A stretch of 33,158 bases of DNA from positions 1 through 33,158 of IMG/VR virus record IMGVR_UViG_3300028197_000079, one strand, 5' to 3'. The notes beneath the pieces are model-generated. The model ran no database searches. It saw only the letters and a list, made by a program, of their open reading frames with translations, and was not told where the DNA came from. Positions 1 to 33,158 of this stretch are shown in pieces; position 1 is the first letter of the stretch, and the number at the start of each line of letters is the position of its first letter. Origin of the DNA: a virus. Position numbers and translations under genes: made by a program.

Positions 1-1179
1 AACTCAGTTGATTCAGACCAATATGTAGATGATTCTATTGACACTGCACATTATGCAGCTGGCTCAGTAGACGCTACAGCACTTGCTTCTAATGCAGTTA
101 CCAACGCTAAACTGGCAGATAATGCAGTTGATACTGCAGAAATTGCAGCAAGTGCAGTTGAAACGGCCAAGATAAATGATGATGCTGTAACTTATGCTAA
201 AATGCAAAATCTTGGAACGGCAAATAGAGTATTAGGAGCTACTTCAACAGGAGCAATTGGTGAAGTACAAGTAGTTACGGCAATGATAGCTAATGATGCA
301 ATAGAAGAAGAACAAATAGGTGATGGAGAAGTAAAAACAGCAGCTATAGCAGATGATGCTGTAGACGCAGATAAATTAGCTGCAAATGCCGTTGTAAATG
401 CTTCAATAGCATCAAATGCTGCAATAGCCCATTCAAAATTAGCAGCACTTGCCTCAACTAAAATATTAGTAGGAAATGGTTCAAATGTAGCTACTGAGGT
501 AGTAGTATCTGGTGATGCAACTTTAGCTAATAATGGCGCTTTAAGCCTAGCAGCTGCACAAACAAACGTAAATTCTATCCTTGCTACAGACCTAGTTTTA
601 GGAGAAGACAGTCAAACAAAAATTGATTTTGAAACAGCCAATGAAATTCATTTTTACGCAAATAATGTTGAACAAGTTTATGTTGCAGACAATATATTTG
701 GACCACAGTCCGATAGTGATGTAGACTTAGGATCTAATGGTGTTAGATGGAAAGATGCTTTTGTTGATAGTCTAACAGTTACTGGAGATATAGCCGCAGC
801 AAATGCAGTATTCTCTGGAAATCTTACTGTACAAGGAGACTTAACATCTATCCAAACAGCAACACTAAATGTTGAAGATAAAATGATTGTTCTAGCTTCT
901 GGATCTACATCTGAAGCAGATTCAGGACTTATTGTACAATCTACTGCAACAGCCGGACACGGTTTTGGTTATGACGCAAGTTTAGGAAGATGGATTGTAG
1001 AATCAGGATCCCTAATAAATGCAACTGCATGGGGAGCTAAAGGAGCTACTGAATATGTAGCAATAGTTTCAGCATCAGCTGCAGCTCCATCAGCCGCACC
1101 ATTTTATGGAGGAACCTCTACTGGTCATGGAAACTTTGCTGTAGATACTGCTAAAGGTGATTTATGGATATATGCATAA
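1..1179 (+). CDS. Tail-fibre-type structural protein, 5' truncated by window edge
   Basis: The frame is open from base 1 to the TAA at 1177-1179, so the beginning of the gene lies outside the window; the ATG at 202 is internal. The first ~130 residues are a degenerate repeat built on D-x-AV / I-A-x-x-AV units (NAV, DNAV, DDAV), then a segment with DLGSNGVRWKDAF, then a Gly/Ser/Ala/Thr-rich C-terminus ending in LWIYA. Such repeats are typical of fibrous virion proteins. A gap-free homologous module occurs in the next large gene (2846-3438). Likely a tail fibre or fibre-like virion protein; the receptor is unknown. Followed by a 66-base gap before a small gene. Confidence 0.7.
   Translation, partial: NSVDSDQYVDDSIDTAHYAAGSVDATALASNAVTNAKLADNAVDTAEIAASAVETAKINDDAVTYAKMQNLGTANRVLGATSTGAIGEVQVVTAMIANDAIEEEQIGDGEVKTAAIADDAVDADKLAANAVVNASIASNAAIAHSKLAALASTKILVGNGSNVATEVVVSGDATLANNGALSLAAAQTNVNSILATDLVLGEDSQTKIDFETANEIHFYANNVEQVYVADNIFGPQSDSDVDLGSNGVRWKDAFVDSLTVTGDIAAANAVFSGNLTVQGDLTSIQTATLNVEDKMIVLASGSTSEADSGLIVQSTATAGHGFGYDASLGRWIVESGSLINATAWGAKGATEYVAIVSASAAAPSAAPFYGGTSTGHGNFAVDTAKGDLWIYA
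178..770 (+). repeat. Tail-fibre module, copy 1 (paired with 2846-3438)
   Basis: This coding segment aligns without gaps to 2846-3438 at a constant offset of 2668 bases. Protein identity is high while many third positions differ, but two patches are identical at DNA level: 619-674 with 3287-3342 (56 bases) and 469-504 with 3137-3172 (36 bases). The pattern suggests an old duplication with patches refreshed by recombination. Confidence 0.85.
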
Positions 1180-1245
1180 AAAACTATCTATTTATTTTTT
1201 CATGTTAAATATTTTTATTATATTATATTAAACAGCGAGAAAACA

Positions 1246-1458
1246 ATGGGACTTATAGACAAATTATCAGGTAAAAAAAGCAAACGAACACTAACCACCA
1301 AATCAACAACGTTAGACAATGCAAGGCGAAGTGATTTAACAAAGGAAGAGGTTAATATAGTTTTGCAATTAATACGAAGCTCTAACTTTAACGGAGATCT
1401 AATAGAACCGTTATATAAGTTAACGGTTAAATTACAAAAAATGTATGAGAGGTTATAA
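1246..1458 (+). CDS. Small hypothetical protein, 70 aa
   Basis: Unrecognised. A basic N-terminus (MGLIDKLSGKKSKR) precedes a predicted helical, charged C-terminal half (LTKEEVNIVLQLI...LYKLTVKLQKMYERL). There is no membrane segment or signal peptide. Its TAA shares one base with the ATG of the next small gene (1458), so the two are probably translationally coupled. The upstream GCGAGAA is only a weak ribosome site. It lies between two tail-fibre genes, so a structural or fibre-assembly role is possible but not shown. Confidence 0.6.
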   Translation: MGLIDKLSGKKSKRTLTTKSTTLDNARRSDLTKEEVNIVLQLIRSSNFNGDLIEPLYKLTVKLQKMYERL

Positions 1459-1640
1459 TGATGAATCTTAATTTTAACGAATTAAATTTTATAAAGCAGT
1501 CAGTAGACTCAATAACAATAAAGGGATCAGATGCCATTTTTGTTGCGTCAGTCTACTCTAAATTAAATAAGGAACTGGAAAAAGAATCAAAAAAACTTGC
1601 AGCTCAACAGGCCTTAATTAATCAACAACAAACTAAATAG
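1458..1640 (+). CDS. Small hypothetical protein, 60 aa, helical
   Basis: Starts MMNLNFNELNFIKQSVDSI; initiation could be at the first ATG (1458) or the adjacent second one (1461). The middle (IKGSDAIFVASVYSKL) looks compact, and the C-terminus is a Lys/Glu/Gln-rich helix (KELEKESKKLAAQQALINQQQ) suggestive of a coiled coil. It overlaps the preceding gene by one base. No motif allows a functional call; the position suggests a small partner of the fibre proteins. Confidence 0.6.
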   Translation: MMNLNFNELNFIKQSVDSITIKGSDAIFVASVYSKLNKELEKESKKLAAQQALINQQQTK

Positions 1641-1656
1641 TTTTATTACTTTTTTA

Positions 1657-1664
1657 TATTTATT
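1657..1664 (+). promoter_or_regulatory. Late-box-like AT motif (one mismatch) before fibre gene
   Basis: Core TATTTATT in a longer TATA-rich tract (1655-1675). It is a one-mismatch version of the TATTTATA box found before most gene blocks here. It lies about 80 bases upstream of the ATG at 1745, leaving a long leader that contains hairpins. Confidence 0.45.
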
Positions 1665-1688
1665 ATATATATAAAATAATAATTATTG

Positions 1689-1735
1689 GCCCTTCGGGGA
1701 AGTGGGCAGACTAATCTGTAACCAACCGTAATTGG
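1689..1735 (+). promoter_or_regulatory. Structured 5' leader: three short hairpins, the last covering the ribosome site
   Basis: Three consecutive potential stem-loops: GCCC(1689-1692)/GGGC(1704-1707), enclosing an alternative CCC-TTCG-GGG tetraloop hairpin; CAGA-CTAA-TCTG (1707-1718); and CCAA(1722-1725)/TTGG(1732-1735). The last overlaps the start of the GGAG ribosome-binding site at 1734-1737. The leader could stabilise the mRNA or modulate translation; no known riboswitch class is recognised. Confidence 0.4.
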
Positions 1736-1744
1736 AGATAAAAT

Positions 1745-4333
1745 ATGCCAGCATGGAAAAAAGTAGCACTTAGTGGCTCCAGCACCGCCTTTCACCACAT
1801 AACAGCTAGTGGAAATATAAGTACATCTTGTGAAGCAACAATGTCTACAGGTCTTTTAGATCTATGCGGACCTCTACAAATAGGACCTGGTGGAATCATG
1901 CGAGATCCTGCAGGAAATAATGTAATAGTAATAGGAACAAACACTGTAGGAATGACTGCTGCAACTGTAACTAATGCACTTACGGTTGGAGGTGGATTTG
2001 GATCTACAGGAACTACAATCTCAACTACAGGTGCAATATCTACAAATGGTGCACTAACATGTAGTACTGGAAACTTTCCCTTCATAACTGTAAAAGGCCA
2101 AGGTGGTGTTGCAATTATTTTAGGTAATGGTGCAAACTTTATTAGTGATGAAGGTGTACTAATATCTAAAAGAGCTGATGAAGATGACGCAGATACAGAT
2201 GTAAAGTCAACCAAATTTACAAAAGCAGATGATACAGAGGCAGGATTTATTGCATTTAATGAATCTGAATTAAAGGTTAAGGAGCATCACCTTCTTACAA
2301 ACATGAACAAAGACCTTGCTGTTAAAAGGAACTATAGAATTCAAGTAGGTGGTTCTGCAGATGGAGATGTCATCTTCGACCTTGCGGTTGACCAAGCAGA
2401 AGTAAAAGCCCCACTTACAGCATCAGGTATAATTAGTGCATCAAAAGGTATTATCGGAGAGCTTACAGGTACAGCTTCATTTGTTACTAGTATTGCAGGA
2501 GCAGGAATGACAGCTGGAAAATTCGTAATCGGTGATGTATCTAATAAAACTGCAGAAGTAAATATGTCCGGCGATGCTGCAATGAATGGTGCAGGAGCAG
2601 TTACTATTCAACCAGACGCAGTAACATATGCCAAAATGCAAAATCTTGGTACTGCCAATAGAGTTCTTGGTTCTACATCAACTGGAGTTATTGGTGAAGT
2701 ACAGATAGTTACTGCTATGATAGCTAATGATGCAGTAACTGCAGATCATATAGGTAATGATGTCATTAATTCAGAACATTATGCCGCAACAAGTATTGAT
2801 AATGAGCATCTAGCAAATAATGCCGTAGGAACAGATGAGATAGCCGATGATGCAGTTACATATGCCAAAATGCAAAATCTTGGTACTGCTAATAGAGTTC
2901 TTGGTGCAACATCAACAGGAGCTATTGGAGAAACTCAAGTAGTTACTGCAATGATTGCAAATGATGCGATAGAAGAAGAGCAAATAGGTGCAGGAGAGGT
3001 TAAAACAGCAGCCCTTGCTGATGATGCCGTTGACGCAGACAAATTAGCTGCAAATGCCGTAGTAAATGCATCTATAGCAGCAAATGCAGCAATAGCCCAT
3101 TCAAAACTTGCAGCACTTGCCTCAACTAAAGTATTGGTAGGAAATGGTTCAAATGTAGCTACTGAGGTAGTATTATCTGGTGATGTAACAATGGATAATG
3201 CAGGAGCCGTAACCCTTGCCGCAGCACAAACAAATGTCACATCTTTATTAGCTACAGATATTAAGATTGGTGAAGATGACCAAACCAAAATTGATTTTGA
3301 AACAGCCAATGAAATTCATTTTTACGCAAATAATGTTGAACAGGTATATTTAGGAGATAATATATTTGGACCACAAACTGATAGCGATGTAGATTTAGGA
3401 GCTGATGGTGTTAGATGGAAAGACGCTTATGTAGATACAATTACAACAACTGGTGATGCTACTATATCTGGTGATGTTTTAGTTGGTAGTACTGGTAAAA
3501 TAGCAAACGCAGGCCAGGCAACTACTCACATTCAATTTAACACAGGTCAGATGTTGTTTGATTGTGCTGGCATTGAAATGATGCGAATGACTAATACTTC
3601 TGGTGTTGTATTTAATCTTGGTGGAGCAGCTGCTGCAGACTTTACTATAGAAGGTGATTCGGATGCAGGACTATTCTTTGTAGACTCAGGAGCTGATAAG
3701 ATATCTATAGGAACAGTAACAGTAGGCAATTCATTACTAACTGTCGATGGTGATGCATCACTTACACATTTAACCGCTTCAACAAATATAAGTGCTAGTG
3801 GTTATATTCAATCATCAGAAATTTTAGGAGCAGGATCAGGTACTACACAATTAAATGTACAAGGTCAAATAACCGCATCTGGTACTATTAGTGCAAGTGG
3901 AGCTATATCTGGACCAGCAGGATATAGAATATTTTCAAAAACAGGTACTACAGATGGAGAAGGTCAAGGAGATATTTGCTACTTTGGTACAACAACTTCA
4001 ATGACCGCAGGTGCAATATATCATTGGAATTCAAGTGGAGCATGGGAACTAGCCGATGCAGATGATAATACTAAGTGCGATGGATTATTAGGTGTAGCTT
4101 TAGGAGCTGCTTCGGCTGTTAATGGTGTATTATTGAGAGGAACTGTCACTCTAGACCACGATCCTGGTGCTGTAGGCGATGTAATATACTTAACAACAAC
4201 TGCAGGAGATGCAAGTGCAACAGCCCCATCAGGAAATGGAAATATAGTTAGAGTTTTAGGTTATTGCTTAGATGCCAGTAATGGACAGATTTGGTTTGAC
4301 CCAGATAAAACATTTGTAGAGGTGACTGCGTAA
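1745..4333 (+). CDS. Large tail-fibre-type protein, 862 aa
   Basis: Starts MPAWKKVALSGSS after GGAG at 1734. Residues ~15-80 are rich in ITASGNIST / TTGAISTNGALT-type repeats as in fibrous phage proteins. A central region carries two copies of the AVTYAKMQNLGTANRVLG block (from 2615 and 2849) and the long module shared with the upstream fibre gene. The last ~140 residues (GDICYFGTTTSMTAGAIYHW...GDVIYLTTTAGDASAT...) form a Gly/Thr-rich beta domain of the kind found at fibre C-termini. The TAA shares its last base with the next ATG (TAATG), so it is coupled to the LamG-like gene. Role inferred: tail fibre or fibre-associated virion protein; no lytic or catalytic motif was seen. Confidence 0.7.
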   Translation: MPAWKKVALSGSSTAFHHITASGNISTSCEATMSTGLLDLCGPLQIGPGGIMRDPAGNNVIVIGTNTVGMTAATVTNALTVGGGFGSTGTTISTTGAISTNGALTCSTGNFPFITVKGQGGVAIILGNGANFISDEGVLISKRADEDDADTDVKSTKFTKADDTEAGFIAFNESELKVKEHHLLTNMNKDLAVKRNYRIQVGGSADGDVIFDLAVDQAEVKAPLTASGIISASKGIIGELTGTASFVTSIAGAGMTAGKFVIGDVSNKTAEVNMSGDAAMNGAGAVTIQPDAVTYAKMQNLGTANRVLGSTSTGVIGEVQIVTAMIANDAVTADHIGNDVINSEHYAATSIDNEHLANNAVGTDEIADDAVTYAKMQNLGTANRVLGATSTGAIGETQVVTAMIANDAIEEEQIGAGEVKTAALADDAVDADKLAANAVVNASIAANAAIAHSKLAALASTKVLVGNGSNVATEVVLSGDVTMDNAGAVTLAAAQTNVTSLLATDIKIGEDDQTKIDFETANEIHFYANNVEQVYLGDNIFGPQTDSDVDLGADGVRWKDAYVDTITTTGDATISGDVLVGSTGKIANAGQATTHIQFNTGQMLFDCAGIEMMRMTNTSGVVFNLGGAAAADFTIEGDSDAGLFFVDSGADKISIGTVTVGNSLLTVDGDASLTHLTASTNISASGYIQSSEILGAGSGTTQLNVQGQITASGTISASGAISGPAGYRIFSKTGTTDGEGQGDICYFGTTTSMTAGAIYHWNSSGAWELADADDNTKCDGLLGVALGAASAVNGVLLRGTVTLDHDPGAVGDVIYLTTTAGDASATAPSGNGNIVRVLGYCLDASNGQIWFDPDKTFVEVTA
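2615..2947 (+). repeat. Internal tandem-like repeat in fibre gene, period 234 bases
   Basis: The block encoding AVTYAKMQNLGTANRVLG followed by an STG-x-IGE segment appears twice, beginning near 2615 and 2849 (shared word AAAATGCAAAATCTTGG at 2633 and 2867). The same word occurs at 199 in the upstream gene. Protein similarity is high, and the repeats can expand or contract by recombination. Confidence 0.8.
2846..3438 (+). repeat. Tail-fibre module, copy 2 (paired with 178-770)
   Basis: Second copy of the fibre module in the 862-aa gene, collinear and gap-free with 178-770. The downstream sequences of the two genes diverge completely, so the module is a shared stalk with different C-terminal domains. 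Confidence 0.85.
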
Positions 4334-5373
4334 TGGCTATAGGTAAAATATCCGCACTCGCAATAGCATCAGTTAACAAGGTATCTGCACTAGCAAAAGC
4401 ATCTATTGCAAAGGTAAACGAGGTAGTTAATCAATTATTTTCAAATACTAAAGCCCTAACACACGGGTTTACAGAAACAACAGGTGGATATTCTACAAAT
4501 AAGGGAGATTCAGTAATTGCAGGTAATAGAAGTAATTCTGGTGGAGCTGATTTACCAACATCTTTTAATTTTACTCAAGACACAGCATGGTCAGTTAATT
4601 TTTGGGTAAGAGTAGGATGGAATTCTTCACTAAATACAAATATACATTTAATGTGCATTAACAAGGAAAACGACGCAGGTACACATGACTATTTTAGAAT
4701 TTATTATAATGAATCAAACAATAGATTATATGCACAATATGGAGATAAAGAAGACGGAGTTACCCATACATATAAGCAAAACTTTTGGTTATTTCATTCA
4801 CCTAGTGGAAACTATAATACAGCAAGAGTAGCAGCAGGCTTACATACTGGAGGTGGAACAGGTGGAGCTTCTACTTATTGGAGTGCAACTAATAGAGGTA
4901 ATGTTGGAGATGATAATTTTACAATGATAACAGTTACAAAAGGAGCAAGTAATTCAGCAGCAAGTTCTAATCTAAAAGCTTATTGGAATGCAACAGACCT
5001 GGGAGTAGGTTTCTATTCAAGTGGTCAATCTTCTGGAACAGTTTCAATGGATGCCTCTCAAATAAGACAAATGATTGTTGGTGGAAATCTAAATGTAGGT
5101 AGAAAAAAGATGGGTAATAGTTCAGCAACACTGTATAATGATTTTGCCTGGTGGGACGCAGAATTAGATGCTGATGCAGTTACGGCAATATATAATAGTG
5201 GTGCACCAATGGATTTAACTAGTGATTCTGGTAACTATGATAATAGTTCAGATCTTATAGGTTATTGGCAATGGGAAGATACAGTTGGTGGTGGAGTAGG
5301 TGCTTCAACTGTGCCTGGAAGTGGAGTAGCAGACATGTATATTAATGGCGATTCAGATATAGTGGAATTTTAA
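4333..5373 (+). CDS. LamG/concanavalin-like adhesin, 346 aa
   Basis: The N-terminus (to ~35) is an 11-residue-type repeat, KISALAIASVN / KVSALAKASIA / KVNEV, also common at the start of marine phage fibre proteins. Residues ~75-300 have the pattern of a laminin-G/concanavalin A-like jelly roll: AWSVNFWVRV, FRIYYNESNNRLYAQYG, FTMITVTKG, NLKAYWNATDLG, LNVGRKK and DFAWWDAELDADAVTAIYNSG. These folds commonly bind carbohydrates, so receptor or surface-glycan binding is the likely role; binding residues cannot be assigned by eye. It is coupled by TAATG to the upstream fibre gene. The family call is fairly secure; the ligand is unknown. Confidence 0.7.
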   Translation: MAIGKISALAIASVNKVSALAKASIAKVNEVVNQLFSNTKALTHGFTETTGGYSTNKGDSVIAGNRSNSGGADLPTSFNFTQDTAWSVNFWVRVGWNSSLNTNIHLMCINKENDAGTHDYFRIYYNESNNRLYAQYGDKEDGVTHTYKQNFWLFHSPSGNYNTARVAAGLHTGGGTGGASTYWSATNRGNVGDDNFTMITVTKGASNSAASSNLKAYWNATDLGVGFYSSGQSSGTVSMDASQIRQMIVGGNLNVGRKKMGNSSATLYNDFAWWDAELDADAVTAIYNSGAPMDLTSDSGNYDNSSDLIGYWQWEDTVGGGVGASTVPGSGVADMYINGDSDIVEF

Positions 5374-5375
5374 TT

Positions 5376-5621
5376 ATGAAGTATTATATTATAACATATT
5401 CAGTTTGGGAATCTTTAACAAAAGATAATGTATCATTTAGAAAGTATAATTCAGACAGATCTCAAGTTGCTATTGCAACAACAGATACAGTTTCAAATAA
5501 TGTATCTTCATATGATACGGCAGCTAAACTTGCAGAAGCAGTAGACTTAATTGAAGAATTTAACGGATTAGAAGAATGGGAAATATATGAGATACTATAT
5601 TACCAAGAAATAGACGACTAA
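5376..5621 (+). CDS. Small acidic hypothetical protein, 81 aa
   Basis: Begins MKYYIITYSVWESL and ends in an acidic helix (EEFNGLEEWEIYEILYYQEIDD). No cysteines, signal peptide or membrane segment. It starts two bases after the adhesin stop and ends one base before the next gene, so it sits in one transcript with the fibre genes. It may be a chaperone or a small virion component, but nothing in the sequence decides this. Confidence 0.6.
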   Translation: MKYYIITYSVWESLTKDNVSFRKYNSDRSQVAIATTDTVSNNVSSYDTAAKLAEAVDLIEEFNGLEEWEIYEILYYQEIDD

Positions 5622-5622
5622 T

Positions 5623-6174
5623 ATGCCAGACATAACCATTACAGTAAACGCATTATCAGGTGATACAGGATTCGATGTCAATCCAACAACAGTCTTAGAT
5701 CGTGCATCTGACGGTCAAACAACTACCACTTTTCAAAACAACCAAAGTAATCAAACTCTTAACTTTAGTCTGGAAGGTACAAGCGATCATGCAGTTCTTG
5801 CAAATGCAAGTGCAATAACAAGTGTAACAGTCATTATCACATTCGCAGCTGGAGGTAAAGGTGCGGCACAGTTTACTGCAAACCTAACTGATGGAGAGTC
5901 AGAGCCTTCGGTTCTACAAGCAGATAATATGACAAATGGTACAGCCACTCAAACTGCTACGGAAGGTACTACATATGCTCCTGGAGGTGGAATTACTGCC
6001 ACAGAACTTAATGCTATGAAAATTAGTTTAGTAGGAACTGGCGGAGCTGTTAATGTAATGTCTGTAGTAAAAGCAAGTGTAAACTACACAGCAGGCGCGT
6101 ATTCAACATCACACAATTTAGTAACAATGAGTTCAGGGCAAATAGCTATGACACAAGGAATCATCACAATATAG
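5623..6174 (+). CDS. Beta-rich probable virion protein, 183 aa
   Basis: A Thr/Asn/Ala/Gly-rich protein with alternating beta-type segments (ITITVNALSG, QTLNFSLEG, AITSVTVIITFAAGG, NVMSVVKASVNYTAG), no charged coiled coil and no cysteines. Composition and position at the end of the fibre operon suggest a virion surface or fibre-tip component. No specific family is recognised. It starts directly behind the previous stop, and a 39-base gap with a late-box motif follows. Confidence 0.55.
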   Translation: MPDITITVNALSGDTGFDVNPTTVLDRASDGQTTTTFQNNQSNQTLNFSLEGTSDHAVLANASAITSVTVIITFAAGGKGAAQFTANLTDGESEPSVLQADNMTNGTATQTATEGTTYAPGGGITATELNAMKISLVGTGGAVNVMSVVKASVNYTAGAYSTSHNLVTMSSGQIAMTQGIITI

Positions 6175-6198
6175 TTGTCCTATTAAGGGTGAGTACTA

Positions 6199-6206
6199 TA
6201 TTTATA
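6199..6206 (+). promoter_or_regulatory. Late-box-like motif TATTTATA abutting the start at 6214
   Basis: Exact TATTTATA core within TATATTTATATAAT. Only seven bases separate the core from the ATG at 6214, so a transcript starting at a normal distance from a -10 box would have almost no leader. Confidence 0.5.
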
Positions 6207-6213
6207 TAATATT

Positions 6214-8532
6214 ATGGAACAATTAACAAAATATCTTACTGAACAAATTTTATTAGAAGAAACTAATATTAAAACCATAGTTGCAATCTATCCAGGTAGG
6301 TTTCAGCCAATGGGCGCACATCATGCAAAAACGTATAAGTTTCTAAAATCAAAATTTAAGGATGCTTATGTTGCAACAAGTGGAAAGGTTGACCTTCCAA
6401 AATCACCATTCTCATTTGCAGAAAAGAAAAAGATTATTAAGTCACACGGAATATCAAAAGTGGTACAAGTGAAAAGCCCATATAAAGCAGAAGAAATACT
6501 AAAAAAATATGACCCTAAAACTACAGCAGCAGTATTTATGTTTGGCAAAAAAGATGCTGGAAGACTTAAGGGTAAGTTTTTTAGACCATGGAAAGGTACA
6601 GCAGAAGTTGGATACAAAGAAGGTGCATACATAATAGAAGCCCCACATGTAAGCATGAATGTACCAGGATATGGTGAAATGAGTGGTACTGCAATTAGAA
6701 AGGCCTTAGGTGATAAAGACTTAGATAAAAAAGAAAAGACAAAGGTATTTAAAGGAATATTCGGTCATACTAAAAACTATAACCTGATTGTAAGCAAACT
6801 AGAAAGGCTTAATGAATCTATTATAGAATTCTGTAAAAATATAAACTTTTCGGATATAATTATGGAATCCAGTGCAACTGGAATAGATGGTGGTGATGTT
6901 GATGATGGACCTCCAACATACTTTATTACTCCTGCAGGTTATGAAAATCAAGGAAAAAACTTTGCAGAAATGGTTGGATATGAAGTAATTGATTATATTA
7001 TTGGAGACGATTCAAATATATTACAACTAGCAAAAGATTCTGCCACTGCAGATTACAATCACGGTGTAACTTATTTTCCAGCTGGTGTTGCTGGAGCTGA
7101 TACAAGTACAAATCCACAAAACTATAAAGATTCAAAGGCCTATTCAAAATGGAAGTCTAGAATAAAGCAAATCGCACAAGTCGCAGGTATGAAATTTATA
7201 GACTTTATGGGAGCAGAAGAATCTAAAGATCTAAAAAATTTAAGTGGAGATACAATTAAAGAACCTATGGAATACGAAAAAGAACCTACAAATATAGCAG
7301 AAGACTTAAGCAAGTGGCTAACAAACCAGATACTATTAGTAGAAGGTGGAGCTTATGGCCATATGTCACACCCATTTGATGATAAAGGATTAACATTTGG
7401 AGACTTTAAAAGTATTATTCAATTGTCTTTACAAGGCAATCTAGATCTAGAACAGGCTGCAACAGAAAAAACAGATGGCCAAAACCTGTTTGTAAGTTGG
7501 AATGGCAAAATGCTAGCCGCAAGAAATACTGGAGACCTTAAGCGAGGTGGAATGGACTATAAAGCTGTTGCTGCAAAATTCAAAGGCAGAGGAAATATAG
7601 AAAAAGCATTTACCTTTGCCATGAAAGACTTAGCTAAAGCAATTGGAAGTCTTAATCCTAAACAACAAGATAAAATATTCAATAACGGTAATAATTGGGT
7701 AAATATGGAAATAATGTTTCCAGCATCTGCAAACGTTGTTACCTATGACGCACCATATCTTCAGTTCCATAATGTATTACAATACAAAGATGGCAAAGCA
7801 ATTGGAGCAGTCAAAGATGGAGCAAGAATACTTGCAGGAATGATATCACAAGTTAATCAAAAGGTACAAAAAAACTTTTCAATAATAGGTCCTAAAGTTC
7901 TTAAAATGAATCCACACCAAGACTACTCAGCTAAAAAACCTTATTTTACTAGCAAGCTAAATAAGCTAATGAGCAAGTATAATATGAAAGACTCTTCGAC
8001 ATTTGCCGAATATCATCAAGCATGGTGGGAAGATTTTGTAGATAAGAATATAAAAAGCATAGATAATAAAACTAAAATGGGACTAGTTAAAAGATGGGCA
8101 TTTTTTGACAAAGCATTTAGGTTAAATAAGAAAACAATTGCAGACGAAAAAATTCTAGCAAAAGCTATTGAAATCGACAAACAGAAGCATGAAGCTCAAG
8201 TAAAGAAAAACATGTTGCCATTTGAGCTTTTATTTTTTGAATTAGGTGCCGAAGTACTTAAAAATGTAGAAGGATTCTTGGCAGCAAATCCAGATAAAGC
8301 TATACAAAACATGCGAAAACAAGTTGCAAAAGCAATTAGTGATGTTAGAAAAGGTGGAGACCTTAAAAAGTTAAATAGAATGACTCAACAACTTAACAAA
8401 ATATCTGCAATTGGCGGTTTTAAGAAAATAGTACCTAGTGAAGGTCTAGTTTTCATATACAAAGGCAAGACATACAAGCTAACAGGAGCATTTGCACCTG
8501 TAAACCAAATTGCTGGTATGATGACGTTTTAA
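6214..8532 (+). CDS. Multidomain nucleotidyltransferase / KTDG ligase-like protein, 772 aa
   Basis: Domain 1 (~20-200) is a HIGH-superfamily nucleotidyltransferase with PGRFQPMGAHH (27-37) in place of the usual GRFxPxHxGH and SGTAIRKAL (157-165). Such domains make NMN/nicotinate adenylyl or cytidylyl transfers; the substrate here is unknown. A middle segment (~219-365) with DDGPPTYF and YFPAGVAGADT has no family I can name. The C-terminal part (~378-772) has covalent nucleotidyltransferase (ligase/capping) signatures: EKTDG with candidate lysine K419, AARN (R437), NMEIMFP (E499), EGLVF (E743) and YKLTG (K755). Amphipathic peptides ending in LLE/IME/LVE precede each part, notably LLVE-GGAYGHM at 374-384, resembling T4 prohead-protease sites. 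Start: no in-frame ATG precedes the catalytic motif other than 6214; there is no Shine-Dalgarno sequence. The roles of the domains are inferred, not shown. Confidence 0.75.
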   Translation: MEQLTKYLTEQILLEETNIKTIVAIYPGRFQPMGAHHAKTYKFLKSKFKDAYVATSGKVDLPKSPFSFAEKKKIIKSHGISKVVQVKSPYKAEEILKKYDPKTTAAVFMFGKKDAGRLKGKFFRPWKGTAEVGYKEGAYIIEAPHVSMNVPGYGEMSGTAIRKALGDKDLDKKEKTKVFKGIFGHTKNYNLIVSKLERLNESIIEFCKNINFSDIIMESSATGIDGGDVDDGPPTYFITPAGYENQGKNFAEMVGYEVIDYIIGDDSNILQLAKDSATADYNHGVTYFPAGVAGADTSTNPQNYKDSKAYSKWKSRIKQIAQVAGMKFIDFMGAEESKDLKNLSGDTIKEPMEYEKEPTNIAEDLSKWLTNQILLVEGGAYGHMSHPFDDKGLTFGDFKSIIQLSLQGNLDLEQAATEKTDGQNLFVSWNGKMLAARNTGDLKRGGMDYKAVAAKFKGRGNIEKAFTFAMKDLAKAIGSLNPKQQDKIFNNGNNWVNMEIMFPASANVVTYDAPYLQFHNVLQYKDGKAIGAVKDGARILAGMISQVNQKVQKNFSIIGPKVLKMNPHQDYSAKKPYFTSKLNKLMSKYNMKDSSTFAEYHQAWWEDFVDKNIKSIDNKTKMGLVKRWAFFDKAFRLNKKTIADEKILAKAIEIDKQKHEAQVKKNMLPFELLFFELGAEVLKNVEGFLAANPDKAIQNMRKQVAKAISDVRKGGDLKKLNRMTQQLNKISAIGGFKKIVPSEGLVFIYKGKTYKLTGAFAPVNQIAGMMTF

Positions 8533-8544
8533 AAGAGAAAGGTT

Positions 8545-9102
8545 ATGAAAAAAGGAATTAGCGACGCAAAGGTTGCAAGAATGAGGAATATAGTTAATAA
8601 AGACTATACAAAATCTGTAAATACTCAAGTAGGATATAAAGCCTCAGACAGAAAAGTTGAAGGAGACGTTTGGGAAGAATCAGGAAAGACTTGGACTATT
8701 AAGAATGGAATAAAACAAAATGTTTCTAAGATGCAATCTGTTCGAGATTTTGTAAAAATGCCATTAACTTGCCCGCATTGTAAAAATATAATGAAGGGTC
8801 AGTTTGATAAGTATCATTGGAAAGTTGACAAAAAATGTTTAAGTTGTTTTACTGAAGAGCAAAAACAATCTAGAGCCTTTGGAACATATGAAGACAAACA
8901 GAAAGAACTATTTAAGAAATCGAAAATATCAGAAATAAACGACATTACAGAAGAATTTGATGAATGGTTGGATAATTCACAAACGTTTGTAACAGAATTA
9001 GGAGAAGTTGAAGATTGGTCAGGCGGATTAAATAAGTCAGAACTAAAGGCAAAGTTTAAGAAAGAGCTTTTAGATTGGAAAAAACATTTAAACGAGATGT
9101 GA
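8545..9102 (+). CDS. Zinc-knuckle hypothetical protein, 185 aa
   Basis: A CPHC (C76, C79) and CLSC (C98, C101) pair gives a CxxC-18-CxxC knuckle likely to bind zinc. The N-terminal half contains EGDVWEESGKTWTIKNGIKQ, a segment I associate with conserved hypothetical proteins of marine T4-like phages. The C-terminus is acidic and helical. AGAGAAAGG ten bases upstream is a reasonable ribosome site. It follows the multidomain protein by 12 bases, in the same transcript. It could bind nucleic acid or act as a structural adaptor; the function is unknown. Confidence 0.65.
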   Translation: MKKGISDAKVARMRNIVNKDYTKSVNTQVGYKASDRKVEGDVWEESGKTWTIKNGIKQNVSKMQSVRDFVKMPLTCPHCKNIMKGQFDKYHWKVDKKCLSCFTEEQKQSRAFGTYEDKQKELFKKSKISEINDITEEFDEWLDNSQTFVTELGEVEDWSGGLNKSELKAKFKKELLDWKKHLNEM

Positions 9103-9108
9103 TTAAAG

Positions 9109-9137
9109 CCTATATCTTTATATTTATATGATATAGG
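9109..9137 (+). repeat. 8-bp inverted repeat flanking a late-box motif
   Basis: CCTATATC (9109-9116) and GATATAGG (9130-9137) are perfect inverted repeats enclosing TTTATATTTATAT. The arrangement could form a hairpin in RNA or mark a palindromic protein-binding site around the promoter. Confidence 0.6.
9121..9128 (+). promoter_or_regulatory. Late-box-like motif TATTTATA before lysis segment
   Basis: Exact core, 33 bases before the ATG at 9162, located in the loop of the inverted repeat 9109-9137. Confidence 0.5.
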
Positions 9138-9161
9138 TCCACAAATAGGAAAAAAAAAGAT

Positions 9162-9416
9162 ATGGCAAGATTAACTAACGAACACCTGCATAGTGATATA
9201 AAACTTGTAAAACAAGAGGTTGAGTATATTAAGGACAACCAGGAAAAAATGCAAGCAGACTTAACAATGATTAAGAAGACTTTATTAGGTCCTGATGATG
9301 GCACAATAGCAAGGGTAAATAAGAATACCGCGTTTAGAAATGCAACAAGAAAAGTTATATGGTCTATTTGGATTGCATTAATCGGTATAATTGGTAAAAT
9401 AGTATTTTGGGATTAA
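9162..9416 (+). CDS. Small coiled-coil membrane protein, possible lysis accessory, 84 aa
   Basis: Residues ~5-42 form an amphipathic helix (KLVKQEVEYIKDNQEKMQ), followed by one C-terminal membrane segment (~64-83, KVIWSIWIALIGIIGKIVFW). This coiled-coil-plus-tail-anchor layout is like small XhlA-type and other phage lysis accessory proteins, and a holin lies about 600 bases downstream. The name is not certain; it could also be a membrane-anchored infection factor. AGGAAAA upstream is a plausible ribosome site, and the stop is one base before the next ATG. Confidence 0.6.
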   Translation: MARLTNEHLHSDIKLVKQEVEYIKDNQEKMQADLTMIKKTLLGPDDGTIARVNKNTAFRNATRKVIWSIWIALIGIIGKIVFWD

Positions 9417-9417
9417 C

Positions 9418-9990
9418 ATGAAAAAAGAAAGATTATCGGAAATAATTAGTGAAGAAGTTCTAAAAATGTTAGAAGTATCTATGACTCGTAGATTCATGAA
9501 GGCTGCAGAAGACTTACAAAAAATACAACTTGCTCAGCAACAATTAAGAAAAAAGTTCGTTGCAGAAAAAGATGCAAAAAAGAAAGAAAAACTTAAACAA
9601 GATATAATTAAGATGCATAAAGTAGTTCAGAAGGCAGAATCAGATTTTAATTCGGCTATAAAGGCTGAACCAATTGACTTAGATGAAGCTATATTGAATG
9701 AAGATGTATTTAAGTCATTTTTAGGTGATGACCCATCATTTAAGATGTATACTGCTCACAATACAGAAAAAAGAAAATCAGTTCAAGCAAGAAAAACAGA
9801 CAAGGTTTGGGATGACGGAGTGCCAGTTCTTAAATATATTGCAAGAGCTTCTAAAAAACCTTCACCTTTACCAAGTGGTAAATTTAAGATTATAGAAGAT
9901 AATAAATATGGTTGGTGGTATTATCAAGTTGGTAGAACCTGGTATGGAATACAACAAAAAGATTACGGTACACCTCCATTCGAATATTAA
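9418..9990 (+). CDS. Hypothetical protein, 190 aa, coiled coil plus compact C-terminus
   Basis: Begins MKKERLSEIISEEVLKMLE, similar in style to the short helical LxE-ending leaders of other proteins in this window. Residues ~25-95 are a highly charged coiled coil (LQKIQLAQQQLRKKF, KKKEKLKQDIIKM). The last ~70 residues (WDDGVPVLKYIARA, GKFKIIEDNKYGWWYYQVGRTWYGI) are aromatic-rich and look like a small beta-barrel, possibly SH3-like. It lies between a small membrane protein and the holin. A cell-wall or virion role is possible; no catalytic residues were recognised. Confidence 0.6.
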   Translation: MKKERLSEIISEEVLKMLEVSMTRRFMKAAEDLQKIQLAQQQLRKKFVAEKDAKKKEKLKQDIIKMHKVVQKAESDFNSAIKAEPIDLDEAILNEDVFKSFLGDDPSFKMYTAHNTEKRKSVQARKTDKVWDDGVPVLKYIARASKKPSPLPSGKFKIIEDNKYGWWYYQVGRTWYGIQQKDYGTPPFEY

Positions 9991-10006
9991 ATAAGGAGAA
10001 AAAGTT

Positions 10007-10402
10007 ATGAGTATATTAACAAACCTGTTTTCAGGAGGAGCAGCTGACTTAGTCAAAGGAGTCGGAGGAGTTATAGATAATTTACATACAAGTAAAGAAG
10101 AAAAACTTGAAGCTGAAAATAAAATAAAACAACTTGTTGCAAACTACGAAGTAGAAATGGAAAAACAAATATCTGACAGATGGAAAGCAGATATGAATTC
10201 CGATTCTTGGTTAAGTAAAAATGTTAGACCATTGGTACTTATATTCTTAGTTGTATGTACAGTGCTTATGATATTCATCGATGCAGGAACAATACATTTT
10301 GTAGTTGAGGATAAATGGACTGATTTATTACAATTAGTTCTTATTACTGTTATAGGTGCATATTTCGGCGGTCGTACAATGGAAAAAAGAAAGAAATCGT
10401 AA
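10007..10402 (+). CDS. Holin, 3TM-holin-like, 131 aa
   Basis: The N-terminal amphipathic region (MSILTNLFSGGAADLVKGVGG) and a charged helical stretch are followed by two clear membrane segments (~73-93, VRPLVLIFLVVCTVLMIFIDAG; ~105-122, WTDLLQLVLITVIGAYFGGR) and a basic tail. RPL..., WTDLLQ and YFGGRTMEK fit the GTA/3TM holin family, which permeabilises the inner membrane at lysis. AAGGAG at 9992-9997 supports this start. No endolysin gene is visible in the window. Confidence 0.75.
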   Translation: MSILTNLFSGGAADLVKGVGGVIDNLHTSKEEKLEAENKIKQLVANYEVEMEKQISDRWKADMNSDSWLSKNVRPLVLIFLVVCTVLMIFIDAGTIHFVVEDKWTDLLQLVLITVIGAYFGGRTMEKRKKS

Positions 10403-10431
10403 CCAACTAGGTTTTTGTAAAGATAAATATA

Positions 10432-10439
10432 TATTTATA
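10432..10439 (+). promoter_or_regulatory. Late-box-like motif TATTTATA abutting the terminase start
   Basis: Exact core within a long TATA tract (10425-10445). Only three bases separate it from the ATG at 10443, too close for a conventional leader, so either transcription arrives from upstream or the mRNA is effectively leaderless. Confidence 0.45.
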
Positions 10440-10442
10440 TAT

Positions 10443-12023
10443 ATGAGACAAAAACAATCTCTTAAGCAAATAATTAAGACAGAATATACAAGATGCGCTG
10501 GAGATCCAGTGTATTTTATGAAAAAATACTGTCAAATCCAACACCCTACTCGGGGTAGAATACCCTTTCATCTTTATCCGTTTCAAGAAAAAAGCCTAGA
10601 CAGTTTATCAGATTTTGACTACAATATTATATTGAAGTCTAGACAATTAGGCATATCAACACTTTCAGCAGGATATTCACTATGGCTTATGCTATTTCAA
10701 GAGGATAAAAATGTTCTTGTAATTGCAACAAAACAAGAAGTTGCAAAAAACCTTGTTACAAAGGTTAGAGAGATGCATAATTATTTGCCAAGTTGGTTAA
10801 AAGGTACAACTACTGAAGATAATAAACTTTCATTAAGATTCAGAAATGGTTCACAAATTAAAGCAGTATCTAGTTCTGGAGACGCAGGTAGATCTGAAGC
10901 TCTTTCACTATTGGTAATAGATGAAGCAGCATTTATTGATAAGATTGACGAAATATGGGCATCAGCACAGCAAACGTTAGCAACTGGTGGTAAAGCAATT
11001 ATTCTTTCTACACCAAATGGAACAGGTAACTTCTTTCACAAAACATGGGTAGCAGCTGAAGAGAGTAGAAATAAATTTAATACTATTAGACTACATTGGA
11101 AAATGCATCCAGATAGAGACCAACCATGGAGAGATGAACAAGAACAATTACTAGGTGCTAAAATGGCAGCTCAAGAATGTGATTGTGATTTTGTTTCATC
11201 TGGTAATACAGTAATTGATGGTATAACTGTACAATGGTATAAAGAAACTTATATGCAACCTCCTGTTGAAAAGAGAGGTCAAGGTGGAGAATATTGGGTA
11301 TGGGAATATCCAGATTATTCTAAAGATTATATGGTAGTTGCGGATGTAGCAAGAGGAGATGGAACAGATTATTCATCCTTTCATGTTATAGACATTGATA
11401 ATCTAACACAGGTTGCAGAATTTAAAGGACAACTAACTCCTAAAGATTTTGGAAACATGTTGGTAACAGTTGCAACAGAGTATAATGAAGCTTTGCTTGT
11501 AATAGAAAATGCCAGCGTAGGATTTGGTTCAATACAAAGTGCAATTGATAGAGAATATAAAAACTTATATTATACATATAAACAGGATGGAATAACAGAT
11601 GCAACCACCCAAATACAAAAAGGTTACGATTTAAAAGATAAAAGTCAAATGACTCCAGGTTTTACAACATCTAGTAAAACCAGGCCACTTTTAATTTCAA
11701 AACTTGATATTTATTTTAGAGAAAAAACGTTTATTGTTAGATCCACAAGGCTTTTAGACGAGCTTGCAGTCTTTATTTGGAAAGGACACAGAGCAGAAGC
11801 ACAAAGAGGATATAACGATGACTTAGTAATGGCATTGGCAATAGGTTTATGGGTAAGAGATACTGCCTTAAAACTTAGAAATGATGGCATACAACTGAGT
11901 AAAAATGCAATTGATTATATTGTAAAAACAGACGGAATGTATACTCAAAAAGACGTACACAAGGATTGGAAATTTGAAGACGGTTCAGACAACGGTGAAG
12001 ATTTGACATGGTTAATAAAATAG
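10443..12023 (+). CDS. 17: Terminase large subunit (gp17-like), 526 aa
   Basis: DNA-packaging motor. The ATPase half has KSRQLGIS (65-72, a deviant Walker A with the lysine at the first position), LLVIDEAAFI (Walker B, D160 E161) and the coupling motif STPNG (189-193). The nuclease half has VADVARGDGTDYSSF (D301), LLVIENASVGFG (E355) and YNDDLVMALAIGLW (D459/D460), matching the acidic triad of T4-type terminases. The length is somewhat below T4 gp17 (610 aa). I use ATG 10443: the longer GTG version would start inside the holin gene. There is no ribosome-binding site. The portal gene follows after ten bases. No small terminase (gp16) was recognised. Confidence 0.92.
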   Translation: MRQKQSLKQIIKTEYTRCAGDPVYFMKKYCQIQHPTRGRIPFHLYPFQEKSLDSLSDFDYNIILKSRQLGISTLSAGYSLWLMLFQEDKNVLVIATKQEVAKNLVTKVREMHNYLPSWLKGTTTEDNKLSLRFRNGSQIKAVSSSGDAGRSEALSLLVIDEAAFIDKIDEIWASAQQTLATGGKAIILSTPNGTGNFFHKTWVAAEESRNKFNTIRLHWKMHPDRDQPWRDEQEQLLGAKMAAQECDCDFVSSGNTVIDGITVQWYKETYMQPPVEKRGQGGEYWVWEYPDYSKDYMVVADVARGDGTDYSSFHVIDIDNLTQVAEFKGQLTPKDFGNMLVTVATEYNEALLVIENASVGFGSIQSAIDREYKNLYYTYKQDGITDATTQIQKGYDLKDKSQMTPGFTTSSKTRPLLISKLDIYFREKTFIVRSTRLLDELAVFIWKGHRAEAQRGYNDDLVMALAIGLWVRDTALKLRNDGIQLSKNAIDYIVKTDGMYTQKDVHKDWKFEDGSDNGEDLTWLIK

Positions 12024-12033
12024 GGAAAATACA

Positions 12034-13863
12034 ATGGCAGACAAGACATTATTCGGAAGATTAAAAAAATTAATTAGTAGGCAAGGAGTAGCTAGAAAAG
12101 TTGGAGATAATAAATTAAAGGTTATCGATCCAGCTAGAGCACAATCTGCAGGAAATCTAGAAACAAACGTTTTAATAGACAGGTATAATAGACTTCACTC
12201 TACCCCAGGAGGTTCTTCTATATACGATCCTAGTCAAGGGTTCAATCAACTTAGAAATGAGTTATTCAAGGATTATGAAGCTATGGACAATGACTCAATA
12301 ATTTCCGCAGCATTAGACGTTTATGCTGATGAATGTTCATTAAAAAATGAATTTGGAGATGTATTAGAAATAAAAAGTGGCAAAAAAGAAATTGAAGAGA
12401 TTCTCCATAACTTATTTTATGATATATTAAATGTTGAATTTAATTTATATCCATGGATTAGAATGATGGCAAAATATGGAGACTTTTATCTTCAACTACA
12501 TATTGTTGAAAAACTAGGTGTAACTGGATGTAATCCACTATCTCCTTACGCAATAACTAGACAGGAAGGAATAGATCCAGCTAGACCAGAAGCTGTAGAG
12601 TTTTTATATGATGAAACGTATGGAGGAGTAACTGGTGCATATGGAGGAAAAGCTAAACATAATCATAAAGTTTTTGAAAATTATGAAATTGCACATTTTA
12701 GACTATTACAGGATACAAACTTCTTACCATATGGAAAGTCTATGATAGAGCAACCTAGAAAAACTTGGAAACAATTAACACTTATGGAAGACGCTATGAT
12801 GATTCACAGAATTATGCGTGCACCACAAAAAAGAGCCTTTAAAATTGATATAGGTAATATACCACCAGCTGAAGTTGATACTTACATGCAAAAAGTAATC
12901 AACAAGATGAAAAAAGTACCATTTATGGACAAAAACACAGGTGAGTATAATATGAAATTCAATCTGCAAAATATGATTGAAGACTTTTATTTACCTGTAA
13001 GAGGTGGAAATTCAAATACTGCAATAGAAGATATTGGAGGATTGGAATGGACAGGTGTTGATGATATAGAATACTTAAGAAATAGAATGATGGCAGGACT
13101 AAGAGTACCAAAAGCATTTTTAGGTTATGATGAGAATGTTGAAGGTAAAGCAACCCTTGCTGCAGAAGATGTTAGATTCTCAAGAACTATAGAAAGATTG
13201 CAAAGAATATTTGTATCTGAATTAACAAAAATAGCAATCATACACTTATATACACAAGGATATAATGATGAAGACTTAGTAGACTTTAGCCTTCAGTTGA
13301 CCAATCCTTCTACAATAGCTGAACAAGAAAAATTAGATGTATTTGACAAAAAAGTATCTCTTGCAGATGCAATAAAATCTAATAAAATGCTTTCAGAAGA
13401 TTGGATATATGAAAATATTTGGAAAATGAGCAAAGACCAAGTTGATATTGAGAGAGATAAGGTTGTTGAAGACATTATTCAAGTATACAGGCAAGATATG
13501 ATTCAGCAAGAAGGTAAAGACCCTGCAAAGGGAGAAGACGAAATAGCTGAAAAAATAAAAAATAAGAATAAAGCAACACTTTCTGCGTCAGGAGATACAA
13601 GAAAAACAAGAGGCGGTGAAGATGATAGTGATGTTGGTCGACCTGAAGAAGATGTAGATTATGGAACTCAAAGAGCACCAAGAGGTAGAGATCCTTTAGG
13701 AGATGAAACCAAAAACAGAGACGTAAAGAATAGGGATAGACGCGTAAGGGTCAGCGCTAAAGAAGTAATTAAAAGTATGAATTTTGATGGTAAAGTTGCA
13801 CTAAATGAAAAATCTATGTTAGACGAGAATAACTTGTTATCAGAAGAGGACACAAAGGCGTAA
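12034..13863 (+). CDS. 20: Portal protein (gp20-like), 609 aa
   Basis: Dodecameric portal at the packaging vertex, inferred from T4-type motifs: YRTMD-like DYEAMDNDSIISAALDVYADECS, FYLQLHIVEKLGV, IAHFRLLQDTNFLPYGKSM, LTLMEDAMMIHRIMRAPQKRAFKIDIGNI, YLPVRGG, and DIEYLRNRMMAGLRVPKAFLGY with a following EGKATLAAEDVRFSRTIERLQ. These are hallmark portal segments. The protein is longer than T4 gp20 (524 aa); the extra C-terminal ~100 residues are acidic/basic low complexity (RKTRGGEDDSDVGRPEEDVD) and probably disordered. It lies directly downstream of the terminase in the same transcript. Confidence 0.93.
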   Translation: MADKTLFGRLKKLISRQGVARKVGDNKLKVIDPARAQSAGNLETNVLIDRYNRLHSTPGGSSIYDPSQGFNQLRNELFKDYEAMDNDSIISAALDVYADECSLKNEFGDVLEIKSGKKEIEEILHNLFYDILNVEFNLYPWIRMMAKYGDFYLQLHIVEKLGVTGCNPLSPYAITRQEGIDPARPEAVEFLYDETYGGVTGAYGGKAKHNHKVFENYEIAHFRLLQDTNFLPYGKSMIEQPRKTWKQLTLMEDAMMIHRIMRAPQKRAFKIDIGNIPPAEVDTYMQKVINKMKKVPFMDKNTGEYNMKFNLQNMIEDFYLPVRGGNSNTAIEDIGGLEWTGVDDIEYLRNRMMAGLRVPKAFLGYDENVEGKATLAAEDVRFSRTIERLQRIFVSELTKIAIIHLYTQGYNDEDLVDFSLQLTNPSTIAEQEKLDVFDKKVSLADAIKSNKMLSEDWIYENIWKMSKDQVDIERDKVVEDIIQVYRQDMIQQEGKDPAKGEDEIAEKIKNKNKATLSASGDTRKTRGGEDDSDVGRPEEDVDYGTQRAPRGRDPLGDETKNRDVKNRDRRVRVSAKEVIKSMNFDGKVALNEKSMLDENNLLSEEDTKA

Positions 13864-13870
13864 TCGTATA

Positions 13871-13878
13871 TATTTATA
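13871..13878 (+). promoter_or_regulatory. Late-box-like motif TATTTATA before 13908 gene
   Basis: Exact core in TATATATTTATATAAG, directly after the portal stop and 29 bases before the ATG at 13908. Confidence 0.5.
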
Positions 13879-13907
13879 TAAGAGACAAGAAAGTACAAGG
13901 GCATACT

Positions 13908-14765
13908 ATGGCTAAACATTCGAAGGTAAAAAATACAGGTATATTGTTTGAGTTATTGGTTAGACAAATCACAACCGATACATTAAACGGGACTGATAAG
14001 TCGCCAGCAATAGCGATTATAAAGGAGTATTTTGGTAAGAGCACAACTCTTAAGACTGAACTACACTTATATCAAACCTTATTAAAGGAAAAACACGATA
14101 CTGAACACAGAGCAGAGAAGCTTGTAGACTTAGTTCTTAAAGAACGAGCAAAATTAAGCTTAACTGTTCTAAGAAGGGAAAAATATAACTTAATCAAAGA
14201 AATAAAACAGAATTACAATGTAGAAGAATTCTTTAAGGCAAAGATAGGAAAGTATAAGCAAAATGCTTCTATCTATACACTGTTTGAATCTTTAAGTTCT
14301 AAAGGATATTCTAATCCTAAAATAACTCTTCAATCTAGAGCCAATATAGTAGAACATGTTTGCAAAAACATTAAAGATTCTTCTCATGTTGATAGAGTTG
14401 TTGAAGCATTTAGAGAAGAAGATAAAGATTTACGACTATTAGCATATAAAGTTTTAGTAGACAAGTTTAATAGTAAATACAGTAAGCTTTCTGAATCGCA
14501 GTCCATTATTCTTAGAGAATATATTAACAATATTTCTAATACTGAAAGCCTAAGAGGAAAATTACAAAAAGTAGTAGCAGAACATTTAAAGACTTTACAA
14601 AAACACTTGAAAAGCGTTGATGATGCTGTTGTAAGAATAAAACTTAAGGAAGTTGCAAAACAATTAAAGACTTCTGTTCTCAATAAGAGAAAAATTGACG
14701 AAAAGAAAATATTAAATGTGTTAAGATTATCCGAACTAGTAGAGGAAGTTAAGAATGTCAAATAA
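13908..14765 (+). CDS. Helical prohead-region protein, 285 aa, unknown
   Basis: Begins MAKHSKVKNTGILFELLVRQITTDTLNG and is helical and highly charged throughout (about one residue in four is Lys), with no cysteine-rich, membrane or enzymatic motif. In T4 the genes between portal and protease encode core proteins gp67 and gp68, so a prohead-core role fits the position, but similarity is not evident. It overlaps the next gene by 11 bases, implying coupled translation. Name left open. Confidence 0.7.
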   Translation: MAKHSKVKNTGILFELLVRQITTDTLNGTDKSPAIAIIKEYFGKSTTLKTELHLYQTLLKEKHDTEHRAEKLVDLVLKERAKLSLTVLRREKYNLIKEIKQNYNVEEFFKAKIGKYKQNASIYTLFESLSSKGYSNPKITLQSRANIVEHVCKNIKDSSHVDRVVEAFREEDKDLRLLAYKVLVDKFNSKYSKLSESQSIILREYINNISNTESLRGKLQKVVAEHLKTLQKHLKSVDDAVVRIKLKEVAKQLKTSVLNKRKIDEKKILNVLRLSELVEEVKNVK

Positions 14766-15252
14766 ACACATTGATGAACTTGTAGATCTATACTTAGAAG
14801 AAGAATTAGATGAGATAAGCGTAACTGCAAATGCTGGTCATTATAACACACCAATGGCATTTACAGGAAAGAAGCAAAAATTTGAAAAAAGAAGAAAGAA
14901 AAACGCAGTAAAAAGTATTGGATATAAGTTAGTAAAAAAGAAAGACAAAAACTCAAAACCGTTAGGAGAGCATATGAAACATTCAGATGTAATTAAAGAA
15001 ATTTTTGGATTAAATTATCCCTCATTTAAGAAAGATGAAACTAAAAATTCTAAACAGAAGGTTAACGGTGCAATTAGAGAAATAAACAATAGACTATTTG
15101 AGATTGACAGAATAATAAATAGAGCGAGTAAACTTAAAAAAGAAGCTGGTGTAGGAAGAGATTCATATTGGAAATCAACCGGACCTAGAATGACAAAAAT
15201 TGCAGAGAGACTAATTAAAGTTTCTCAAAAATTGAGAGAACTTGCGTCTTAA
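14755..15252 (+). CDS. Basic prohead-region protein, 165 aa, unknown
   Basis: The N-terminal acidic helix (HIDELVDLYLEEELDEI) is followed by SVTANAGHYNTPMAFTGKK and a very basic stretch (KKQKFEKRRKKNAVK), then a helical C-terminus with INNRLFEIDRIINRASKLKKEAG. The acidic leader followed by a basic body suggests a protein delivered into the prohead and bound to DNA, but that is inference. It overlaps both neighbours (11 bases upstream, one base downstream). Confidence 0.65.
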   Translation: MSNKHIDELVDLYLEEELDEISVTANAGHYNTPMAFTGKKQKFEKRRKKNAVKSIGYKLVKKKDKNSKPLGEHMKHSDVIKEIFGLNYPSFKKDETKNSKQKVNGAIREINNRLFEIDRIINRASKLKKEAGVGRDSYWKSTGPRMTKIAERLIKVSQKLRELAS

Positions 15253-15386
15253 TGAAAAAGAAGGAAGAAATAAAGGAAGCTCTAACTCCAGAAGAAGTTA
15301 AGGCAATTAGAAAAGCTATTCGTATAGAAGTAGCTAAAATATTTTTTGATTTATATAGAAAAAAAGGCGCTTGGACCGCCATTTAA
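15252..15386 (+). CDS. Very small conserved-looking protein, 44 aa
   Basis: ATG overlaps the previous TAA by one base (TAATG); the frame runs to TAA at 15384-15386. It encodes MKKKEEIKEALTPEEVKAIR followed by KAIRIEVAKIFFDLYRKKGAWTAI. The IRxEVAxIFFDLYRKKxxW pattern resembles a short helical motif of small proteins in T4-like marine phages. There is no membrane segment. Function unknown; coupling with both neighbours and sensible codon use make it a real gene. Confidence 0.6.
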   Translation: MKKKEEIKEALTPEEVKAIRKAIRIEVAKIFFDLYRKKGAWTAI

Positions 15387-15402
15387 TTTAAGGAGAGAAA
15401 CA

Positions 15403-15768
15403 ATGGGATATCATTCATTTGACTGGAGAGCATGGAGCATCAAACCAGAAAACAAAAGGCTAATTGAAGAAAACATGGCCAAGGCAGTAAACAAATTTAA
15501 AAGAGAGCAATGGTTATGGGAAGCTAAGTATGAATACTTAACAATGGCTTACCATCCATCTCACACAATTGGAGATCAAGCAGGAGCATCTGCAGGAACT
15601 TCTCTTGGACAAGAAATAGAAATAGATATATCTGCATTTGCAAACCCTAGATCGGTTGCAACTATGGCTTTATCAACAGGACAAGACCAATTCATTTCAG
15701 ACAACGGAACTTTAGTATTTCAAGAAGCTGCATCGGTATTTAGACCTGTATTTAAGATTTACGCATAA
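15403..15768 (+). CDS. Hypothetical protein, 121 aa, probable head component
   Basis: The start is fixed by AAGGAGAGA at 15390-15398 before ATG 15403; an upstream in-frame TTG at 15346 is ignored. The N-terminal half is helical and aromatic (YHSFDWRAWSIKPENKRLI, REQWLWEAKYEYLTMAYHPS); the C-terminal half is beta-type (GQEIEIDISAFANPRSVATM, FRPVFKIYA). The strong ribosome site suggests high expression, and the surroundings suggest a head or virion component. No family recognised. Confidence 0.6.
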   Translation: MGYHSFDWRAWSIKPENKRLIEENMAKAVNKFKREQWLWEAKYEYLTMAYHPSHTIGDQAGASAGTSLGQEIEIDISAFANPRSVATMALSTGQDQFISDNGTLVFQEAASVFRPVFKIYA

Positions 15769-15795
15769 TTAAGTATTTATTAGTAAATAGCTTTA

Positions 15796-15803
15796 TATTT
15801 ATA
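15796..15803 (+). promoter_or_regulatory. Late-box-like motif TATTTATA before 15895 gene
   Basis: Exact core in CTTTATATTTATATAGG. A small hairpin precedes it (TATTTA 15774-15779 / TAAATA 15784-15789). It lies 91 bases ahead of the ATG at 15895 and is followed by a structured leader. Confidence 0.5.
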
Positions 15804-15818
15804 TAGGAACAATAGTAT

Positions 15819-15873
15819 TGCAGCTGAATTGAACTGCTGCACATATAAATTTAGGCCTAGACATGGCCGCTAA
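15819..15873 (+). promoter_or_regulatory. Structured 5' leader with two stem-loops
   Basis: TGCAGC (15819-15824) pairs with GCTGCA (15836-15841); TTAG-GCC (15851-15857) pairs with GGC (15865-15867) and CTAA (15870-15873) with a two-base bulge. AAGGAGAG follows at 15881. A stabilising 5' structure on an abundant mRNA is the simplest reading. Confidence 0.4.
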
Positions 15874-15894
15874 CAAATTTAAGGAGAGACAAAA

Positions 15895-16458
15895 ATGTCA
15901 CAAGTAGGAAAAACAACATTAAAAGGATACTTCAACGCTGGAGATGTCCCAACAGAAGCAAATTTTGCTGATCTAGTAGATTCTTGCCATAATGGTCAAG
16001 GTGGTACTCAAATCGCATCACATGCAACATTAACAGATTTATCTGCAGATACTGCAGGAGGTAGAATTGTCGTAACAGCACCAGGAACTGCAACAGCTCC
16101 TAGTGTCGTAAAACTTCCAGCTGCATCTACAGCAAACATTGGATTAAATTACAAAGTAGTAATTGCATCTCAACCAGTACAGGTTAGAGTTGGTCCAGAC
16201 GGAACTACTACAATGTTAACAGGTAGTCTAACAGGAATATCAAGTACAGGTGATAATACTATCTCAGTAGGAGGTGATGTAGGAAACACTCACGTTACAA
16301 TTTCTGCAGCTAATGCAGCAGGCGTAGGTGGAGCATCTGGTTCTGTTTTAGAATTTGACTATATTTCTGCAACAGGTGTAGTTGTTAATGGTGCATTACA
16401 ATGTACACACGCAAGTCCAACACTAGCTACAACATTTGGTTCTGGTGATATAGGATAA
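15895..16458 (+). CDS. Probable abundant virion protein, 187 aa
   Basis: Begins SQVGKTTLKGYFNAGDVPTEANFADLVDSC, a leader type I associate with phage fibre or decoration-like proteins, then becomes Gly/Thr/Ala/Ser-rich with beta pattern (TTTMLTGSLTGISSTGDNTISVGG, VLEFDYISATGVVVNG). It is isolated as a single-gene unit: late box, structured leader and AAGGAGAG before it, and a strong terminator after it. High, independent expression would suit a decoration or other high-copy structural protein. Exact role unknown. Confidence 0.65.
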   Translation: MSQVGKTTLKGYFNAGDVPTEANFADLVDSCHNGQGGTQIASHATLTDLSADTAGGRIVVTAPGTATAPSVVKLPAASTANIGLNYKVVIASQPVQVRVGPDGTTTMLTGSLTGISSTGDNTISVGGDVGNTHVTISAANAAGVGGASGSVLEFDYISATGVVVNGALQCTHASPTLATTFGSGDIG

Positions 16459-16462
16459 TATT

Positions 16463-16481
16463 TAGTACTCAATAAGTACTA
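16463..16481 (+). other. Small hairpin behind the 15895 gene
   Basis: TAGTACT (16463-16469) and AGTACTA (16475-16481) form a 7-bp stem with loop CAATA. There is no T-tract, so it is probably a 3' stabilising structure rather than a terminator. Confidence 0.4.
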
Positions 16482-16500
16482 TTTAGTAGTAAATAATACG

Positions 16501-16544
16501 ATAATGGGTACTACCTCACTAGAGATAGTGCCCGTTATTGTTTT
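16501..16544 (+). terminator. Strong Rho-independent terminator
   Basis: The 17-position stem 16501-16517 / 16522-16538 (one C-A mismatch, two G-T wobbles, loop ACTA) is followed by TGTTTT. It ends the 15895 transcript and lies before the prohead protease, which has no obvious box of its own. Confidence 0.75.
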
Positions 16545-16570
16545 AATATGAATATATGGAGTAATAACAC

Positions 16571-17211
16571 ATGAGCTATAATAAGCAGTTACTGATAGAT
16601 TATACACTTTTTGATGTTTCACCTCAAATGATTATGGAATCAGAGGCAAAAAACAACGGTAGAGTTGTGGTACAAGGAGTATTGCAACGAGCTGGTGCAA
16701 AGAATCAAAATGGTAGAGTATATCCTAAAGACATTTTAATGCGAGAAGTTAAGAACTATAGAAAAGTTCAAATAGCAGAAAAAAAAGAGCATTGGGAGAA
16801 TTAGACCATCCAGAGTCTTCTGTTGTGAATTTACAAAACGTTTCACATAATGTCTTAGATGCATTTTTTGAAGGAGATGATGTTGTTGGAAAGGTTGAAA
16901 TATTAGATACTCCCGCTGGAAAAATATTAAAAGAATTACTAAAAGCTGGAATTAAGCTTGGAATAAGTAGTAGAGGTTTAGGAAGTGTAGAACAGGTCAA
17001 TGAAGACACAGTAAAGGTTGGTCAAGATTTTGAACTTATTTGCTGGGACTTTGTTTCAAATCCTTCAACACACGGAGCATTTATGAAACCTACGTCACTA
17101 TCAGAATCAGTTAATAAACTTGGTAATGGTACTAGTGAATGGGAACAATGCGATAAATACTGCAAAGTAAACTCTATTATTCGTGAAATATTAACAGATA
17201 TGGAGAACTAG
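16571..17211 (+). CDS. 21: Prohead core protease (gp21-like), split by -1 frameshift at A8
   Basis: The first frame (16571-16804) has VVVQGVLQRAGAKNQNGRVYP; the second continues ALGELDHPESSVVNL, LDTPAGKILKELL and GIKLGISSRGLGS through 17211. Together they match the T4 gp21 serine protease architecture, with likely catalytic H80 and S133 or S134. The frames join at 16779-16786 (eight A) by a -1 shift on A-AAA-AAA, giving 213 residues against 212 in T4 gp21. Neither half alone would be active, because both catalytic residues lie after the shift and the N-terminal fold before it. Programmed frameshifting, a homopolymer sequencing error or a true mutation are all possible. The protease matures capsid and scaffold proteins. 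Ribosome site GGAG lies at 16558-16561. Confidence 0.85.
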
Positions 17212-17212
17212 A

Positions 17213-17512
17213 ATGGCAGATTATACTTACGACTTTAAAAGATTAGGTCACCCTGGAAAATGGGAAGGAGTAATCCAATTAGCAAATGAAACAGTAACTG
17301 ACTTTACAGGATCTAATTTTGGCGCAGGAGGAATAATTCTACATGGTGACGCAATTCATGCAGATACTTCAATAACATTTAGTGGTGGTGGTACTATAAA
17401 CGGTGGACAACTAACTGCAGGTACATTATATGAATTTAGTATAAAGAGAGTTGCACTACCAGATAACACAGCAGCATCAGCTTCTGTATTTATTAGAAAT
17501 AATAGAATTTAG
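17213..17512 (+). CDS. Hypothetical beta-rich protein, 99 aa
   Basis: Starts two bases after the protease stop, on the same transcript. The sequence is Gly/Thr-rich and beta-type (FGAGGIILHGDAI, SITFSGGGTINGGQLTAGTLYEFSIKRVAL), ending FIRNNRI. It has no cysteine or membrane segment. Composition is that of a virion surface or decoration-like protein. No family recognised; position next to the protease supports a head role only weakly. Confidence 0.6.
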   Translation: MADYTYDFKRLGHPGKWEGVIQLANETVTDFTGSNFGAGGIILHGDAIHADTSITFSGGGTINGGQLTAGTLYEFSIKRVALPDNTAASASVFIRNNRI

Positions 17513-17523
17513 GAGTAATAGTC

Positions 17524-18177
17524 ATGAAACTTAAAAAAATACTAGCAGAATCTAAATTAGAGCCAAGCCAAAAGAAAACATTTCTTGAGGCCATGAAAAA
17601 ATTTAATGAATATGGAAATCACATATACAGAGAATCTGAATTAAAGGCTATAATTGAAACTATGGAAAGTTTAATGTCAGGAGCAAGTAATTTTATTATT
17701 GATGAATCTGATGATTGGTTTGACTCAGTTACTATTAAGAGAGATTCAAAGGATATAAACAATACAGCTGCAGCATTTACTAAAACTGCAAATGAAATGG
17801 TTGGAATGCAGCATAGGTTAGAATCTTTATATGAAGACTTAGGAAATAAGCTTGGTAGATATTACGAATTAGGTGAAAAACTTGACCCAGTTGGTAAAGA
17901 AGATGGCGATATAGATAATGATGGTGATAAAGATAAGACCGATGATTATTTACTAAATAGAAGAAAAGCTGTTAGTAAGTCTATTAAGAATGAAGCTGCA
18001 CCAAAAATGAAAGTTAGTGATGACCAAAAAAATGTAGAAGCTGCAATGAAGGTCATATCTAGAGTAGAAAATGGAATGAAAGCTTTCAATCAAAACCAAC
18101 ACCAAAAATCAAAATCAGCGTTTAAAAAGGCACAAAAAGCGTTGGCTGAATTAAGATTTGCTGTAGCGAGAAGATAA
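17524..18177 (+). CDS. EF-hand/dockerin-like calcium-site protein, 217 aa
   Basis: N-terminal peptide MKLKKILAES fits an LxE delivery-peptide style. Residues 129-140 form a textbook calcium loop (D129, D131, D133, G134, D135, D137, D140) followed by DYLLNRRKAVSKSI, similar to dockerin or EF-hand half-sites. The C-terminus is a basic helix (KSKSAFKKAQKALAELRFAVARR). AGGAGTAAT precedes the start. It belongs to the gp21-downstream cluster, so a role inside or on the prohead is possible; metal binding is a prediction from the loop. Confidence 0.65.
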   Translation: MKLKKILAESKLEPSQKKTFLEAMKKFNEYGNHIYRESELKAIIETMESLMSGASNFIIDESDDWFDSVTIKRDSKDINNTAAAFTKTANEMVGMQHRLESLYEDLGNKLGRYYELGEKLDPVGKEDGDIDNDGDKDKTDDYLLNRRKAVSKSIKNEAAPKMKVSDDQKNVEAAMKVISRVENGMKAFNQNQHQKSKSAFKKAQKALAELRFAVARR

Positions 18178-18180
18178 CTT

Positions 18181-18606
18181 ATGAAATTACCAAATACATG
18201 GGATAAATTTGATATAAACGCATATCAAAGTAAAAATTTAACTGAAGCCAAAAAAATTAAAATAGGACAGCAATTCAACGCAGATGGTATTACTTGGAAG
18301 GTAATCAAGGTTGGAGCAACACAATCAAGAGCAGAAGCTATCACAAAGTCTGCAAAGAAAAAGCAAGGAACTTATGATAATAAAACTATTAGTAAGTTTG
18401 TTGAAGGTACATTAAATGAAGCTCCAATGGATAATAGGTTTGCAAAAGACTTTGAAAGAGATTGTAAAGTTTTAATAACACACGTAAAGCATGAAATAAA
18501 AACAGCAAAAGGTGCAGACAAATCAGTATTTAAGAAAATGTTACAAAACCTACAAACAGTAGCAGGTTATCCTGCATTGATTGGTAAAATGGTTGGAACA
18601 AACTAA
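18181..18606 (+). CDS. Hypothetical prohead-cluster protein, 141 aa
   Basis: Begins MKLPNTWDKFDINAYQSKNL then TEAKKIKIGQQF; the LTE-A junction at residues 20-23 copies the T4 gp21 cleavage pattern. The body includes ITWKVIKVGATQSRAEAITKSAKKKQG and a helical, basic C-terminus. There are no known motifs. It follows the previous gene by three bases. Possibly a packaged internal protein; inferred only. Confidence 0.6.
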   Translation: MKLPNTWDKFDINAYQSKNLTEAKKIKIGQQFNADGITWKVIKVGATQSRAEAITKSAKKKQGTYDNKTISKFVEGTLNEAPMDNRFAKDFERDCKVLITHVKHEIKTAKGADKSVFKKMLQNLQTVAGYPALIGKMVGTN

Positions 18607-18618
18607 GAGAGGACAATT

Positions 18619-18876
18619 ATGAAAAACAAAGAATTTGATATGCACGGATGGTTAAGACAGCAATGGTTAAAAGAACAGGATATTAAAGAAGAAGCACAGC
18701 CATTAAATGAAGAATATATTGAAATCATACGAGACCTAGATGAAGGATTATCTTTAATATTAGACGGTTGGAAAGAATGGAAAAATGGTCCAGCGACTGA
18801 GAGAAGTGATATTAAACCTGCACAGAAAGAATTAATGCAATACATAAACTCTTGGATGAAGAAAAACATAAAATAG
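18619..18876 (+). CDS. Small hypothetical protein, 85 aa
   Basis: An acidic, tryptophan-containing helical protein (MHGWLRQQWLKEQDIKEEAQPLNEEYIEIIRDLDEGLSLILDGWKEWKNG). AGAGAGGA lies just upstream. It has no membrane, signal or metal motif. It is part of the compact run 17213-19155. Role unknown. Confidence 0.6.
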   Translation: MKNKEFDMHGWLRQQWLKEQDIKEEAQPLNEEYIEIIRDLDEGLSLILDGWKEWKNGPATERSDIKPAQKELMQYINSWMKKNIK

Positions 18877-18885
18877 GGAATTATT

Positions 18886-19155
18886 GTGAAATTAAAAGAC
18901 TTATTAAGTGAAAATGTACTAGGACAATTACCATCTTCTAAACTTATGAAGATGAAATGGAATCCAGTAACTGGTAAAAAGAATAAAGTAAATGAAGGTC
19001 TAAAATCAAATATAATGCAAAAATGGGATACTACGAAAGTAATAGAGAGAGATCTTGTAGATTATCTTAAGTCTGCAATGGATGCAAGTGGTGAAGAACT
19101 AGTACAGGATATACAAACAGTATTAAAAAAGGTAGCTAATTTACGCATAAAATAA
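18886..19155 (+). CDS. Small hypothetical protein with LSE leader, 89 aa, GTG start
   Basis: The start is GTG at 18886 behind AGGGAA. MKLKDLLSEN at the N-terminus is nearly the same as the MKLKKILAES of the 17524 gene, suggesting a shared targeting function. Downstream is a basic middle (KWNPVTGKKNKV) and a helical end (DLVDYLKSAMDASGEELVQDIQTVLKKVANLRIK). It is the last gene before a strong terminator. Candidate internal head protein. Confidence 0.6.
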   Translation: MKLKDLLSENVLGQLPSSKLMKMKWNPVTGKKNKVNEGLKSNIMQKWDTTKVIERDLVDYLKSAMDASGEELVQDIQTVLKKVANLRIK

Positions 19156-19173
19156 GTAAAAAAAATTAAAAAT

Positions 19174-19207
19174 AAATGGCATATAATTTTTATATGTCAT
19201 TTTTTTT
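19174..19207 (+). terminator. Rho-independent terminator ending the prohead cluster
   Basis: AAATGGCATATA (19174-19185) pairs with TATATGTCATTT (19191-19202; one G-T wobble), loop ATTTT, followed by a run of T to 19207. Confidence 0.75.
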
Positions 19208-19250
19208 GTTTATATTATTACTAATATTTTGTTTAACTAAATTCAATTAA

Positions 19251-19604
19251 ATGCAAGAAAACTACAAAAAGAAAGACTTCAAAAGAGACTTTAAGAAAAG
19301 ACCTTTTAAGAAGCGACACACAAGAGCAGACTTTTACGTATCAGGAAACCCTAGTGGAGTAAAAGTACCAGATTCCGAACCCGGAACATTAGAAAAAGCA
19401 CTAAAATACCTTAAACGACAAATGAAAGATTCTGATATCTTATTTAAGTATAAGGAAAACGCTTACTATGAAAAGCCATCACATAAAAAGAAGGTAAAAA
19501 TGGAACGAGCTAGAGCCATGCAGCATAAATATGATGCACAACAAAGAAGACAGTTTGGAAAAAACACCTGCTGGATGATAATGACAAAGAATGGCGCACA
19601 GTAA
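19251..19604 (+). CDS. Ribosomal protein bS21-like, 117 aa
   Basis: Residues ~38-95 follow the bS21 pattern: VPDSEPGTLEKALKYLKRQM, an ILFKYKE segment, then AYYEKPSHKKKVKMERARAMQ, which matches the YEKPxxxRKR-type signature of the bacterial small-subunit protein. The first ~37 residues are an unusual Lys/Arg-rich extension (KKKDFKRDFKKRPFKKR), and ~20 extra residues follow. bS21 sits near the anti-Shine-Dalgarno end of 16S rRNA, and phage-borne copies are known in marine viruses; they could bias initiation toward phage mRNAs. No ribosome-binding site or late box precedes it. The next gene starts inside its last 14 bases. Confidence 0.8.
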   Translation: MQENYKKKDFKRDFKKRPFKKRHTRADFYVSGNPSGVKVPDSEPGTLEKALKYLKRQMKDSDILFKYKENAYYEKPSHKKKVKMERARAMQHKYDAQQRRQFGKNTCWMIMTKNGAQ

Positions 19605-20253
19605 AGTACAGTTTAAAACTATATCTCCATTTGGTCCTCCAATAGGAATGATAAAACTACCAGATGACTGTGTAGATATATTATTAAAACTGACTGAAGA
19701 CACAAAAACTTACAACATTAATCAAGGTCCAAGACTGGCAGGAGTAATAGAAAATGAATTAAGGATACCATTAGAACTTCTCAAAGAATCAGGAATGGAT
19801 ACATTCTTTGATAATTGTTTTCGTCAATATGTTATTTCATCATTATCTACTCATGGGATTATGAACCTATCTTCAGGAAAACTATCTGAATATGATAAAG
19901 ATAATATACAAACTGAATTAACGGAGGCATGGGTTAACTATCAATTTGAAAATGAGTATAATCCTCTTCACTACCATACAGGCTGTACCTTATCATCTAC
20001 ACTTTATTTAAAAATTCCTAAGTATGAGTCAAGAAACATTCCTGGAAAACAAAGTTTAGATGGTAATATTGTATTTGTTAATGGAAATGTAAATACACCT
20101 TCAACATCACTAGAAGCTCCGTTGATAAATTTAGAACCAGAAGTTGGTGATATGTTTATCTGGCCATCTAGATTATTGCATGAAGTTTATCCATTTAAGG
20201 GTAAAGGTGAACGCAGAAGTGTCGCCATCAACGCAATACATTCATTTTCATAA
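19591..20253 (+). CDS. 2OG-Fe(II) oxygenase-like protein, 220 aa
   Basis: Contains NPLHYHTGCTLSSTLYL (H127, H129), GDMFIWPSRLLHEVYPF (H197) and ERRSVAINA (R208/R209), the His-x-His...His...Arg layout of the double-stranded beta-helix oxygenases frequent in T4-like marine phages. These use iron and 2-oxoglutarate to hydroxylate proteins, nucleic acids or small molecules; the substrate is unknown. It overlaps the bS21-like gene by 14 bases, so the two are co-translated, and a modification of the ribosomal protein is a testable idea, not shown. A terminator follows. Confidence 0.75.
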   Translation: MAHSKVQFKTISPFGPPIGMIKLPDDCVDILLKLTEDTKTYNINQGPRLAGVIENELRIPLELLKESGMDTFFDNCFRQYVISSLSTHGIMNLSSGKLSEYDKDNIQTELTEAWVNYQFENEYNPLHYHTGCTLSSTLYLKIPKYESRNIPGKQSLDGNIVFVNGNVNTPSTSLEAPLINLEPEVGDMFIWPSRLLHEVYPFKGKGERRSVAINAIHSFS

Positions 20254-20262
20254 TATTTTTAT

Positions 20263-20291
20263 AAGGGAGGCTAAATTTTAGCTTCCCTTTT
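20263..20291 (+). terminator. Rho-independent terminator after oxygenase gene
   Basis: AAGGGAGGCTAA (20263-20274) pairs with TTAGCTTCCCTT (20278-20289; one G-T wobble), loop ATT, running into six T. Confidence 0.75.
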
Positions 20292-20313
20292 TTACTTTTC
20301 ATATATTTAGATA

Positions 20314-20321
20314 TATTTATT
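20314..20321 (+). promoter_or_regulatory. Late-box-like motif (one mismatch) before scaffold/capsid operon
   Basis: TATTTATT core in AGATATATTTATTATC, followed by a 106-base leader before ATG 20428. A second similar tract (ATATATTTAG) lies at 20301. Confidence 0.4.
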
Positions 20322-20331
20322 ATCAACTAAT

Positions 20332-20397
20332 ACACTATGACTTCTTATATAGTGTCAAAAAATTATAACCCTACCTATTAAGATTCAAATAATCTTA
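20332..20397 (+). promoter_or_regulatory. Structured leader of scaffold gene: two hairpins
   Basis: ACACTAT (20332-20338) pairs with ATAGTGT (20349-20355), and TAAGATT (20379-20385) pairs with AATCTTA (20391-20397). TTAGGAGAA then precedes the ATG at 20428. Likely an mRNA-stability or translation-setting leader for the head operon. Confidence 0.45.
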
Positions 20398-20427
20398 TTT
20401 CCAAATTAAAAATTTAGGAGAAACACA

Positions 20428-21477
20428 ATGGCAAGTAGCAACTTACTAAAAGAAGCTATCGCTGACGCTAAGGCTGTCAGAGAAACTGCAATTGCAAATG
20501 CTAAATTAGCTCTAGAAGAAGCGTTTACACCAAAACTTCAGTCTATGCTATCTAACAAAATCGAAGAAGAGTTAGAAGAAAAAGACGAAGAATTGGAAGA
20601 ACAATCAGATTCATCAAACATCGGCTCAGGTGACAACAAAGTTAACCAAGCTAGTGGAGATGATGAAGAAAAGTCTGAAACTGAAAAAACATCAGCAGCT
20701 TATGGTTCTGAAGACAGCAACGTAAAAGTTGTTGATAAACTTACAGAAGCAGAAGATGATGAAGAAACTGAAGTTGAAGATGAAGAAGACGCTGAAGGAC
20801 ATACACCTGATCACGATGATAGTGATGACGGTGATATTGACATGGAGTTAGAGGCAATCATCAAAGAACTTGAGGATGAAGATACTGAAACGGAAGACGA
20901 AGAAACTGAATTGAAAGAAGATGAAGATGAAGCGACTGAAGAAGAAGATGAACATTCTGAGTTAAAAGAAACTGAAGACGAAGATGAGAAAGATGAAGTT
21001 AAGGAAGACGAAGAACTTAACATTGAATCAATCTTAAAAGCGTTGAAAGAAGAAGATGATGACGAAGAAACTGAATTAAAAGAAGAAGACGAGGACGAGA
21101 CAGAAGAAATGTATCAAAAAGATGAGCAACTTAAAGAAGCTTATGATACAATCAGATCCTTAAAATCTACTTTAAATGAAGTTAACCTTTTGAACGCAAA
21201 ACTGTTGTTCTCAAACAAACTATTCAAGTCTCAAAACTTGACTGAGTCTCAAAAAATGAGAGTTATTGAAACTTTCGATAGAGCTCAATCATTAAGAGAA
21301 GTGAAGCTTGTTTATACAACATTAGCAGAAAGCATGAAACCGACAATTAAACCAACTCAAAAGTTGAGAACTGAAGGTTTAGCTTCGAAAGCTCAAAAAA
21401 CAACAAAGCCAAAAACAGTTATCGCAGAAGGTAACGAAATGGCAAGTAGAATGAAAAAACTTGCAGGACTATTATAG
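20428..21477 (+). CDS. 22: Prohead scaffold protein (gp22-like), 349 aa
   Basis: The N-terminal helix (MASSNLLKEAIADAKAVRET...ANAKLALEEAFTPKLQSML) precedes a long Glu/Asp-rich segment (~50-230) with almost no hydrophobics, then a helical C-terminus (LKSTLNEVNLLNAKLLFSNKL, LTESQKMRVIETFDRAQS). The acidic central region and the place directly before the major capsid gene are typical of T4-like core scaffolds, which assemble inside the prohead and are destroyed by gp21. Sequence similarity to T4 gp22 itself is low, so the call is based on composition and position. TTAGGAGAA precedes the start. Confidence 0.8.
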   Translation: MASSNLLKEAIADAKAVRETAIANAKLALEEAFTPKLQSMLSNKIEEELEEKDEELEEQSDSSNIGSGDNKVNQASGDDEEKSETEKTSAAYGSEDSNVKVVDKLTEAEDDEETEVEDEEDAEGHTPDHDDSDDGDIDMELEAIIKELEDEDTETEDEETELKEDEDEATEEEDEHSELKETEDEDEKDEVKEDEELNIESILKALKEEDDDEETELKEEDEDETEEMYQKDEQLKEAYDTIRSLKSTLNEVNLLNAKLLFSNKLFKSQNLTESQKMRVIETFDRAQSLREVKLVYTTLAESMKPTIKPTQKLRTEGLASKAQKTTKPKTVIAEGNEMASRMKKLAGLL

Positions 21478-21506
21478 TACTGCACAAAAATTAGGAGAAA
21501 TCTAAA

Positions 21507-23132
21507 ATGGAAAGTATTAACAATCTTATTACAGATGCAGGTGCTGCACACAGACGTCAATTAGACGAAGGTAAAGCATTAACATCTAAGTGGGAAAATA
21601 CTGGTCTATTAGAAGGTATCGGAAACGAATATGAGAAGTCAGGAATGGCAATTCTTCTTGAAAACCAAGCACGTCAGTTAATTGATGAAAATTCAAAAAC
21701 TGGAACAGGTGGTTCAAAAGAAGAATGGTCAGGAGTAGCACTTCCATTAGTTAGACGTATATTTGGTGAAATCGCTGCAAAAGATTTTGTATCAGTTCAA
21801 CCAATGAACCTTCCATCAGGACTTGTATTCTTCTTAGACTTTAAATACGGTACTACTAAGTCTGGTACTGGATTCACTGCTGACACAGACATTATGGGAA
21901 ATACGTCTGCATCAGGTGAGTCAACAGGCGGATTCTACGGCGGTGGAAAATTCGGCTATTCAATGAATGCAACACAATCAGCAATATTAGTTGGATCTGC
22001 ATCAGCAACATGGGCAGATGTAGACTATGACTCAGATCTTTCAGCTTCAGTAGCTGCAGGAACTTTATTCAAAATTTCAGCATCTCTTTCATCTTTCACA
22101 GATGAAGACCAAGATGGTGTACAAGCGTTTAGAGTATTATCTGGATCATTAATTACAGCTGCGGATAACCACCCAGCTTATACTAAGTTAATTAACTCTG
22201 ATACTGAAGTACAATTCATCGTAACTTCAACAGCAGCAGAAGTAACTGCAGCTGCATCAGATTATACTTATGCATCAGCTAATATCTATGACATCCACTA
22301 TTACAAGCAGCCAGCTGCAAGTTCTAGAGGTGATTTTGAAGATTCAACAGGTGATACTACTGATATTAGTATTCCAGAAGTAAATGTTGAATTAAGATCT
22401 GAGACTATTGTAGCTAAGACACGTAAGTTGAAAGCTGTATGGTCTCCAGAATTTGCTCAAGACTTGAACGCTTACCACAGTATTGACGCTGAGGCTGAGT
22501 TAACTTCAATGTTATCTGAGTATATTTCGATGGAAATCGATCTTGAAATTTTATCAATGTTATCTGAAAATGCTCTAACTAAAGAGTACTGGTCAGCTAC
22601 AATTGGTGAAGTACATAATGGCACAACTACAAATGGTGAATCAGACTGGTCAGCAGGACCTGCTGCAGCTGCATATAACCAAGGTACATGGTTCCAAACT
22701 TTAGGTACGAAAATACAAAAAGTTTCTAACCAAATCCACGCAAAAACAATGAGAGGTGGAGCAAACTTCTTAGTTTGTGGACCAGAAGTTGCAACAATCC
22801 TAGAATCTATTCCTGGATATGCTGCTGATACTGATGGTAACCAAGCATCATTTGCAATGGGTGTACAAAAAGTTGGAGCATTAAATAACAGATTTACTGT
22901 TTACAAGAACCCTTATATCCAAAAAGACGAAATCTTATTAGGATTTAGAGGAACTCAGTTCTTAGAAACAGGAGCTGTATATGCACCATATGTACCATTA
23001 ATTATGACTCCATTAGTTTACGATCCTACAAACTTTACTCCACGTAAAGGTGTAATGACTCGTTATGCTAAGAAAGTTGTAAGACCAGAATTCTATGGTA
23101 AAGTATTTTGTAAAGATTTAAGTAACGTATAA
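21507..23132 (+). CDS. 23: Major capsid protein (gp23-like), 541 aa
   Basis: Diagnostic segments: KWENTGLLEGIG near the N-terminus, PLVRRIFGEIAAKDFVSVQPMN, LPSGLVFFLDFKYG, VKxRKLKAVWSPEFAQDLNAYHSIDAEAELTSMLSEYISMEID, NFLVCGPEVATIL, GALNNRFTVYKNPYIQKDEILLGFRG and AVYAPYVPLIMTPLVYDPTNFTPRKGVMTRYAKK. These are the conserved HK97-fold features of T4-type capsid proteins; the RRIFGEIAAKDFVSVQPM version points to a lineage far from T4 and from typical cyanophages. The length is close to T4 gp23 (521 aa). ATTAGGAGAAAT precedes the start; a strong terminator follows. Confidence 0.95.
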   Translation: MESINNLITDAGAAHRRQLDEGKALTSKWENTGLLEGIGNEYEKSGMAILLENQARQLIDENSKTGTGGSKEEWSGVALPLVRRIFGEIAAKDFVSVQPMNLPSGLVFFLDFKYGTTKSGTGFTADTDIMGNTSASGESTGGFYGGGKFGYSMNATQSAILVGSASATWADVDYDSDLSASVAAGTLFKISASLSSFTDEDQDGVQAFRVLSGSLITAADNHPAYTKLINSDTEVQFIVTSTAAEVTAAASDYTYASANIYDIHYYKQPAASSRGDFEDSTGDTTDISIPEVNVELRSETIVAKTRKLKAVWSPEFAQDLNAYHSIDAEAELTSMLSEYISMEIDLEILSMLSENALTKEYWSATIGEVHNGTTTNGESDWSAGPAAAAYNQGTWFQTLGTKIQKVSNQIHAKTMRGGANFLVCGPEVATILESIPGYAADTDGNQASFAMGVQKVGALNNRFTVYKNPYIQKDEILLGFRGTQFLETGAVYAPYVPLIMTPLVYDPTNFTPRKGVMTRYAKKVVRPEFYGKVFCKDLSNV

Positions 23133-23160
23133 TCTTAACAACCATATTATTATTATTGAG

Positions 23161-23192
23161 AGAGGCTAGTTTTTACTAGCCTCTTTCTTTTT
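23161..23192 (+). terminator. Strong Rho-independent terminator after capsid gene
   Basis: AGAGGCTAG (23161-23169) pairs perfectly with CTAGCCTCT (23176-23184), loop TTTTTA, followed by TTCTTTTT. Confidence 0.85.
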
Positions 23193-23206
23193 ATACATAA
23201 CTGTTA

Positions 23207-23214
23207 TATTTATA
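23207..23214 (+). promoter_or_regulatory. Late-box-like motif TATTTATA before phoH
   Basis: Exact core in GTTATATTTATAGG, right after the capsid terminator and 35 bases before ATG 23250. Confidence 0.5.
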
Positions 23215-23249
23215 GGTATATTAGTTATAACAATAAAGGAGAGGTTATT

Positions 23250-23912
23250 ATGGCAAAACAAAACATTGAAAAGACACCACCAAAAGGAAACGTAAAATTT
23301 TCAATATCTTTATCAGAAGAACAGAAGTCTGCAAAACAAGCTATGCTTCATCACCCTTACAATTTTATAGTAGGAAAAGCAGGTAGTGGTAAGACACTTT
23401 TAGCATGTCAGGTTGCGCTAGATATGTTTTTTAAGAGAATGATTAATAAGATTATTATAACAAGGCCAACTGTATCTACAGAAGATAATGGTTTTTTACC
23501 TGGTAGTGAAAAAGAAAAGATGGAACCTTGGTTGGTACCTATTAGATCTAATATGAGAAAAGTTTATAACAAACCTCTTATACTAGATAAGATGGAAAAA
23601 GAAGAAACAATAGAACTAGTTTCACTAGCACACTTTAGAGGTAGAACCTTTGAAAACTCAGTAGTTATAGTGGATGAGTTCCAAAACCTAACAAGATCTC
23701 AGTTAAGAATGGCATTAGGCAGATTAGGTAAAGGTTCTACAATGATATTTTGTGGAGATAATCAACAGATAGATCTAAAGGATAAGAATTATTCAGCAAT
23801 AGTAGATGTTTCTAAGATATCTGACTCCGAATATGTGTATAAAAGAATACTGTTAGATAACCACAGGCATCCAGCAATAGACAATGTCTTTGAAAAGTTG
23901 ATGGGTATGTAA
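23250..23912 (+). CDS. phoH: PhoH-like ATPase, 220 aa
   Basis: Walker A GKAGSGKT (42-49) and Walker B VVIVDEFQN (138-146) are complete, with IIITRPTVSTEDNGFLPGSEKEKMEPW and IFCGDNQQIDL, the classical PhoH signatures. PhoH proteins are nucleic-acid-associated P-loop ATPases, and phage copies are frequent in marine myoviruses; the biochemical role in infection is unresolved. AAAGGAGAGG precedes the start. It sits alone between the capsid terminator and the neck operon. Confidence 0.9.
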   Translation: MAKQNIEKTPPKGNVKFSISLSEEQKSAKQAMLHHPYNFIVGKAGSGKTLLACQVALDMFFKRMINKIIITRPTVSTEDNGFLPGSEKEKMEPWLVPIRSNMRKVYNKPLILDKMEKEETIELVSLAHFRGRTFENSVVIVDEFQNLTRSQLRMALGRLGKGSTMIFCGDNQQIDLKDKNYSAIVDVSKISDSEYVYKRILLDNHRHPAIDNVFEKLMGM

Positions 23913-23932
23913 TTAAATACAAGGCTTTTTGA

Positions 23933-23940
23933 TATTTATA
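23933..23940 (+). promoter_or_regulatory. Late-box-like motif TATTTATA before neck genes
   Basis: Exact core in GATATTTATATAGG, 33 bases before ATG 23974. Confidence 0.5.
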
Positions 23941-23973
23941 TAGGAATAGTAATTTTAAGTTTTAGGGAATAAT

Positions 23974-25122
23974 ATGGCAACTCAAATACCAATATGGACA
24001 GGAACATCAACATTTGCAGCAGGACAAACACCATTTGCGTTTTACGATGCAGATACTTCCTTTGTAGCTGATGTTGACAATACTGCTACATGGTGTGCAA
24101 AAAGATTAGGATATCCAATTGTAGACATAGAACTTCAATCCGGAAGTATGTATGCTGTATTTGAAGAAGCTATAACAGAATACAGTTCTCAAGTAAATTA
24201 CTTTAATATTAAGGAAAATTTACTAACTCTACAAGGTACTGCATCTGGTTCTAATCTAACACATAGAGAAATAACTCCAAATTTTGATAGAACAATAACC
24301 CTTGCTCAACAATATGGAACTGAAGCTGGTGTAGGAGGAGACGTAACATATAAAACAGGTTCTATATCTGTAAATAAAGCATCAGGTCAACTTTATGACT
24401 TAGATAGTCTTTGGACAAATGTTTCTGAAAGTGGAAATAACATTGAAATAAAGCGAGTGTTTTATGAACCAACCCCAGCAGTAGCAAGATTTTTTGACCC
24501 TTATGTTGGAACAGGTGCAGGATCTGAACAAATGCTTCAAGGTTTTGGATGGGGAAATTACAGTCCAGCTGTAAACTTTTTAATGCTACCAATGTATGAC
24601 GATTTACTAAGGGTACAAGCTATAGAATTTAACGATCATATGCGAAAGTCTGCATACACATTTGAACTAGTAAATAATCAATTAAAAGTTTTTCCAATAC
24701 CAACAGATGAAGCTAAACTATGGTTTGAATATGTTGTTGAACAGGACAGAAAAAATCCATTAAAAACTAATAGTGGATCGATAACAGACTTCTCAAATGC
24801 AACCTATAACAACATGTCGTATACAGAGATAAACCATGCAGGAAAACAATGGATTAGAAAATATACATTAGCACTAGCAAAAGAATTATTAGGTAATATT
24901 AGAAGTAAATACGGTTCTATACCTATTCCTGGTGGTGAAACTAATCTTGATGGTGATACATTGAGAAATGAAGCTACAACAGAAAAAGAAAATCTATTAA
25001 CTCAGCTTAGAGAAGACTTAGAAGCAACTAGTAGGAGAAATCTTCTAGAGCGACAAAAAGACGAAGCTGAATTTATGGGTGAAACACTTAATAGAATACC
25101 GTATCCAATTTATATAGGTTAA
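23974..25122 (+). CDS. 13: Neck protein (gp13-like), 382 aa
   Basis: The N-terminal region WCAKRLGYPIVDIELQSGSMYAVFEEAITEYSSQVNYF matches the T4 gp13 pattern (LGxPxxxVELxxxxxxxAIExA). WIRKYTLALAKELLGNIRSKYG near residue 300 and a helical C-terminus follow. gp13 forms the collar between portal and tail after DNA packaging. It is longer than T4 gp13 (309 aa), as in other marine relatives. It is followed after two bases by a gp14-like gene. Confidence 0.75.
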   Translation: MATQIPIWTGTSTFAAGQTPFAFYDADTSFVADVDNTATWCAKRLGYPIVDIELQSGSMYAVFEEAITEYSSQVNYFNIKENLLTLQGTASGSNLTHREITPNFDRTITLAQQYGTEAGVGGDVTYKTGSISVNKASGQLYDLDSLWTNVSESGNNIEIKRVFYEPTPAVARFFDPYVGTGAGSEQMLQGFGWGNYSPAVNFLMLPMYDDLLRVQAIEFNDHMRKSAYTFELVNNQLKVFPIPTDEAKLWFEYVVEQDRKNPLKTNSGSITDFSNATYNNMSYTEINHAGKQWIRKYTLALAKELLGNIRSKYGSIPIPGGETNLDGDTLRNEATTEKENLLTQLREDLEATSRRNLLERQKDEAEFMGETLNRIPYPIYIG

Positions 25123-25124
25123 TT

Positions 25125-25691
25125 ATGGCATTATTCGGAGGACAACGAGATATAAGCCTATTCAGACGGCTGAGTAGAGAGCTAATAAATGAGATTATCG
25201 ACACTGAAGTTGATATTTTCAAAGCTGCTATACATGATACTATTGGCAATTTATACGGAGAAGCACTTAATAAAGTATATAAAGCAGGTGTTAGAGTTGC
25301 ATGTTTAATTGATATGAAAGATGACGAATGGTCAAGTGATGAATTTGGAGCAGATGTAAACCAAGGAGCCGAATTTAAGTTTTTACGAGATGACCTTTTA
25401 CCAGCTGGAAATATTGGATCTCCAGCCGCAAATGTTTTGTTGGAGGTTGGTGATATAATTTGGTGGGACGCAAGATATTGGGAAGTAGATGAAGTACATG
25501 ACCACCAATACTTATTTGGAAAAAACCCAGATACTGACAAAGGATTTATAGACGGAACAAGAACAGATTCTTTAGGTGGTGAGTTTGGTTCTAGCTTCTC
25601 AATAATTGTTAATACTCATGAAACAAGAAAAAGTAAACTTAAACTAGAAAAAATAAGATCTGGAGTAAATAATAGAATATCTAACTTATAA
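25125..25691 (+). CDS. 14: Neck protein (gp14-like), 188 aa
   Basis: LFRRLSRELINEIIDTEVDIFK at the N-terminus and VGDIIWWDARYWEVDEVHDHQYLFGKNPD in the middle are typical of the T4 gp14 collar protein. T4 gp14 is 256 aa, so this is a shorter version. gp14 works with gp13 to form the head-completion site to which the tail joins. The stop shares a base with the next ATG (TAATG), tying the three neck/tail-terminator genes together. Confidence 0.75.
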   Translation: MALFGGQRDISLFRRLSRELINEIIDTEVDIFKAAIHDTIGNLYGEALNKVYKAGVRVACLIDMKDDEWSSDEFGADVNQGAEFKFLRDDLLPAGNIGSPAANVLLEVGDIIWWDARYWEVDEVHDHQYLFGKNPDTDKGFIDGTRTDSLGGEFGSSFSIIVNTHETRKSKLKLEKIRSGVNNRISNL

Positions 25692-26614
25692 TGGCAAATA
25701 GAAATAACATATCACCCGATAGGTCAAACCAATCAACTAAAAATGATTCTAAAGTAAAGGATATTACTATAGGAATTTACGATATAGATGAGGCTATCAC
25801 ATATTACTTTAACCAAGTGATAAAGCCAAAGGTAGATGATGGCGAAGAATCAATAGATGTACCTATAATATATGGTTCTCCAGAGAGATGGAAGTCTATA
25901 CAAAAAAGTGGTGCATTTAGAGATGCTACAGGAAAAATACAAGTACCGTTAATCATGTATAGAAGAACTGGTATGGAAAGAGTTGAAGGCATGATGGGTA
26001 ATAAAATAGATGCTGCAGACCCTACAAATGTTGTTAGACAATTTGCAACAAGATATAACGCCAGAAATAGATATGATAGGTTTAATATTCTACAAGGTGT
26101 AAAGCCGTCAAAAGAATATTACAATGTAATTATACCAGACTATCTAAAAATAACATACGATGTAATGGTATGGACAGAATATGTTGCACAACAAAATAAG
26201 ATTATTGAAGATATAAACTATAATGCAAACTCTTACTGGGGTGATAAAAATAGCTTTAAATTTTTAGCAATGATGGATAGTTTTACAACAGAGAATAATC
26301 TAGAACAAGGGGTAGATAGATCGATTAGAGCAAGTTTTCAAATAACAATGAATGGTTATGTTATACCTGATAGTGTACAAAAAGATGCAACCAATTTTGC
26401 TAATAGAACATTTACAGCAAAATCTGCAACAACATCAGAATTTGTTTTTAACGATATAAATAATCCTGTTAATCAGAACAGTTCAAACATAAATAGTACA
26501 GGTTCTTTAATTGATGAAGGAAGTACTCTGGATTCAACAAAACGAAACTTCGAAGGTGATGGAGAACCTGGAAGTAATTCACTACGAAGTAAATATAAAC
26601 AAAGTAAATTTTAG
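25691..26614 (+). CDS. 15: Tail terminator / sheath-completion protein (gp15-like), 307 aa
   Basis: Pattern agrees with T4 gp15: VPIIYGSPERWKSIQKSG, IQVPLIMYRRTGMER, YNVIIPDYLKITYDVMVWTEYVAQQNKIIEDI and ITMNGYVIPDSVQKD. gp15 caps the tail tube and sheath and binds the neck. Length is near T4 (272 aa). The C-terminal ~70 residues are polar and probably disordered. Position right after gp13/gp14 supports the assignment. Confidence 0.75.
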   Translation: MANRNNISPDRSNQSTKNDSKVKDITIGIYDIDEAITYYFNQVIKPKVDDGEESIDVPIIYGSPERWKSIQKSGAFRDATGKIQVPLIMYRRTGMERVEGMMGNKIDAADPTNVVRQFATRYNARNRYDRFNILQGVKPSKEYYNVIIPDYLKITYDVMVWTEYVAQQNKIIEDINYNANSYWGDKNSFKFLAMMDSFTTENNLEQGVDRSIRASFQITMNGYVIPDSVQKDATNFANRTFTAKSATTSEFVFNDINNPVNQNSSNINSTGSLIDEGSTLDSTKRNFEGDGEPGSNSLRSKYKQSKF

Positions 26615-26623
26615 GAGAAGAAA

Positions 26624-26944
26624 ATGGTTTTAGACACAGACATTAAACAAAAACTAGAAGCTCATAGAGCGGCTAAGGTAGAAGAAGTTAACGATAAACA
26701 AGTAGTTATCGAAAAAGAAGAGTTAGAAGAATTAAAATCCCTACAGCAAGAATCAGACCAGATTATAGTTGCATTTGGTCAGCTTGCAATACAAGAATTA
26801 GCCTATAAGGCACAAAAAGAATCAGTACAGGATGCCTTTGAATCAGTTAAAGTAAAAGAAACTGAATTAGCTAAGAAATTAAGTGATAAATATGGCCAAG
26901 GAACTTTAGATATAGAAAGTGGTAAATTTACATCTAAACAGTGA
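26624..26944 (+). CDS. Small coiled-coil protein, 106 aa
   Basis: Charged helical sequence throughout (KQKLEAHRAAKVEEV, EKEELEELKSLQQESDQIIVAFGQL, ESVKVKETELAKKLSDKYG), consistent with a coiled coil; there are no cysteines or membrane segments. TTAGGAGAA lies just upstream. It sits between the tail-terminator and sheath genes. Possibly a tail-assembly chaperone or connector; no family recognised. Confidence 0.6.
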   Translation: MVLDTDIKQKLEAHRAAKVEEVNDKQVVIEKEELEELKSLQQESDQIIVAFGQLAIQELAYKAQKESVQDAFESVKVKETELAKKLSDKYGQGTLDIESGKFTSKQ

Positions 26945-26964
26945 CATTTTGGGAATTTCAGGGA

Positions 26965-26972
26965 TATTTATA
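26965..26972 (+). promoter_or_regulatory. Late-box-like motif TATTTATA before sheath gene
   Basis: Exact core in GGATATTTATATATAG, 68 bases before ATG 27041. The leader contains a weak hairpin (ACTTA/TAAGT around 26984-26998) and AGAGGAGAA. Confidence 0.5.
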
Positions 26973-27040
26973 TATAGTTAAGAAATACTTACAATAAGTA
27001 GTGTTTTTCACACAAGTAATCATATAGAGGAGAAATAAAC

Positions 27041-29533
27041 ATGGCCGAAAGAATTGTTAGTCCAGGTGTTTTTACACAAGAAAACGACTTATCATTTTTG
27101 CCAGTTGGTATCGGAGAAATCGGAGCTGCGATAATAGGTAATACTCAAAAAGGTGTTGCATTCGAACCACAGGTAGTTAGATCGTATAATGAGTTCCAAG
27201 ACCAATTTGGAGCAGGAACAGACGGAACATACGTTCCATATACTGTTAAAGAATATATAAAACATGCAGGAGCAGTAACAATAGTCAGAACTCTAGGCTT
27301 AGCAGGATACAGCCAAGCTTTAGGTACCGCAGGTGATGTGATTATTTTAACAGCTGTATCAGGTGCAGTTGGAGATAATTATACTGGTTCAGCACACATT
27401 GTAGGTGTATTACATCCTACATCTAGAGTAAGTGTTGCAACAGCTTCAGCAGAAGACGGTGTACTATCACCAATGTCTAAATTTACGGCATCGTTACAAA
27501 ACTTCTTTACTACTAAAGCATCAGCTAGTATTACGGTTGGTCAAGCAGGTACAGAAGTTACGACTAACTTAACATTCTCTCTAGATGAAACAGATGCTGA
27601 TTATATTGTTAACTGTTTAGGTGATGATTCTGGTAGATATGTACCGGCTGCATCAAGAGCTGCACTTAATGCACTCTATGTATATTCAGTTTTCCCATCA
27701 GCTTCTATTAAACAACATTTAGATATGCTAGCAGGAGACAGCCACTTATCTGCAGATGACCAACACTATATGTCTGCATCACAGCATTCTATAACTGCTA
27801 CAGGAGTAGACAACCCAATTGGAGCTGCAGGTTATTCTCACGCAGCAACACCATTTGTTCGCTCACAAGCTATAAACGGTTCAACTCAAAAATTATTTAG
27901 AATTCATACATTAGGACACGGTAATGCAGTTAATGATGACTTTAAAATATCAATATCAAACGTAAAAGCTGCTGGTACTGTTACTGGTGATGATTATGGT
28001 TCATTTACTTTACAAGTTAGAAAAGGTGATGATACTGATACAAGACCTATTTCAATAGAAACTTATGCAAACGTAAGTTTAGATCCAGCTAACCCTAACT
28101 ATATAGCAAGAAGAATTGGTAGTCAATTTAGATCTTATGATTCTTCTGGTAAACTAGTTGTTAACGGATTCTATCCTAACATTTCAAAATATATAAGAGT
28201 AGAAATAGACGATGCTGTAGATAATGCAGTAGTTTCTGCAAATGTTGTACCTTTTGGTCATGATGCTTATTCTTCACCATTTGTATATACAGTAAGTTCA
28301 TCTGGTGGTAATAACACTGCTGCAGCTTACCCTCCAGCTGTATTAATTACATCTAAGTCTAATGATGATTCAAAATCATTCTTTGGATTCCAATTTGATG
28401 TTGCTTCAGCTAAAGGAAATTATAACTATCAAGCTCCATTATTTGATGAGTCAGCTGCAGGACATAACTCTGCATTCTCATTAGCTGATTGTGGAGATTT
28501 TAATACAGGTACAGGTAAAGTAGAAGTTTCAACTTCAGCTTTAAAATATAAGAAATTCTCAATGGCATTCCAAGGAGGTTTCGATGGTGTTAATCCAGCT
28601 GCTGGTGTTAATACAGGAGCAGATTTATCAAGTGGAAATAGCTTTGGACATGATATAAGTTCAACAGTTGCATCAGGATACACTGTATATAACAAAGCGA
28701 TTAACGCAATTTCAAATCCAGATGAGATTGATATTAACCTTATAGTTACACCAGGTATATTAAACTCTAACGGAACTGCAGTAATTGCAAGAGCAATAGA
28801 GGTTTGTGAAGATAGAGGAGATTGTTTCTATATATTCGATCCTAACAATTCATTATTAGGAAACAGTATTACAGATGCAACAACACAAGCAAATTCTTAT
28901 GATACTAACTATGCTGCAATGTATTATCCTTGGGTAAAAATATTAGATGCATCTACAAACAGATTTAAGTTTGTACCACCATCTGTAGTTGTACCAGGAG
29001 TATATGCATTCAACGATAAAGTAGCTCACCCATGGTTTGCACCTGCAGGTCTTAATAGAGGTAGCTTAACTACAGTAGTTGATGTATACACAAGACTAAC
29101 ACATGCAGAACGAGATGAATTATATGAAGGTAGAGTAAACCCAATTGCAGTATTCCCAAGAACTGGAGTTTGTATATGGGGTCAAAAAACACTTCAAGCT
29201 AAACCATCTGCATTAGACAGAATTAACGTAAGAAGATTATTGATCGCTGCAAAGAAATTTATCGCATCAGCAACAAAATATCTTGTATTTGAAAATAACA
29301 CTACAGCAACTAGACAAAGATTCTTAAATATTGTAAACCCATATTTAGAATCAGTACAACAAAATCAAGGTCTATACGCATTTAGAGTTATTATGGATGA
29401 AACAAACAACACACCAGACATAATAGATAGAAACCAAATGAAAGGTGAAATATTCTTACAGCCTGCTAAAGCTGCAGAATTTATCATCATTGACTTCAAC
29501 ATTATGCCAACAGGTGCATCGTTTGATGAATAA
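27041..29533 (+). CDS. 18: Tail sheath protein (gp18-like), 830 aa
   Basis: The N-terminus VSPGVFTQENDLSFLPVGIGEIGAAIIGNTQKG is the classic sheath start. The C-terminal part has the fold-defining sequence VNPIAVFPRTGVCIWGQKTL, SALDRINVRRLLIAAKKFIASATKYLVFENN, and FRVIMDETNNTPDIIDRNQMKGEIFLQPAKAAEFIIIDF. It is longer than T4 gp18 (659 aa) because of large inserted surface domains between residues ~100 and ~500, rich in Ser/Ala/Gly. The sheath contracts to drive the tube into the host. AGAGGAGAA precedes the start. Confidence 0.95.
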   Translation: MAERIVSPGVFTQENDLSFLPVGIGEIGAAIIGNTQKGVAFEPQVVRSYNEFQDQFGAGTDGTYVPYTVKEYIKHAGAVTIVRTLGLAGYSQALGTAGDVIILTAVSGAVGDNYTGSAHIVGVLHPTSRVSVATASAEDGVLSPMSKFTASLQNFFTTKASASITVGQAGTEVTTNLTFSLDETDADYIVNCLGDDSGRYVPAASRAALNALYVYSVFPSASIKQHLDMLAGDSHLSADDQHYMSASQHSITATGVDNPIGAAGYSHAATPFVRSQAINGSTQKLFRIHTLGHGNAVNDDFKISISNVKAAGTVTGDDYGSFTLQVRKGDDTDTRPISIETYANVSLDPANPNYIARRIGSQFRSYDSSGKLVVNGFYPNISKYIRVEIDDAVDNAVVSANVVPFGHDAYSSPFVYTVSSSGGNNTAAAYPPAVLITSKSNDDSKSFFGFQFDVASAKGNYNYQAPLFDESAAGHNSAFSLADCGDFNTGTGKVEVSTSALKYKKFSMAFQGGFDGVNPAAGVNTGADLSSGNSFGHDISSTVASGYTVYNKAINAISNPDEIDINLIVTPGILNSNGTAVIARAIEVCEDRGDCFYIFDPNNSLLGNSITDATTQANSYDTNYAAMYYPWVKILDASTNRFKFVPPSVVVPGVYAFNDKVAHPWFAPAGLNRGSLTTVVDVYTRLTHAERDELYEGRVNPIAVFPRTGVCIWGQKTLQAKPSALDRINVRRLLIAAKKFIASATKYLVFENNTTATRQRFLNIVNPYLESVQQNQGLYAFRVIMDETNNTPDIIDRNQMKGEIFLQPAKAAEFIIIDFNIMPTGASFDE

Positions 29534-29549
29534 AAATTAGAATAGATGA

Positions 29550-29557
29550 TATTTATA
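29550..29557 (+). promoter_or_regulatory. Late-box-like motif TATTTATA before tube gene
   Basis: Exact core in TGATATTTATATATAATAG, 30 bases before ATG 29588. Confidence 0.5.
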
Positions 29558-29587
29558 TATAATAGATATAATAGAGGAGAACACTAA

Positions 29588-30079
29588 ATGGCTAACTTAA
29601 TAGATCCAAATGAAGCAATGTTTACGGCATTTGAGCCAAAACAGCAAAACAGATACATTTTCTATATTGAAGGTATACCTGCTTTTTTAATACACAAAGC
29701 TGCAAGACCAAAAATTACACAAGAAACTGTAACTCTTGAGCACATCAACGTTACTAGATATGTTAAAGGAAAATCTAAATGGGATGTTGTAGCATTAACA
29801 TTATATGACCCAGTAGTTCCTTCAGGAGCACAAGCGGTTATGGAATGGGTAAGACTACACCACGAATCAGTAACAGGTAGAGATGGTTATGCAGACTTCT
29901 ATAAGAAAGATGTAACGATCAATGTACTTGGACCAGTAGGTGATAAAGTAGAAGAATGGACTGGTAAAGGTGCATTTATTACTGAAGCAGACTTCGGAAC
30001 ATTAGATTGGACAGCCACCAATGCATACAATGAAATCGCAATGTCAATTCAGTGTGATTATTGGATACTACAATTCTAA
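29588..30079 (+). CDS. 19: Tail tube protein (gp19-like), 163 aa
   Basis: At 163 residues it has exactly the length of T4 gp19. Typical segments are FTAFEPKQQNRYIFYIEGIPAFLIHKAARP, VTLEHINVTRYVKGKSKWDVVALTLYDPVVPSGAQAVMEWVRLHH, VTINVLGPVGDKVEEWTGKGAFI and a C-terminal AMSIQCDYWILQF. The tube forms the inner channel polymerising on the baseplate. AGAGGAGAACAC precedes the start; a strong terminator follows, which fits a high-copy product. Confidence 0.93.
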   Translation: MANLIDPNEAMFTAFEPKQQNRYIFYIEGIPAFLIHKAARPKITQETVTLEHINVTRYVKGKSKWDVVALTLYDPVVPSGAQAVMEWVRLHHESVTGRDGYADFYKKDVTINVLGPVGDKVEEWTGKGAFITEADFGTLDWTATNAYNEIAMSIQCDYWILQF

Positions 30080-30101
30080 TAGAATTTTAGATAATAAAAT
30101 T

Positions 30102-30136
30102 AAAAGACTCCTAGCTAAAAAAGTTAGGAGTTTTTT
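30102..30136 (+). terminator. Rho-independent terminator after tube gene
   Basis: ACTCCTAGC (30107-30115) pairs with GTTAGGAGT (30123-30131), extended by flanking A/T pairs, loop TAAAAAA, T-tract to 30136. Confidence 0.8.
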
Positions 30137-30158
30137 ATTACTTTTTAGTTTAGTTTTA

Positions 30159-30166
30159 TATTTATA
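30159..30166 (+). promoter_or_regulatory. Late-box-like motif TATTTATA before hub factor
   Basis: Exact core in TTTTATATTTATATATG, 48 bases before ATG 30215, just after the tube terminator. Confidence 0.5.
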
Positions 30167-30214
30167 TATGTATATATTAAAAACAATTGTTACGAATAAT
30201 AGGAGAAATAAGTT

Positions 30215-31072
30215 ATGGCAAAATCAAACCTAACAGACGATCAAATCAAACAACAACTTCTTGTTGAAAACAGCAAGAATGTTAATGAATCTAAGGGAAA
30301 AGTAGAATACAAATTCCCAACAGAGGTAGTAGATTTACCAAGTAAAGGTAAATTATATCCAGAAGGACATCCACTAAAGTCAGGTACTATAGAATTAAAG
30401 TATATGACAGCAAGAGAGGAAGACATTCTAACTTCACAAAATCTTATTCAAAAAGGTGTTGTACTAGATAGATTATTACAAGCACTTATAGTCACACCAT
30501 GTAACTATGATGATATTCTTATTGGAGACAAAAACGCAATAATGATAGCAGCAAGAGTTATGGGTTATGGCTCAGAGTATAAGGTGGAGATAGAAGATCC
30601 ATATACTCCAGGTGAAAAACAAGAAACTATAATAGACCTTCAAAGTTTAGAAGACTCAGATGTAGATTGGGACTTGGTTGGAGAAGACAATGCATTTGAT
30701 TTTGAATTACCTACTGCAAAAAGAACTATAACATTTAGACTTCTTACGCATGGTGATGAAGGAAAAATTGCAGAAGAAGTAAAAGCTCTAAAAAAGAACT
30801 TCAGAACTAGAGGATATGCTGGTGTAGATGCACAATTAAGCACAAGACTTAAGCATATGATTATAGCTGTAGATGGAGATTCAACTCCAAAAACAATCAG
30901 AGACTTTGTTGATAATCAATTTTTATCTAGAGACACTAGAGCATTCAGAGAACAAATCAAAAAGGTTTCACCAGATATTGATATGACGTTTGCATTTGTA
31001 TCGGATATTACTGGACAAGAACGAGAGATGTCAATTCCTCTTGGCGTCGAGTTTTTTTGGCCTGGGGCCTAA
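30215..31072 (+). CDS. 26: Baseplate hub assembly protein (gp26-like), 285 aa
   Basis: The signature EVVDLPSKGKLYPEGHPLKSGTIELKYMTAREEDILTSQNLI with a downstream LLQALIVTPCNYDDILIGDKNAI is characteristic of the T4 base-plate protein family including gp26. The C-terminus is IPLGVEFFWPGA. In T4, gp26 and gp51 act catalytically in hub/tape-measure assembly. The reading frame stops at TAA 31070-31072, but a second frame beginning at the T7 run (31052-31058) continues with gp51-like sequence. ATAGGAGAAA precedes the start. Confidence 0.85.
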   Translation: MAKSNLTDDQIKQQLLVENSKNVNESKGKVEYKFPTEVVDLPSKGKLYPEGHPLKSGTIELKYMTAREEDILTSQNLIQKGVVLDRLLQALIVTPCNYDDILIGDKNAIMIAARVMGYGSEYKVEIEDPYTPGEKQETIIDLQSLEDSDVDWDLVGEDNAFDFELPTAKRTITFRLLTHGDEGKIAEEVKALKKNFRTRGYAGVDAQLSTRLKHMIIAVDGDSTPKTIRDFVDNQFLSRDTRAFREQIKKVSPDIDMTFAFVSDITGQEREMSIPLGVEFFWPGA

Positions 31073-31310
31073 CTATAGGCCCATACTGCACAAGCAGATA
31101 TTTCAACTTTGCTACAACTCTAAAGGTGGGTTTACATTTTCGGATGCATATGAACTACCTGTGTACCTTAGGACTTACTATTTTAAACTGCTGGATGAAC
31201 AACTTAAGCTTGAAGCAGAGGAGATGGAAAAAGCTAAAACTTCAGGTGGTAAGTCATCATCAGGACCACCTAAAGTACCTACATTCGCGAGAAATGCACG
31301 TCCTAAATAG
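31059..31310 (+). CDS. gp51-like / tape-measure-chaperone-like C-terminal frame, reached by +1/-2 shift
   Basis: Translation in frame with 31059 gives GLGPNYRPILHKQIFQLCYN, GGFTFSDAYELPVYLRTYYFKLLDEQLKLEAEEMEKAK and a Lys/Pro tail. The IF..LCY...F...AYxLPVYLRTYYFK pattern is of the kind found in small proteins next to gp26 in T4-like phages. No ATG lies at its beginning; only TTG 31041 or CTG could start it, without a ribosome site. Shifting +1 (or -2) on T7 at 31052-31058 fuses it to gp26 after VEFF. Either a programmed frameshift, an unusual start, or a homopolymer error. Confidence 0.7.
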   Translation, partial: GLGPNYRPILHKQIFQLCYNSKGGFTFSDAYELPVYLRTYYFKLLDEQLKLEAEEMEKAKTSGGKSSSGPPKVPTFARNARPK

Positions 31311-31331
31311 CTAAAAAACTAAGCTCCTTTA

Positions 31332-31339
31332 TATTTATA
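31332..31339 (+). promoter_or_regulatory. Late-box-like motif TATTTATA before tape-measure block
   Basis: Exact core in CTTTATATTTATATATG, 29 bases before ATG 31369. Confidence 0.5.
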
Positions 31340-31368
31340 TATGATTAAATAGATATAGAGGAAATACC

Positions 31369-31605
31369 ATGTCAAAAGAAAAACAATTACGATCTCAAAT
31401 CAGAGAATACGTTAGATCCGTTATCAAAGAAGACAATATTGTCAGCCGTTATCTTAGAAATATGGCCAAGAGAATGGAGAAAAGGGAGTTCGATAGACTT
31501 ATGTCAAAGAGACCTGAACTTAAAAAAGGTGTTGCTAAGATAGTAAAAGACGCCGAAGCCGAGTATATTGATAAGATCGAAAAATACTTAAGAAAAAATT
31601 CATAA
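31369..31605 (+). CDS. Small basic helical protein, 78 aa
   Basis: Fully helical and highly charged: MSKEKQLRSQIREYVRSVIK then EDNIVSRYLRNMAKRMEKREFDRL and KIVKDAEAEYIDKIEKYLRKNS. The N-terminal SVIKE-D matches the (I/L)xE peptide style seen in other genes here. AGAGGAAAT precedes the start. It lies directly before the tape measure. It could be a tape-measure partner or an internal virion protein; the function is unknown. Confidence 0.6.
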   Translation: MSKEKQLRSQIREYVRSVIKEDNIVSRYLRNMAKRMEKREFDRLMSKRPELKKGVAKIVKDAEAEYIDKIEKYLRKNS

Positions 31606-31619
31606 ATAAGTTATAAGCT

Positions 31620-33158
31620 ATGGCAAACGAGGAACAAAAAGAAAGAGCTAAACTACTCAAAGAAATCAGTTCTATGGAGGAACAGATTAAGGCAACACAG
31701 TCTGAACAGGCCAGCATTTCAAGTGAACTCGTATCAAATAAGCTTAAAGAAGTTGAAGCTGCCATGAAAGCTAAACTCTCAGCAGATGGAAATCTATCAG
31801 CTGTAAGTGCAATGGTAAAACTAGATGCAACTAGAGCCATGATGGCCGCAGCAATTGCAGACGGATCACTTGCCGAATTTGATATAAAAAGCAAACAAAA
31901 AGAAATACTAAAAGACGCTCAGAAAATGGGTGCAGAAGAATATCAGATATTGCGACAAGGATTAAAAACCTTGATAATGAAAAAGAAACAGATGGAAAAG
32001 CTGGACTTTTTTGGAAAATCGCATGCTGATAACATGAAAGAAGCTAACGATGCAGCAAAAGAAAATACTGCTTCGATGAAGGATGTTCTTAATAGTGCCG
32101 GACTTATAGTAGATGAGTTGGCATCAATGAAAACCTTAATATTAGCAGCAGTAACTGGACTTGCTGTAGCAACAAAAGAAGGATTTAAACTTGCCAGAGC
32201 ACTTGGAACTGGTAGTACTATAATGGATACAATGAGAATTGTAGGAGTACAATTAACAGCACAAGCTACTGCCTTAACTAGAGGTTTTGCACTTTCCGGT
32301 GATGAAGCAAGAAGTGCAATGACTGCACTAGTTGGACTAAATGGTACTCTAAAAGACGCAACAGCAGGAGCAGTAACAACTGTAGGTGAATTAGCAGTTA
32401 AATATGGTATAGCATTCGAAGATGCAGCAGCCTTAAATAAAACAATGGCTCTAATATCACAAAATGGCCAAGAAGGTGCAGATGCTATGAAAAATCAGGT
32501 TAAAAACCTAGCAAAAGCGCAAGGAGTTGCACCTGGACCTGTTATGAAGGATATTGCAGAAAATGCAGGTGAATTTGCAAGGTTTGGAAAGGATGGAGCT
32601 TCTGGATTAGTAAATGCAGCAGTAAATGCGAGAAAATTAGGATTAAACCTAGAAAAAGTAGCAGCAGCAGGAGATAGTTTACTTGATGTACAAGGTTCTA
32701 TTCAAAAAGAAATGAAAGCCGAAATGCTGATCGGTAGACAACTTAATCTAGATGCAGCAAGAGCAGCAGCTTTAGCTGGTGATAGAGACACTCTTGTAAA
32801 AGAAATTTCAAGAAATGCAGGAACAATGGCAGAATTTGAGCAGATGTCGGTTGTTCAACAGAGAGCTCTAGCTGAGGCTCTTGGTGTACAGGTTGGAGAC
32901 GTTACAAAAGTATTACAGGCAAAACAAAAAGGAATAACTTTAGACTCTAAAGTATTAGATGCTCAATCAGCACAAAAAGACGCAACAGATGCAAATGCAA
33001 TGGCCATGGCTGGAGTAGGCGCTGCAGCAGCTAATCTTCCAGGACTTCTTATGGGTGTAATGCCAGCTCTAGCAGGACTAAAAACAGTATTTGGCAATAT
33101 GATACCAAAAGGTGGTTTATTTGGTAAAGTATTCTCAACAGCAGGAGATGAAGCACAA
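31620..33158 (+). CDS. Tail tape-measure-like protein, 3' truncated by window end
   Basis: The frame is open from ATG 31620 to the last base (513 codons). It starts MANEEQKERAKLLKEISSME, is mainly helical with Ala-rich heptads, has a hydrophobic stretch around residues 167-185 (ASMKTLILAAVTGLAVAT), and contains NAGTMAEFEQMSVVQQRALA followed by EALGVQVGDVTKVL (~residues 397-430), a motif I associate with tape-measure proteins of marine T4-like phages. It sits immediately after the hub-assembly genes, as expected. The protein sets tail length and is ejected with DNA. No clear ribosome site; possibly coupled to the 78-aa gene 14 bases upstream. Confidence 0.75.
   Translation, partial: MANEEQKERAKLLKEISSMEEQIKATQSEQASISSELVSNKLKEVEAAMKAKLSADGNLSAVSAMVKLDATRAMMAAAIADGSLAEFDIKSKQKEILKDAQKMGAEEYQILRQGLKTLIMKKKQMEKLDFFGKSHADNMKEANDAAKENTASMKDVLNSAGLIVDELASMKTLILAAVTGLAVATKEGFKLARALGTGSTIMDTMRIVGVQLTAQATALTRGFALSGDEARSAMTALVGLNGTLKDATAGAVTTVGELAVKYGIAFEDAAALNKTMALISQNGQEGADAMKNQVKNLAKAQGVAPGPVMKDIAENAGEFARFGKDGASGLVNAAVNARKLGLNLEKVAAAGDSLLDVQGSIQKEMKAEMLIGRQLNLDAARAAALAGDRDTLVKEISRNAGTMAEFEQMSVVQQRALAEALGVQVGDVTKVLQAKQKGITLDSKVLDAQSAQKDATDANAMAMAGVGAAAANLPGLLMGVMPALAGLKTVFGNMIPKGGLFGKVFSTAGDEAQ

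Follow-up and report, generated by a model that had tools for sequence, protein, structure and literature searches.

Long-tailed phages classically make the two forms of their tail assembly chaperone by frameshifting, and T4 has been named as the exception to this rule (PMC5009743). The chaperone genes of T4-like phages, gp26 and gp51, were identified in 2022, in a paper whose title argues for an alternative to frameshifting (Vladimirov et al. 2022, Virology 566:9; cited in PMC10274946 and PMC10885494). A paper that cites this study refers to poly-T sites for -1 shifts among T4-like phages (PMC12846349). In the literature, which includes Vladimirov et al. 2022 through its title and the papers citing it, we found no description of a T4-like group in which the second frame lies in +1. 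This work describes such a group. The locus under study lies in a 33,158-nucleotide stretch of viral DNA (IMG/VR record IMGVR_UViG_3300028197_000079), referred to here as the window, and very probably encodes the tail assembly chaperone of a T4-lineage myovirus, with two forms made from one gene through a +1 slip.

Gene order and layout of the locus

Re-inspection of the window confirmed that a gp26-like open reading frame stops just past a T7 run and that the next frame is coding (Table 1). The 3' end of the gp26 frame reads GAG TTT TTT TGG CCT GGG GCC TAA. The downstream frame, referred to here as D, is in +1 relative to gp26 (equivalently, -2) and remains open to a TAG at 31308-31310. Genes at the locus follow the order sheath, tube, gp26/D, small ORF, and tape measure; this order is supported, and it places gp26/D between the tail tube and tape measure genes, the canonical site of the G/GT genes. 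The Mel-JY01 protein to which the truncated tape measure is similar itself matches tape measure PHROGs.

Table 1. Features of the gp26/D locus and its neighbors (window coordinates)
Feature	Position	Strand	Evidence
Tail tube protein (gp19-like), upstream neighbor	29588..30079	+	phrog_4542, E 6.2e-23
gp26-like ORF, putative tail assembly chaperone short form, 285 aa	30215..31072	+	phrog_150, E 6.7e-9; PF12322, E 3.7e-5, just below cut-off; AlphaFold2 model
Slippery run U7 (0-frame UUU UUU U), proposed +1 slip site	31052..31058	+	YTT YTT T at 123/123 tabulated sites
D frame (+1), gp51-like C-terminal domain without its own start; predicted joined product, 364 aa	31053..31310	+	hhalign to cyanophage D, E 9.3e-10
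Hairpin 5' arm GGGCCTA, beginning 6 nt past U7	31065..31071	+	Compensatory changes
0-frame stop TAA of the short form, within the hairpin	31070..31072	+	Reading of the gp26 frame
Hairpin 3' arm TAGGCCC	31076..31082	+	Compensatory changes
78-aa ORF between the D frame and the tape measure	31369..31605	+	ORF listing
Tape measure protein, truncated by the contig end	31620..33158	+	Resembles the tape measure annotated in phage immuto (E 3e-13) and a Mel-JY01 protein (E 2e-27)

The 78-aa ORF is helical-looking and gives a weak match to phrog_8908. Elsewhere in the window, an intergenic segment (19158-19207) contains an A8 and a T8 run separated by about 40 nt and may be a terminator region.

Coding status of the D frame

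Nucleotide diversity in the D frame, measured over 38 unique junctions, was 0.39, 0.27, and 0.58 at the first, second, and third codon positions, the pattern of a coding frame. Within the first 30 nt, third-position diversity fell to 0.18 (compared to 0.58), which indicates that the nucleotides themselves are under selection there. The plus strand of the 33-kb window has only two T runs that reach or exceed seven, and the 31-nt element consisting of T7, GGCCT, and the hairpin occurs once, with 0 occurrences expected. The D frame is neither a chance opening nor a sequencing error.

No usable start codon accompanies this frame. Its first ATG in the window lies 57 codons in, and the upstream opening spans only 22 codons, which hold three TTG triplets, none of them conserved. 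Near the junction, 19/38 unique loci in one set and 34/87 in another have no ATG, GTG, or TTG in the D frame. The conserved D sequence begins at the slip codons, and a product starting at the first ATG would lack most of the domain.

Distribution among phages

A search with the downstream protein retrieved 59 IMG/VR contigs with the two-frame arrangement, all of which have U7, D in +1, and a gp26 stop at equal spacing from U7. As a seed peptide of this search spans the junction, the search was repeated using a gp26 profile without its C terminus. This N-terminal profile matched at least 597 viral contigs and 16 genome-assembly contigs. Among the loci kept from this survey, D was in +1 at 92 of 93 readable junctions; the sole exception (locus L287) has no recognizable D. 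None of the 93 had D in -1 or in the 0 frame, so that the canonical -1 pattern (X XXY YYZ with the downstream frame in -1) was not what these junctions displayed.

The arrangement is also present in the cultured Microcystis phage Mel-JY01, Flavobacterium phage immuto, and Rhodothermus phage RM378, with a frameshift annotated in none of them. In immuto (L062, NC_055915.1, 3526-3749), the D domain is mostly unannotated, and the hypothetical protein KNV73_gp038 corresponds to just the C-terminal end of D, called from an internal ATG. Two contigs with a gp26/D gene (L319 and L326) have been assigned to Woesearchaeota and Thaumarchaeota assemblies, probably through a binning error; the remaining genome matches are mostly from Flavobacteriales, which suggests Bacteroidota hosts. 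Only one copy of gp26/D is present in the large contigs and genomes (160-197 kb) of the +1 group. A tree built on the gp26 domain places the +1 members on one side of a branch (support of 90, one change), away from the -1 members and T4; the tree has long branches, and the placement of T4, CP220, and RM378 in it is unsure.

These data bear on several claims of the first-pass annotation of the window, made from the sequence alone. The linkage of gp26 and a gp51-like frame at T7 was borne out by both surveys, and the two-frame arrangement that it proposed to look for in relatives was found in IMG/VR contigs as well as in the cultured phages. Neither of the observations that it named as contrary, clade relatives with a separate gp51 or reads with another T count, was seen. 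Its description of the downstream frame as lacking an ATG and open upstream holds insofar as there is no usable start, with the qualifications on the distant ATG and the short upstream opening given above. The position that it gave, just before the tape measure, is the canonical G/GT place, except that the 78-aa ORF intervenes.

Slip site and hairpin

Every one of the 123 tabulated sites reads YTT YTT T: 97 are TTT TTT TGG CCT and 15 are TTT TTT TAC CCT, and the rarer forms include TTT CTT TGG and CTT TTT TGG. The seventh T is invariant, and the A-site codon is UGG, UAC, UUC, or UAU, never a stop. D is still in +1 in members whose run is interrupted (TTT CTT T). Where codon 1 encodes Phe, TTC was used in 0 of 122 cases, whereas it makes up 21.5% of the other Phe codons of the gene (P = 1.6e-13 under the assumption, not entirely valid, that the sites are independent). 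The slip site showed no conserved element upstream. In Streptococcus phage GXN1 (L065, approximately 4205-4229), the junction reads TTC TTT CGT, like the known UUU_CGU +1 shift site, and a D-like frame lies in +1.

Past the slip site, a 7-bp hairpin (GGGCCTA-ACTA-TAGGCCC, 31065-31082) holds the 0-frame stop. The first-pass annotation had missed this element. Its two arms are paired in 96% of alignment cells, three of the seven pairs have changed on both sides, and the covariation score of the stem was reached by 0 of 500 shuffles. One coupled change, which replaces Pro by Ala and alters a Gly codon silently, occurs in two separate parts of the tree. All seven pairs are kept in 38 of 118 unique sites, by eight different stem sequences. 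A few other sites have different GC-rich stems in the same position, and the wider group is mostly without a stem. The evidence for the hairpin is this covariation, and the element is clade specific: the single-sequence fold of the junction was ordinary compared to shuffles (z of -1.15; mean z of -0.35 in the wider group), and an Rfam search returned no family. Since most of the wider group lacks a strong stem, U7 is the core of the signal and the hairpin a clade-specific, nonessential addition. An intrinsic terminator was rejected because the U run lies 5' of the hairpin.

Protein family and homology

All 32 clade members matched phrog_150 (baseplate hub; best E value of 1.5e-18), and 26 of the 32 matched PF12322 (best E value of 1.5e-16), with the window sequence 0.5 bits below the cut-off. 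T4 gp26 and T4 gp51 are both strong matches to these two families, and the match of gp51 extends over the C-terminal part of phrog_150, which gp26 lacks; T4 gp26 and gp51 are therefore paralogs, one short and one long. The first-pass annotation had listed them as separately encoded hub assembly catalysts. They are indeed separate genes; the description is refined by their paralogy and by their identification as chaperones, which the title and the citing papers date to 2022.

Profile comparisons with hhalign aligned the joined product of the window clade with the cyanophage-type joined product from end to end (E value of 1.3e-15 over 284 columns). The latter in turn matched T4 gp51 (1.8e-9) and T4 gp26 (3.3e-17). 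D aligned with cyanophage D at an E value of 9.3e-10, with 50 column-shuffled controls far weaker, and cyanophage D aligned with the C terminus of T4 gp51 at 1.1e-6. Direct hhalign comparison of the window clade with single T4 gp51 or gp26 sequences gave nothing significant, nor did D compared directly with T4 gp51, and the gp51 homology of D thus runs via the cyanophages. At the level of sequence profiles, gp26 plus D is one protein, homologous to cyanophage gp26 plus gp51.

The gp26 frame and the D frame were modeled separately. When compared to viral models, the AlphaFold2 model of the short form (pLDDT of 83.6) matched hub assembly proteins of the T4 type. Its best two matches in the PDB are Bacillus subtilis YqbN (3klu, Z score of 5.7), an XkdN-like chaperone, and the HK97 tail assembly chaperone (2ob9, Z score of 4.9), followed by a match at 3.8; all lie below the safe level of Z 8, so that the likeness to the YqbN/HK97 chaperone fold is suggestive only. 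The D model gave weak helical matches only when compared to viral models with Foldseek, one of them a "tape measure chaperone" of phage Moogle (E value of 2.6). A sequence search for a solved structure found none.

Proposed mechanism and alternatives

We infer a shift at this locus, with its direction and rate, and an assembly role for the two forms as follows. Most ribosomes would complete the 285-aa short form (gp26) by standard translation. A fraction would slip by +1 at UUU UUU U (31052-31058), with UUU re-pairing to UUU, bypass the UAA at 31070, and append the gp51-like D domain to yield the 364-aa long form. In the window clade, the hairpin that begins 6 nt past the run and encloses the 0-frame stop probably makes the ribosome pause and determines how efficient the shift is. 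By analogy with lambda gpG/gpGT (PMC5009743), the role of the short form would be to cover the tape measure protein, and that of the scarcer long copies to bring in tail tube subunits through their D domains.

The first-pass annotation had left the join as +1 or -2; that register was confirmed, and the junctions now point to +1 as the most likely direction. A -2 slip on U7, in which the P-site UUU would move back two bases and the hairpin would act as a backward stimulator, leads to the same frame. UUU re-pairs perfectly at -2, the U7 run permits this in most members, the NTT that it requires at codon 1 is conserved, and 3' hairpins mostly stimulate backward shifts (PMC10885494). However, the invariant seventh T would be superfluous for a -2 slip, and the junctions of two outlier relatives, TTC TTT CGT and AAC TTT CTA, can pair at +1 and not at -2. 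We regard -2 as improbable, and +1 is favored over it, not proven, since all seven U's are kept, the members with CUU_U fit the prfB slip, and these outliers pair at +1 only. That codon 1 is conserved hints at a joint forward movement of two tRNAs in the +1 slip. Tentatively, U7 might then be a forward heptamer, on which two tRNAs re-pair jointly by +1 on UUU UUU U as the mirror image of the -1 heptamer, with the downstream hairpin helping in one clade; we consider this possible but somewhat doubtful. If this reading were true, the T4 lineage would make the same chaperone pair in three ways: by a +1 slip, by a -1 slip, and by gene duplication.

Other routes to the D domain are less probable still. 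RNA polymerase slippage on T7 could yield an mRNA lacking one U, which would be read straight through to the same product, and a homopolymer does lie at the junction. A run of seven is short for such slippage, though; members with interrupted runs still have D in +1, and the RNA hairpin evolves under a pairing constraint, so that this explanation is very unlikely. Slightly less credible again is an internal start that would give D as a separate, small gp51 protein. The cyanophages, with an ATG directly after the gp26 stop, and the TTG triplets of the window would fit it, but the loci devoid of any candidate start near the junction, and the onset of conservation at the slip codons, upstream of most of the domain that a product from the first ATG would lose, speak against it. 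Homopolymers are error prone, and an assembly error or a decayed gene might be suspected on that account; with the same register at 123 distinct sites from many samples as well as in cultured phages, and with D under coding selection, the probability of either is negligible. Bypassing of the T4 gene 60 type was rejected, as no matched pair of take-off and landing codons restores the D frame.

The putative +1 slip at U7 matters in several respects. The site, with or without the hairpin, constitutes a simple and strongly conserved +1 signal, in a class of shifts for which few general rules have been established. A single protein family now offers a test of how a programmed frameshift is gained, lost, or reversed in direction. 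Annotation is also corrected for phage genomes in which D was missed or called hypothetical.

Comparison with known systems

The locus resembles lambda G/GT, P2 E/E', and the Mu system in its two predicted chaperone forms, in overlapping frames between the tube and tape measure genes, in a slippery site near the end of the first ORF, and in a C-terminal extension. Lambda shifts by -1 at a canonical heptamer, whereas the window group has its second frame in +1 on U7, with a conserved hairpin after it in one clade. No sequence similarity between lambda G/GT and the window group was detected, and the fold likeness to HK97 gp13 is weak.

Closer relatives lie within the T4 lineage, where a large +1 single-gene group contrasts with the -1 cyanophages and with the duplicated genes of T4 and CP220. 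T4 gp26 and gp51 belong to the same protein family, with gp26 resembling the short form and gp51 the long form with D; T4 and Campylobacter phage CP220 have two paralogous genes where the window clade has one gene in two frames. The cyanophages, KVP40, phiM12, and HTVC008M share a D in another frame after gp26, at a U run, and the cyanophage joined product is homologous end to end. Unlike in the +1 group, D in the cyanophages, KVP40, HTVC008M, phiM12, and PhiW-14 is in -1 at a U_UUU_UUY heptamer just before the gp26 stop, usually with an ATG after that stop. The gp26 ORF of cyanophage-type loci (L129-L135 and L157-L236) finishes with U_UUU_UUC xxx stop; each of the 78 readable loci from IMG/VR shows this, and each has its gp51 domain in -1. 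HTVC008M has no usable gp51 ATG near the junction, and a -1 frameshift looks required there. Salmonella phage Vi01 (L132, 2295-2468) has a gp51-like frame in -1 that comes with neither a canonical heptamer nor an ATG close by.

For the slip itself, the nearest parallel is the +1 shift of prfB (RF2), which has a YUU_U P site that slips one base forward; YUU_U is present at 123/123 tabulated sites, with the exact CUU_U in some members. At prfB, the A site holds a stop codon and a Shine-Dalgarno sequence lies upstream, whereas the A-site codon of the window group is UGG or UAC. The first-pass proposal of a T4-lineage version of the chaperone frameshift system is supported by conservation, by gene order, and by the gp51 homology seen through the cyanophage profile. 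What appears to be new is a T4-lineage single-gene system of the lambda G/GT type whose probable shift is, unusually, +1, in contrast to the -1 heptamer of the cyanophages.
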